From Actinomycetales bacterium (lineage in GTDB: Bacteria > Actinomycetota > Actinomycetes > Nanopelagicales > Nanopelagicaceae), in contig JAGWYO010000008.1 of assembly GCA_018969355.1 (NCBI GenBank), positions 1 through 49,318 on the forward strand: a DNA stretch of 49,318 nucleotides. The letters are read 5' to 3'. This document shows, one piece after another, positions 1-49,318 of the stretch; position 1 is the stretch's first letter; each line of letters opens with the position of its first letter. A program made the translations under genes and the position numbers. A model generated the notes under the pieces. It worked only from the letters and a program-made list of their open reading frames with translations. It was not told the DNA's origin and made no database searches.

Positions 1-9
1 ATTTAGAAA

Positions 10-630
10 ATGCTCAGTAAGCAAGAGTTCACCGCAACTTGGAGTTCGTTGCATAACGATGCCCCTGTTGCCGGCGCTGTTGCTTGGTGGCTCACTATCT
101 CCTATCGATTTGGTCTGGTTGCAACTTTGCTACGTATTTCACCTAACGTTCTCACGATGTGCGGTCTTGCTTCAGCTGTTGCCACAGCGCTAACTGCAAC
201 CTCATGGTGGGCAGTTGGTTTTCTCGTATTCTCTCTCTTTTGTGATGGTATTGATGGCAGTGTTGCGATATTTCAAAAGCGACAAAGTCCTTGGGGAGCA
301 ACCCTTGATTCAGTCGTTGATCGCGTTAGCGAAGCTCTCTGGCTCTATGCACTCTATGTCATCGGTGTGCCAGCATGGCTTGTTATCACTCTCTGGTGTG
401 TTGCTTCTTTCCAAGAATATGCACGCGCCAAGTTAGTCTCACTCGGTGTTAAAGATATCGGTGTTGTCACACCAGCAGAGCGTCCAGTGCGAGCATCGTT
501 TTTATTTGTAGTTTTGATTATGTGGCAGTTAAATCTTCCAGGAGTTTATGTGCTCTCTGTGGCATTCCTAGCACTTCAAATTAGTGGCTTTTTAATGGTT
601 GCCCGCTTTGCGCGCTCCCAATTGCATTAG
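10..630 (+). CDS. CDP-alcohol phosphatidyltransferase family membrane protein
   Basis: This is a 206-residue multi-pass membrane protein of the CDP-alcohol phosphatidyltransferase family, whose members transfer a phosphoalcohol from a CDP-linked donor at the membrane. The signature is visible at residues 79-104: D79-x2-D82-G83-x2-A86-x9-G96-x3-D100-x3-D104. The Arg that usually follows the Ala (position 87) is Ile here. An in-frame TAG at 4-6 just upstream fixes the start at or after position 10. The 3' end overlaps the convergent carotenoid desaturase gene by 50 bp. The acceptor is not deducible; it could make a phospholipid such as a phosphatidylinositol- or glycerol-phosphate type lipid. 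The family call is firm, the substrate unknown. Confidence 0.8.
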   Translation: MLSKQEFTATWSSLHNDAPVAGAVAWWLTISYRFGLVATLLRISPNVLTMCGLASAVATALTATSWWAVGFLVFSLFCDGIDGSVAIFQKRQSPWGATLDSVVDRVSEALWLYALYVIGVPAWLVITLWCVASFQEYARAKLVSLGVKDIGVVTPAERPVRASFLFVVLIMWQLNLPGVYVLSVAFLALQISGFLMVARFARSQLH

Positions 631-2095
631 CAACTATTTCTGCACTTAATCCAACTAATGGTAATCCGCCACCAGGATGGGCTGAACCTCCAACGCAATA
701 AAGATTTCTAATGGGTGAGCGATTCTTTGCGCGCATAAAGGCTGCGCGCGGGCCGTTACTGGAAGTTCCATAGATAGAACCACCTGGTGCACTAACAGCG
801 CTCTCTAAATCTGCAGGAGTTCTAATCGTCATAGATTCTAGTCGGGAGCGCACAGGTATCCCACGTGCTTCTATCTGATCAATAATGCTGTTGGCATAAG
901 TGCGTGCAAACTCTGCATTGTTCCAATCAAAGCCATGAGCGCCGTGGGCAGGTGCGTTCACTAGAACAAACCACCCTTCTAGATATTCATCCTTAGTCAT
1001 CGCATCATCGCCAGGAGCACAGATATAGATAGTGGGTTCTGTGACAGGCTGCTTGTGAGTAAATATCGCATCAAACTCTGCGTCATAGTCCTTAGGAAAT
1101 AGAACAGTGTGATGATTAAGTGGAGCTGATTCATCTTTACGCATGCCAAGAAGTAATGAAAAGCCAGCCAGTGAGGCATCAGCTTTCTCTAGATTCTTTC
1201 TAACCTTCTTAATCGTTCGGATTTTGCCGGTAATTAACTTGTTATAAATCAGTGATGCATCAGCATTTGCAATGACTGCATCGGCGTTAATAACTTCACC
1301 GTTTTCTAGAGTAATTCCAGTTGCTGTTCCTCTATTGACGTTAATTGATGCAACAGGGCAGTTCAGATGGAAAGTGACTCCTACTTTCTCTGCGCGCTCA
1401 TGCACCAGCGTTGCCAGCGTTCCAAGTCCGCCCTTGATATGCCAAGCTCCAAATGACTCTTCAACATAGGCAATTGTGGAAAGAACTGCAGGTGCTTTGC
1501 GCGGATCTGAGCCGCTATAGGTTGCATAGCGATCTAGGATGTATCGAAGATGTTCATCGACAAGTTCTTCGGTCGCAAAATCCCTCAGAGTTTTCCAAGG
1601 AGCAATAATCTTTAGATCTCTTATGAGGGAGAATCGCTTGAACAATGAAAACGGTGAACGTAGTTCATTTTCAATAAAAGGCTCGCGAGAAACATCCCAC
1701 ATCTTCTCAGCTCTGCGCATCAGTTGATCCCATTGGCGGGAAACAGATTCCCCATAGGCTGTGCGCAGATTATTGAGAGTGTGATACCTAGAAAGATTTG
1801 CAAAATTAACGGTTGTGCCATCATTAAATCGATACTCAAATGATGGATCAACCGCCTGAATCTGACAGAGCAGTCCAAGATGTTTGCCAGTTCGTTGAAA
1901 GAAATCTTTATACACAGCCGGCAGAGTTAAAAGTGAGGGGCCAGTATCAAAGGCAACTTTGCCAATCCACTCAGTGTGAAGTTTTCCTCCCACACGATCT
2001 GATGCCTCATAGAGACTAACTTCATGTCCAGCTTTAGCCAAACGTGCAGCTGACATCATCCCGCCCATGCCGGCGCCGATTACAACTATTTTCAT
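581..2095 (-). CDS. CrtI/CrtD-like carotenoid desaturase (FAD-dependent)
   Basis: This 504-residue FAD-dependent oxidoreductase belongs to the phytoene desaturase family. It opens with a Rossmann dinucleotide-binding motif (G7-x-G9-x2-G12) followed by an acidic strand end and RVGGK, and ends with the family's FAD-contacting segment G-G-S-A-H-P-G-G-G-L-P. The start is the ATG at 2095: it overlaps the upstream glycosyltransferase stop as ATGA, and a longer reading from 2137 adds 14 residues ahead of the FAD motif with no purpose. It sits beside CruF-like, CrtA-like and glycosyltransferase genes, so a CrtD-type role (3,4-desaturation of a 1-hydroxy-carotenoid) is as likely as phytoene desaturation. 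The 3' end overlaps the convergent gene on the other strand. Confidence 0.85.
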   Translation of the reverse strand: MKIVVIGAGMGGMMSAARLAKAGHEVSLYEASDRVGGKLHTEWIGKVAFDTGPSLLTLPAVYKDFFQRTGKHLGLLCQIQAVDPSFEYRFNDGTTVNFANLSRYHTLNNLRTAYGESVSRQWDQLMRRAEKMWDVSREPFIENELRSPFSLFKRFSLIRDLKIIAPWKTLRDFATEELVDEHLRYILDRYATYSGSDPRKAPAVLSTIAYVEESFGAWHIKGGLGTLATLVHERAEKVGVTFHLNCPVASINVNRGTATGITLENGEVINADAVIANADASLIYNKLITGKIRTIKKVRKNLEKADASLAGFSLLLGMRKDESAPLNHHTVLFPKDYDAEFDAIFTHKQPVTEPTIYICAPGDDAMTKDEYLEGWFVLVNAPAHGAHGFDWNNAEFARTYANSIIDQIEARGIPVRSRLESMTIRTPADLESAVSAPGGSIYGTSSNGPRAAFMRAKNRSPIRNLYCVGGSAHPGGGLPLVGLSAEIVANAIGSAQSGQPLKSH

Positions 2096-3165
2096 AGCGT
2101 GCGGCCCTTCCATTGCAGCTGCCCACGCATTAACCATGAGTAAATGATTAAGTAGATAAGCAGTGCTGATGAAAGGGGATGTACAAACGCATCCACACCG
2201 TTCTTACCGGTTTTAATTGAACTCATTGCACGGGTGAGAGTAACTGCGGCATAGGCATACCAAGCTAGATATGAACCATTCATGCCAGCGATAAGGGGAG
2301 CCATACCTGTAAGAAAAATGAATGCGATTGCAAGTGCAGAACCAAAAACAGAACCAAAAGCTGCATGCAAAGATTTTCCGTAGCCTGATTGGATTTGGTT
2401 CCATGATGAATACATACGAGTGGATGCAATTGCTGCGCCATTTGCCACACAGCCATGTGAACCTTGTTTGACAAGAGCCCTTGCTAATTCGACATCATCT
2501 AAAACTTTGTTGCTAACGCAGTGATAGCCACCAACTTGAGCAAGGGCTGCCCGCCTAACAATAAAGAATTGGCCATTTGCCACAACCATGGAAGTGCGAG
2601 AGCTTTTCTCGGCAAAGCGCAAGATAACTGTGGACATCCACGACCATTGCAGCAGCGGTTGAATGAGTTTTTCTGACCAAGTATGTGCAAGCTGAGCCGG
2701 ATAAGGGGAGAGAAAATCTAGCTGTGTTCTCTTGAGTAATCTGACTGCTCTACATATCGCATCTGGCACTAATCTCACATCAGCATCAATGGATACGATG
2801 ATTTCACCGCTTGATTTCTCATAAAGTTGTTGCAACGCCCAGGTTTTACCAATCCACCCCTGTGGCAGCGTGGATCCACTCAATACATGAAAGTTGGACA
2901 GCCCAGTAGTGTGTTGGTGCAAGAGAGTAAGAGTGCCATCTTCAGAATTATCATCTAGAAACAAAAACTCAACGTTAGTCAAGTTCTGTTGAGTGCGAAG
3001 TGAGTTAACAAGTTCGGCAACATTTGGCGCCTCATTGCGCATCGGAACAACTACTGAGATTGCATCTCCTATTTGGATTATTTCATCTGGTGTACGAATG
3101 GTGAGAAAGTTGATTAAGGAGATTAAAAAGATCAGCCCTGCTGGAATTACTACTAGGTAATCCAT
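2092..3165 (-). CDS. Family 2 glycosyltransferase, CruG-like carotenoid glycosylase
   Basis: This 357-residue protein is a membrane-anchored GT-A glycosyltransferase. It has an N-terminal transmembrane helix (about 3-22), the sugar-nucleotide strand ISVVVPMRNE (36-45), a DxD metal motif D127-A-D129 and a later acidic pair D223-D224 where the catalytic base usually lies. Two or three hydrophobic helices follow at the C-terminus. The stretch P-Q-G-W-I-G-K-T-W-A after the first domain is typical of the carotenoid glycosyltransferases related to CruG and CrtQ. It lies five bases downstream of the CruF-like gene and overlaps the desaturase by four bases, which supports glycosylation of a carotenoid hydroxyl. 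The sugar donor is unknown. Confidence 0.75.
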   Translation of the reverse strand: MDYLVVIPAGLIFLISLINFLTIRTPDEIIQIGDAISVVVPMRNEAPNVAELVNSLRTQQNLTNVEFLFLDDNSEDGTLTLLHQHTTGLSNFHVLSGSTLPQGWIGKTWALQQLYEKSSGEIIVSIDADVRLVPDAICRAVRLLKRTQLDFLSPYPAQLAHTWSEKLIQPLLQWSWMSTVILRFAEKSSRTSMVVANGQFFIVRRAALAQVGGYHCVSNKVLDDVELARALVKQGSHGCVANGAAIASTRMYSSWNQIQSGYGKSLHAAFGSVFGSALAIAFIFLTGMAPLIAGMNGSYLAWYAYAAVTLTRAMSSIKTGKNGVDAFVHPLSSALLIYLIIYSWLMRGQLQWKGRTL

Positions 3166-3170
3166 GGAAT

Positions 3171-3974
3171 CTAAGGGCGTCCTAACCAGCGGTTAAAGAA
3201 ATAAGGGGCAAGGACTACCCCAAAAATCCCTCCTGCAAAAAAGGCAATGCCTGGGCGGCCAAAGAAGAACAAGTTGCCGACAAAGCCTGAGAACAAAGTC
3301 CACAATAAAAATACATCGGTCGTGAGAAAAGTTGCTCCACTCTTTCGCTTATCTCGTGGGGTAATTAGGTGCAAAACGCCAATTAAGAACATTCCACTGA
3401 GTAACCAACCAAAAGTATTCGATAAAGGAATCTCGGGTTGGAACGGAACATGCGCGCCAGAAACCACCCATGTCCAATTACCCTGTGCCACCATGAGTGG
3501 ATCTAGAAACAAATCCCATGCAGCAAGGACAACTGCGCCGTAGAGGAATACCCAATTACCTGCAATGCGACGGGCCGCAGTTAAAACTGGGTGGGCCATC
3601 ATGATCCAAGCAAACGGGACAACTAGCGGAACTTCAACAATCATTAGCCCTAAATTGCCAGAGTATGAATAACTACCAAAAGGCCATTGGGTTAAGACTC
3701 CAATATGTTCGATCGTCAGAGCGAAGGAGAACGTGAAGAGGAAATAGGTAATGGCGTAGCGAGTGCCATATGCCAGGAATGCATGGAACAACATTGCCCC
3801 TGCGCCCCAATAAACAACATTGATGGTGAGCAATCGCAATATCTCACCATCAACTAATGGATAGAGGACTTGAAGCAAGATCGCGATGCCAACTACAGAG
3901 TTTAATAAGCCCTTCACTCGAGGTGATAACTGCCCGTGGCGGCGCCGTCGTGGAACATAATGACGGATTGACAT
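3171..3974 (-). CDS. cruF: CruF-like carotenoid 1,2-hydratase (carotenoid biosynthesis membrane protein)
   Basis: This is a 267-residue integral membrane protein with about seven hydrophobic helices after a basic N-terminus rich in Arg and His. The conserved segments E-H-I-G-V-L-T-x-W-P-F-G-x-Y and A-A-W-D-L-F-L-D-P match the CruF/bisanhydrobacterioruberin hydratase family (DUF422 type), which adds water across the terminal 1,2 double bond of acyclic carotenoid ends. Its product would give the hydroxyl that the neighbouring glycosyltransferase can use. It lies in the same minus-strand run, 26 bp after the CrtA-like gene and 5 bp before the glycosyltransferase. The family assignment is from remembered motifs; the exact substrate is inferred. 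Confidence 0.8.
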   Translation of the reverse strand: MSIRHYVPRRRRHGQLSPRVKGLLNSVVGIAILLQVLYPLVDGEILRLLTINVVYWGAGAMLFHAFLAYGTRYAITYFLFTFSFALTIEHIGVLTQWPFGSYSYSGNLGLMIVEVPLVVPFAWIMMAHPVLTAARRIAGNWVFLYGAVVLAAWDLFLDPLMVAQGNWTWVVSGAHVPFQPEIPLSNTFGWLLSGMFLIGVLHLITPRDKRKSGATFLTTDVFLLWTLFSGFVGNLFFFGRPGIAFFAGGIFGVVLAPYFFNRWLGRP

Positions 3975-4000
3975 GGCTTAAGTCTGCCCTAAAAGCCTTC

Positions 4001-4657
4001 CTAACTATTAATCGAACCGCGAATATCTTTGAGCGCAAAGCGTGCAAAGAGCTCTTCTGAATACCATCTATGGATAGTTGTGTCTGCAATCGCCTTTTGG
4101 TGGGCTGGGCCTTTATATGCAAAGTTCTTAATGGCCGCCCCAGTGTCCCAAAGTGAAAAAGTTCCCTGTAAACCAATAGGGGCTTCACCAATTCCTATGG
4201 CAGAGATCAAGCCAGGTGCTGATTTCAATGACAGTGTCACAGGTGGCACAGAGCTCCAAAAGCGAAAGTTTTGATGCCACTTAATGCGCGCTCGAGTAAT
4301 TGCTGCGACAGGTCCATCCCAATCTTGTGCCGTTGCAATAAATGGTTCCTGTTTAGCCCACTGACCATGGGAAGAGATTGGTTCAAGAACGGCACGAAAT
4401 TCACTGACACTATTTTTGCGCCATTGCTTCACAACAAATGAGTGATCAAAGGACTCGATATCATGCACGTGTGCAATCAAACCCCAGCGCAAAGCGTTGG
4501 CATCAGAAGGTGTGAAAGTCTCACCTTTACCAGTCCCCAATGATTTAAAAAAGCCGACATTTCTCGAGCGACGCAAAACAAAACGATCCATCCCCATAGC
4601 AACTAGTGCAAAAGGAATTCGACTTGGAGTAATTGTCCAGAAGTAGGCAACAATCAT
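4001..4657 (-). CDS. CrtA-like (spheroidene monooxygenase-family) carotenoid oxygenase
   Basis: This 218-residue soluble protein resembles the spheroidene monooxygenase (CrtA) family, which introduces keto groups into acyclic carotenoids. Recognisable pieces are the R-R-S-R-N-x-G-F-F-K-x-L-G-T-G-x-G-E-T-F-T-P segment near residue 30-50, the ITRARIK strand, and near the C-terminus AIGIGEAPIGLQGTFSLW followed by FAYKGPAH and RWYSEELFARF. These match the actinobacterial branch of the family. The ATG follows the previous gene's TAA directly. Context in a carotenoid operon supports the call. It would supply oxygenation of the end product; whether it makes a ketone or hydroxyl, and at which carbon, cannot be read from the sequence. 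Confidence 0.75.
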   Translation of the reverse strand: MIVAYFWTITPSRIPFALVAMGMDRFVLRRSRNVGFFKSLGTGKGETFTPSDANALRWGLIAHVHDIESFDHSFVVKQWRKNSVSEFRAVLEPISSHGQWAKQEPFIATAQDWDGPVAAITRARIKWHQNFRFWSSVPPVTLSLKSAPGLISAIGIGEAPIGLQGTFSLWDTGAAIKNFAYKGPAHQKAIADTTIHRWYSEELFARFALKDIRGSINS

Positions 4658-4900
4658 TTAAAACCAGCGAATCATTCCAATAATGCCAGCTGCTGCATAG
4701 AAGAACTGCAGAAAGAGAATTCCTTTGTGCTTGCCAAGAAATGCCCAAATGCCAATAAGGGCAGAGGATGTCAGAAGCAATGTGAAACCAATGAATTCAG
4801 CTCCAATATTTGCTGCAACTAGAAGTGAGTAAAGGATTGCAGTTGCAACACCTAGCCACTCAAAAATCTTTGCCTTAGCGGCATTACTATTTCTGTTCAA
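4658..4900 (-). CDS. Small three-helix membrane protein of unknown function
   Basis: This 80-residue protein is not recognised with certainty. After a short polar N-terminus (about 12 residues) it has three closely spaced hydrophobic helices (about 14-30, 35-53 and 60-79) with a G-K-H-K-G loop between the second and third and an R-W-F end. It overlaps the VOC gene by 14 bp and abuts the CrtA-like gene with no gap, so it is almost surely co-translated with the carotenoid genes. The compact helix pattern is a little like a fragment of a PnuC-type fold, but that is only an impression. Confidence 0.65.
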   Translation of the reverse strand: MNRNSNAAKAKIFEWLGVATAILYSLLVAANIGAEFIGFTLLLTSSALIGIWAFLGKHKGILFLQFFYAAAGIIGMIRWF

Positions 4901-5270
4901 TTAAATCCCACTTATTCCCATATTTGTCTTTGAAAACCACCACTTGACCATAGGCCTCTTGGCGCGCAGTTTCAATGAACTCAATGCCTTTAGATTTATA
5001 GCCCTCGTAAGTTTCATTAAAGTTGGTTGTATACATAAAAAACCCCACGCGGCCACCTGTTGCATTACCTATCGCTGCCACCTGTGCTTCATTAGCTGCC
5101 TTTGCCAGCAGTATTCGAGCACCTTGTGAGCTAGGTGCTACTACTACCCAGCGCTTTTCAGGCGATAGGACTGTGTCTTCAATGAGGTTGAATCCAAGAT
5201 CATTGACGTAGTGAGAAATTGCTGCGTCATAGTCATCAATGACAATTGTAATCATTCCTAAAGTGTTCAT
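4887..5270 (-). CDS. VOC-superfamily (glyoxalase/bleomycin-resistance fold) protein
   Basis: This 127-residue protein has the vicinal-oxygen-chelate fold: two beta-alpha-beta-beta-beta repeats, the first beginning M-I-T-I-V-I-D-D-Y-D-A-A-I-S-H-Y and the second ending in F-K-D-K-Y-G-N-K-W-D-L-I-E. The terminal E in the last strand matches a metal ligand position of the family. VOC members range from isomerases and dioxygenases to binding proteins, so no reaction can be named. It overlaps both neighbours (4 bp with the upstream membrane protein gene, 14 bp with the downstream one), which puts it in the carotenoid transcription unit. Confidence 0.8.
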   Translation of the reverse strand: MNTLGMITIVIDDYDAAISHYVNDLGFNLIEDTVLSPEKRWVVVAPSSQGARILLAKAANEAQVAAIGNATGGRVGFFMYTTNFNETYEGYKSKGIEFIETARQEAYGQVVVFKDKYGNKWDLIEQK

Positions 5271-5692
5271 AACTTGTCAGGCCCCGTGGGTTTTGAAACC
5301 TTTGCCTCACTTGTGTTTTTCGATTGGGACTTCAAGATTCCATAAAATGCAGCCGTAATCACAAATGCGGGGATAGTGTTCCAACGCTCATTTGCGCTTC
5401 GAGATGCTGCATTGGCAAGAATTCCTAACAGACCGAGAATGACAAAGGCTTTAACTATCCATTTCGGCTTAATTGCTTTGCCGTAAGAGAAGCGAGTGAA
5501 GATTACTACTTGATAAAGGATTAGGGAAAAATTCAGAATATAAACCAGTCGTATATAAGTTGGAAAAATCTCAAATTGACCACCAGCTGCGCGATCAAGT
5601 GCGTAAGAAGCACCCAGAATGACACCACCCACTAGATATAGGTTCCAGGCAAAAGAGGCAAAAACTGCAGTTACAAAAGTTTTGTTCCGCAT
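5267..5692 (-). CDS. Hypothetical four-helix membrane protein
   Basis: This 141-residue protein is not recognised. It has four hydrophobic segments (about 8-30, 45-66, 80-98 and 107-122) separated by short basic or polar loops, and ends in a charged, Lys- and Ser-rich tail of about 20 residues. It overlaps the VOC gene start by 4 bp (ATGA) and starts 4 bp after the YbaK-type gene ends. That places it between general-metabolism genes and the carotenoid genes, probably as part of one transcript. The number and spacing of the helices are the only functional clue. Confidence 0.65.
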   Translation of the reverse strand: MRNKTFVTAVFASFAWNLYLVGGVILGASYALDRAAGGQFEIFPTYIRLVYILNFSLILYQVVIFTRFSYGKAIKPKWIVKAFVILGLLGILANAASRSANERWNTIPAFVITAAFYGILKSQSKNTSEAKVSKPTGPDKL

Positions 5693-5696
5693 TTAA

Positions 5697-6185
5697 CTAG
5701 TCTCCCACCACCATAGGAGTTGCACCCGTTACTCGCGCTAACTCTGAAAAAGATGTTGGATAAACAGAGTGCGGGTGACCTGCAGCAGCCCATGCCACGT
5801 CGTAATCATTAAGAGCCTGATCAATCAAAGTGATTTCTGGCGTATTCATCCAACCAACAGGGGAGACGCCACCGATAGAAAAGCCTGAGGCATTTTTCAC
5901 AAAGTCAGCATCTGCGCGGTGAAGCTTTTCGAGACCTAAGTTTTTTGCAACAAGTTCAGTATCAACACGATGGCGCCCACTAGTTATAACGAGCAGTGGA
6001 TTGCCGTTAGGGAGCTTGAAAACAATAGAGGATGCAACTTGTCCTACTTCAATGCCTAGGGCGTTAGCAGCATCGAGTGCTGTGCGAGCAGAGTCAGAGA
6101 GAATGGTGACTTCGCCCAAACACCCCAACTCCTTGAGCAAGGCGCTTACGCGAATAACTGAGGGGTTGTTTAGAACTTCCTCCAC
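5697..6185 (-). CDS. YbaK/EbsC-family aminoacyl-tRNA deacylase-like protein
   Basis: This 162-residue protein belongs to the YbaK/prolyl-tRNA editing superfamily, which hydrolyses mischarged aminoacyl-tRNA in trans. The core motif V-A-S-S-I-V-F-K (50-57) carries the conserved lysine, K57, and the G-G-V-S-P-V-G stretch around residue 105 matches the family's substrate-pocket loop. The start is a GTG three bases after the upstream stop; no clear Shine-Dalgarno precedes it, so translation probably depends on coupling. The amino acid specificity cannot be judged. It is encoded between the iron-ADH gene and a membrane protein gene on the same strand. Confidence 0.8.
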   Translation of the reverse strand: MEEVLNNPSVIRVSALLKELGCLGEVTILSDSARTALDAANALGIEVGQVASSIVFKLPNGNPLLVITSGRHRVDTELVAKNLGLEKLHRADADFVKNASGFSIGGVSPVGWMNTPEITLIDQALNDYDVAWAAAGHPHSVYPTSFSELARVTGATPMVVGD

Positions 6186-6188
6186 TGT

Positions 6189-7367
6189 CTATGCAACACG
6201 GCTTTCAAGCTTTAGCGCTGACATAAATGCATCGACCACTTCCTGCTTGCTCCATGGCTTTGGAGCTTGTGTAATAAAGAAATCTTTGAGTGCGATTTCA
6301 GCTAGTTCATCAATGTCGCCTTCAACAAAACCAAGGGATGAGAGCACGGGAAATTGCAGCTGGGCAAGGATCTTTCTCACAGCGTTCACGCAGCGAGATC
6401 CATCCTTCGTGCCATCTTGTGGCACGCCCATCGCATCTGCAATGCGCTCCATCTTCTCGGGGACAACCTTTGCTTCACGAGTGAGAGTTTCAACGAGAAC
6501 TAAACCAATTGTTAGGCCGTGTGGAACATGCTTAAGGCCACCGATGGCTTGGCCTAATGAGTGTTCTGCTGTGCAGTCAGAGATATTCATTGTTAGACCA
6601 GCCATCATGCTCCCTGATGCCATTCCAGCACGAGCAACTGTGTCATTGCCATCTTTAAAGGCAGCAACTAAGGCTGGTGTCATCATGCGCACTGCTTCAT
6701 AACCGATTGCATCTCCAATAGGAGTGGAACATTTAGCGATGATTCCAGCAATGGCTTGAGCCAGAGCATCGATACCAGTGTTTGCTGTCATTGATGGAGG
6801 CATGGAATAAGTAAGGACTGGGTCAACCAGTGCTACTTGTGCACGTAGGTTTCCATTAGCAATACCCGCTTTGCGACCAGCTTCTGGATCAGAGATAACA
6901 GAACCACCCGATACTTCAGAGCCTGTGCCAGCAGATGTTGGCAGCGCTACAAGAGGAAGCGTTGGTGCTGGATACACAGGTGGCTGTGATTGGAATTCAC
7001 GGAAGGTGCAGTTGAGTTGGGCGCATAGACGCGCAGCTTTAGCTGTGTCAATCACTGAGCCGCCACCGAGTGCAACAACAACATCAGAGCCAGCTGCCTT
7101 AAGTGCTGCAATTGAATCATCAACCATTTGAATTGTTGGCTCACCTGCTGGCTTTTCAAAGACCGTAACAGTGATGCCTGATGCAGCCTTGATTTGATCG
7201 ATGAGCTTTGCTGCTGCTGGATTGAACTTCTCAATATCTTTATCAACCATCAAAAATACTTTACTGGAACCAAGCTCTGCAACAACTGCGGGCAATGTCT
7301 GTGCCACACCTTCTCCAAAGCGAACCTTGACTGGAAGGTGATTATTAAAGGCGGTGATGTTGTCCAC
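6189..7367 (-). CDS. Iron-containing alcohol dehydrogenase family protein
   Basis: This 392-residue protein has the group III (iron-type) alcohol dehydrogenase fold. The NAD(P)-binding G-G-G-S-V-I-D-T-A-K motif is at 101-110. Aligning with the usual four metal ligands (Asp, His, His, His) gives D200, Q204, H269 and H283: the ligand spacing is kept, but the second ligand is Gln instead of His. The start is GTG with AGGAG six bases upstream. It heads the minus-strand run that ends in the carotenoid genes, but it is probably not a carotenoid enzyme. Possible activities include reduction of an aldehyde or keto acid, or a maleylacetate- or glycerol-dehydrogenase-like reaction; none is favoured. 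Confidence 0.85.
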   Translation of the reverse strand: MDNITAFNNHLPVKVRFGEGVAQTLPAVVAELGSSKVFLMVDKDIEKFNPAAAKLIDQIKAASGITVTVFEKPAGEPTIQMVDDSIAALKAAGSDVVVALGGGSVIDTAKAARLCAQLNCTFREFQSQPPVYPAPTLPLVALPTSAGTGSEVSGGSVISDPEAGRKAGIANGNLRAQVALVDPVLTYSMPPSMTANTGIDALAQAIAGIIAKCSTPIGDAIGYEAVRMMTPALVAAFKDGNDTVARAGMASGSMMAGLTMNISDCTAEHSLGQAIGGLKHVPHGLTIGLVLVETLTREAKVVPEKMERIADAMGVPQDGTKDGSRCVNAVRKILAQLQFPVLSSLGFVEGDIDELAEIALKDFFITQAPKPWSKQEVVDAFMSALKLESRVA

Positions 7368-7402
7368 GGAGAGCTCCTAGGTGAGTTGGTATGGGTGTGA
7401 TT

Positions 7403-8659
7403 CTATATCGCAGAAGGCTTTTTAGAGTAGTGTGCCAAAATCATATGTAGCACAATGCCTATGGCCATACCCCAAATTAAATCAATTGCGACGGTGCTAA
7501 TCGCAGTGAGAATTAATGTGAAAGCCTCTGCCTTTGTCGTGCGCAGTGATTCCATTATCGATGTCGGGTTTAGAATTCGATAGCTAGTTCCTAACAATAA
7601 ACCAGCGATAACTGCCGTTGGAATTTGACTCACTAGTGGAGCGCCAATGAGGGCGATAAAGAGAAGTGCTAGCGCATGAAAAATAGAGGCCATTCGTGAT
7701 TGGGCGTGAGATCTCACATTCACGCTAGTTCTAGCAATCGCACCTGTTGCCGGCATTCCACCAAGAAGGGATGCGGCAAGAGTTGCCAGACCTTGTCCAA
7801 AGAGTTCTCGGTTAGGTTCAAATCTCTCTTTATTATGGGCAAGACCATCGGCCACACGGGCTGAGAGCAAGGATTCAACGGCTGCAAGTAAGGCTATCCA
7901 TAAAGCAGGAATAAGTAGCGTGGCTACATGATCAAAGATGGGTTTGTGATAATTGCCAAGTGCACGGGGGATATTTCCAATAGTGGTTATATTAATCGAA
8001 AACACTTTAACAAGTGCGCTCACTAAGACAAGTGCAATGAAACTGGCTGGGATATGTATTGTCCATCTCAAAGACTGAACTAGGTGTGGCCAGGAAAACT
8101 TAATGATTAGCGTAATGAGAACTACTAAGATTGAGGGATAATTAGGTCCAGCATGGAGTGCATCTTTTATCGTGTTCCACGCGACGATATAGCTTTTCTC
8201 TCCATCTCCTTGTGCAATGCCAAGTGCAAGGGGAATTTGTTGAAATGAGATGATAAGAGCAATACCAACTGTAAAACCTTCAACCACAGTCCATGGCACA
8301 CGATTTATGACTGCGCCTAACTCAAACACAGCCATAGCGATGACCATGACACCAGCCATGAGTCCAAGAGTTGGGATTGCTCCAACTCCATAGGTATGAA
8401 TAACTGGAATCAAAATAACTGTCATGGCACCTGTTGGCCCACTGACTTGATATTTAGATCCACCAAAGAGCGCGGCTAGAAAACCTGCAATTATCGCCGT
8501 TGTTAAACCAGCAGCTGCAGACATCCCTGATGTGATTCCAAAACCAATCGCAAGGGGCAGAGCCACTATGGCAACAGTGAGCCCAGAGATGAGATCGCTC
8601 ATGAAATCTTTACGATTGGCGGAAAACTCACTTCTTTTGGGCATGAAGGAGAAAAACAT
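7403..8659 (-). CDS. SulP-family anion transporter lacking a STAS domain
   Basis: This is a SulP (SLC26-type) permease, a transporter of sulfate, bicarbonate or related anions in the cytoplasmic membrane. The N-terminal D-L-I-S-G-L-T-V-A-I-V-A-L-P-L-A-I-G-F-G signature, the S-G-P-T-G-A-M motif and the later G-M-P-A-T-G-A-I-A-R-T segment are all present. About 10-12 helices fill the protein, and it ends right after the last helix (K-K-P-S-A-I), so the cytoplasmic STAS domain found in many family members is missing. The start is uncertain: ATG at 8659 (418 aa, possibly leaderless) or 8644 (413 aa); reading from 8707 would leave no room for promoters ahead of the divergent MFS gene. The anion is unknown. 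Confidence 0.85.
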   Translation of the reverse strand: MFFSFMPKRSEFSANRKDFMSDLISGLTVAIVALPLAIGFGITSGMSAAAGLTTAIIAGFLAALFGGSKYQVSGPTGAMTVILIPVIHTYGVGAIPTLGLMAGVMVIAMAVFELGAVINRVPWTVVEGFTVGIALIISFQQIPLALGIAQGDGEKSYIVAWNTIKDALHAGPNYPSILVVLITLIIKFSWPHLVQSLRWTIHIPASFIALVLVSALVKVFSINITTIGNIPRALGNYHKPIFDHVATLLIPALWIALLAAVESLLSARVADGLAHNKERFEPNRELFGQGLATLAASLLGGMPATGAIARTSVNVRSHAQSRMASIFHALALLFIALIGAPLVSQIPTAVIAGLLLGTSYRILNPTSIMESLRTTKAEAFTLILTAISTVAIDLIWGMAIGIVLHMILAHYSKKPSAI

Positions 8660-8664
8660 GAGGC

Positions 8665-8694
8665 AGTGTAAACAGACTCTTGCCTCATTGTCAG
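8665..8694 (-). promoter_or_regulatory. Putative SulP gene promoter
   Basis: On the minus strand CTGACA (8689-8694) is followed after 18 bases by TACACT (8665-8670), a reasonable -35/-10 pair. The first candidate start codon lies five bases further on. The pair sits in the 51-bp gap shared with the divergent MFS gene, so the two genes may share control. No operator repeat was seen. Confidence 0.35.
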
Positions 8695-8710
8695 TTACCT
8701 TTAGCACCTT

Positions 8711-9907
8711 ATGAGCGATGATTTAATTGCCGTTGCATCACGTGCGCGTAAAGGGCTTTTGGCGACCTTTTTCTTAATGGGTGTTGTCTCCATGGCCTGG
8801 GTCGCACGCATCCCTGAGATTCGTGATGCCAATGGTCTCAATAACGGACAGCTGGGATTGATCCTTATTTCCAGCACAGCTGGTGCAATCATTGGTGCAC
8901 AGCTGGCCGGGCGCTTAGTTCATTCTTATGGCACTCAAGCAGTTATTCGAGTTGCCATCATCATCATGCCCATTGGTTTAATCTTGATGGGTTTTTCAAC
9001 TTCTCCGATTACTTTAATTTTTGGTCTCTTCATCATGGGCCTTGGGTATTCCAGTATGGATATTGCTTCTAACACCCAAGCAGTTGTTATTGAAAAACTC
9101 TTAGGGCGTCGCGTCATGTCTTCATTTCATGCCCTGTGGTCATCAGGTGCTTTTGCAACAACTGTCTTAGGTGGATCCATTGCCAAGCATGTCTCACCTC
9201 GCGATAACTTAGTTGGAGTAGGCATGGTCTGCTTCTTCCTATTTATTCCAGCTATGCGCATGCTCCTTTCTGCAGAATTAGATGAACACAGTGGTGGGGA
9301 AGAAGAGACCGAAGCCAAGATTCCGCTCTTTGGAAAATCAGTTCTACCACTGTGGGGGATGGGCATTGGTTTACTTGGTGGCCTTATTGCAGAAGGTGCT
9401 GCCAGTGATTGGGGCGCAATCTTGCTGCGCGATGACATGGGCTTTGGGCTTGGTGTTAACGCTTCAGCTTTTGCTGTCTTTTCACTAGCGATGATTACTG
9501 CCCGCTTTTTAGGTGATAGAGCACTAGATCACTTTGGTCCTAGAAAGACAGTGCTCTACGGTGGTTATTTAGGTGGAATTGGTTTAGGTGCTGGCATTGC
9601 AATCGCTGTGCCACTCTCTGACACACAACCAGTTCTAGCATTGATCATCGTCAACATTGGTTTTGCTTGTGCTGGTTTAGGTATTGGCCCCATGTTTCCT
9701 GCCTATATTTTGGCAGCCTCTGAGGTACCTGGGATTGCATCATCAGTTGCTATTGCGCGCGTGGGAGTAATTGGTATTGCTGGGTATTTCATTGGTCCCT
9801 CTGTCACTGGCGCTCTTGCCCAACTGATGTCACTTCCTGTTGCAATGATGTATCCGGTGCTGATGTTGTTACTTGCCGGGTATCAATCTCACATTATCAA
9901 AAAGTAA
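8711..9907 (+). CDS. MFS transporter (YbjJ-like)
   Basis: This 398-residue major facilitator protein has about twelve hydrophobic helices in two halves, separated by an acidic central loop (residues about 190-205, G-G-E-E-E-T-E). The loop R-I-P-E-I-R-D after helix 1 and the motif-A-like segment G-R-L-V-H-S-Y-G-T-Q resemble the YbjJ branch of inner-membrane MFS proteins. The substrate is unknown; drug, sugar or metabolite export are all possible. No Shine-Dalgarno precedes the ATG; a TACCTT element (8696-8701) nine bases upstream could give a leaderless mRNA. A likely bidirectional terminator follows the stop codon. Confidence 0.85.
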   Translation: MSDDLIAVASRARKGLLATFFLMGVVSMAWVARIPEIRDANGLNNGQLGLILISSTAGAIIGAQLAGRLVHSYGTQAVIRVAIIIMPIGLILMGFSTSPITLIFGLFIMGLGYSSMDIASNTQAVVIEKLLGRRVMSSFHALWSSGAFATTVLGGSIAKHVSPRDNLVGVGMVCFFLFIPAMRMLLSAELDEHSGGEEETEAKIPLFGKSVLPLWGMGIGLLGGLIAEGAASDWGAILLRDDMGFGLGVNASAFAVFSLAMITARFLGDRALDHFGPRKTVLYGGYLGGIGLGAGIAIAVPLSDTQPVLALIIVNIGFACAGLGIGPMFPAYILAASEVPGIASSVAIARVGVIGIAGYFIGPSVTGALAQLMSLPVAMMYPVLMLLLAGYQSHIIKK

Positions 9908-9954
9908 AACCCCCACAGATTATTTCTGCAGGGGCTTTACTGACTAGTTTTTTT
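9906..9954. terminator. Bidirectional terminator between convergent MFS and DoxX genes
   Basis: The 45-bp gap between two convergent genes holds an imperfect hairpin: CCCC (9910-9913) with GGGG (9931-9934), and CAG (9916-9918) with CTG (9926-9928), around a short A/T loop. A T-rich tail (9948-9954) lies on the right and an A run on the left, so it could end transcription from both sides. Confidence 0.55.
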
Positions 9955-10366
9955 ACAAGCTAAAGAATGCTGCTGTAATGCTTGGTCCAAAATCTGCACC
10001 AGATCCAACTAGTACAAAGATGATAAGCGCCGCTCCTGCAAGAGAGAGATCTTTGAAGAACCCAATTGATTCATTCTGCTTAGCTGTTGCATCACTTTCT
10101 TTCCAGAATGCATGCATCATGAAGGCGGTTGGAATTAAAAAGATAGCGATAAGTAGTGCGCCAAGATCTGCATAGACACCAAATGCGATGTAGAGGCCGC
10201 CTACAAGAATCATCAGACCTGAAAGGATCACGCTCAGCTTTGCAGCTGGGACCTTCTTGTATTGGGCATAGCCAGTCATGGCATCGAGCTTGGTGAGATG
10301 GCTAATTCCTGATGTGATAAAGAGGCCAGCAAATAAGATGCGAGCGATTACGAGTACTGCGTTCAT
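9953..10366 (-). CDS. DoxX-family membrane protein
   Basis: This 137-residue protein has four hydrophobic helices and the DoxX signature near its N-terminus (R-I-L-F-A-G-L-F-I-T-S-G-I-S-H, residues 8-22). DoxX-like proteins act at the membrane in redox or detoxification settings and are often controlled by MarR- or Rrf2-type regulators. The ATG is preceded by AAGGAG at a good distance. It stands alone: convergent with the MFS gene and divergent from the SOS operon. A perfect palindrome overlaps its putative -10 element, pointing to repressor control. The biochemical role is not known. Confidence 0.8.
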   Translation of the reverse strand: MNAVLVIARILFAGLFITSGISHLTKLDAMTGYAQYKKVPAAKLSVILSGLMILVGGLYIAFGVYADLGALLIAIFLIPTAFMMHAFWKESDATAKQNESIGFFKDLSLAGAALIIFVLVGSGADFGPSITAAFFSL

Positions 10367-10403
10367 GGAGCTCCTTAGGTGGGTGAATACGAACAGGTCA
10401 ATA

Positions 10404-10423
10404 GTAGTTGAAAGTTCAACTAC
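10404..10423. promoter_or_regulatory. Perfect 20-bp palindromic operator upstream of the DoxX gene
   Basis: GTAGTTGAA and its exact reverse complement TTCAACTAC are separated by two bases. The site ends 37 bp before the DoxX start codon, and on that strand it overlaps TACTAT, a plausible -10. AGTTGAA/TTCAACT half-sites are common among MarR-family operators, so a repressor is likely; no regulator gene is in the window. Confidence 0.6.
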
Positions 10424-10478
10424 CTAGAGCCACGACACGCCTGTGCACTTGCTATTTGTCAGTCCAGGGGTCTATTTT

Positions 10479-10494
10479 TCGAACATCTGTTCGA
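10479..10494 (+). promoter_or_regulatory. LexA (SOS) box
   Basis: TCGAAC and GTTCGA arms with a four-base centre (ATCT) match the Gram-positive/actinobacterial LexA consensus CGAAC-N4-GTTCG exactly. The box lies 27 bp before the DUF6504 start and overlaps the likely promoter (ATACTA follows directly). It puts the DUF6504-dnaE2-dinB operon under DNA-damage control. Confidence 0.9.
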
Positions 10495-10521
10495 ATACTA
10501 GAAAGGTCTCTCGCCCCTCTC

Positions 10522-10797
10522 ATGACACAGGTCAATCCCGCCCACGATGTCACCATCGATGGTGCAACAACGCCTATTGAATTCACCTTTAAGGGCCGGC
10601 GCTTTCGCATTCATGCAGTCTTATCCAGATGGTGTGAAGCAGGCGGTTGGTGGAATCGCATTAGCGATGGCAAGTACAGACCGGATGATCAAGCCCGTGC
10701 GCTGTGGCGCGTGGAGGCTGCGCCCATTGGGGCCTTAACAACATTTGAATTAGAGCGCGATGAAGTTAGCGGTCAATGGATTATCCGTAACGTATGA
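10522..10797 (+). CDS. DUF6504-family protein of the mutagenesis operon
   Basis: This 91-residue protein matches a small actinobacterial family found next to dnaE2 and Y-family polymerase genes (DUF6504, from memory). It shows P-I-E-F-T-F-K-G-R-R-F-R-I near residue 18-30, then S-R-W-C-E-A-G-G-W-W and A-L-W-R-V-E-A, ending G-Q-W-I-I-R-N-V. The ATG at 10522 is used because upstream in-frame starts would put the LexA box inside the coding region. It overlaps dnaE2 by 4 bp (ATGA), so the two are coupled. Its molecular role is not established; a link to translesion synthesis is inferred from position. Confidence 0.75.
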   Translation: MTQVNPAHDVTIDGATTPIEFTFKGRRFRIHAVLSRWCEAGGWWNRISDGKYRPDDQARALWRVEAAPIGALTTFELERDEVSGQWIIRNV

Positions 10798-13700
10798 GCT
10801 TTATTCACCTCAACGTTGCCAGTGCTTATTCACTCAAATACGGCACAACACAACCAGCTGATTTAGTAGAACGCGCTGCTGCTTTTGAGATGCCGGCGCT
10901 GGCATTAACTGATCGTGATGGTTTAGCCGGTGCAATTCGCTTTGCGCAAAGCTGTGTTGATTGTGGTATCGCGCCAATTATTGGAGTCAATCTGGCAGTT
11001 GATATGGGTGGCAGTAATAATCGCCTGACTCTTTTGGCACATAGTGATGGGGGATGGCGCTCGCTATGTAGGTTGCTGACATCTCTGGCAATGACAAGTG
11101 ATAACCGCAATCTGGTTCTGACCCTTGATTTCTTACAACGCTTTAGCCATTACAGCACTAACGTCTATGCCCTGCATGGACCACACTCGCTAGTGGGCTC
11201 ACTCATTACCGATAATCGCATTGATGCAGCTTTCACCGCCTTTAATCAAACCCGTGATTTATTTGCAGATAATGCCATTGAATGTGTTTCACATCTTGTG
11301 GCGGGTAAAGGTGCGCGCTCCACATCCCATGCGGCAAAATCCTTAATTTTCGCCCGTGATCACGATATTGATGCCGTCATCACTAACGCAGTTCGCATGC
11401 GCGATAGGGCCGATGGCCCTCTAGCAGATGTTTTAGATTGCGCTCGCCAGCTAGTGCCGTTGCATCCGCGCCATATCGAGCGACACAATGCTGAAGGCTT
11501 TTTAAAATCAAGTGATGAAATGATTTCACTGGCCGGTGAAATTGCACGGGCTGCAGGGGAGCGAACACCACGGCAATTACTAGCAACAACGCGTGCATGG
11601 GCAGAGCGCTCTTTGTTATCTCCTCAGCGCGATATTGGTTTAGGTGGTGCCCATCTACCTGAAGCCCATGTGGTGGGGGCAGATTCAGCTCATGAAATGC
11701 GCGTATTGCTGCGCACTCGCAGTGAAGCTGCAATTAACTGGCGCTATAGCGATAGCGCGATGATTAAAAAAGCTCGCACACGCCTTGATGATGAGCTATC
11801 AACAGTTGCAACCCTTGGCTTTGAATCATATTTTTTAACTGTTGCCGATATCTGTGACATGGCACGTGGTGCTGGTATTCGAGTTGCAGCACGGGGAAGC
11901 GGTGCAGGTTCCTTGATCTGCCACTTACTTGGAATCTCAGGCGTTGATCCACTACAACATGGTCTATTGATGGAGCGCTTTTGCTCACCGCTGCGCGCAG
12001 CTTTGCCCGATATTGATATTGATGTTGAATCACATAGACGACTTGAAATCTATGACATGGTTTTTAAACGCTATGGCAATACTGATTGGGATGTGCCGGG
12101 TAATCAATCTCGATGTGCAACCGTTGCCATGGTTGATACATACCGGGCTCGTCATGCAATACGAGATGCAGGGGCAGCGCTGGGTTTACCTGGCATGGAG
12201 ATTGATATGTTGGCAAAGTCGATGCCACATGTGAGAGCACGCAATATCTCAAAAACCCTAGAGAACTTACCTGAGCTGCGCTGCCTTAATATCTCTGCGC
12301 CATTAACTGCAATGACAATTGCACTAGCTGAACGGTTAGATGCTTTGCCACGGCATCTATCAATGCATCCATGCGCCATTGTTTTATCTGATGGCGGTTT
12401 GCTTGATCGCACACCACTTCTTTCTAATGCCAGTGGCTATCCCATGGTGGTCTTTGATAAAGATGATGTTGAGGCTATTGGCTTATTAAAACTCGATGTC
12501 TTGGGCGTGAGGATGCAGTCGGCAATCTCTTATGCGCTCACTGAGATAGAGCGCACGGAAAATCTCAGCGTTGATATCGATACCGTGCCCTTAGATGATC
12601 CTGATACTTATGCCTTAATTCAATCCACCAATACTTTAGGTTTGTTTCAAATTGAATCTCCGGGACAGCGCGAACTTGTTGGAAAGTTAGAACCTCAAAC
12701 ATTTACTGATTTGATTATTGATATCTCACTCTTTCGACCAGGGCCAGTGAAATCAGACATGATTACGCCCTTTTTAAAGGCCCGTCATGGCTGGGCTAAA
12801 GCCCAAATCATTCACCCAGATCTCTATGAGATTTTGCGCGATACCGAAGGCGTTGTTGTCTTCCATGAACAGGTCATTGAAATCATTGCAACGATGACAG
12901 GGGTCTCACTAGCTAGCGCTGATGAAAAGCGGCGGGCGTTGGGGGACAAGGTGGGCCAACAAGAAGTCTGTGATTGGTTCTTTCCTGCTGCAACGGCCAA
13001 AGGTTATGAGCTGCCTATCATTCATGAGATCTGGGAAGTTCTGCGCGCCTTTGCATCCTTTGGTTTTTGTAAAGCACACGCTGCAGCTTTTGCCCTGCCC
13101 ACCTATCAATCAGCCTGGCTTAAAACTCATTACCCAGCAGCTTTTTTAGCTGGTGTGCTCACACATGATCCAGGGATGTATCCAAGGCGTTTAATCGTTG
13201 ATGAAGTGCGACAGATGGGGCTAAAGGTTGCACCCCTTGATATCAATGAATCTGATGCGCTCTATCGTGTGGAAGAAAATGGCAGTGCCGTTCGTATTGC
13301 ACTCTCCACTATTACAAAGATTAGCGATGGAGAAGTTGCATCGATTATTGCTGGGCGGCCCTATATTGATTTAACTGATTTTGTGCGCCGCTCTGGGTGC
13401 AGCGCACCTGTTACCGAAAGTGCAATCTTGACGGGTGCATTTGATCGCTTGCATACCGATGTTAATCGCCGTGATTTGCTACTGCATTTTTCTGATCTGC
13501 AGAAATCACCTAACGCGGGGGTAACAGGAGCGCAGATGAATTTAGCTTTTGCGCCTCCCGCATTAATGAGCAGTGGCCTACCTGATATGAGTCCTGCTGA
13601 AATAGTTGAACATGAAATAGCGCGATTAGGTATTGATATGTCTGAGCACTTAGTGAGCTTTTATAGCGATTTTCTCAACTCTATCGGCGCCGTGCGCTCC

Positions 13701-14021
13701 TGTGATTTACTGGCCCAGCGTTCGCGCTCTTCGGTATTAGTTGCTGGTATAAAAGTTGCGATGCAAACCCCGCCGGTGCGAAGTGGAAAGCGCGTCATCT
13801 TTGTAAGCCTGGATGATGGCTATGGATGTAGTGATTCAACTTTCTTTAGCGATACCCAAGGCGATTTTGCCAGTACCCTCTATTCCTCATCCCTGCTACT
13901 CATTCGTGGCATTACCCGGCGCACAGGGGCCCGCGGTATTTCACTACGGGCAACGGGTGCATGGGATTTACGCGCGGCCTATGAATCATGGCGCACAAAA
14001 GAAAGTACGCTGGCAATATGA
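10794..14021 (+). CDS. dnaE2: Error-prone DNA polymerase III alpha subunit DnaE2
   Basis: This 1075-residue C-family polymerase performs damage-induced translesion synthesis. It has an N-terminal PHP-type domain, the catalytic palm motif P-D-I-D-I-D (D406, D408, D410), finger segments such as F-G-F-C-K-A-H-A-A-A-F and a helix-hairpin-helix region. The PHP motifs are degraded (H-L-N where H-x-H is usual, T-D-R-D-G for T-D-H-D-G), so it probably lacks proofreading or phosphoesterase activity. Q-M-N-L-A-F at about 914 resembles a beta-clamp binding peptide. It is shorter than the replicative DnaE1 at 38064. The start overlaps DUF6504 (ATGA), and dinB follows with another ATGA overlap, all under the LexA box. 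Confidence 0.9.
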   Translation: MSFIHLNVASAYSLKYGTTQPADLVERAAAFEMPALALTDRDGLAGAIRFAQSCVDCGIAPIIGVNLAVDMGGSNNRLTLLAHSDGGWRSLCRLLTSLAMTSDNRNLVLTLDFLQRFSHYSTNVYALHGPHSLVGSLITDNRIDAAFTAFNQTRDLFADNAIECVSHLVAGKGARSTSHAAKSLIFARDHDIDAVITNAVRMRDRADGPLADVLDCARQLVPLHPRHIERHNAEGFLKSSDEMISLAGEIARAAGERTPRQLLATTRAWAERSLLSPQRDIGLGGAHLPEAHVVGADSAHEMRVLLRTRSEAAINWRYSDSAMIKKARTRLDDELSTVATLGFESYFLTVADICDMARGAGIRVAARGSGAGSLICHLLGISGVDPLQHGLLMERFCSPLRAALPDIDIDVESHRRLEIYDMVFKRYGNTDWDVPGNQSRCATVAMVDTYRARHAIRDAGAALGLPGMEIDMLAKSMPHVRARNISKTLENLPELRCLNISAPLTAMTIALAERLDALPRHLSMHPCAIVLSDGGLLDRTPLLSNASGYPMVVFDKDDVEAIGLLKLDVLGVRMQSAISYALTEIERTENLSVDIDTVPLDDPDTYALIQSTNTLGLFQIESPGQRELVGKLEPQTFTDLIIDISLFRPGPVKSDMITPFLKARHGWAKAQIIHPDLYEILRDTEGVVVFHEQVIEIIATMTGVSLASADEKRRALGDKVGQQEVCDWFFPAATAKGYELPIIHEIWEVLRAFASFGFCKAHAAAFALPTYQSAWLKTHYPAAFLAGVLTHDPGMYPRRLIVDEVRQMGLKVAPLDINESDALYRVEENGSAVRIALSTITKISDGEVASIIAGRPYIDLTDFVRRSGCSAPVTESAILTGAFDRLHTDVNRRDLLLHFSDLQKSPNAGVTGAQMNLAFAPPALMSSGLPDMSPAEIVEHEIARLGIDMSEHLVSFYSDFLNSIGAVRSCDLLAQRSRSSVLVAGIKVAMQTPPVRSGKRVIFVSLDDGYGCSDSTFFSDTQGDFASTLYSSSLLLIRGITRRTGARGISLRATGAWDLRAAYESWRTKESTLAI

Positions 14022-15208
14022 GTGAAGAAAACGCTACCCAGGCCACCATTCTTCATGTGGATATGGATGCATTTTTTGCCTCCGTGGCAGAGCGCGATAA
14101 CCCAGAGTTAAAGGGAAAGGCCGTTGTTATTGGCATGGGAGCGCGCGGTGTTGTCTCTGCAGCTAACTATGAAGCGCGCAAATTTGGTATTCACTCAGCG
14201 ATGCCAGTGGGGCGTGCTCGTCGATTAGCACCGCATGCAATCTTTTTACCTGTTGATATGGCACGCTATCAAGAAGTATCAGGACATGTCATGGAGATCT
14301 TTCATAGTTTCACGCCCTGGGTTGAACCGATTTCCTTAGATGAAGCTTTTCTAGATGTGACCGGTTCACAAAAGCTGCTGGGCACAGGACGTGAAATCGC
14401 AGTTGCTATTCGAAAAAAAGTAGAGGAGCAAGAAGGCATTACCTGTTCAGTCGGCATCGCACCTTCTAAGTTCATTGCAAAGTTAGCATCAGCTAACTGC
14501 AAACCTAATGGGATGCTGGAGATAACAGCCGATCGTATTCTGACCTTTTTACATCCTCTTCCTATTCAAGCGATGTGGGGAGTGGGACCAAAGACGGCAG
14601 AAGTTCTAGAACGACTCGGGCTAAGAACGATTGAAGATATTGCACAGCTGCCGCGGGCTACACTCATCAGAGCGTTGGGTGAAGCAAACGGTGCATCTTT
14701 ATATGAACTTGCATGGGGCCGCGATTATCGAGATGTCACACCAGAAGAACCTGATCGTAGTATCAGTGCAGCAGAGACATTCCCGCAGGATCTAGATAAT
14801 CCAGAAGAGATAGTGACTGAGTTTTTGCGATTAACCGAGAGAGCAACTGCCAGATTGCGCGATCGTAATTTATTTGCAAAGACAATAAGTATCAAAGTGC
14901 GCTTTGCTGATTTTTCAACGATTAATCGCAGCAAGACTTTGCCACTTGCCATCGATAGCACCCATGATGTTTATGAAGTGGTGAAGGGGCTCTATCAAGC
15001 ACTTCACATTGAGCGGGCCCGACTGCGTCTTGTGGGGATCTCTCTGGAGAATTTGAGTGAAGGCGCACCTCATCAAATGATGCTGGGTGAGCGCGAAGTT
15101 GGCTGGCGCCAAGCAGAAGAGGCGATGGATCAAGCCCGTGCGCGATTTGGTAAGGGCTCTGTGCGTCCTGCCCGCCTGATAAGTGCCAGTGAAGATGATA
15201 AGGATTAG
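14018..15208 (+). CDS. dinB: Y-family DNA polymerase IV (DinB)
   Basis: This 396-residue Y-family polymerase carries intact catalytic residues: D15 in H-V-D-M-D-A-F-F and D108-E109 in S-L-D-E-A-F-L-D. Palm, fingers, thumb (helix-hairpin-helix around W-G-V-G-P-K-T) and little-finger domains are all present. The ATG at 14018 overlaps the dnaE2 stop as ATGA, like the upstream junction; a longer reading from 13988 is possible but less likely. Actinobacterial DnaE2 usually works with ImuA'/ImuB, where ImuB is catalytically dead. Here the partner gene encodes what looks like an active Pol IV and no imuA is present. Confidence 0.9.
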   Translation: MSEENATQATILHVDMDAFFASVAERDNPELKGKAVVIGMGARGVVSAANYEARKFGIHSAMPVGRARRLAPHAIFLPVDMARYQEVSGHVMEIFHSFTPWVEPISLDEAFLDVTGSQKLLGTGREIAVAIRKKVEEQEGITCSVGIAPSKFIAKLASANCKPNGMLEITADRILTFLHPLPIQAMWGVGPKTAEVLERLGLRTIEDIAQLPRATLIRALGEANGASLYELAWGRDYRDVTPEEPDRSISAAETFPQDLDNPEEIVTEFLRLTERATARLRDRNLFAKTISIKVRFADFSTINRSKTLPLAIDSTHDVYEVVKGLYQALHIERARLRLVGISLENLSEGAPHQMMLGEREVGWRQAEEAMDQARARFGKGSVRPARLISASEDDKD

Positions 15209-15240
15209 TTTCTAAGTAGCCACAAGCACCCGAGTTGTTC

Positions 15241-15252
15241 TATTGTTGCGCT
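15241..15252 (+). promoter_or_regulatory. Putative leaderless promoter (-10) of the DUF3040 gene
   Basis: TATTGT at 15241-15246 fits TANNNT and stands six bases before the ATG at 15253, so transcription would start at or next to the start codon. No Shine-Dalgarno is present and no clear -35 is seen. Confidence 0.35.
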
Positions 15253-15594
15253 ATGGCTTTATCTGATCACGAGAAGCGAATGCTCCAAGAGATGGAAGCT
15301 GCGCTGATGACTGAGGATCCACGCCTTGTTTCAGCATTAACAGGTGAGGCAAAGCCGATTGGCAAAAACCGCATTCTGCTAGCTCTTGGCCTTGTGGCAG
15401 TTGGAATTCTGGTCCTCTTTACCGGTCTGATTTCAAAGACAACGCCTGTGGGAGTACTGGGCTTTATCATCGCCCTGGGCGGGGTCATCACAGCTATCTC
15501 ATCCATTGGGCGTCCATCTATGCCAAAGCGCAAGGGCTCATCCTCGATCAGCGCTCGCCTAGAACAACGCTGGGATGAGCGCAATAACGGCTAA
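15253..15594 (+). CDS. DUF3040 two-helix membrane protein
   Basis: This 113-residue protein begins M-A-L-S-D-H-E-K-R-M-L-Q-E-M-E, the hallmark of the actinobacterial DUF3040 family. A cytoplasmic acidic start (to about 40) is followed by two transmembrane helices (about 43-62 and 67-84) and a basic tail. The ATG at 15253 is chosen because the family motif starts there; an upstream reading adds six unrelated residues. The gene lies just before mraZ, as in many actinobacteria, but a strong terminator separates them. The function is unknown; a cell-envelope role is inferred from position. Confidence 0.8.
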   Translation: MALSDHEKRMLQEMEAALMTEDPRLVSALTGEAKPIGKNRILLALGLVAVGILVLFTGLISKTTPVGVLGFIIALGGVITAISSIGRPSMPKRKGSSSISARLEQRWDERNNG

Positions 15595-15614
15595 ATAACT
15601 ATTTCGTACTGACC

Positions 15615-15640
15615 AAGGGCTCCCGCGGGGGCCCTTTTTT
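15615..15640 (+). terminator. Rho-independent terminator after the DUF3040 gene
   Basis: AAGGGCTCCC (15615-15624) pairs with GGGGGCCCTT (15627-15636), giving nine or ten pairs with one G-T and a tight GC-rich loop, followed by TTTTTT (15635-15640). It should insulate the mraZ promoter from upstream transcription. Confidence 0.85.
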
Positions 15641-15681
15641 CATGCCTAAAAACAGGTGGGAGGGGTGGGGCGGATAAGGGT

Positions 15682-15731
15682 AAAAAGTGGCGAAGGGTGG
15701 TTGAAAAAGGAGGAAAGTGGAGTAAAGTGGG
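15682..15731 (+). promoter_or_regulatory. MraZ operator array (10-bp phased GTGG repeats)
   Basis: GTGG begins at 15687, 15697, 15717 and 15727, with the degenerate AAGG at 15707, so five consecutive units keep an exact 10-bp period. Each is preceded by an A/G-rich run (for example AAAGTGG at 15715 and 15725). Looser GTGG(G) copies stand at 15656 and 15665. MraZ is known to bind TGGGN- or AAAGTG-type direct repeats with 5-nt spacers upstream of its own gene, which this pattern fits. It implies autoregulation of the dcw operon. Confidence 0.75.
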
Positions 15732-15783
15732 GAATTAAGCGCGGTAAGTAAGCGCAGCGAACCTGGGGAAGGGGGCGCTAACA

Positions 15784-16215
15784 ATGTTTCTTGGCACCCA
15801 CGAGCCACGCCTTGATGACAAGGGCCGTTTGATTTTGCCCGCGAAATTTCGCGAAGAACTCTCTTCAGGTTTAGTAATTACTAAAGGACAAGAGCGTTGT
15901 CTTTATGTTTTTCCATCAGGCGAGTTTTCAGTTATTACAGAGACGCTCAAACAAGCACCAGTGACTGCAAAATCAGCTCGCGATTACATGCGCGTGATGT
16001 TTGCAGGCGCACACGATGAAATTCCTGATCGTCAAGGTCGCGTAACTATTCCTCAAGGACTTCGCACATATGCAGGGTTAGAAAAAGATTGCGTTGTTAT
16101 TGGTGCAAATACTCGCGTTGAAATTTGGGATGCAACTTCGTGGAATGAATATCTAGCAGATCGCGAAAAGGGATTTGCAGATGTTTCAGAGGAGGTATTC
16201 CCGGGCTTGTTCTAA
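15784..16215 (+). CDS. mraZ: Transcriptional regulator MraZ
   Basis: This 143-residue protein has the two tandem SpoVT/AbrB-like halves of Mra[19 protein letters not shown] near the start and [10 protein letters not shown] near residue 82-91. MraZ forms a ring-shaped multimer that binds direct repeats upstream of its gene and tunes dcw transcription. The repeat array ahead of the gene is the probable target. The length is normal. The ATG is preceded by a G-rich stretch but no clean Shine-Dalgarno. A structured leader separates it from rsmH. Confidence 0.95.
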
Positions 16216-16320
16216 CTCTCTCATCTGTGGCCACCGCCGACCCTTCGAAAATAACGGCGCCCCTTCCCCGGCGCCGCTATCACACAGATCCGTCGGCCGG
16301 CGGTGACCAGAGATGAGAGC
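16216..16320 (+). ncRNA. Structured RNA between mraZ and rsmH, resembling the mraW RNA motif
   Basis: The mraZ-rsmH gap folds into a long branched hairpin. The outer stem pairs CTCTCATCT (16218-16226) with AGATGAGAG (16311-16319). Next, CACCGCC (16232-16238) pairs with GGCGGTG (16299-16305), and GAC (16239-16241) with GTC (16292-16294). An inner hairpin pairs CGGCGCC (16255-16261) with GGCGCCG (16270-16276). ATCTGTG (16223-16229) is also exactly complementary to CACAGAT (16283-16289), a possible switch or competing helix. A conserved 'mraW RNA' is described upstream of mraW in actinobacteria; this matches in place and overall form, but no alignment could be run. Confidence 0.7.
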
Positions 16321-16378
16321 ACGGCAGTAGATAGCAAGAAAAAAAGAGAACTTACGTATGAGATGAAAGGGGGAGAGA

Positions 16379-17332
16379 ATGAATAACAACGTTGCACATG
16401 TATCTGTGATGCTAGATCGTTGTGTTGATTTACTGACCCCGGCAATTCAAGCAAGTGCTCATCCAGTCGTTGTGGATGCAACTCTGGGTGCAGGTGGTCA
16501 TACCGAAGCCCTTCTTACTAGATTTCCTCACTTAACAGTTATTGGAATCGATCGTGATGCAGATTCTCTTGCTGGGGCAACACATCGCTTAGCTCCATTT
16601 GCCAATCGCCTTCGCACATCACACGCAACTTTTGATCAGATTGGCGATGTTGTGGCATCCCATGGATACACGCAAATCGATGGTGCTCTCTTTGATCTTG
16701 GAGTTTCATCGATGCAGCTTGATCAAAGTGAGCGGGGCTTTTCTTACTCACAGGATGCACCCCTTGATATGCGGATGGATCGCAGCCAATCACTAACAGC
16801 TGCCGAAATTGTTAACTCATATGAGCCAGGTCAGTTAGTGAAGATTTTGCGCACGTATGGTGAAGAAAAGTTTGCAACCAGAGTGGTGGAGAGAATTGTT
16901 AAAGCCCGGGCTATCGCACCACTTAACTCAACTTCTCAGCTTGCCGATCTCATTAAAGAGGCGATTCCAGCGGCAACTCGTCGCACGGGCGGAAATCCCG
17001 CCAAGCGCACTTTCCAAGCACTTCGTATTGAAACCAATGATGAACTAGGAGCGATTACTCGTGCTCTTCCTGCAGCAATGCACCTTCTTACTATTGGTGC
17101 TCGTTTAGTCGTGATGTCATTTCAATCCCTTGAAGATCGAATCGTTAAAGAGTTATTCGTTGCATCCACCACTTCTGGCACACCACGCGGTCTGCCCTTT
17201 GATCTACCTGAATTTGCTGCCAAGTTCTCATTAGTTGTTCGTGGTAGTCAAACTCCAACTGAAGAAGAGCTCAATGAAAACCCGCGCTCGGCATCTGTTC
17301 GTTTGCGTGCTATTGAAAGGGTGGCTGCATAA
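16379..17332 (+). CDS. rsmH: 16S rRNA (cytosine-1402-N4)-methyltransferase RsmH
   Basis: This 317-residue SAM-dependent methyltransferase modifies C1402 in the decoding centre of 16S rRNA. It begins with H-V-S-V-M-L-D-R-C-V-D-L-L and the SAM motif V-V-D-A-T-L-G-A-G-G-H-T. The F-D-L-G-V-S-S-M-Q-L-D and E-R-G-F-S segments and the late S-F-Q-S-L-E-D-R-I-V-K motif are all typical. A strong purine-rich Shine-Dalgarno (AAAGGGGGAG) precedes the ATG. Its stop overlaps the ftsL start (TAATG). Translation may be influenced by the structured leader upstream. Confidence 0.95.
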   Translation: MNNNVAHVSVMLDRCVDLLTPAIQASAHPVVVDATLGAGGHTEALLTRFPHLTVIGIDRDADSLAGATHRLAPFANRLRTSHATFDQIGDVVASHGYTQIDGALFDLGVSSMQLDQSERGFSYSQDAPLDMRMDRSQSLTAAEIVNSYEPGQLVKILRTYGEEKFATRVVERIVKARAIAPLNSTSQLADLIKEAIPAATRRTGGNPAKRTFQALRIETNDELGAITRALPAAMHLLTIGARLVVMSFQSLEDRIVKELFVASTTSGTPRGLPFDLPEFAAKFSLVVRGSQTPTEEELNENPRSASVRLRAIERVAA

Positions 17333-17739
17333 TGGCAATGACGGCGTTAGTTCCAGCAATTACGCGCTCACGGGAAATCATCGTAACGAAGACTGCCGAG
17401 GTTGCTCTCAAACTAGTTCCAGATATTTCAGAGCAGAGCCAAGAAAATCGTAAATATTTTGCCAAGTTTGTATCTGTCGTAGGAATCGTTGCATTGATGT
17501 TTCTCCTCTTCATCAATACATTGCTCGCACAAGATGCATTCACGCTAAGTCATTTAAAAATTGAGGCCAAGATGGTCAGTGATCAACGTGAGGCCATCAA
17601 TCGTCAGATAGATGCAATTGCTGCACCTGAGAACTTAGCTAAGGCAGCTACTGCTTTAGGTATGAAGCCATCTGATGCTCCAACTTTTTTGAGCCTGAAT
17701 CCACCGCAAACTCCTGCAGAGAGTGTGGACAATGGGTAA
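17332..17739 (+). CDS. ftsL: FtsL-like divisome protein
   Basis: This 135-residue bitopic membrane protein has a cytoplasmic N-terminus of about 40 residues, one transmembrane helix (about 43-64) and an extracytoplasmic region of coiled-coil character (K-I-E-A-K-M-V-S-D-Q-R-E-A-I-N-R-Q-I). It lies between rsmH and ftsI, the standard place for ftsL, whose product forms the FtsQ-FtsL-FtsB complex that activates septal peptidoglycan synthesis. Sequence conservation in this family is low, so the call rests mainly on topology and position. The start overlaps the rsmH stop by one base; the end overlaps ftsI. Confidence 0.8.
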   Translation: MAMTALVPAITRSREIIVTKTAEVALKLVPDISEQSQENRKYFAKFVSVVGIVALMFLLFINTLLAQDAFTLSHLKIEAKMVSDQREAINRQIDAIAAPENLAKAATALGMKPSDAPTFLSLNPPQTPAESVDNG

Positions 17740-19531
17740 TTTTTCCTTAGCTCATAACCGAATTAGGGCCATGGTCTTTTTACTTGCTTTAGCGATGTTC
17801 CTATTTGGTTTGCGCTTGGTACAGGTGCAGGCAGTGCAGGCGGGGGATTACCGCATGCGTGCTGTGAATGAAATGGAAAATACAAAATCTCTTCCAGCCC
17901 CTCGCGGTGAAATAACAGATATCAACGGTGTGGCATTTGCTCGAAGTGTTGCTGCAACCAGCATTGTCGTGGACCAGACCCAAATTACAAACCCTGTTCG
18001 GGTTGCTAATTTCATTGCACCGATTCTTGATTTACCGGTTGCTCAAGTTCAAGCAAGCATCACCGGTAAGCGTAAATGGAATATGGTCTATCAAAATGCT
18101 AAGCCAGCGCTGTGGCAAAAGTTAACTCAATCAATTTCCGTGTTCAATTCACAGTACCCGGCAATGAGTCCAGATCGAATTATTGGCTTCTTCCCAGAGC
18201 GTGGTTATATCCGTGAATATCCCTCTGGCTCACTTATTGCCTCTTTAGTGGGTTTTGTTAATCGCGATGGTATTGGTGCAACAGGTCTTGAATCGAGTAT
18301 GAATTCAACGATTTCAGGTGTTAATGGCAAATATTCATTTGCAAATGGTTACGGCGCAGAAATCCCAGGCTCTCAATCAGAGATTATTCCAGCGCAAACT
18401 GGTACCACTGTTCGTCTAACTGTTGAAAGAGATATCCAGTGGGTTGCATCGCAAGCCATCTCTGATGCCGTTAAGGCATCTCATGCAATTAGTGGAACTG
18501 TCATTGTGATGGATCCAAAGACTGGTGAAATCTTAGCGCATGCAACTGCGCCAACTTTTAATCCCAACAACACCTCTAAAGTTGCACTGGTAGCTATGCG
18601 CAATCCTTCAGTTCAAGATGTCTATGAACCGGGTTCAACGGGCAAAGTAATGACTTTAGCAGCAGCGATTGAAGAAAAGAAAGTAACTCCAGAGACACTC
18701 ATTACTGTTCCGTATGCACTCAAGCGCTCCACCAAGGTTTTTCATGATCACGAAAGGCATGCAACCCAGCACTTGACTACCGCAGGGGTATTAGCTGTTT
18801 CCAGTAATACAGGTTCAATTCAAATTGGTGAACTCTTATCTCACGATACTTTCTATGACTATTTGACTAAATTTGGCGTTGGGTCAAAAACCGGTTCAGG
18901 TCTACCTGGAGAATCTCGCGGAATTCTTCCAAAAGTAGCAGAATGGTCTGGGACATCTGCACCAACAATGGCATTTGGACAAGGCTATTCACTCACCGCT
19001 ATGCAGGCCACAAGTATTTTTGCAACCATTGCCAATGATGGAATACGAGTATCGCCAACTGTTATTGCAGGTACTCGTGATGCAAGTGGAAACTTTACGC
19101 CAGCACCAGGGCGCACAAGCCAGCGCGTGATAAGTGCAGAGACTGCACAAACCATGCGCTTGATGATGGAAAGTGTTGTTTCCGGAAATGGAACTGCGCC
19201 AACTGCAGCTATTGCGGGTTATCGTGTTGCAGGCAAAACCGGTACAGCACAGCGTATTGATGATACGTGCGGTTGCTACCGTGGGTACACAGCCTCGTTT
19301 ATTGGTTTTGCTCCAGCAGATAAGCCAGCATATGTAATCAGTGTGACCATTCAAGATCCAAAGGGCCTGCACTGGGGCGGGGCATTGGGTGGACCAGTAT
19401 TTAAGAAAGTAATGTCCTTTGTTTTGCAAAGTCGCCACATCGCTCCAACTGGCACAACATTTGTGCCAATCCCGTTGAATGAAAAAGCTTTAGCAATGAA
19501 GAAGGCCCAGGATGCAACGGCCAATAACTAA
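17732..19531 (+). CDS. ftsI: Septal peptidoglycan transpeptidase FtsI (PBP3, class B)
   Basis: This 599-residue class B penicillin-binding protein crosslinks septal peptidoglycan. It has a single N-terminal transmembrane helix (about 11-30), a pedestal domain with the conserved P-A-P-R-G-E-I-T-D box, and a transpeptidase domain with all three active-site motifs: S302-T-G-K305, S357-S-N359 and K502-T-G504. No PASTA repeats follow. The ATG at 17732 is used; a GTG nine bases earlier is possible. It overlaps ftsL by 8 bp and murE by 20 bp. A C-G-C-Y insert between the KTG motif and the next strand (residues about 512-516) is the one local oddity. Confidence 0.95.
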   Translation: MGNFSLAHNRIRAMVFLLALAMFLFGLRLVQVQAVQAGDYRMRAVNEMENTKSLPAPRGEITDINGVAFARSVAATSIVVDQTQITNPVRVANFIAPILDLPVAQVQASITGKRKWNMVYQNAKPALWQKLTQSISVFNSQYPAMSPDRIIGFFPERGYIREYPSGSLIASLVGFVNRDGIGATGLESSMNSTISGVNGKYSFANGYGAEIPGSQSEIIPAQTGTTVRLTVERDIQWVASQAISDAVKASHAISGTVIVMDPKTGEILAHATAPTFNPNNTSKVALVAMRNPSVQDVYEPGSTGKVMTLAAAIEEKKVTPETLITVPYALKRSTKVFHDHERHATQHLTTAGVLAVSSNTGSIQIGELLSHDTFYDYLTKFGVGSKTGSGLPGESRGILPKVAEWSGTSAPTMAFGQGYSLTAMQATSIFATIANDGIRVSPTVIAGTRDASGNFTPAPGRTSQRVISAETAQTMRLMMESVVSGNGTAPTAAIAGYRVAGKTGTAQRIDDTCGCYRGYTASFIGFAPADKPAYVISVTIQDPKGLHWGGALGGPVFKKVMSFVLQSRHIAPTGTTFVPIPLNEKALAMKKAQDATANN

Positions 19532-21002
19532 CCTCCAGAAAAAACTCTCAGCGCTTTGCGCCATAGTTGGCGCTCAATCTTCTTCAAATAATTTGGATGA
19601 CATTGAAGTCAGTGGAATCGCCCAAGCAAGTAATGCAGTTTTACCTGGAGATCTTTTTATTGCCCTGCCTGGTGATAAGTTTCATGGAGCGCAATTTGCT
19701 GCCGATGCTATTTCGCGTGGGGCAGTTGCAGTTCTCACAGATGCCAAAGGTGCAAAAGATATAGATAGTGTTCCAGTACTCATTTGCGCTAATCCTCGCA
19801 GAGCTGCCGGTATTGCAAGTGCTTGGTTCTATTCCGAACCAATGCGCGATCTATATAGCATTGGTGTTACAGGGACAAATGGCAAAACTACAGTCACTAC
19901 TTTGTTACACCAAATTATGACCGCTGCTGGCCGAGACAGTGGATTAATCGGAACAGTTGAAACTCGCATCGGGGTGGAGAGCATTGCTAGTAAGCGCACT
20001 ACCCCGGAGAGCTCTGATTTACAAGCTTTATCTGCGGTTATGCGTGAGCGCCACATGCGAAATCTGATCATGGAAGTCTCAAGTCATGCAATAACGCTAG
20101 AGAGAATTCGCGGAAGTCACTTTGCAGTCGTTGGATTTACTAATCTCTCACAGGACCACTTAGATTTTCACAAGAATATGGAAGATTACTTTGCTACAAA
20201 AGCTAATTTATTTACCTTTGAGTATGCTGATTTAGCAGTTATCAATGTAGATGATTCCTATGGAAAGCGATTAGCTGCACAAACCGAGCTTCCTGTTGTT
20301 ACTGTGTCGCGATTAGATACAACTGCCACTTGGCACTTTGCATCCATAACCTCAGATTACATTGGTGCTTCAGTTTCTATTCGAGGTAGCGGCGGCATTC
20401 TCATTGAAGGTAAGACAGTACTTCATGGTGGCTTTAACTATGACAATCTCCTCATGGCAGTTGCCATTGCAGTAGAAAGTGGAGTTGATCCCATCGATAT
20501 CGCTTCAATCTTGCCATCGCTCAGAGGTGCAGCTGGCAGATTAGAAGGAGTGCGGCTTGGGCAAAATTTCACAGCCCTAGTTGATTACGCTCATTCACCA
20601 GATGCGGTAAAACGCGTATTAGAAACCGCGGCAGAGATAGCAGATGGCAATGTCATAGCAGTCCTTGGTTGCGGCGGAGATAGAGATAAAACGAAGCGCA
20701 CTCTGATGGGCCAGGCCCTTCATAATGGGGCAGATATAGCGATTTATACAAGTGATAACCCGCGTTCTGAAAGAGCTGAAGACATTCTGGTTCAAATGGT
20801 TTTAGATATAGATGTGGTTCCACCGAGTGAAGTAATCGTTGATAGAGCACAAGCCATTCGAACTGCGGTCAATCTTGCACAAGCTGGCGATGTTGTGATG
20901 GTTTTAGGAAAGGGTCATGAGAAAGGCCAGGAGATTAATGGACAGGTGCATGAATTTGATGATCGTATTGAATTAGCCAGGGCGATTGAAGATAAGAAAT
21001 GA
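19512..21002 (+). CDS. murE: UDP-MurNAc-tripeptide synthetase MurE (meso-DAP type)
   Basis: This 496-residue Mur ligase adds the third stem-peptide residue to UDP-MurNAc-L-Ala-D-Glu in the cytoplasm. The ATP-binding G-T-N-G-K-T-T is at 121-127, and D-N-P-R at 415-418 is the signature of enzymes that add meso-diaminopimelate rather than lysine. The order of N-terminal UDP-binding, central ATPase and C-terminal domains is normal. The start lies 20 bp inside ftsI, and the stop overlaps the murF start (ATGA). Confidence 0.95.
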   Translation: MQRPITNLQKKLSALCAIVGAQSSSNNLDDIEVSGIAQASNAVLPGDLFIALPGDKFHGAQFAADAISRGAVAVLTDAKGAKDIDSVPVLICANPRRAAGIASAWFYSEPMRDLYSIGVTGTNGKTTVTTLLHQIMTAAGRDSGLIGTVETRIGVESIASKRTTPESSDLQALSAVMRERHMRNLIMEVSSHAITLERIRGSHFAVVGFTNLSQDHLDFHKNMEDYFATKANLFTFEYADLAVINVDDSYGKRLAAQTELPVVTVSRLDTTATWHFASITSDYIGASVSIRGSGGILIEGKTVLHGGFNYDNLLMAVAIAVESGVDPIDIASILPSLRGAAGRLEGVRLGQNFTALVDYAHSPDAVKRVLETAAEIADGNVIAVLGCGGDRDKTKRTLMGQALHNGADIAIYTSDNPRSERAEDILVQMVLDIDVVPPSEVIVDRAQAIRTAVNLAQAGDVVMVLGKGHEKGQEINGQVHEFDDRIELARAIEDKK

Positions 21003-22375
21003 TCACTTTAACCGCAGGAGAAATAGCCCTATTAGTGGGGGGAGAGCTTTATTGCGATAGGGATTTGCTCATTTCAAAAGCGCCGGTTTTTGATTCACGT
21101 TTAGCTACGCCTGGTTGTTTCTTTTTAGCGCTCAAAGGTGATAGTGCTGATGGTCATGATTTCGCTGCCGATGGCTATCGAAATGGGGCGATGTTTTCAT
21201 TAACAAGTTATCGAATTGATGGGCCATGCATTGTCGTTGCTGATGTGCTTGAGGCTTTATCTATCCTGGCAGCCTTTATTAGAAAGCACTTGGATAAACT
21301 AGTAGTCATTGGCATCACAGGATCTCAAGGAAAGACAAGTACCAAGGATCTATTGAAACATATGTTAGGTGCAGTTGGTCCAACCGTTGCACCATCAGGT
21401 TCATTCAATAATGATTTAGGTTTGCCAATAACATTACTTGAGTGTGATGATCGCACTCGTTTTTGTATTCTTGAAATGGGTGCTCGACATATAGGTGATA
21501 TTGCTCGTTTGTGTGAGATTGCAAAGCCAAATATCGGTGTTGTTTTAACTGTCGGATCTGCCCATATTGGAGAATTCGGTTCCCGCGAGATTATTGCAAA
21601 GACCAAAGGTGAACTCATTGCTTCACTAGATAAAGATGGTATTGCCATTCTTGGTACTTATGATGAGTTCACACCCAAGATGGCAGCCCTGCATCAAGGT
21701 CAGGTAATTCTCTTTGGCGAAAAAGCAGATATTCAGGTAAGAGCTGCCGATATAGAAATGCGGGAAGGGCGAGCACACTTTGATTTAGTAACACCAGATG
21801 GTAGAGATGCTGTGGGTATGCGTGCAGTTGGAGCACATCAAGTAATGAACGCTTTAGCGGTTGCAGCCGTTGGGACAGCGCTATCGCTGCCGCTGGAGTT
21901 AATCGCAAGCTCTTTATCAACTGCAGAAGTATCTAGTAAGTGGCGCATGGAACTGCATGAAATTGGGGATCTATTGATTATTAACGATGCCTATAACGCT
22001 AATCCAGAATCTATGAGTGCAGCGATGCGCTCTCTCGTGCTCTTTGCCCAAGAACGTGGTGGTTCTTCATGGGCATTTGTTGGAAAGATGAATGAACTTG
22101 GTCAGACACAAGCGCCAGCCAGCGCTGCAATTGGCGCTCTTGCGCTTGAATTAGGAATTGATCATTTAGTTGAAATTAATGCTCCTGAGTATGGAGAACC
22201 TGCTGGCACAATGCAGGTTCATCAACGAGCCAGCATTGAGTCAGCAGTGGATTTAGTGGATTACTTTGCACCAGGTGATGTTGTTTTAGTGAAGGCATCT
22301 CGTTCCCAAGGTTTTGAAGTTCTCGCAGAATCATTAGAGCGTGCGTGGAGAGAAAAGAGTGGGGTAGATTCATGA
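20999..22375 (+). CDS. murF: UDP-MurNAc-tripeptide-D-Ala-D-Ala ligase MurF
   Basis: This 458-residue ligase attaches D-Ala-D-Ala to the UDP-MurNAc-tripeptide, finishing the cytoplasmic precursor. The ATP-binding loop is G-S-Q-G-K-T-S (108-114), the form usual for MurF. F-N-N-D-L-G-L-P, E-M-G-A-R-H-I-G-D-I and N-D-A-Y-N-A-N-P-E-S-M are further family landmarks. It is translationally coupled to murE (4-bp overlap) and to mraY (4-bp overlap). Confidence 0.95.
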   Translation: MITLTAGEIALLVGGELYCDRDLLISKAPVFDSRLATPGCFFLALKGDSADGHDFAADGYRNGAMFSLTSYRIDGPCIVVADVLEALSILAAFIRKHLDKLVVIGITGSQGKTSTKDLLKHMLGAVGPTVAPSGSFNNDLGLPITLLECDDRTRFCILEMGARHIGDIARLCEIAKPNIGVVLTVGSAHIGEFGSREIIAKTKGELIASLDKDGIAILGTYDEFTPKMAALHQGQVILFGEKADIQVRAADIEMREGRAHFDLVTPDGRDAVGMRAVGAHQVMNALAVAAVGTALSLPLELIASSLSTAEVSSKWRMELHEIGDLLIINDAYNANPESMSAAMRSLVLFAQERGGSSWAFVGKMNELGQTQAPASAAIGALALELGIDHLVEINAPEYGEPAGTMQVHQRASIESAVDLVDYFAPGDVVLVKASRSQGFEVLAESLERAWREKSGVDS

Positions 22376-23436
22376 GACAGATCCTTATCGCAGGGGCTTT
22401 GGCTCTGGCCTTTGCTCTCTTTGGCACAAAAGCTTTGATTCGAATTCTTGCTGCTCGTGGTTATGGGCAGATTATTCGAGACGATGGACCATCAACACAT
22501 AAAACAAAGCATGGAACGCCAACTATGGGCGGCATCATATTTATTCTCGCAGCAATATTCGGTTATCTCATGGCTCACCTTCTCACCGGAACACCAACGA
22601 CGGCTTCGGCTCTATTAGTCATCGGCTTAGTCATCGGCTTAGGCTTTATTGGTTTTTTAGATGACTGGCTTAAAGTTTCACGGCAAAACTCTCGAGGCCT
22701 TAAGGGACGTTACAAACTTCTAACTCAAGCCTCATTAGCTGGTGTCTTTGGTTATGCAGGTCTGCAGTTTGCCGATCAATACACACTTACTCCTATTTCT
22801 CAGTACCTATCAACTGTTAAAGAAACCTCAATCTACTTAGGTACGGGCTTCGTAATTGCTTTTGTGATTTTGATGGTGATGTCGGCAAGTAATGGCGTGA
22901 ATCTAACTGATGGTTTAGATGGTTTAGCAACGGGTGCAACCATCATGACTTTTCTAGCCTTTGTATTAATCGGGGTATGGGAGTTTGGTCAAAGCTGCAC
23001 AATCGATACAATCACAACAACTAACTGTTATCAGGTACGAGACCCACTTGATTTAGCCGTTCTAGCTGCAGCTTTTGCTGGAGGTTGCACAGGATTTTTG
23101 TGGTGGAATACGGCCCCAGCCAAAATAATTATGGGCGATACCGGTTCACTAGCCCTAGGTGCTGCTATAGCTGGCTTTGCAACCACGCTTCGTGTTGAAC
23201 TCCTATTAATTCCACTGGGTGGTCTCTTTGTCATCGTGACAATGTCAGTAGTGATTCAGACCTTGTACTTTAAAATCAGCGGAGGTAAACGGGTATTTCG
23301 AATGGCACCGCTGCACCATCACTTTGAATTAAAGGGTTGGGCTGAGATAACCGTTGTTATTCGCTTCTGGATAATCGCCGGCCTCAGTGTTGCTGGCGGT
23401 CTGGGTCTGTTTTATGCACAGTGGGTAGCTAAGTAG
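22372..23436 (+). CDS. mraY: Phospho-MurNAc-pentapeptide transferase MraY
   Basis: This 354-residue polytopic membrane enzyme transfers phospho-MurNAc-pentapeptide to undecaprenyl phosphate to give lipid I. The conserved K-H-G-T-P-T-M-G-G-I, F-L-D-D-W-L-K, N-G-V-N-L-T-D-G-L-D-G-L-A and M-G-D-T-G-S-L-A-L-G segments, and the late P-L-H-H-H-F-E histidine cluster, are intact. About ten helices are visible. The start at 22372 forms ATGA with the murF stop; a reading from 22345 would add nine polar residues before the first helix. Two stop codons stand in tandem (TAGTAA). Confidence 0.95.
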   Translation: MRQILIAGALALAFALFGTKALIRILAARGYGQIIRDDGPSTHKTKHGTPTMGGIIFILAAIFGYLMAHLLTGTPTTASALLVIGLVIGLGFIGFLDDWLKVSRQNSRGLKGRYKLLTQASLAGVFGYAGLQFADQYTLTPISQYLSTVKETSIYLGTGFVIAFVILMVMSASNGVNLTDGLDGLATGATIMTFLAFVLIGVWEFGQSCTIDTITTTNCYQVRDPLDLAVLAAAFAGGCTGFLWWNTAPAKIIMGDTGSLALGAAIAGFATTLRVELLLIPLGGLFVIVTMSVVIQTLYFKISGGKRVFRMAPLHHHFELKGWAEITVVIRFWIIAGLSVAGGLGLFYAQWVAK

Positions 23437-23441
23437 TAAAT

Positions 23442-24809
23442 ATGCCACTCTCTTTTAATGGCCAGAGAATTCTCATTCTCGGCGCAGGTCTGACAGGAAG
23501 TGCGGTTGCCCGCTCACTTGCAAAAAGAGGTGGTGATCTGACTCTTGCTGATGAAAACCCATCGGTCACATCTGATTACCCAGTGATACATGCGAACAAT
23601 GTTCTTATCCAGGATTTTGATTGCGTTGTAATTTCACCTGGGTGGCGCCACGATCACCCTTTAGTGATTGCTGCCCACGATGCGGGCTTGCCTCTGCTTA
23701 ATGAAGTTGATTTGGCGTGGCAGATTAAGAGTGAGATTGCACCGGGGCAAAAGTGGCTAGCAGTAACGGGAACAAACGGTAAGACAACAACTGTTGAAAT
23801 GGTTGCGGCGATGTTAGAGAGCGGTGGAGTTAAGGCAACTGCGTGTGGCAATGTGGGCCAGACGGTCATTGAGGTTGTGGATCGCAGTGATGCTTATGAG
23901 GTACTGGTTTTAGAGCTGTCCTCATTTCAACTACATTGGGCACAACAAGCACAATTTGTGGCAAGTGCCATCTTAAATATCGCCGATGATCACATAGATT
24001 GGCATGGAAGTTTTGATGAGTATGCACAAGCTAAGATCACAATCTTAGATCGCGCATCCACAGCTATTCTCAACGCAGATGATGGTGAAATAGTAAAGCG
24101 CACCAGCCATTGGCAAGGCCACAAAGTTTTCTACACCCTAGATACACCAGCGCCAGGTGAAATTGGATTAGTAGAAGAGCTCCTAGTGGATCGGGCCTAT
24201 GTTGAGGACCCTCAAGAAGCATCTATGTTTGCTGAATTGGCTGAAGTCAAACCCATGATTGCCCACAATGTCTCTAATACTTTGGCTGCAGCAGCACTTG
24301 CCCGAAGTGTTGGTGTTTCTCATGAGGATATCCGCTCAGCAATTAAGGGCTTTAGACCAGGTCGCCATCGAATCGAAACTATTCTTTCTGCTGATTTGAT
24401 TAACTGGGTTGATGATTCAAAAGCTACGAACCCACATGCTGCAACTGCTTCTCTGCTCTCATATGAATCAGTGGTGTGGATTGCAGGGGGATTAGCTAAG
24501 GGTGCACAGATGGAAGAGCTCGTGGAGCGCACGTCAAAGCGGATTAAAGCTGCGATTTTGATCGGCGCCGATAGAGCTTTAATTGAAGCTGCACTCATTA
24601 AGTATTGTCCTGAAGTTCCACGCGTTCTCATCGATGGTGAATCATCTGATGAGCTCATGGAAAAAGCTGTCACTGCTGCTCAGGGCTTTGCCCAAAGCGG
24701 TGACACAGTTCTCTTAGCACCTGCCTGTGCATCAATGGACCAATTTATCTCCTATGCCGATCGAGGAGATCGCTTTGCTGCTGCGGTCAAAAAGGTTGTG
24801 GGTAAATGA
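23442..24809 (+). CDS. murD: UDP-MurNAc-L-Ala:D-Glu ligase MurD
   Basis: This 455-residue ligase adds D-glutamate to UDP-MurNAc-L-alanine. An N-terminal Rossmann-like UDP-binding domain (L-I-L-G-A-G-L-T-G-S-A-V-A) is followed by the ATPase motif G-T-N-G-K-T-T (110-116), the C-G-N-V-G-Q motif and, late, D-D-S-K-A-T-N-P-H-A. It lies six bases after mraY and overlaps ftsW by 4 bp. All landmarks are intact and the length is normal. Confidence 0.95.
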   Translation: MPLSFNGQRILILGAGLTGSAVARSLAKRGGDLTLADENPSVTSDYPVIHANNVLIQDFDCVVISPGWRHDHPLVIAAHDAGLPLLNEVDLAWQIKSEIAPGQKWLAVTGTNGKTTTVEMVAAMLESGGVKATACGNVGQTVIEVVDRSDAYEVLVLELSSFQLHWAQQAQFVASAILNIADDHIDWHGSFDEYAQAKITILDRASTAILNADDGEIVKRTSHWQGHKVFYTLDTPAPGEIGLVEELLVDRAYVEDPQEASMFAELAEVKPMIAHNVSNTLAAAALARSVGVSHEDIRSAIKGFRPGRHRIETILSADLINWVDDSKATNPHAATASLLSYESVVWIAGGLAKGAQMEELVERTSKRIKAAILIGADRALIEAALIKYCPEVPRVLIDGESSDELMEKAVTAAQGFAQSGDTVLLAPACASMDQFISYADRGDRFAAAVKKVVGK

Positions 24810-25981
24810 AAACACAAAAGCGCAGCGTTCTATTTTCTCGCCCCATTAATCTTTATTACATGCTCGTTGGCAGCACCTTAGCATTGAGTATTTTTGGTCT
24901 CATTATGGTCTTCTCTGCTTCATCCATTTACTCTCTGGAAAATAAGGGCGCCACCTGGGCCATTCTCTTTCGCCAACTAATCTTCCTAGTCATAGCTATT
25001 CCCATGGCTTGGGCGTTTTCACGTTTCTCTATAGCACGGTGGAGATTGCTGGCTCGCTTTGGTGTCCTTGCATCTGTTGGGTTATTAGTAGTTGTCCAAA
25101 TCCCTGGAGTTGGTAAGAGTGTGAATGGAAATCACAACTGGATTTCACTTGGTTTTGTCGATGTTCAACCCAGTGAAATTGCCAAGTTTTTAATGATTAT
25201 ATGGGCAGGTTCAATTCTAGCCAGACGTGAGCGCGCAGGAGATATACAAGCCAATGTTCTCAAACTCATTGCACCAGCATTTTTACTCTGTATTGCATTA
25301 GTTCTACTTGGAAAAGATTTAGGAACGGCCTCAGTGTTTGCCTTTGTATTGGCAGGAATGCTGTGGATCTCAGGCGTACATCTGAAACTATTTGCAGCAA
25401 TATCAGCTGTAGGCTTTTTAGGAATTGCCGCTCTTATTCTCTCTGCTCCCTATCGTATTGCCCGATTTTCTGTTTTTCTCAATCCTTTTGCCGAAGAACA
25501 ATACAAATCAGTGGGTTGGCAGCCAGCTCACAGTCTTTTAGGTTTAGCTAGCGGTGGGTTATTTGGTGTGGGGCTTGGTGCTAGCCGTCAAAAATGGGGA
25601 AATCTTCCTGAAGCTCACACCGACTTTATCTTCTCGGTTATTGGTGAAGAGCTTGGCCTCTTTGGAACTATCGCAACTTTGTTCTTACTTTCGATTTTGC
25701 TCTTTTCAATATTCAAAATTGCACTACGAGCTCATGATCCGATGGCGCGCTATGTGTGTTCTGGGATTGGTTGTTGGATTGGTATTCAAACTGTGCTCAA
25801 TATTGGCTCTGCAATCAGCGTTCTTCCAGTAGTGGGTGTAACTTTGCCATTACTTTCTTATGGAGGTTCTGCTTTGATCGCGACGTATATGGGAATCGCC
25901 TTTGTTATTGGGGCAGCCCGTAGAGATCCAGCGATTTATCAAGAGTTAGAAAAAGCAGGATTACCAAAATGGCTTCGATAG
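24806..25981 (+). CDS. ftsW: SEDS-family septal glycosyltransferase FtsW
   Basis: This 391-residue SEDS protein has about ten transmembrane helices and polymerises lipid II at the septum with FtsI. Typical segments are M-V-F-S-A-S-S near the first helix, the V-Q-P-S-E-I-A-K-F motif and the large extracytoplasmic loop with Q-P-A-H-S-L-L-G-L-A-S-G-G-L-F-G-V-G-L-G. The late V-V-G-V-T-L-P-L-L-S-Y-G-G-S-A is the classic SEDS signature. It overlaps murD (4 bp) and murG (13 bp). Confidence 0.95.
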   Translation: MKTQKRSVLFSRPINLYYMLVGSTLALSIFGLIMVFSASSIYSLENKGATWAILFRQLIFLVIAIPMAWAFSRFSIARWRLLARFGVLASVGLLVVVQIPGVGKSVNGNHNWISLGFVDVQPSEIAKFLMIIWAGSILARRERAGDIQANVLKLIAPAFLLCIALVLLGKDLGTASVFAFVLAGMLWISGVHLKLFAAISAVGFLGIAALILSAPYRIARFSVFLNPFAEEQYKSVGWQPAHSLLGLASGGLFGVGLGASRQKWGNLPEAHTDFIFSVIGEELGLFGTIATLFLLSILLFSIFKIALRAHDPMARYVCSGIGCWIGIQTVLNIGSAISVLPVVGVTLPLLSYGGSALIATYMGIAFVIGAARRDPAIYQELEKAGLPKWLR

Positions 25982-27048
25982 TTCTAGCTGGCGGTGGCAC
26001 CGCCGGCCATATAGAACCGGCATTGGCTGTGGCACGGGTATGGAAGAGTGAGCATCCAAAAGATGAAATTACTTTTTTGGGTACTGCCCAAGGTTTGGAA
26101 AATACTTTAATTCCAGTTGCAGGTTATCCTGTTAGAAACATTGTGAAGGTTAAAATTTCAAGAAAACCTTCACTGACGTGGGCTCGAATCCCATATGATT
26201 TGATTGCATCAGTGAAAACCTGCCATGGCGTATTAAAAGGGGCTGATGTACTTATTGGCTTTGGTGGTTATGTGAGTGCTCCTGCATATATCGCCGCACG
26301 CATTCTTGGCGTGCCCACAATAATTCATGAAGCTAATGCAAAGCCTGGGTGGGCTAACCGACTCGGAGCGCTATTTACTCCTTATTTAGCGGTTGCACAT
26401 GGAGTCAATTCCGGAAGATTTAGTGATGCCTTAATTACAGGATTACCACTTCGAGGTGATGTCTGCGATGCATTACAAGCAGCTAAGGCTGATTGGCCCA
26501 CTGCTCGAACACGAGCTAAAACCCGTTTGGGGTTTAATGCATCGCAACCGCTAGTTTTTGTGATGGGTGGTTCACAAGGCTCTGTTGCAATAAATACCGT
26601 GATTGAGCAATGCGTAGATATGTTTTCACGTAAGGATATAGCGCTGATGCACTCAGTCGGTCGTGCCAATAGTGTGCCAGCTGCCTCCAACCTTTATCGC
26701 CCAGTGGCATATGTAGATAACATGGCAGATGCCTATTTAGCCGCTGATCTCATTATCGCTCGTAGTGGGGCAGTAACGTGTGCCGAATTTAGGGCCCTTG
26801 GCCGTTACGCTCTTTTTGTGCCCCTGCCAATTGGAAATGGAGAACAGTTCCACAATGCACGGGGATTAGTTGCCGCAGGACGCGCAGAGGTAATCGATCA
26901 AAGAGATTTTACTGCTACATATCTGCAATCCCATATTGATGCACTTCTTGTAACGAGTAGCTCTGCACCGATTGAAGGCTCTTCACTTGATGCTGATGCT
27001 GCTCAAAAGATTGCCGCTTTGGCACAGCATGCTTTGGAATCTCGATGA
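25969..27048 (+). CDS. murG: UDP-GlcNAc:lipid I GlcNAc transferase MurG
   Basis: This 359-residue GT-B glycosyltransferase converts lipid I to lipid II at the inner membrane face. The N-terminal glycine loop G-G-G-T-A-G-H-I-E-P-A-L-A, the G-F-G-G-Y-V-S-A-P and H-E-A-N-A-K-P-G motifs, and the UDP-GlcNAc site with G-G-S-Q-G-S, A-R-S-G-A-V-T and N-G-E-Q-F-H-N-A are all visible. The start lies inside the end of ftsW and the stop overlaps murC by 4 bp. Length is normal. Confidence 0.95.
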   Translation: MASIVLAGGGTAGHIEPALAVARVWKSEHPKDEITFLGTAQGLENTLIPVAGYPVRNIVKVKISRKPSLTWARIPYDLIASVKTCHGVLKGADVLIGFGGYVSAPAYIAARILGVPTIIHEANAKPGWANRLGALFTPYLAVAHGVNSGRFSDALITGLPLRGDVCDALQAAKADWPTARTRAKTRLGFNASQPLVFVMGGSQGSVAINTVIEQCVDMFSRKDIALMHSVGRANSVPAASNLYRPVAYVDNMADAYLAADLIIARSGAVTCAEFRALGRYALFVPLPIGNGEQFHNARGLVAAGRAEVIDQRDFTATYLQSHIDALLVTSSSAPIEGSSLDADAAQKIAALAQHALESR

Positions 27049-28433
27049 ATAAACCAACTGTGAAGAGTTTGCTTGGTAAGAGGATTCACTTTATTGGTAT
27101 TGGTGGCGCAGGTATGAGTGGATTAGCTCGAATCTCACTGTCCCATGGAATCACAGTGAGCGGTTCCGATGCTAAGGATTCTTCCGTTGTTAAGGCTTTG
27201 CAAGCTCTCGGTGCGAGAATTTCAACGCAACATGCCGCTCATAACGTTGATGGCGCAGATTTAGTTGTGTATTCCACTGCAATTTCGCCCTCCAATCCAG
27301 AACTCGTTCGTGCTCACGAGTTAAAGTTGAAGGTTCTCACACGTGCTGGTGCCCTATCAATACTGATGTCTGAATCTAAAAGTATTGCCGTGGCGGGCAC
27401 ACACGGTAAAACGACAACTTCTTCTATGATGGCTGTTGCCCTGCAAGCATGCGGAGCTGACCCATCTTTTGCAATAGGTGGAACAATTACCGCATCAGGT
27501 TCTAATGCTCATCGCGGTACGGGAGAAATCTTTGTTGCAGAGGCTGATGAGTCAGATGGATCATTTATTGAATATCACCCCTTTGCGGCGATCGTTACAA
27601 ATATTGAACACGATCACGTTGACTTCTTTGCAACAGCACAAGATGTGGCTGATGCATTTAGAGATTTTGCAGCCACAATCAAGCACGATGGTTTCCTCAC
27701 ATACTGCGCAGATGATGAAGGCGCACAAGCTTTAGCGTTGACTGTGACTTCCTGCGCATTAATCTCATATGGCACGGGTAATTATTGTGATTTGAAGTTA
27801 GATGCCATTGAGTTGGAGGCGATGGGTTCAAGGGCTCGTGCTATTTGGCGGGGTAAAGTTGTTGGATTCATTGAACTTCAAGTACCTGGCCATCACAACT
27901 TACTCAACGCTGCAGCAGTCCTTGCTACTGGGTTAAATCTTGGCTTCCCAGCCCCAGAATTACTTACAGGGCTAGCTGTTTTCAGAGGCACCGGTCGTCG
28001 CTTTGAACTTAAAGGGACCGTGCATGGAATTAGAGTCATTGATGACTATGGGCACCACCCAACAGAAATTGATGTGACGTTACAGGCAGCGCGCCGTTAT
28101 GCAGGAGATGGGCGTGTGATTGTTATTTTTCAACCACATCGTTACTCAAGGACTCAAGCATTCTATTCTGCCTTTGCAAAGGTTCTCGACATGGCAGATC
28201 GCGCGATAGTTCTAGAGGTCTATGCCGCTAGCGAAAAACCAATCCCAGGTGTGACCTCACGCTTGATTACCGATGCTATGAACCATGGGGAGTACATCCC
28301 AAACTTCATTGAAGTGACGGATTCAGTAATTGATTCAGCCCAACCACAAGATGTGATTATCACCCTTGGGGCAGGGGATGTGAGTTCACTTGCCCCCATC
28401 ATTGTTGACGGACTGAGCCGTCGCTTTGCATAG
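27045..28433 (+). CDS. murC: UDP-MurNAc:L-alanine ligase MurC
   Basis: This 462-residue ligase adds L-alanine to UDP-MurNAc, the first stem-peptide step. It starts with H-F-I-G-I-G-G-A-G-M-S-G-L-A, has the ATPase loop G-T-H-G-K-T-T (118-124), E-A-D-E-S-D-G-S-F and, in the C-terminal domain, D-D-Y-G-H-H-P-T-E-I and F-Q-P-H-R-Y-S-R-T. It is placed after murG as in other actinobacteria; murB is not in the cluster. Coupled to murG by a 4-bp overlap, and followed directly by ftsQ. Confidence 0.95.
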   Translation: MNKPTVKSLLGKRIHFIGIGGAGMSGLARISLSHGITVSGSDAKDSSVVKALQALGARISTQHAAHNVDGADLVVYSTAISPSNPELVRAHELKLKVLTRAGALSILMSESKSIAVAGTHGKTTTSSMMAVALQACGADPSFAIGGTITASGSNAHRGTGEIFVAEADESDGSFIEYHPFAAIVTNIEHDHVDFFATAQDVADAFRDFAATIKHDGFLTYCADDEGAQALALTVTSCALISYGTGNYCDLKLDAIELEAMGSRARAIWRGKVVGFIELQVPGHHNLLNAAAVLATGLNLGFPAPELLTGLAVFRGTGRRFELKGTVHGIRVIDDYGHHPTEIDVTLQAARRYAGDGRVIVIFQPHRYSRTQAFYSAFAKVLDMADRAIVLEVYAASEKPIPGVTSRLITDAMNHGEYIPNFIEVTDSVIDSAQPQDVIITLGAGDVSSLAPIIVDGLSRRFA

Positions 28434-29075
28434 ATGAAAAACAAAAAGCTCATCGCACTCAGTGCAATTCTAATCTTGGTAATCGCCTCTTATGTACTGG
28501 GTTGGTCAACTCTCTTTACAGTGAGTTCGGTTGAAGTAAAGGGTACAGATCAGTACCTACCCCAAAATGTTCAAGTGGGAGAAAAGCTAGCACGTGTAGA
28601 ACCTCGAGCGGTTGCAGCTGCCTATGAGAAATTTGCTTTTGTCCGTGATGCTCAAGTGAGTCGAAATTGGATATCGGGAAAAGTAACTATTGAAATCACC
28701 ACACGAACTCCCATTGCAATCTTTAATAATCAGTTCATTGATGAATCTGGAAAGGTATTTGAGATCAAGGCACCCGTGCCTGCCTCCTTGCCACAGATTC
28801 AAGCGGCCGACGTTGAGATTGCTGTTGCTGCGGCAGAGTTTTTGACATCTCTGCCAGATGAGATTCGCTCGAATCTTATGATTCTCAAAGTCAGAAGTTC
28901 TGGGTCCTATGTCTTAGAAGTTGAGGTGAAAGGCCGAAAGGTCGAAGTGCGTTGGGGATTTGCAACTGATAATGCATTGAAAGCTAGGGTTTATAAGGCT
29001 TTATTGGCACAACCTGACAATGCACAGTTAAAACGGATGGATCTTTCTGCACCACATGCACCTATTGTTAAATAA
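28434..29075 (+). CDS. ftsQ: Divisome protein FtsQ
   Basis: This 213-residue bitopic membrane protein has a short cytoplasmic N-terminus (M-K-N-K-K), one transmembrane helix (about 6-24), then a POTRA-type domain (V-S-S-V-E-V-K-G to about residue 95) and a beta-rich FtsQ domain. It scaffolds FtsL and FtsB at the septum. Its ATG follows the murC stop with no gap. The cytoplasmic tail is shorter than in many high-GC actinobacteria. The next gene, ftsZ, has its own promoter region. Confidence 0.9.
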   Translation: MKNKKLIALSAILILVIASYVLGWSTLFTVSSVEVKGTDQYLPQNVQVGEKLARVEPRAVAAAYEKFAFVRDAQVSRNWISGKVTIEITTRTPIAIFNNQFIDESGKVFEIKAPVPASLPQIQAADVEIAVAAAEFLTSLPDEIRSNLMILKVRSSGSYVLEVEVKGRKVEVRWGFATDNALKARVYKALLAQPDNAQLKRMDLSAPHAPIVK

Positions 29076-29121
29076 ATAATTTTCACGACACAATAAATAA
29101 TTCATGTCGGTGTTTGATAAA

Positions 29122-29174
29122 GAGCCTTGCGCACTTTACTTTCACCTTATAGAAAACGTTGAATAATAAGGCTC
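29122..29174 (+). promoter_or_regulatory. Putative ftsZ promoter region with inverted repeat
   Basis: In the 133-bp ftsQ-ftsZ gap, GAGCCTT (29122-29128) and AAGGCTC (29168-29174) form a perfect 7-bp inverted repeat around an A/T-rich stretch. That stretch holds a -10-like TATAGA (29148-29153) with a weak TTGCGC (29127-29132) upstream. The first repeat arm overlaps the -35 region, so a protein site or a transcript hairpin are both possible. Confidence 0.35.
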
Positions 29175-29208
29175 AAGTAGAGGTTTATGGTTCACAAGGA
29201 GGATACAC

Positions 29209-30342
29209 GTGGCTTCACCGCAGAATTATTTAGCAGTCATCAAAGTAGTTGGCATTGGTGGCGGTGGAGTAAATGCAATTAATCGCATGATTGATGTTGG
29301 ACTCAAAGGTGTTGAGTTCATTGCAATAAATACTGATGCACAACATTTATTAATGAGCGATGCAGATGTGAAATTAGATATTGGTAGAAAAACCACACGT
29401 GGTCTTGGTGCTGGTATGGATCCAGAAAAGGGTCGTGAAGCAGCCCTTGATCACGCAGATGATATTGAAGAAATCTTGCGTGGGGCAGATATGGTTTTTG
29501 TCACCGCAGGAGAGGGTGGCGGAACAGGAACAGGGGCAGCACCTATAGTTGCAAAGATTGCTAGAGATATTGGTGCCCTGACTATTGGTGTTGTTACTCG
29601 TCCATTTTCCTTTGAAGCAAAACTGCGCTCTGCTCAAGCCGATGTTGGCATCGAAGCTTTGCGTACTGAAGTTGACACACTTATTGTTATTCCAAATGAT
29701 CGCTTGCTGGCAATCTCAGATCGCACAATCACTTTGGCTGATGCATTCAAGAGTGCAGATCAAGTCTTACTCTCCGGAGTTCAAGGTATTACCGAAATAA
29801 TTACTCAGCCTGGATTAATTAACTTGGATTTTGCTGATGTGAAAGCAGTTATGGCAGGAGCAGGTTCTGCTCTCATGGGAATCGGTTCTGCACGAGGAGA
29901 AAACCGTGCACTACGTGCTGCAGAGTTAGCTATCTCATCACCTCTTCTCGAGGCATCAATTGATGGCGCTATGGGTGTATTGCTTTCAGTTTCAGGTGGA
30001 TCAGATCTTGGTTTGTTTGAAGTTAATGAGGCATGCGAATTAGTTCAATCAGCTGTCCACCCAAATGCAAAGTTTATTTTCGGAACAACGATCGATGATG
30101 CCCTCGGTGATGAAGTGCGTATCACCGTAGTTGCAGCTGGTTTCGAAGGCGGTGAGCCTCGGAAGGTCGCTACTCCCGTTATTGATGCTGCCACATTGGG
30201 TGGTGTTTCTAACCCAATCCCAAGCAATGACCCAATCTCCGTTGCACTGGATTTAGATGCTGAGCCAACTCCACGTCGCCGAGTTACTTTTGAAGAGCTC
30301 GTGGCCGAGGATGAGATCGACGTTCCAGACTTTATGAAGTAA
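29209..30342 (+). CDS. ftsZ: Cell-division tubulin homologue FtsZ
   Basis: This 377-residue GTPase forms the Z ring. The tubulin signature G-G-G-T-G-T-G is at 103-109, the N-terminal G-I-G-G-G-G-V-N-A glycine loop begins near residue 15, and the T7 loop with N-L-D-F-A-D is present. A linker of about 45 residues leads to the conserved C-terminal peptide [10 protein letters not shown], the docking site for partners such as SepF. The start is GTG with an excellent AAGGAGG upstream. As usual in actinobacteria there is no ftsA; sepF lies three genes downstream. Confidence 0.97.
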
Positions 30343-30348
30343 GGGCGA

Positions 30349-31008
30349 TTGCCTAGCGTTTTTACTACTAGGCGCAACGGCGCAAGCCTTGCGCCCTATG
30401 ACTCGTTGAACTTAGCCCAACACGTTGGTGATGATGCCAAAACTGTTGCGACTAATCGTCGACTTTTATCGATGATAACTGGGCCAGTTCAATTTATGAA
30501 TCAGGTACATGGCGATGAAGTAATTGAAATAAAGGCTATTGGCGATGACCCAACGTGTGATGCATTGATTACCTGTGAGCCAGGAATTGCGCTAGCGGTG
30601 ATGGTTGCAGATTGCATTCCACTTTTGCTCTCATCTTCAACGGTAGTTGGAGCAGTCCATGTTGGTAGGCGCGGACTCATGAATTCAGTTGCACTCAAAG
30701 CAGTGCAAGCTATGAGAGAGCTGGGGGCAGATCGCATCCATGCCCAGTTGGGTGCATCGATTTGTGGTCGGTGCTATGAAGTCCCACAAGAGCTAGCTGA
30801 TGAAGTGATTGCTAAGCATCCGGCAGCGTCGTCTCTGACAAATAATTTAACGCCAGCCTTGGATTTACCTAAAGCACTCATTGCTGATCTTGTAGCTAAC
30901 GGGCTTTCTTATGAAGCCTCACCAATATGCACTCTAGAAAATGATGATTACTTTTCTTATAGGCGCCATAACATCACAGGCAGAAACGCAGGTGTGGTGT
31001 GGCTATAG
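30349..31008 (+). CDS. pgeF: PgeF/YfiH-type multicopper-oxidase-like protein (laccase domain)
   Basis: This 219-residue protein belongs to the YfiH/PgeF (DUF152) family, which is linked to editing of peptidoglycan precursors that carry L-Ser in place of L-Ala, and to purine nucleoside phosphorylase-like activity. The metal triad is visible as Q-V-H-G-D, V-A-D-C-I-P and A-V-H-V-G-R-R-G; the last usually reads H-A-G-W-R-G. The start is TTG at 30349, seven bases after ftsZ, chosen because P-S-V-F-T-T-R-R-N-G matches the normal N-terminus. It overlaps the next gene by 10 bp. Confidence 0.85.
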   Translation: MPSVFTTRRNGASLAPYDSLNLAQHVGDDAKTVATNRRLLSMITGPVQFMNQVHGDEVIEIKAIGDDPTCDALITCEPGIALAVMVADCIPLLLSSSTVVGAVHVGRRGLMNSVALKAVQAMRELGADRIHAQLGASICGRCYEVPQELADEVIAKHPAASSLTNNLTPALDLPKALIADLVANGLSYEASPICTLENDDYFSYRRHNITGRNAGVVWL

Positions 31009-31667
31009 ATCGCAGGAGTGAGATTGCAGGTAATTTAGAGGCGGTTCGTGAGCAGATATCAAAGGCTGCCGAAAGCGCTGGAAGGTCAGTGGATGAAATA
31101 ACTCTCATTGCAGTTACCAAGACCTTTCCAGCCAGTGATGTTGTGATTTTGAAAGATTTGGGGGTGCATGATTTTGGCGAGAACAGAGATTCAGATGCAT
31201 CGCCAAAGGCGGCAACAATCTCGGGCAGATGGCATTTTCAAGGTCAGATACAAAGCAATAAGCTTAAGTCAATTACCCAGTGGGCCAACGTTATCCATTC
31301 ATTAGATGAGGTTCGACATTTTGAAGTGATTGAGAAAACCGCTCCTCATGCTTTAGATATTTTTTGTCAGGTTTCACTAGATGCAGCAGCAGGACGCGGG
31401 GGAGTAAGTGAGCAAAAGCTCTATGAATTGGCTAGGGAGATTGAAAAATCGCCCACACATAGACTTCAAGGACTGATGGCAGTTGCCCCATTAGGGGTTG
31501 ATCCTTCCATTGCATTTTCCAAATTATCAGCCATTCATAAGGCTTTTATGGCTGATTTTCCAAGGGCCAATAAGTTATCAGCTGGCATGAGTGGGGATTT
31601 TAAAGAGGCGATTGCCCATGGTGCGACACATATTCGGATAGGGAGCCAAATCCTGGGTTCGCGCTAG
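30999..31667 (+). CDS. yggS: YggS-family pyridoxal phosphate-binding protein
   Basis: This 222-residue PLP-binding barrel protein (PLPBP/YggS) maintains vitamin B6 and amino-acid homeostasis rather than catalysing a known reaction. The PLP lysine is K41 in A-V-T-K-T-F-P. The H-F-Q-G-Q-I-Q-S-N-K, L-Q-G-L-M-A-V and S-A-G-M-S-G-D-F motifs and the terminal R-I-G-S-Q-I-L-G are family hallmarks. The start is GTG, 10 bp inside the pgeF gene. Placement between pgeF and sepF is conserved across actinobacteria. Confidence 0.92.
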   Translation: MAIDRRSEIAGNLEAVREQISKAAESAGRSVDEITLIAVTKTFPASDVVILKDLGVHDFGENRDSDASPKAATISGRWHFQGQIQSNKLKSITQWANVIHSLDEVRHFEVIEKTAPHALDIFCQVSLDAAAGRGGVSEQKLYELAREIEKSPTHRLQGLMAVAPLGVDPSIAFSKLSAIHKAFMADFPRANKLSAGMSGDFKEAIAHGATHIRIGSQILGSR

Positions 31668-31676
31668 GGCTACAGG

Positions 31677-31688
31677 TACCGTTTACCT
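31677..31688 (+). promoter_or_regulatory. Putative leaderless promoter (-10) of sepF
   Basis: TACCGT (31677-31682) fits TANNNT and lies six bases before the sepF ATG. The 21-bp gap has no Shine-Dalgarno, which fits a transcript starting at the ATG. No convincing -35 is seen. Confidence 0.35.
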
Positions 31689-32165
31689 ATGGCTAATGCA
31701 CTCAAGCGTGTCGCGAACTACTTAGGTTTGATGGACGACCCAGAATTTGATACACCACATGCCGCAACAACTTCTGCAGTGACGACATCGGGCGATGTGC
31801 GCATTAAGCCGCGATCACCTCGACCAATCTCTTCAGTCGTTGCTACCTCTTCAGTAGAGGTAGCACCACAATTAGATTTACCTGTCCTCGATCGCATCGT
31901 CACATTGCACCCACGTTTTTATAACGAGGCCCGCACAATCGGTGAACATTTTCGTTTAGGCAATCCAGTCATCATTAATTTGACTGATATGGATGAGTCA
32001 GAGCACAAGCGTTTAGTTGACTTTGCAAGTGGACTTGCCTTCGGTTTGCACGGAACGATAGAGCGGGTGACAAAGAAGGTATTTCTTCTCTCACCTGCCA
32101 ATGTTTCAATCGATGTTGAAGATAAGTCAGCAGCAGCGCAAGCAAGTTTCTTCAACCAGAGCTGA
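31689..32165 (+). CDS. sepF: Cell-division protein SepF
   Basis: This 158-residue protein anchors FtsZ to the membrane and bundles its filaments, replacing FtsA. It has the amphipathic N-terminal membrane-binding helix (M-A-N-A-L-K-R-V-A-N-Y-L-G-L), a disordered Ser/Thr/Pro linker (about 20-65) and the globular SepF domain (about 70-150) with the P-V-I-I-N-L-T-D-M and R-L-V-D-F-A-S-G-L motifs. Length and domain order are normal. It is followed five bases later by yggT. Confidence 0.93.
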   Translation: MANALKRVANYLGLMDDPEFDTPHAATTSAVTTSGDVRIKPRSPRPISSVVATSSVEVAPQLDLPVLDRIVTLHPRFYNEARTIGEHFRLGNPVIINLTDMDESEHKRLVDFASGLAFGLHGTIERVTKKVFLLSPANVSIDVEDKSAAAQASFFNQS

Positions 32166-32170
32166 TTTCA

Positions 32171-32452
32171 GTGCGCATCGGAGCGTTATTAGCTAACGTC
32201 CTGCAGTTATTTCTCTTTGCTTTACTAATTCGACTAATACTTGATTATGTTCGCATGTTTGCGCGCAACTGGCGACCAAAAGGTATTGGTCTTATGTTTG
32301 TTGAACTCATCTATGGCATCACCGATAAACCAATGCGCTTTGTTGGTCGCTATATTCCACCACTTCGCTTAGGCGCAGTAAGCTTAGATTTAAGCTTTAT
32401 TGTTCTCTTTTTTGGAGTGCAATTACTGATGGGACTAGTTAGCCAACTTTAG
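32171..32452 (+). CDS. YggT-family membrane protein (YlmG)
   Basis: This 93-residue protein has two main hydrophobic helices (about 4-26 and 72-92) with a middle region R-N-W-R-P-K-G-I-G and D-K-P-M-R-F-V-G-R-Y-I-P-P that marks the YggT/YlmG family. Homologues sit beside sepF and influence nucleoid distribution or division. The start is GTG. The last 14 bp overlap the convergent ileS gene. In other actinobacteria divIVA/wag31 comes next; here it is absent. Confidence 0.88.
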   Translation: MRIGALLANVLQLFLFALLIRLILDYVRMFARNWRPKGIGLMFVELIYGITDKPMRFVGRYIPPLRLGAVSLDLSFIVLFFGVQLLMGLVSQL

Positions 32453-35400
32453 TAAGTGTGAGCGCAATACCAAGCTCATTATCTTCAATTGAAAGTGTTG
32501 AGTCTTGAACCATAGATAGTGCCAACACTTCATCCTTGATATGTCTTTCTTCGCTGGCGATAGCTGCAGCAATTTCAGCGCCGGCATTCCATGTCACATC
32601 GATGCGATCTGAGATTTCAAAGCCATCACTTTTTCTGCGCTCTTGAATAAAGCGAATCACCTCGCGCACATGGCCTGCTGAAATCAGTGCAGGGGTGAGC
32701 TCTAGATCAAGGGCCACGCTTTCACCTTCATGGGAGGCCACCATCCAGCCACTTTTTGGCACCTCTGTGATGACAAGGTCATCCAGTGCAATTTCCCAAC
32801 TTCCTAGCTGTGTTGTTCCAGAGGCACGTAGCGTCTTAACCAACGTTGTGGCATCACTTGCAGCAATTGCTTGAGCAATCTCTTGCACGGCTCCTCCGTA
32901 TTTTGCGCCAAGAGATTTGAAATTCGCTTTGAGTGAGATATCTACTAAATCCCCATCTGCACTTGCTATATCGTGCAGGTCTATCACATTGAGTTCATCT
33001 GCTATCTGTTCACGCATTTGCTCAGGCAAAGCCGCCCAACCACTTGCTGCAATGAGGGCACGCCCCAAAGGTTGGCGAATCTTAATCCCAGATTCGGCGC
33101 GTGAAGCACGTCCGAGCTCAACAATGCGGCGAGTAAGCCCCACTTGCTTTCCAAGTTCTCGATCAATGACAGCTGGATCGGCTTCAGGGAAATCTGAGAG
33201 ATGGACTGAAATAGGTGCGCTTTTATCGACTGGGATGACTAGCTCTTGCCAGACCTGTTCGGTGATAAAGGGAACCATGGGAGAGAGCAGTTGAGTTAAA
33301 GTGATTAAGCACTCATGAAGTGTTGAAAGCGCACTGGCATCTCCATCCCAGAATCTGCGTCGTGAACGGCGCACATACCAGTTTGAGAGATCATCGATAA
33401 ATCTAGCAAGTGCTCGTCCTGCAATCTGTGAATCAAAATCAGTAAGTGCCGCATCTACTTCTTCAATTAGAAGATTGAGTTCAGAGATAATCCAGCGATC
33501 CATGAGTGGTCGATCTGTGATCATTGTGCGCTGGCTCAAATCAAAGTGTGACGCTTTGGCATAGAGAGCATGGAAAGAAACAGTGTTCCAATAGGTAAGA
33601 AGAGTCTTGCGCACCACTTCATTAATAGCATCATGTCCAACTCGACGCGCAGCCCACGGAGAGCCTGCAGCCAACATGTACCAACGAACCGCATCTGCGC
33701 CATGTTGATCCATAAGGGCGATTGGTTCTAGGACGTTGCCCAAATGCTTACTCATCTTGCGGCCATCCTTATCAAGGATATGACCTAAGCAGAGCACGGT
33801 TTTATATGAAGATTTATCAAAGACCAAAGTGCCAATAGTCATGAGTGTGTAGAACCAGCCACGTGTTTGATCGATAGCTTCGCAAATAAAGTCAGCAGGA
33901 TAAGACTCTTTGAACTTTTCAACAGAGCCTTCCTTGTGCGGATATCCCCATTGGGCAAATGGCATAGCACCGGAGTCATACCAACAATCGATAACTTCTG
34001 GCACGCGCACCATCATGCAATCACACTCAGAACATGCAAAAGTGATCTCATCTACAAATGGGCGGTGTGGATCTAACTGTGAAAGCTCTCGGCCAGCAAG
34101 TGCACCTAACTCAGCGAGTGAATCAACACAGAGTTCATGTTTGTTGTCACAGCGCCAAATTGGCAGGGGGGTGCCCCAATAACGATTGCGCGAAAGCGCC
34201 CAGTCGATGTTGTTATTGAGCCAATCTCCATAACGACCTTCTTTAATTGTCTCTGGATGCCAATCAGTCGCAGCATTTTCGCGAAGCAACGCATCTTTAA
34301 TTGAAGTGGTACGGATATACCAGGATGGTTGGGCGTAATACATCAACGGTGTGTGGCAGCGCCAACAATGAGGGTATGTGTGCTCATATGGTTGGTGCTT
34401 ATAGAGAACACCACGTGCCTTGAGCTCTTTTACTAATAACTTGTCAGCATCTTTAAAAAAGATTCCACCCACAACTCCCACCTCTTTCAGGAAGTGACCA
34501 TCAGGTGCGATGGGGTTAACAACGGGCAATCCATACGCACGGCACACTGCTAAGTCATCGGCACCAAAAGCTGGGGATTGATGTACTAAACCAGTTCCAT
34601 CTTCAGTTGTTACATATGTGGCAAGCACAACATAGTGCGAATCAGGAATCTCTACGAAATCAAAGGGACGCTTATATGCTGTGCGCTCTAGCTCTCTGCC
34701 CAGCATTTTCTTGAGAATCTTCTTCTCGCCCTTAACACTTTCAAGCAGCGCCTCGGCAACGACCAGTACTTCGCTAACATCATCGACAGTTACTTCAACG
34801 GCTACATAATCAACCTCTGGATGAACTGCAATTGCCGTGTTGGAAACTAAGGTCCACGGAGTCGTTGTCCACACCAGGAAACTGGCGTTGAGTGTAACTA
34901 GTTCACCTGAAGTAATGGGAAAGCGAACATAGACTGAAGGATCCGTAACGTTTTCATACCCTTGAGCTAATTCATGATCTGAGAGTCCAGTGCCACAGCG
35001 CGGGCAATATGGTGCAACGCGATGATCTTGAACGAGTAATCCCTTTTTCCAGATCTCTTTCAGAGACCACCACACACTCTCCACATATTCAGGTGACATA
35101 GTCCAATACGCTTCATCGAAATCAACCCAGAAGCCCATGCGATGTGTCATGTCTGCAAATGCACCAACATGTCGTTGGACTGATTCACGGCACTTGTCAT
35201 TAAATGCTGCGATTCCATATTTTTCGATATCTCCTTTACCAGCAAAGCCCAATTCTTTTTCAACTGCAATCTCAACGGGCAAGCCATGACAATCCCAACC
35301 AGCTTTGCGTATTACATGCTTTCCCTTCATTGTGTGAAAGCGCGGAAAGACATCCTTAAATACGCGAGCCTCAATGTGGTGAGTTCCAGGCATTCCATTG

Positions 35401-35552
35401 GCAGTTGGGGGACCTTCATAAAACATCCATGCCGGTGCTCCGTGGCGTGCAGAAACAGTTTTTTCGAAAATCTGGTTCTCGTGCCAGAATTTTAATATCG
35501 TGTGTTCGAGAGCAGGCAGATCAACAGCTGCTGGGATTGCGCGAAACGACAT
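32439..35552 (-). CDS. ileS: Isoleucyl-tRNA synthetase (type 2, eukaryote-like)
   Basis: This 1037-residue class I synthetase charges tRNA-Ile. The HIGH-like motif is G-T-H-H-I-E-A-R-V-F-K-D, the form of the eukaryote-like (IleS2) branch, and K-M-S-K-H is at 599-603. Between them lies the CP1 editing domain with T-T-P-W-T-L. IleS2 enzymes are generally less sensitive to mupirocin; that is family knowledge only. The ATG at 35552 has GGAGG eight bases upstream. A reading from 35753 adds 67 residues that are really the T-box leader. The gene is inverted relative to its neighbours. Confidence 0.95.
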   Translation of the reverse strand: MSFRAIPAAVDLPALEHTILKFWHENQIFEKTVSARHGAPAWMFYEGPPTANGMPGTHHIEARVFKDVFPRFHTMKGKHVIRKAGWDCHGLPVEIAVEKELGFAGKGDIEKYGIAAFNDKCRESVQRHVGAFADMTHRMGFWVDFDEAYWTMSPEYVESVWWSLKEIWKKGLLVQDHRVAPYCPRCGTGLSDHELAQGYENVTDPSVYVRFPITSGELVTLNASFLVWTTTPWTLVSNTAIAVHPEVDYVAVEVTVDDVSEVLVVAEALLESVKGEKKILKKMLGRELERTAYKRPFDFVEIPDSHYVVLATYVTTEDGTGLVHQSPAFGADDLAVCRAYGLPVVNPIAPDGHFLKEVGVVGGIFFKDADKLLVKELKARGVLYKHQPYEHTYPHCWRCHTPLMYYAQPSWYIRTTSIKDALLRENAATDWHPETIKEGRYGDWLNNNIDWALSRNRYWGTPLPIWRCDNKHELCVDSLAELGALAGRELSQLDPHRPFVDEITFACSECDCMMVRVPEVIDCWYDSGAMPFAQWGYPHKEGSVEKFKESYPADFICEAIDQTRGWFYTLMTIGTLVFDKSSYKTVLCLGHILDKDGRKMSKHLGNVLEPIALMDQHGADAVRWYMLAAGSPWAARRVGHDAINEVVRKTLLTYWNTVSFHALYAKASHFDLSQRTMITDRPLMDRWIISELNLLIEEVDAALTDFDSQIAGRALARFIDDLSNWYVRRSRRRFWDGDASALSTLHECLITLTQLLSPMVPFITEQVWQELVIPVDKSAPISVHLSDFPEADPAVIDRELGKQVGLTRRIVELGRASRAESGIKIRQPLGRALIAASGWAALPEQMREQIADELNVIDLHDIASADGDLVDISLKANFKSLGAKYGGAVQEIAQAIAASDATTLVKTLRASGTTQLGSWEIALDDLVITEVPKSGWMVASHEGESVALDLELTPALISAGHVREVIRFIQERRKSDGFEISDRIDVTWNAGAEIAAAIASEERHIKDEVLALSMVQDSTLSIEDNELGIALTLTKVG

Positions 35553-35760
35553 AAAAAATCCTCCACGAGTAGGAATAGAACTCTGGAGGGACGTGACCTG
35601 CTGGCGCAGATCTCGCGGTACCACCCGCCTTGCGTGAAATTCACGCCACTTGACTTCACTATCCGCGGCTAGTTCTAGATGGTTTGCACCATTTCTTCTA
35701 GCGAACTCGTGAGGTGATAGCCCCGTCAATGCCCATATGCGGTAATGGAGCAATACTATC
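35553..35760 (-). promoter_or_regulatory. Translational T-box riboswitch of ileS
   Basis: On the minus strand the leader carries the T-box core GGGTGGTACCGCG (complement of 35614-35626), whose TGG can pair with an uncharged tRNA acceptor end. Downstream, CCTCCAGAG pairs with CTC-G-TGGAGG, a nine-pair stem with one bulged G that hides the Shine-Dalgarno (35559-35565). The alternative partner of the T-box, CGTCCC, overlaps the strand that hides the Shine-Dalgarno, so the two folds exclude each other. A short stem I region has GGCTATCACC with ATC (35716-35718) as the likely Ile specifier. There is no terminator hairpin, so control is at translation. Confidence 0.88.
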
Positions 35761-35816
35761 GTCTAGTTGAGGTAAAAAATCCTCGTGGCTAATTGGTCAC
35801 AGCCTCTGAAGAGCAT

Positions 35817-35829
35817 TAAGGTTCCCGAC
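35817..35829 (+). promoter_or_regulatory. Putative leaderless promoter (-10) of the dksA-like gene
   Basis: TAAGGT (35817-35822) fits TANNNT and ends seven bases before the ATG at 35830. A weak -35 (TTGGTC, 35793-35798) lies 18 bases upstream. This supports the internal ATG over a GTG at 35785. Confidence 0.35.
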
Positions 35830-36621
35830 ATGCCTAAGAAGCCGGTAAAGAAAGCATCAGCCAAGAAGGCTCCTGCCAAGAAGGCTCCTGCCAAGAAGAA
35901 GGGTGCCAAGAAGGCTCCGGCCAAGAAAAAGGGTGCCAAAAAAACTCCCATTAAAAAGGCAGCAACTAAGAAAGCTCCTGCTAAGAAAGTTCCTGCTAAG
36001 AAAGCAGCAGTAAAGAGTATTCCTGTTAATAAAGCTCCAGGTAAGCCATTTCCATCCAAGACAACTTTGACCGTTGATGAGAAATCTCAAACAGTTTCAG
36101 TCTCAACAATCTCTGCGCCAGTGGCTGCCCCTGTGGTTGAAGAGCGTCGATTGGTCATGCCTCCACCACCACGCCCTGCCAAAAGTGGAAAGAAATCTGC
36201 ACCACTTAAGCCAATAAAGGTCGCCCCCACACCAATTGTTGTTAGCGATAGTGAATCGCCATGGACTGGCGCAGAGTTAAAGAGCATTCGAGCTGAGATC
36301 TCTAAAGAGTTATCACGTCTTCGCGTTGAACTAGAAAAAGTTGAAGTAGAGATGGACTCACTTATTCAGGAATCTGGTGAAGGCGCAGGAGATGATCAAG
36401 CAGATGCTGGAACAAAAACTTTTGAGCGCGAGCACGAAATGTCACTAGTGATTAACGCTCGTGACATGGTTTTACAAACAGAGCGCGCCTTAGATCGAAT
36501 CGACTCTAAGACCTATGGAAACTGCGAAGAATGTGGACGTGCAATTGGTAAAGCCCGATTACAAGTGTTCCCACGGGCCACTTTATGCATGATCTGCAAG
36601 CAGAAAGAAGAACGGCGCTAG
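35830..36621 (+). CDS. DksA/TraR-type zinc-finger protein with lysine-rich H1-like tail
   Basis: This 263-residue protein has three parts. Residues 2 to about 70 are low-complexity repeats of A-P-A-K-K and A-P-A-K-K-K-G, like the tails of histone H1 or mycobacterial HupB. A Pro-rich linker follows, then a coiled-coil region (about 150-180) and a DksA/TraR C4 zinc finger, C232-x2-C235-x17-C253-x2-C256. DksA-like proteins bind RNA polymerase through its secondary channel; the basic tail suggests DNA or RNA binding as well. The ATG at 35830 is chosen over the GTG at 35785. It lies just before lspA, as in other actinobacteria. Confidence 0.8.
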
Positions 36622-36623
36622 CA

Positions 36624-37106
36624 GTGCGCGTGTGGCGCACACTCTTAGGTGTTGCCTTGCTTATCTGGCTAACGGATTTGGCAACGAAGATCTGGGCAGT
36701 ACATTACCTCTCACATCGTGGTGCTATAAAAATAATTGGATCACTTTTCCAACTAAACTTCATCAGAAATTCAGGCGCAGCATTTTCGTTTGCGCCAGGT
36801 GCAACGTTATTGCTCTCCTTTTTCGGTATTGCGGTTTTGATTGCAATTGTTTATTACGCACCCTCACTGACTTCCAAGGGTTGGGCAGTTGTTTTAGGCC
36901 TTGTGATGGGTGGAGTTTTGGGAAATCTGACTGATCGTATCTTTAGAGAGCCGGGGCTACTACGAGGTCATGTTATCGATTGGATGCAACTGCCCCATTG
37001 GCCTATATTCAATCTTGCAGATACTGCAATTGTGGTTGCTGCCTTTATTTCAGTAGTTTTAACTGCGCGCAATATTCCACCCATTAATAAAGAAGAGTTG
37101 ATATGA
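36624..37106 (+). CDS. lspA: Lipoprotein signal peptidase (signal peptidase II)
   Basis: This 160-residue aspartyl protease with four transmembrane helices removes signal peptides from prolipoproteins. The catalytic dyad is D104 (G-N-L-T-D-R-I) and D133 (F-N-L-A-D-T-A-I); N-F-I-R-N-S-G-A-A-F-S-F is the conserved extracytoplasmic segment. The GTG at 36624, two bases after the dksA-like stop, gives the normal length; an ATG at 36585 inside the upstream gene would add 13 hydrophilic residues and is less likely. The stop overlaps rluD (ATGA). Confidence 0.93.
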   Translation: MRVWRTLLGVALLIWLTDLATKIWAVHYLSHRGAIKIIGSLFQLNFIRNSGAAFSFAPGATLLLSFFGIAVLIAIVYYAPSLTSKGWAVVLGLVMGGVLGNLTDRIFREPGLLRGHVIDWMQLPHWPIFNLADTAIVVAAFISVVLTARNIPPINKEELI

Positions 37107-38044
37107 GCAATCGAGAGCATCGCACACTTTCAGTGCCAGAAGGCGTTGCCGGTGAGCGAATCGATAGTGCTCTCACTCGTGTGTTGGGGCTATCGCGCAC
37201 AGCTGTTGTTAAATTGCTAGAAGATGGCGATATAACTACTTCTGGCAAAGCTATGGCTAAATCTGAGCGAGTAAGTGCCCATCAAATAATTGAGGTGTTG
37301 ATGCCAGCGCCGATTAATCAAGACCCAATTCCGCTCACACCACTTGAAGGTCTTTCCATTGTTTATGATGATGATGCCATTGTTGTGATTGATAAACCTG
37401 TGGGGTGCGCAGCTCATCCCAGTCCAGGGTGGATGGGCCCAACAGTTGTCGGTGCACTCATGGCTGCTGGATATTCAATATCAACAAGTGGGGCCGCAGA
37501 GCGACAAGGAATTGTTCATCGCCTCGATGTGGGTACTAGTGGATTAATGATTGTTGCAAAAAGTGATCGCGCCTTTAGAGTGCTTAAAGATGCCTTTAGA
37601 AATCGCATGGTAGACAAGATGTATCATGCGCTGATTCAAGGACACATGGATCCTGCTTCTGGAACCATTGATGCACCTATCGATCGACATCCCAAAGAGG
37701 ATCATCGCTTTGCAGTAGTTGCTACAGGTAAAGATTCCATCACTCATTATGAGGTTATTGAGTTTTACCGTGGTGTCTCATTAGTTAAAGTTGAATTAGA
37801 AACCGGACGCACCCACCAAATCCGCGTGCACTTTTCAGCCTTAAATCATCCACTTGTTGGCGACACGACGTATGGGGCAGATCCAGTTCTGGCCAAATCT
37901 CTAGAGATGAGGCGGCCTTGGCTTCACGCCAAAGAGCTCTCCTTTGACCACCCCATTACTGGTGAGCACTTAAGTTTTTGCGCCCCATACCCAGCCGATC
38001 TCACACGCTCATTGGCGTTGCTATCTGATGCAGTTCTGCCGTAA
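37103..38044 (+). CDS. rluD: RluA-family 23S rRNA pseudouridine synthase (RluD-like)
   Basis: This 313-residue enzyme isomerises uridine to pseudouridine in rRNA. An N-terminal S4 RNA-binding domain (about 14-75) precedes the catalytic domain with H-R-L-D-V-G-T-S-G-L, whose Asp is D142, and the later L-E-T-G-R-T-H-Q-I-R-V-H motif. RluD (helix 69 of 23S rRNA) is the best guess because the lspA-rluD pair is conserved in actinobacteria, but RluA/C specificity cannot be excluded. It overlaps lspA by 4 bp. Confidence 0.9.
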   Translation: MSNREHRTLSVPEGVAGERIDSALTRVLGLSRTAVVKLLEDGDITTSGKAMAKSERVSAHQIIEVLMPAPINQDPIPLTPLEGLSIVYDDDAIVVIDKPVGCAAHPSPGWMGPTVVGALMAAGYSISTSGAAERQGIVHRLDVGTSGLMIVAKSDRAFRVLKDAFRNRMVDKMYHALIQGHMDPASGTIDAPIDRHPKEDHRFAVVATGKDSITHYEVIEFYRGVSLVKVELETGRTHQIRVHFSALNHPLVGDTTYGADPVLAKSLEMRRPWLHAKELSFDHPITGEHLSFCAPYPADLTRSLALLSDAVLP

Positions 38045-38063
38045 GCAATAATCTACGACCACC

Positions 38064-41000
38064 ATGACTTCTGAAAATTTCGTACATCTGCACGTCCATA
38101 CCGAGTATTCAATGCTCGATGGCGCAGCGCGAGTGCCCGATTTAATGCAAGAAGTCGTAAGGCAGGCCATGCCGGCTATTGCAATTACTGATCATGGAAA
38201 TGTTTTTGGTGCCTACGAATTTTACAAGGCGGCAAATAAAGCTGGTGTGAAACCAATTATTGGAATTGAAGCTTATGTAGCCCCAGAATCACGCTTTGAT
38301 AAAAAGAGAGTGCAATGGGCAAGCGGTGGTGAAGATGATGTTTCAGGTGGTGGTGCTTATACACACATGACTATTTTGGCTGAGAATAATGTTGGACTAG
38401 GTAATCTTTTTCGACTTTCATCTCTTGCATCTCTTGAAGGTTATTACTACAAGCCCCGCATGGATCGAGAACTCCTTGCTCAATTTTCCAAGGGTTTAAT
38501 AGCAACTACTGGTTGTCCTGGAGGAGAGATCCAAACTCGCTTGCGCATGGGTGCATATAAAGAGGCGATTAAGGCTGCAAGTGATTATCGAGATATTTTC
38601 GGTGAGGGCAATTTCTTTTTAGAAATTATGGATCATGGTATTGAGATTGAAAACCGCGTAAAGGATGACCTGCTCAAACTTGGCAAAGAATTAGGCCTTC
38701 CACTCCTTGCTACCAATGATTTGCACTACACCTTACAAGCAGATTCTGGTGCGCATGAGGCATTACTGTGTGTTCAATCAGGCTCTACGTTGGCAGATCC
38801 CAAACGATTCAAATTTGATAACGACTCTTTCTATGTTAAAACTCCTGCGCAAATGCGAGAGCTCTTTAAAGATATTCCAGAGAGTTGCGATAACACATTA
38901 CTTATTGCCGAGCGCTGTGATGTGACTATGCGAGAAGGTGAAAATCTTCTTCCACAATTTAGTGTTCCAGCCGGAGAGACTGAAGATTCATGGCTTAAGA
39001 AAGAAGCTGTTCGCGGAATGAAAGAGCGTTTAGGGGACAAGCTCACTCCTGCACATGAATCTCGCCTTGATTACGAACTTGGCGTGATGGAGAAGATGGG
39101 TTTTCCTGGTTACTTCCTTGTTGTTGCCGACTTAGTTGGGCATGCAAAGAAAGTTGGTATTCGAGTTGGACCAGGTCGAGGATCAGCTCCAGGTTCACTG
39201 GTTGCCTATTCACTTGGTATTACTGGATTAGATCCACTAGAGCACGGACTTTTGTTCGAGCGCTTTCTTAATCCAGAACGTATTTCTATGCCTGATATCG
39301 ACTTGGACTTTGATGAGCGTCGACGCAGCGAAATGATTCGTTATGCAACTAATAAATATGGTGAAGATCGAGTTGCTCAGATCATTACCTACGGAACCAT
39401 TAAATCAAAGCAAGCAATTAAAGATTCAACTCGCGTTCTTGGTTATCCCTATGTCATTGGTGAGAAATTGACAAAAGCTTTGCCACCTTCAGTGATGGGT
39501 AAAGATATATCCCTTGGTGGAATATTTGACCCTAAAGATGATCGATATGGCGAAGCGGGTGAGTTCCGATCACTCTATGAATCAGATCCAGATTCAAAGC
39601 GCGTTGTTGACACCGCGCGTGGTTTAGAGGGATTAAAGCGCCAGTGGGGTGTTCACGCAGCTGGAGTTATTCTCTCTCGTGAACCATTACTCGATGTCAT
39701 TCCTATTCATCGCCGTGAAGCAGATGGGGCAATCATTACCCAGTTTGATATGGGTGCATGTGAATCTATCGGACTTCTCAAGATGGACTTCTTAGGTCTT
39801 CGCAATCTCTCGGTCTTAGATGATGCTCTACTTAATATTAAAGAAAATCAAAATATTGAAGTTGTGCTAGAGGATTTAGCACTCGATGATAAGAAAACTT
39901 ATGAACTGCTCTCACGAGGCGACACTCTTGGTGTGTTCCAGCTCGATGGTGGACCCATGCGCGCCTTGCTTAAATCAATGTCACCGGATTCTTTTGAAGA
40001 TATTTCTGCAGTGATCGCTCTTTATCGCCCAGGCCCAATGGGGGAAAATGCCCATAACAACTATGCCGATCGCAAAAATAAGCGCAAGCCCGTCGAGCCT
40101 ATTCATCCAGAGCTTTCCGAACCATTACAAGAGATTCTTGGTGACACATACGGCCTGATTGTTTATCAGGAACAAGTGATGGCAATTGCCCAAAAAGTTG
40201 CTGGTTTCTCACTGGGACGCGCGGATCTATTGCGCAAAGCCATGGGTAAGAAGAATAAAGATATTTTGGATAAGGAATACATTCCTTTTGAAGCTGGAAT
40301 GAAAACTAATGGTTTCTCAACCGCTGCGATCAAACGCTTATGGGATGTGCTTATTCCATTTTCTGATTACGCCTTTAACCGTGCGCACTCTGCAGGTTAT
40401 GGAGTTGTTTCATATTGGACTGCCTACTTAAAGGCTAACTATCCAACTGAATACATGGCTGCGCTACTTACTAGTGTTCGAGATGATAAAGATAAATCTG
40501 CCTTGTATCTGAGCGAATGCCGCCGAATGGGCATCAAAGTCTTGCCACCTGATGTTAATGAATCCAATGGTGAATACACACCACGAGGAAAAGATATTCG
40601 ATTTGGCCTTGCCGCGATTAGAAATGTTGGTGAAGGTGTTGTTGCGTCAATTAAAGCTGCGCGTGAGAGAAAAGGTCGTTTCACATCCTTTGGTGATTTC
40701 TTAGCAAAGGTTGATGCGCAGGTGTGTAATAAGAAAACTATAGAATCTTTGATTAAGGCGGGAGCATTTGGCTCTCTTGGGGCAACTCGTAAGGGCTTGA
40801 TTGCAGTTCACTTGGAGGCAATTGATTCAGTTATCGAGAGCAAGCGCGCTGAAGCAATAGGTCAATTTGATCTATTTGGCGGGGAAGCAATAACCGAAGT
40901 TTCAGGGTTAGATATTGAGATTCCATCGGGTGAGTGGGATAAGGCAATGCTGCTTAGCTATGAGCGCGAGATGCTGGGTCTCTATGTTTCAGATCATCCA

Positions 41001-41561
41001 CTCTTAGGTGTTGAACATGTACTGCGAGCAAGCACGGATATGTCTATCAGCGAATTAGTTGATGAAGGTGCACAGCATGAATCTGTTGTCACTATTGGAG
41101 GTCTCATCACAAGTGTTACTCGTAAAGTTTCACGACAAGGTGCTTCATGGGCTGTTGTCACTCTCGAAGATCTTGAAGGATCTCTAGAAGTTCTTTTCTT
41201 CTCAAATACTTACAACCAATACTCACTGTCCTTGACAGAAGATCGCATTGTGACAGTTCGCGGTCGCGTTGATCGCCGTGAAGAGAATCTGCGATTTACA
41301 GCCATTGAGATGTTGATGCCAGATATTTCTGCAGGACCAACAGGTCCATTAGTAATTTCACTTCCAATGTCTCAATGCACACCACCTGTGGTTGATCGCA
41401 TCAAAGAAGTATTGCGTTCGCATCCTGGCAAACGTGAAGTACATCTGTCTTTGGGCGAAAATGGAAGCAGCACCGTTATGAAAATTGATGCATCCGTCAC
41501 AGCTTCTCCATCATTGAGCGCAGATCTCAAATCTATTCTTGGGCCTCACTGTCTGGTTTAA
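38064..41561 (+). CDS. dnaE1: Replicative DNA polymerase III alpha subunit DnaE1
   Basis: This 1165-residue C-family polymerase replicates the chromosome. The PHP domain is intact (H-L-H-V-H-T-E-Y-S and I-T-D-H-G-N), so built-in proofreading of the actinobacterial DnaE1 type is possible. The palm motif P-D-I-D-L-D holds D411, D413 and D415. Q-F-D-L-F at 934-938 is a good beta-clamp binding peptide, and an OB-fold follows near the C-terminus (V-T-I-G-G-L-I-T-S). TAATCT lies nine bases before the ATG, and no Shine-Dalgarno is seen, so a leaderless start is possible. Confidence 0.96.
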   Translation: MTSENFVHLHVHTEYSMLDGAARVPDLMQEVVRQAMPAIAITDHGNVFGAYEFYKAANKAGVKPIIGIEAYVAPESRFDKKRVQWASGGEDDVSGGGAYTHMTILAENNVGLGNLFRLSSLASLEGYYYKPRMDRELLAQFSKGLIATTGCPGGEIQTRLRMGAYKEAIKAASDYRDIFGEGNFFLEIMDHGIEIENRVKDDLLKLGKELGLPLLATNDLHYTLQADSGAHEALLCVQSGSTLADPKRFKFDNDSFYVKTPAQMRELFKDIPESCDNTLLIAERCDVTMREGENLLPQFSVPAGETEDSWLKKEAVRGMKERLGDKLTPAHESRLDYELGVMEKMGFPGYFLVVADLVGHAKKVGIRVGPGRGSAPGSLVAYSLGITGLDPLEHGLLFERFLNPERISMPDIDLDFDERRRSEMIRYATNKYGEDRVAQIITYGTIKSKQAIKDSTRVLGYPYVIGEKLTKALPPSVMGKDISLGGIFDPKDDRYGEAGEFRSLYESDPDSKRVVDTARGLEGLKRQWGVHAAGVILSREPLLDVIPIHRREADGAIITQFDMGACESIGLLKMDFLGLRNLSVLDDALLNIKENQNIEVVLEDLALDDKKTYELLSRGDTLGVFQLDGGPMRALLKSMSPDSFEDISAVIALYRPGPMGENAHNNYADRKNKRKPVEPIHPELSEPLQEILGDTYGLIVYQEQVMAIAQKVAGFSLGRADLLRKAMGKKNKDILDKEYIPFEAGMKTNGFSTAAIKRLWDVLIPFSDYAFNRAHSAGYGVVSYWTAYLKANYPTEYMAALLTSVRDDKDKSALYLSECRRMGIKVLPPDVNESNGEYTPRGKDIRFGLAAIRNVGEGVVASIKAARERKGRFTSFGDFLAKVDAQVCNKKTIESLIKAGAFGSLGATRKGLIAVHLEAIDSVIESKRAEAIGQFDLFGGEAITEVSGLDIEIPSGEWDKAMLLSYEREMLGLYVSDHPLLGVEHVLRASTDMSISELVDEGAQHESVVTIGGLITSVTRKVSRQGASWAVVTLEDLEGSLEVLFFSNTYNQYSLSLTEDRIVTVRGRVDRREENLRFTAIEMLMPDISAGPTGPLVISLPMSQCTPPVVDRIKEVLRSHPGKREVHLSLGENGSSTVMKIDASVTASPSLSADLKSILGPHCLV

Positions 41562-41591
41562 ATCCAACTCCGCGGTCTTGAGCTGAGCCAT

Positions 41592-41603
41592 TACAATTAG
41601 CAT
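41592..41603 (+). promoter_or_regulatory. Putative leaderless promoter (-10) of the his operon
   Basis: TACAAT (41592-41597), five of six matches to TATAAT, stands six bases before the hisD GTG, so the transcript would begin at the start codon. It is the best such element in the window. No Shine-Dalgarno or strong -35 is present. No attenuator or T-box precedes the operon. Confidence 0.5.
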
Positions 41604-42911
41604 GTGATTCGCACTGTTGATCTTCGTGGCAAGGCTTTGAATAAGGCTGGATATAACGCCCAACTCCCGCGTGCAGCTTTAGATGTTGCTCAAGCTATGT
41701 CTCTCATCGAGCCGATATTGCACCGTGTTAAAAATGGTGGCGAAGCTGAGCTCATTAAGTTGGCTCAAGAATTTGATGGCGTTACACCTACTTCAATTCG
41801 TGTTCCACAGCAGGCTTTAGATTCAGCCTTAGCATCATTAGACCCTGCAATTCGAGCAGCGCTAGAGCTTTCAATTGAACGAGTGAGAAAAGTTCATAGT
41901 GATCAGGTTAGAGCGGATAAGTCCACGAAGGTTGTTGAAGGTGGAACCGTCACTGAGAAGTGGATCCCAGTTGATCGTGTGGGTCTATATGTTCCAGGTG
42001 GTCGCGCGGTATATCCAAGTAGCGTTGTCATGAATGTTGTGCCAGCGCAAATTGCTAAGGTTTCATCCATTGCCGTGGCATCACCACCGCAAAAAGAGTT
42101 TGGTGGATTGCCTCACCCAACTATTTTGGCAACGTGTGCACTACTTGGTGTAACTGAAGTCTTTGCTGTTGGAGGAGCTCAGGCGATTGCAATGTTTGCT
42201 TATGGTGTTGAAGGCTTGTGTGAAAAGAGTGATCTGGTTACAGGTCCAGGCAATATCTATGTGGCTGCCGCCAAACGTGCCCTACGTGGCGTGATTGGGA
42301 TTGACTCAGAAGCTGGTCCCACTGAAATTGCAATACTGGCTGACTCATCGGCGCGTGCATCAGATGTTGCAGCAGATCTCATCAGTCAAGCAGAACATGA
42401 TGTAATGGCTGCAGCGATTTTAGTTACCGACTCAATTGATTTAGCCAATGATGTTGAGGCCGAACTTAAGATTCAGGTCGGAAAGACCAAACACAAGGAA
42501 CGAATTACAGCTGCCCTTTCAGGGATTCAATCAGCAATAGTTTTAGTTGATGACATGAAGCAAGGAATAGATATAGTCAATGCATATGCAGCAGAGCACT
42601 TAGAGATTCAAACTCAGAATTCTCATGAGAATGCTGCACAGATTAGAAATGCGGGGGCGGTATTCATTGGTCGCTTTTCACCTGTATCTTTGGGGGATTA
42701 TTCAGCAGGGTCTAATCACGTCCTGCCTACGGGTGGATGTGCATGTCACTCAAGTGGGTTATCTGTCCAGACATTTCTGCGTGGCCTTCATTTTATTGAA
42801 TATGGCGAAAAAGCATTTACTGATTTAGTGCCAACGGTTGTGACATTAGCCCATTCAGAAGACCTACCAGCACATGGGCAAGCAATGACAATTAGACTGG
42901 GAAATTCGTAA
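41604..42911 (+). CDS. hisD: Histidinol dehydrogenase HisD
   Basis: This 435-residue zinc enzyme oxidises L-histidinol to L-histidine in two NAD-dependent steps. Landmarks are [27 protein letters not shown] and [15 protein letters not shown] and [14 protein letters not shown] supply zinc-binding and catalytic residues. The start is GTG. It heads a seven-gene his operon, with hisC starting right after its stop. hisG and hisE are not in the window. Confidence 0.95.
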
Positions 42912-43997
42912 ATGAATTGGCCAACGTGGTTGCCATTGCGCAAAGACTTAACTCCTCTTACCCCTTATGGCGCACCGCAAATTCCTGCACAAGTATCGCT
43001 GAACACCAATGAGAATCCCTACTCACCTTCTCCTGCTCTGCAGAATGCGATTGCTGATGTTGTATTAAAGGTTTCAGCACAATTGAATCGCTACCCTGAT
43101 CGTGATGCCAACGAACTGCGAAAAAAGTTAGCTGGATATATTAATTCGACCTCTAATGTGAATCTAACGCTGGACAACATTTGGGCAGCAAATGGCAGCA
43201 ATGAAATCATTCAATCTATTTTTCTAGCATTTGGACAAGGCAGCGCACTTGGCTTCACACCTTCATATTTAATGCACCCTTTGATTGCCAAGGTGTGTGG
43301 AACGAATTGGATTGATGGAGAGCGAAATGCTGATTTCTCACTCAACGTCGAACTTGCTATTGAGCAAATCGTGCAGGTTAAGCCAGCTTTAACTTTTATC
43401 ACAACGCCCAATAATCCAACTGGTGGATCTGTTTCAATCTTGCAGATCAAGTTACTTGCTGATGCTGTGGCAAAGGTCAATGGTCTTTTGATTGTGGATG
43501 AGGCATACGCCGAGTTCTCTTCTGAAGACTCTGCAGTAACACTCGTTGCCAATAATCCCCATGTTGTTGTTACACGGACAATGAGTAAAGCATTTGCATT
43601 TGCAGGAGCACGAGTGGGATATATGGTCTGTAATAGAGCAGTTAAAGATGCCATGATGCTTGTGAGATTGCCGTATCACTTAAGCGCATTGACTCAAGCC
43701 GCGGCATCAGTTGCAATAGATTTCAAAGATGAACTACTGGGATATGTCTCTGAGTTGATACGCGCTCGGGAGACGCTGACTGCGCAGTTAAACGCACTCG
43801 GGCTCAATGTTGTCCCGAGCAGCGCCAATTTCATCCTATTTACAGGATTTAACGCCGAAGCCTCTAAACTTTGGCATGAGCTACTAGGTAAAGGCGTCCT
43901 AATTAGAGATGTCGGACTACCAGGGTATTTACGAGTAACTGTCGGCAATGAAGCCGAAAACACCTTATTTATAACTGCATTAAAAGAACTCATCTAA
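42912..43997 (+). CDS. hisC: Histidinol-phosphate aminotransferase HisC
   Basis: This 361-residue fold-type I PLP enzyme makes histidinol phosphate from imidazole acetol phosphate and glutamate. The PLP lysine is K226 in T-M-S-K-A-F-A-F-A-G-A-R-V-G-Y. N-T-N-E-N-P-Y-S-P-S near the start, A-N-G-S-N-E-I-I-Q and P-N-N-P-T-G-G mark the family. The ATG follows the hisD stop directly. Operon position removes most doubt about substrate among class II-like aminotransferases. Confidence 0.94.
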   Translation: MNWPTWLPLRKDLTPLTPYGAPQIPAQVSLNTNENPYSPSPALQNAIADVVLKVSAQLNRYPDRDANELRKKLAGYINSTSNVNLTLDNIWAANGSNEIIQSIFLAFGQGSALGFTPSYLMHPLIAKVCGTNWIDGERNADFSLNVELAIEQIVQVKPALTFITTPNNPTGGSVSILQIKLLADAVAKVNGLLIVDEAYAEFSSEDSAVTLVANNPHVVVTRTMSKAFAFAGARVGYMVCNRAVKDAMMLVRLPYHLSALTQAAASVAIDFKDELLGYVSELIRARETLTAQLNALGLNVVPSSANFILFTGFNAEASKLWHELLGKGVLIRDVGLPGYLRVTVGNEAENTLFITALKELI

Positions 43998-44009
43998 AGA
44001 GAGGCCACC

Positions 44010-44594
44010 ATGAGAACTGCACGAGTCGAAAGAGCAACTAAAGAGTCACATGTTTTAGTTGAGCTCAATCTAGATGGACAAGGCGTTATCGATGTTTCTA
44101 CGGGTGTGCCGTTTTTTGATCACATGATGTCTCAGCTCGGTAAACACTCAGGCTTTAATCTCACGATTAAGACAACAGGTGATGTTGAAGTCGATTCTCA
44201 CCACAGCGTTGAGGACACTTCACTGGCATTTGGCCAAGCGTTGCGTGAAGCGTTGGGGGACAAGGCAGGCATACGCCGCTTCGGTGATTCCATGGTTCCA
44301 CTTGATGAAGTTTTAGTTCAAGCCGCAGTTGATCTCTCTGGTCGTCCATATTTAGTTCATCGCCAGCCAGAGATTGTTGAACTTATTGGAACTTTTGATA
44401 CAACACTTGGAAAACATATTTGGGAATCAATAGTTGCAGAGGCACATATTGCACTGCACATTCGTGTGCTCGAGGGAAGAAATGCACACCATGTTTTTGA
44501 AGCACAGTTCAAAGCTGTTGCACGTGCACTGCGTGATGCGGTTTCACTCGATGGCAGAGTTGCAGGTATTCCTTCAACTAAAGGCTCTCTTTGA
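44010..44594 (+). CDS. hisB: Imidazoleglycerol-phosphate dehydratase HisB
   Basis: This 194-residue enzyme dehydrates imidazole glycerol phosphate. It is the single-domain form without a phosphatase fusion. The manganese-binding histidine motifs F-F-D-H-M-M-S-Q and D-S-H-H-S-V-E-D, and the second copy E-A-H-I-A-L-H with N-A-H-H-V-F-E-A, are intact. GAGAGG lies seven bases before the ATG. The hisH TTG start overlaps its stop. Confidence 0.95.
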   Translation: MRTARVERATKESHVLVELNLDGQGVIDVSTGVPFFDHMMSQLGKHSGFNLTIKTTGDVEVDSHHSVEDTSLAFGQALREALGDKAGIRRFGDSMVPLDEVLVQAAVDLSGRPYLVHRQPEIVELIGTFDTTLGKHIWESIVAEAHIALHIRVLEGRNAHHVFEAQFKAVARALRDAVSLDGRVAGIPSTKGSL

Positions 44595-45193
44595 TCGCAA
44601 TTCTTGATTATGGTTCTGGCAACTTACGTTCGGCACAAAGAGCCTTTGCTACTTCTGGAGTCGATGTAGTTGTCACATCAGATCGCGCTACAGCACTTGA
44701 AGCCGATGGTTTAGTTGTGCCAGGTGTTGGAGCCTTTGCTGCATGTATGCAGGGGTTGGGAACTATTAGTGGCGAAGCAATCATCCGCGAGCGAATTGAG
44801 AAAGAGCGAGCAGTATTAGGTATTTGTATTGGGATGCAGATACTTTTTCAAGAAGGTAGCGAGCATGCTGAAAATGGAAACCATAGAGGTGTTGGAGTTT
44901 GGGAAGGTGAAGTCTCGCGCTTGAAGGCACCAATACTTCCTCATATGGGGTGGAATAGCGTTGAAAGTGATCCGAACTCCATTTTGCTAAAGGGAGTTGC
45001 AGGCGAGTCATTCTATTTCGTGCACTCATATGCAGCCAAGAAGGCAGTTGGAAAAGTGCAAGGGTGGAGCTTTCATGGTGAAAAGTTTTTGTCTGTTGTT
45101 GAAGATGGATACGTGTGTGCAACACAATTTCACCCAGAGAAGTCTGGAGATGCAGGATTAGTCCTGATTAAGAATTGGGTGAAATCTCTATGA
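44591..45193 (+). CDS. hisH: Imidazole glycerol phosphate synthase glutaminase subunit HisH
   Basis: This 200-residue class I glutamine amidotransferase supplies ammonia to HisF. The catalytic triad is C79 (G-I-C-I-G-M-Q), H181 and E183 (Q-F-H-P-E-K-S-G). [11 protein letters not shown] at the N-terminus and P-H-M-G-W-N-S-V mark HisH rather than other amidotransferases. The start is TTG, overlapping the hisB stop by 4 bp (TTGA); the stop overlaps priA as ATGA. Confidence 0.95.
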
Positions 45194-45915
45194 GTTATTT
45201 AGAACTTCTTCCGGCAGTTGATGTTAAAGATGGACGGGCGGTTCGCTTGGTCCAAGGTGAACTTGCCCAAGAGAGTATTTACGGCGCACCGCTTGAAGTT
45301 GCACTTGAGTTTCAAGCAGCAGGGGCTGAGTGGTTACACCTAGTTGATCTAGATGCTGCTTTTGGCCGCGGAAGTAATGCCAAGCTTTTGGCACAAGTTG
45401 TTGACGCACTCGATATCAAAGTAGAACTCTCTGGAGGAATTAGAGATGATCAATCTTTGCGCACTGCTTTAGCAACTGGCTGTGAGCGAGTTAATCTTGG
45501 AACTGCAGCCCTAGAAAATCCAGACTGGACTGCTCGAGTCATAGGTGAGTTTGGCGATCGCATCGCAGTTGGACTTGATGTGCGCGGGCACGTCCTTGCT
45601 GCGCGAGGATGGACCAAAGAGGGTGGTGAACTCTTTGAAACACTGTCACGGTTAGATAGAGATGGTTGTGCTCGCTATGTGGTAACTGATGTGACAAAAG
45701 ATGGCACGTTGGCCGGACCGAATTTGGAACTGCTTAAATCTGTGTGTGCAGCAACATCTAGACCAGTAGTTGCAAGTGGTGGGATTTCTTCTTTGGTCGA
45801 TATTCAAGCTTTATGTGATCTCAATTCAATAGGTGTTGAAGGCGCCATTGTTGGTAAGGCTTTATATTCCGGTGCTTTTACTTTGCAAGAAGCGCTGAAA
45901 GTTACAAAACGATGA
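45190..45915 (+). CDS. priA: Phosphoribosyl isomerase A (PriA; HisA, possibly also TrpF)
   Basis: This 241-residue beta/alpha-barrel isomerase acts on ProFAR in histidine synthesis. D in L-P-A-V-D-V-K-D-G and D in V-T-D-V-T-K-D-G-T are the two catalytic acids. The loop [10 protein letters not shown] has the Arg-x-Trp pair that actinobacterial PriA uses to accept phosphoribosyl-anthranilate as well, so it may serve tryptophan synthesis too. The start at 45190 forms ATGA with the hisH stop; the longer reading from 45175 is rejected. It overlaps hisF by 4 bp. Confidence 0.92.
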
Positions 45916-46685
45916 CTCTTTCTGTTCGCATTATTGCCTGCCTTGATGTCACTAATGGTCGAGTTGTTAAGGGAGTTAACTTTACAAACCTTGTTGATGC
46001 AGGAGATCCAGTTGAGATGGCCGCTCTCTATGGAACAGAAGGTGCGGATGAATTGACTTTTCTTGATATCTCAGCAACCGTTGATGGACGAGAGACTACG
46101 TTGGATGTTGTTCGCCGAACAGCCGAACAAGTCTTTATTCCATTAACTGTTGGTGGGGGCATTAGAAATGTATCTGATGTGGATCGATTACTTCGAGCCG
46201 GAGCTGACAAAGTTTCAATTAACACTGCAGCAGTTGCCCGTCCAGAATTGATTGCAGAGATTGCTGATCGATTTGGATCGCAAGTACTTGTTCTCTCTGT
46301 TGATGCCCGCCGAGCACGAACTGAGTCAGGTTTTGAAGTGACAACACATGGTGGTCGAGAAGGAACAGATATCGATGCAATCGCCTGGATTGAAAAAGCG
46401 TGTGCATTAGGTGTCGGTGAAATTCTCCTGAACTCAATGGATGCCGACGGCACTCGTGCTGGTTATGACATTGGAATGATTACGGCGATGCGTTCAGTTT
46501 CAAAAGTGCCATTGATTGCAAGTGGAGGTGCTGGAGCGTTGGCTGATTTTGCAGCAGCCCTAGATGCAGGAGCTGACGCCCTTCTTGCCGCCAGCGTGTT
46601 TCACTTTGGAATACACCGCATTGGGGATGTGAAGTCCTACCTTGGTTCACACAATTATCCCGTGCGCGCCGTGGCTGCAAGGTAA
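45912..46685 (+). CDS. hisF: Imidazole glycerol phosphate synthase cyclase subunit HisF
   Basis: This 257-residue beta/alpha barrel joins ammonia from HisH with PRFAR to give imidazole glycerol phosphate and AICAR. The N-terminal [19 protein letters not shown], then T-V-G-G-G-I-R, and N-S-M-D-A-D-G-T with the second catalytic Asp are all present. It is coupled to priA by overlap and followed 14 bases later by hisI. Confidence 0.96.
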
Positions 46686-46699
46686 GGCAGAATTACTGT

Positions 46700-47041
46700 A
46701 TGAGCTCCCTTGATCCAGCAGTTGCAGCGTTGTTTAAAGATTCAGCAACGCTCATTCCTGCTGTGGTTCAAGACTCAACAACGCATGAAGTTTTGATGCT
46801 GGCTTATATGAACTCAGAGTCGCTGGCGTTGACTCTGAGTACAGGTAAAGCTACTTATTGGTCACGCTCTCGAAATGAGCTTTGGGTTAAAGGTGCAACT
46901 TCTGGTCACTTTCAAAAAGTAGTCTCTGTTGAAGTGGATTGTGATGGTGATGCATTACTAGTACGCGTGGAACAGACTGGTGTTGCCTGCCATACCGGTA
47001 AAGCAACCTGCTTTCACAACGTATTAGCGTTGGGTGAGTAG
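46700..47041 (+). CDS. hisI: Phosphoribosyl-AMP cyclohydrolase HisI
   Basis: This 113-residue metal enzyme opens the purine ring of phosphoribosyl-AMP. [25 protein letters not shown] and the metal site D-C-D-G-D-A with [11 protein letters not shown] are all present. It is the single-domain form without HisE. It closes the his block and is followed after two bases by trpE, so the two pathways are probably co-transcribed. Confidence 0.95.
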
Positions 47042-47043
47042 TA

Positions 47044-48528
47044 ATGAATATTGAAGAATTTCGTGCCTATGCCAAGATTTCAAATGTCATTCCAGTTTCA
47101 AGGCGTCTACTTGCAGATGGTGAAACACCCTTGGGTGTGTATAGAAAATTAGCAAAGAATGCTGCCAATACCTTTTTATTGGAATCTGCCGAACATGGTG
47201 GCGCTTGGTCACGATATTCATTTATTGGTGTGCGAAGTGAAGCAACATTGAGTGAAAAAGATGGCAAGGCATATTGGCAGGGGAGCGCACCGGCTGGAGC
47301 ACCAAGCGGAATTGATCCACTTGAAGCCCTACGCCTTTCTGCAGCACATCTAAAATCTCCAACAATTGCTGGACTGCCTCCTTTAACGGGTGGGTTAGTT
47401 GGTTTCATGGGTTATGACGTTGTGCGTCGATTAGAAAAACTTCCTAGCCTTTCAAAAAAAGATCTGCCTCTTCCAGAGTTAAGTTTTATGTTGACTAGTG
47501 ATTTAGCTGTCCTAGATCACAGTGATGGAACTATTACTTTAATTGCTAACGCCATTAACTGGGATGGAAGCGATGATCGCATTGATGAGGCTTTCAATGC
47601 TTGTAATGAGCGCTTAAATCGCATGCAATCTGATTTAGCTGCACCTCTTGATGGAGAGATTGCACAGATAGATTCACATAGCGCACCTATTTTTGATGCC
47701 AATATGACCCCCGATGATTTCAAGGCAATGGTTGCAATTGCAAAAGAGCAGATTATGGCGGGAGAAGCTTTCCAGATTGTTCTCTCGCAGCGCTTTTCTA
47801 TGCCATGTTCGGCTGATGCTATTGATGTTTATCGCATGCTACGCCTGAATAATCCAAGTCCGTATATGTACCTATTCCGCTTTAATGAGGCAATAACAGT
47901 TGTCGGTTCAAGCCCTGAAGCGTTGGTGAAAGTCAACCAAGGCGAGGTAATGATTCATCCCATTGCTGGAACTAGAAAGCGTTCATCATCGCCAGAGGAG
48001 GATCATCGCCTTGGTGAGGAGCTTTTGGCAGATCCAAAAGAGCGTGCCGAGCATTTAATGTTGGTTGATTTAGGGCGAAACGATTTAGGGCGAGTGTGCG
48101 CTCCAGGATCAGTAGAAGTTGTTGATTTCATGCATATTGAGCGATATTCACATGTGATGCACATTGTTTCAACAGTTACTGGCACATTGGCAGAGAAATC
48201 AACGCCAGTTGATGCTCTCTTTGCGCTCTTTCCTGCTGGCACATTATCTGGTGCTCCAAAACCTCGTGCAATGGAGATTATTGAAGAGCTAGAACCCACA
48301 CGCCGCGGAGTCTATGGAGGCATTGTTGGATATATTGATTTCACTGGAAATATTGATACATGTATCGCCATTCGAACTGCGTTGATTCATGATGGAGTTG
48401 CCTATGTCCAAGCCGGCGCTGGAGTTGTTGCTGACTCTGATGCAGAGTCGGAAAATCAAGAATGTACAAATAAGGCCGCAGCCGTTTTGATGGCAGTTGA
48501 TTCAGCCAATAGATTGCGAAAATACTAA
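47044..48528 (+). CDS. trpE: Anthranilate synthase component I TrpE
   Basis: This 494-residue chorismate-using enzyme makes anthranilate together with a glutaminase partner (TrpG), which is not in the window. The C-terminal catalytic domain has F-Q-I-V-L-S-Q-R-F, N-P-S-P-Y-M-Y, P-I-A-G-T-R-K-R and L-V-D-L-G-R-N-D-L-G-R-V. The feedback-site L-L-E-S-A-E near residue 40-45 is the usual tryptophan-binding element. PabB is the main alternative, but the neighbouring trpC and the LLES-type motif favour TrpE. Its stop overlaps the next small gene (TAATG). Confidence 0.93.
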   Translation: MNIEEFRAYAKISNVIPVSRRLLADGETPLGVYRKLAKNAANTFLLESAEHGGAWSRYSFIGVRSEATLSEKDGKAYWQGSAPAGAPSGIDPLEALRLSAAHLKSPTIAGLPPLTGGLVGFMGYDVVRRLEKLPSLSKKDLPLPELSFMLTSDLAVLDHSDGTITLIANAINWDGSDDRIDEAFNACNERLNRMQSDLAAPLDGEIAQIDSHSAPIFDANMTPDDFKAMVAIAKEQIMAGEAFQIVLSQRFSMPCSADAIDVYRMLRLNNPSPYMYLFRFNEAITVVGSSPEALVKVNQGEVMIHPIAGTRKRSSSPEEDHRLGEELLADPKERAEHLMLVDLGRNDLGRVCAPGSVEVVDFMHIERYSHVMHIVSTVTGTLAEKSTPVDALFALFPAGTLSGAPKPRAMEIIEELEPTRRGVYGGIVGYIDFTGNIDTCIAIRTALIHDGVAYVQAGAGVVADSDAESENQECTNKAAAVLMAVDSANRLRKY

Positions 48529-48695
48529 TGAAGCAATCAATCGCAATTGCTGTCAGCATTGTAGTTGTGTATGGGCTGGTTCTCCTTATAGGAAAAAAGT
48601 TTCGAATCTCACAACGCTATGAAAGAAAACCTCGTGTGCTCAACACGTGGAGCGCACTTGATGAAGGAATCGATCCAACGGTGGCGGATAAATAA
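48528..48695 (+). CDS. 55-residue single-helix membrane peptide between trpE and trpC
   Basis: A short reading frame joins trpE and trpC with one-base overlaps at both ends (TAATG and TAATG), so translation of all three is coupled. The 55-residue product has one transmembrane helix (about 5-22), a basic stretch (G-K-K-F-R-I-S-Q-R-Y-E-R-K-P-R) and an acidic end (L-D-E-G-I-D-P-T-V-A-D-K). Other actinobacteria often have a larger Trp-associated membrane protein gene in this slot; this could be a reduced relative or an unrelated peptide. The function is unknown. Confidence 0.65.
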   Translation: MKQSIAIAVSIVVVYGLVLLIGKKFRISQRYERKPRVLNTWSALDEGIDPTVADK

Positions 48696-49318
48696 TGAGT
48701 GTTCTGGATTTGATAATTGATGGGGTCCGCCAAGATTTGGCCGCTCGTAGAAAACCGCTAGCACAATTACAAGAGGCGATGGATTTAGCTGCACCAGTGC
48801 GTGATCCACTTGGTACTTTGCTCAGCAAACATATGTCGGTAATTGCTGAGGTCAAACGGTCTTCTCCTAGCAAGGGTGAGCTAGCAACAATTGCAGATCC
48901 TGCAACTTTGGCCGAGAAATATGAAAGGGCTGGAGCCAGCATCATCAGTGTTTTAACGGAGGCACGTCGCTTTGGTGGTTCACTCGCTGATCTGGATGCA
49001 GTTCGCTCACGAGTAAGCATTCCTATTTTGCGCAAAGATTTTATGGTTGATGAATATCAATTCTTTGAGGCACGAGCTCATGGTGCTGATGTTGTTCTAT
49101 TAATTGTTGCGGCTTTGAGTGACTCCCAACTAATCGATTTTCATCAGTTGGCACAAGGTTTAGGAATGCGAGCACTTGTTGAAGTGCATACACATGAAGA
49201 GCTTGAGCGAGCATTAGAGATCTCACCAGACATTGTTGGAGTTAACTCCCGTAATCTTAAAACATTAGATGTTGATGCCCTTGTATTTTCAGAGTTACTT
49301 CCGCTTATCCCAACTGAT
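48695..49318 (+). CDS. trpC: Indole-3-glycerol-phosphate synthase TrpC (partial, 3' end outside window)
   Basis: The first 208 codons of trpC run to the window end without a stop. The beta/alpha-barrel enzyme closes the indole ring of CdRP. I-A-E-V-K-R-S-S-P-S-K-G (catalytic Lys), Y-E-R-A-G-A-S-I-I-S-V-L-T-E, P-I-L-R-K-D-F-M-V-D-E-Y-Q and G-V-N-S-R-N-L-K-T are all intact. The ATG overlaps the stop of the small membrane peptide. About 50-60 residues should remain beyond the window. Confidence 0.95.
   Translation, partial: MSVLDLIIDGVRQDLAARRKPLAQLQEAMDLAAPVRDPLGTLLSKHMSVIAEVKRSSPSKGELATIADPATLAEKYERAGASIISVLTEARRFGGSLADLDAVRSRVSIPILRKDFMVDEYQFFEARAHGADVVLLIVAALSDSQLIDFHQLAQGLGMRALVEVHTHEELERALEISPDIVGVNSRNLKTLDVDALVFSELLPLIPTD

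Follow-up and report, generated by a model that had tools for sequence, protein, structure and literature searches.

The window, a stretch of 49,318 nucleotides from a freshwater actinobacterium of the acI type, carries a four-gene cassette whose enzymes very probably convert a simple carotene to a sugar-tagged pigment. The reading we prefer, with slightly better than even confidence, is that the four enzymes modify the carotene at its acyclic end to give a glycoside of the phleixanthophyll/sioxanthin type, with the role of a polar photoprotectant. The enzymes are of known types, so the result is useful as an assignment and does not describe a new kind of system. The assignment supplies exact masses to search for in pigments, and for the CrtA family it puts forward a testable fold and heme-ligand candidate.

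Profile searches against Pfam and NCBIfam confirmed four neighboring carotenoid genes on the minus strand, with the family resemblances that an earlier note on this DNA had named. The note had drawn the interval as 581 to 5692; the four genes span 581 to 4657, and positions 4658 to 5692 hold three other ORFs (an 80-aa ORF, a glyoxalase-family protein, and a 141-aa ORF), which we rejected as cassette members, as they are without a carotenoid family match and patchy in presence. Each of the four proteins matches its family, yet falls below the curated equivalog cutoff, and the CrtA- and CruF-like proteins stay within the families proposed for them. The acI-like identity that the note had guessed at also fits, since the best 80 named CrtA matches are mostly from lake MAGs; they include Candidatus Planktophila lacus, IMCC26103, and a record titled acI-Phila.

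The product of cruF (3171 to 3974, minus strand), a predicted carotenoid 1,2-hydratase, belongs to the Pfam family Caroten_synth (PF04240; 108.9 bits, cutoff 25) and misses every equivalog cutoff (TIGR03460, 92.5 against 154.7 bits; NF041333, 53.3 against 300; NF045693, 41.5 against 400). The crtD-like gene (581 to 2095, minus strand; 504 aa) encodes a putative 1'-hydroxycarotenoid 3',4'-desaturase whose top-scoring model is CrtD (NF045637), at 336.1 bits and short of the cutoff of 580, and which is placed in the CrtI/CrtD family by TIGR02734 (298 bits, cutoff 238.1). Its ORF opens at 2137, but the start is most likely at 2095, because the ATG there overlaps the glycosyltransferase stop (ATGA) and lies just before the FAD motif.

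The absence of crtE, crtB, and cyclase genes, as noted earlier, is true of the window but not of the genome. In a blastn comparison of contig ends, window positions 5 to 147 were identical (143/143) to positions 1 to 143 of contig C26 on the opposite strand, and C26 carries crtE, crtI (536 bits), crtB, and two lycopene cyclase subunit ORFs; the absence from the window is therefore a contig-end effect. The search for crtE, crtB, and crtY elsewhere in the genome that had been suggested thus recovered crtE, crtB, and lycopene cyclase ORFs, and the core genes for a sioxanthin/phleixanthophyll-type pathway (crtE, crtI, crtB, and lycopene cyclase) are all present. In a single-contig relative (G015), core genes and cassette lie in unbroken order. 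A cassette without a precursor pathway is ruled out, as the core genes adjoin it. Because a separate crtI is present on C26, the desaturase of the cassette, described earlier as CrtI/CrtD-like, keeps its family and can be refined to the CrtD type; for the same reason, it is unlikely to be a phytoene desaturase.

The genes, their order, their neighbors, and their conservation are matters of direct observation, as is the fold predicted for the CrtA relative. Of the 55 named loci with room for them, 54 have crtA followed by CruF, the glycosyltransferase, and CrtD; outside the family, this holds for 39 of 44 such loci. The order is not due to chance; many genomes across the class have it, and the four-gene set is widely shared among actinobacteria. 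Our literature search, which did not take in the papers on the acI actinorhodopsin (Dwulit-Smith 2018), the sioxanthin genes, or the CrtA heme, found no paper on the four-gene cassette in acI, and we make no claim that it is undescribed there.

The crtA relative (4001 to 4657, minus strand) encodes a predicted heme-dependent carotenoid 2'-hydroxylase. Similarity to the CrtA/CrtA-OH family is clear (NF045923, 155.3 bits, E = 1.5e-45), but the score misses the cutoff of 300 for the spheroidene ketolase equivalog, and we therefore did not file the protein as a spheroidene monooxygenase. There was no Pfam match at an E value of 0.001, a search of PDB sequences with the profile of CrtA gave a best E value of only 0.58, and aligning this profile globally to aldoxime dehydratases yielded nothing. 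A structure model built from 40 close sequences found its best whole-length match in heme aldoxime dehydratase (Z = 13.7 over 209 residues, rmsd 3.6), while the Foldseek E value puts other ferredoxin-like monooxygenases first. His186 is invariant in 64/64 sequences, purple-bacterial ketolases included. On the basis of the model, the protein is predicted to be a heme monooxygenase with His186 as candidate heme ligand; purple-bacterial CrtA is reported to have a 5-coordinated heme and to use O2 and ferredoxin (PMC10604819).

The CrtA relative shares its family and the invariant histidine with annotated purple-bacterial spheroidene ketolases (33 to 36% identity), and its sole NCBIfam match is the ketolase model. 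As a true ketolase, it would act in two rounds at C-2', and the product would be a 2'-keto glycosyl xanthophyll of 728.47 Da (C46H64O7), red-shifted because its carbonyl is conjugated. We consider this unlikely. The purple-bacterial enzyme is described as introducing its keto group at C-2 of acyclic carotenoids (PMC10604819). In our tree, the protein groups with actinobacterial proteins, apart from the three annotated purple-bacterial ketolases (support 100/97), although three actinobacterial proteins and one Deinococcus protein fall on the ketolases' side. Myxol bears a 2'-hydroxyl group, and the comparable gene sets for myxol and sioxanthin are described as yielding products of this kind. 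Because the tree separates the CrtA relative from the ketolases and the products of the known sets carry a 2'-hydroxyl, a 2'-hydroxylase is probably the better reading.

The third enzyme, encoded at 2092 to 3165 (minus strand), is a family 2 glycosyltransferase (PF00535, 73.1 bits, cutoff 23.3). Its best NCBIfam match is CruG (NF045692), at 140 bits; since the cutoff of 600 is missed and the HpnB model comes close (118.1 bits, cutoff 379), we assign it from these scores only as CruG-like. Cyanobacterial CruG is a 2'-O-glycosyltransferase, and its place as top match would be consistent with a hexose on the 2'-oxygen, as in the myxoxanthophyll type, rather than on the 1'-oxygen. We regard this position as possible but rather doubtful, given a score far under the CruG cutoff and moderately above that for HpnB, and given that, in a comparison of product structures, the glucose of sioxanthin is described at 1'. 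A more radical alternative is that two of the four enzymes, the glycosyltransferase and the CrtA relative, have other lipids as substrates, their genes merely adjoining cruF and crtD. The former is nearly as near to the hopanoid-associated HpnB, and the fold of the latter is part of a broad monooxygenase superfamily; however, the order with cruF and crtD is kept across the class, next to the core genes, and we judge this alternative extremely improbable.

In the preferred phleixanthophyll/sioxanthin-type pathway, the adjoining crtE-crtI-crtB and lycopene cyclase genes would supply a carotene with an acyclic end. CruF would hydrate the 1',2' bond to give a 1'-hydroxyl, and the 3',4' double bond would come from CrtD. 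The CrtA relative, acting as a heme monooxygenase, would place one oxygen on C-2' as a hydroxyl rather than a keto group, and the CruG-like enzyme would add a hexose, most likely to the 1'-oxygen. The expected product, C46H66O7 (730.48 Da), is a glycoside of the phleixanthophyll type whose beta ring is unsubstituted, making it the counterpart to sioxanthin with a beta ring, and its likely role would be that of a polar, membrane-spanning antioxidant and photoprotectant. The individual reactions and the order in which they run are our inference, as are the identity and position of the sugar and what the pigment does; the oxygenated, glycosylated product class foreseen in the earlier note is supported, as are the enzyme families. 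Against this pathway, a lycopene cyclase that closes both ends could leave no acyclic end to tailor, and the scores of all four proteins lie under the equivalog cutoffs. In its favor, the genome has no PF04116 (CrtZ-type) and no PF00487 (CrtW-type) match. The product may carry an additional 4-keto ring group, because a 504-aa ORF on contig C13 scores best among family models, though distantly, with that of the CrtO ketolase (94.9 bits, cutoff 1000). As a candidate aglycone, we set aside the 591.49 m/z carotenoid reported from IMCC13023 (PMC8113403): that strain belongs to another lineage, and the sodium adduct of the aglycone predicted here was computed as 591.417, too distant a value.

Among the closest known systems is that for sioxanthin of the actinomycete Salinispora, described as a 1'-glucosyloxy-2'-hydroxy-3',4'-didehydro compound (PMC8469146); in a comparison of structures, the predicted end group is alike (1'-glycosyloxy, 2'-hydroxy, 3',4'-didehydro). 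Sioxanthin has an aromatic phi ring, whereas the cassette organism is without an identified CrtU-type enzyme. In Micromonospora, crtA is reported from some genomes and the sioxanthin cluster from nearly all (PMC5765111). The myxol cluster of Nonlabens spongiae, whose CruF, CrtD, and CrtA-OH were tested in Escherichia coli (PMC11855829), likewise directs these three enzymes to the psi end, with CrtA-OH compared here by description only; it differs in having crtZ, and its abstract mentions no glycosyltransferase. Salinixanthin of Salinibacter and Rhodothermus is also a monocyclic glucoside, with a hydroxylated form included, but its ring is reported to be 4-keto and its sugar to bear an acyl chain; it serves xanthorhodopsin in Salinibacter, and for R. 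marinus the authors report finding no CruF or CrtA homologues (PMC5822342).

The earlier note had speculated that the pigment might be a rhodopsin antenna and had proposed a search for a rhodopsin gene. The genome has one, related to xanthorhodopsin, Gloeobacter rhodopsin, and Kin4B8, and it carries the fenestration glycine expected for a salinixanthin-type antenna, as do all 20 of the 20 rhodopsins read, this one included. Within the family, crtA occurs in 27 of 28 genomes and rhodopsin in 25 of 28, an actinorhodopsin of another lineage is reported to bind a native carotenoid (PMC8113403), and a distant CrtO-like protein is encoded on C13. Outside the family, however, crtA and rhodopsin are not associated (rhodopsin in 7/86 crtA-positive versus 11/182 crtA-negative genomes; Fisher P = 0.60), which weakens the idea of the cassette as a rhodopsin accessory, and two family genomes of 98 to 99% completeness (G236 and G296) have crtA but gave no match for rhodopsin. 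Known rhodopsin antennae are described as having a ring that is 4-keto or, in the case of Kin4B8, hydroxylated (PMC13093654), and the CrtZ- and CrtW-type matches are the ones absent here. An antenna role is possible but speculative; that the pigment serves mainly as the light-harvesting antenna of the actinorhodopsin, as salinixanthin does for xanthorhodopsin, seems quite unlikely to us.

Convergent with crtD lies a gene for a CDP-alcohol phosphotransferase (10 to 630, plus strand; PF01066, 50.1 bits). The enzyme departs from the usual DxxDGxxAR motif in lacking its Arg, and it comes in addition to the PgsA-, cardiolipin-synthase-, and PIP-synthase-like paralogues of the genome. It might move a phospho-alcohol group onto the carotenoid glycoside, which would then be not the end product but the precursor of a phosphorylated carotenoid glycolipid with a phospholipid-like anchor; we think this very improbable. 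The gene is a conserved neighbor with only a putative role in the pathway, found on the strand opposite to crtA in 58 of 80 named loci and 23 of 40 class loci.

On the minus strand at 581-4657, the window carries a crtD-like desaturase gene, a CruG-like family 2 glycosyltransferase (GT) gene, cruF, and a crtA relative. In profile searches, the crtA relative scored 155.3 bits with the CrtA model, the CruF protein scored 108.9 bits with PF04240 and 92.5 bits with TIGR03460, the GT scored 140 bits with the CruG model, and the desaturase scored 336.1 bits with the CrtD model and 298 bits with the CrtI-family model. Curated cutoffs were passed for PF04240, PF00535, and TIGR02734, and scores for all equivalog models were below theirs. 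These searches agree with the CrtA-, CruF-, CruG-, and CrtI/CrtD-like names in an earlier note; of the interval that it assigned to a carotenoid operon (581-5692), only the four-gene part stands, the remainder being three open reading frames (ORFs) without a carotenoid family match. Because the GT stop codon overlaps an ATG, the crtD start was placed at 2095. The cassette is real, widely conserved, and made of known enzyme kinds, and nothing in it is categorically new.

The lack of crtE, crtB, and cyclase genes remarked on earlier holds for the window itself but not for the genome, a 1.40-Mb draft (83 contigs; 95% complete) in which the window is contig C5. Window positions 5-147 are identical (143/143) to C26:1-143 on the opposite strand, and profile searches of this adjoining contig found crtE (C26:244-1320; PF00348, 176.3 bits), crtI (C26:1321-2805; TIGR02734, 536.3 bits), and crtB (C26:2806-3678; PF00494, 224.3 bits), with two lycopene cyclase ORFs on the opposite strand (54.6 and 59.8 bits with TIGR03462, a lycopene cyclase domain model; cutoff, 39.4). 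The single-contig relative G015 has crtA-cruF-GT-crtD, a CDP-alcohol phosphotransferase gene (other strand), crtE-crtI-crtB, and cyclase subunit genes (other strand). In the window, this phosphotransferase gene (10-630, plus strand) is convergent with crtD and is one of four in the genome; its three paralogues matched PgsA (118.8 bits, over the cutoff), cardiolipin synthase (200.2 bits, below the cutoff of 240), and PIP synthase (172.3 bits, above 170). A counterpart lies opposite crtA in 58 of the 80 best named loci (of at least 520) and in 23/40 class loci. The product of the window's gene has another residue at the Arg of the DxxDGxxAR motif; at that position, every readable motif except the one in locus L203 has I, V, L, M, or A. 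Since metF (TIGR00676, 312.7 bits, over the cutoff) follows on the same strand in Planktophila lacus, the association with carotenoid genes may be plain neighborhood.

The best 80 of at least 520 named CrtA matches come mostly from freshwater MAGs; among them are "Candidatus Planktophila lacus," a record titled acI-Phila, and strains IMCC26103 and IMCC26077, which we take to be acI members. The earlier guess, acI, is the fitting assignment for the organism. Seven genome records (L062, L064, L070, L073, L081, L098, and L132) carry an acI-like crtA region under the title Bifidobacterium breve, Clavibacter, or Fonsibacter, and these titles look wrong. crtA is present in 40/60 relatives (this genome included), with 31/37 in the genus, and in 113/296 genomes of the class, with 27/28 in the family. 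Gene order was scored by script at loci with at least 4.2 kb downstream of crtA. Among the best 80 named loci (of at least 520), 55 had such room, and cruF, GT, and crtD followed on the same strand in 54, the sole miss being a Blastococcus record. Outside the family, all three genes followed in 39 of 44 loci with room: 36/38 from a hand-picked set of 40 and 3/6 from nine further loci. The misses in the hand-picked set were L210, which does carry cruF on inspection, and L233 (different order), and those among the further loci were L034 (crtD not found within range), L036 (none), and L041 (different order); gene order also differs in Nonomuraea (L234). A CrtA relative annotated as hypothetical lies on a Deinococcus taeanensis plasmid (L239:7878-8663), with no carotenoid gene annotated nearby.

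The product class of the cassette can be predicted with fair confidence. A sioxanthin-type end group (1'-glucosyloxy, 2'-hydroxy, 3',4'-didehydro) fits the gene set. We assume a beta ring without substituents, because PF04116 and PF00487 had no match in the 95% complete draft and the CrtI-family cutoff was reached by crtI and crtD only. A keto group on the ring is also conceivable: the best NCBIfam model for a 504-amino-acid flavoprotein ORF on another contig (C13; L163:877-2391) is the CrtO ketolase, though at 94.9 bits versus a cutoff of 1000, and the draft lacks part of the genome. With an unsubstituted ring, the product would be phleixanthophyll (C46H66O7; 730.4809), given the structure that we assume for that compound. 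A published account mentions phleixanthophyll only as a hydroxylated form in Nocardia kirovani (PMC5822342). Tests in Escherichia coli are described for CruF, CrtD, and CrtA-OH of Nonlabens spongiae, whose cluster yields myxol (PMC11855829), and a comparative study states that Bacteroidetes CrtA functions as a hydroxylase (PMC2889829).

In a tree of 64 proteins, three Rhodobacterales proteins annotated as spheroidene monooxygenases cluster together (100/100), and a 100/97 branch separates 57 rows, including all acI rows, from seven (the three Rhodobacterales proteins, Deinococcus, Nonomuraea, L233, and L041). With no proven hydroxylase among the 64 rows, this split is only suggestive as to hydroxylase or ketolase. 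CrtA is described as a non-P450 enzyme with five-coordinated heme that requires O2 and reduced ferredoxin (PMC10604819). For an AlphaFold2 model of the CrtA relative (40 sequences; mean pLDDT, 89.9), the top structural alignment by Z score was a heme aldoxime dehydratase (Z, 13.7; 209 residues; rmsd, 3.6; 7% identity), and the next different protein reached a Z of 9.0 over 100 residues. By Foldseek E value, other ferredoxin-like monooxygenases lead (ranks 1 to 12; TM-scores, 0.31 to 0.44), with the dehydratase at a TM-score of 0.56. His186 is the sole His invariant in 64/64 sequences, including the three ketolases and the Deinococcus protein. When profiles were aligned locally, using two dehydratase sequences, it fell on a dehydratase-family His (E value of 0.014 for one comparison; probability, 3%) that we take to be the heme ligand there, and a global profile alignment of CrtA with dehydratases failed. 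Heme ligation by His186 is thus a prediction.

That the pigment serves as a rhodopsin antenna, as speculated earlier, is a possibility. The rhodopsin gene sought elsewhere in the genome is present, in one copy, and the nearest PDB entries to its product are 9hfk (labeled bacteriorhodopsin), psXR, Gloeobacter Gll0198, xanthorhodopsin, and Kin4B8. Rhodopsin matches occur in 31/60 relative genomes, and all 20 rhodopsins read have glycine at the xanthorhodopsin Gly156 position. The carotenoids known as antennae bear a 4-keto group or, in the case of Kin4B8, a hydroxylated ring (PMC13093654). In the class sample, 25/28 family genomes have rhodopsin, and two others (G236 and G296) carry crtA and lack a rhodopsin match. 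Outside the family, rhodopsin was over the cutoff in 7 of 86 crtA-positive genomes (about five of the 86 resting on weak crtA matches) versus 11 of 182 crtA-negative genomes (Fisher P value = 0.60), and a further crtA-positive genome, G123, matched rhodopsin below the cutoff. The retinal-forming gene blh (PF15461) had no match in the 95% complete draft and is matched in 17/37 genomes of the genus; crtA and rhodopsin, but no blh match, were found in the single-contig relatives G014 and G015. All three genomes have rhodopsin and carotenoid genes yet no PF15461 match for a retinal source.

The window also encodes two DnaE-type polymerases and DNA polymerase IV (10794-14021, 13988-15208, and 38064-41561); the main DnaE scored 1511 bits, and the second copy, at 651 bits (below the cutoff), adjoins DNA polymerase IV.
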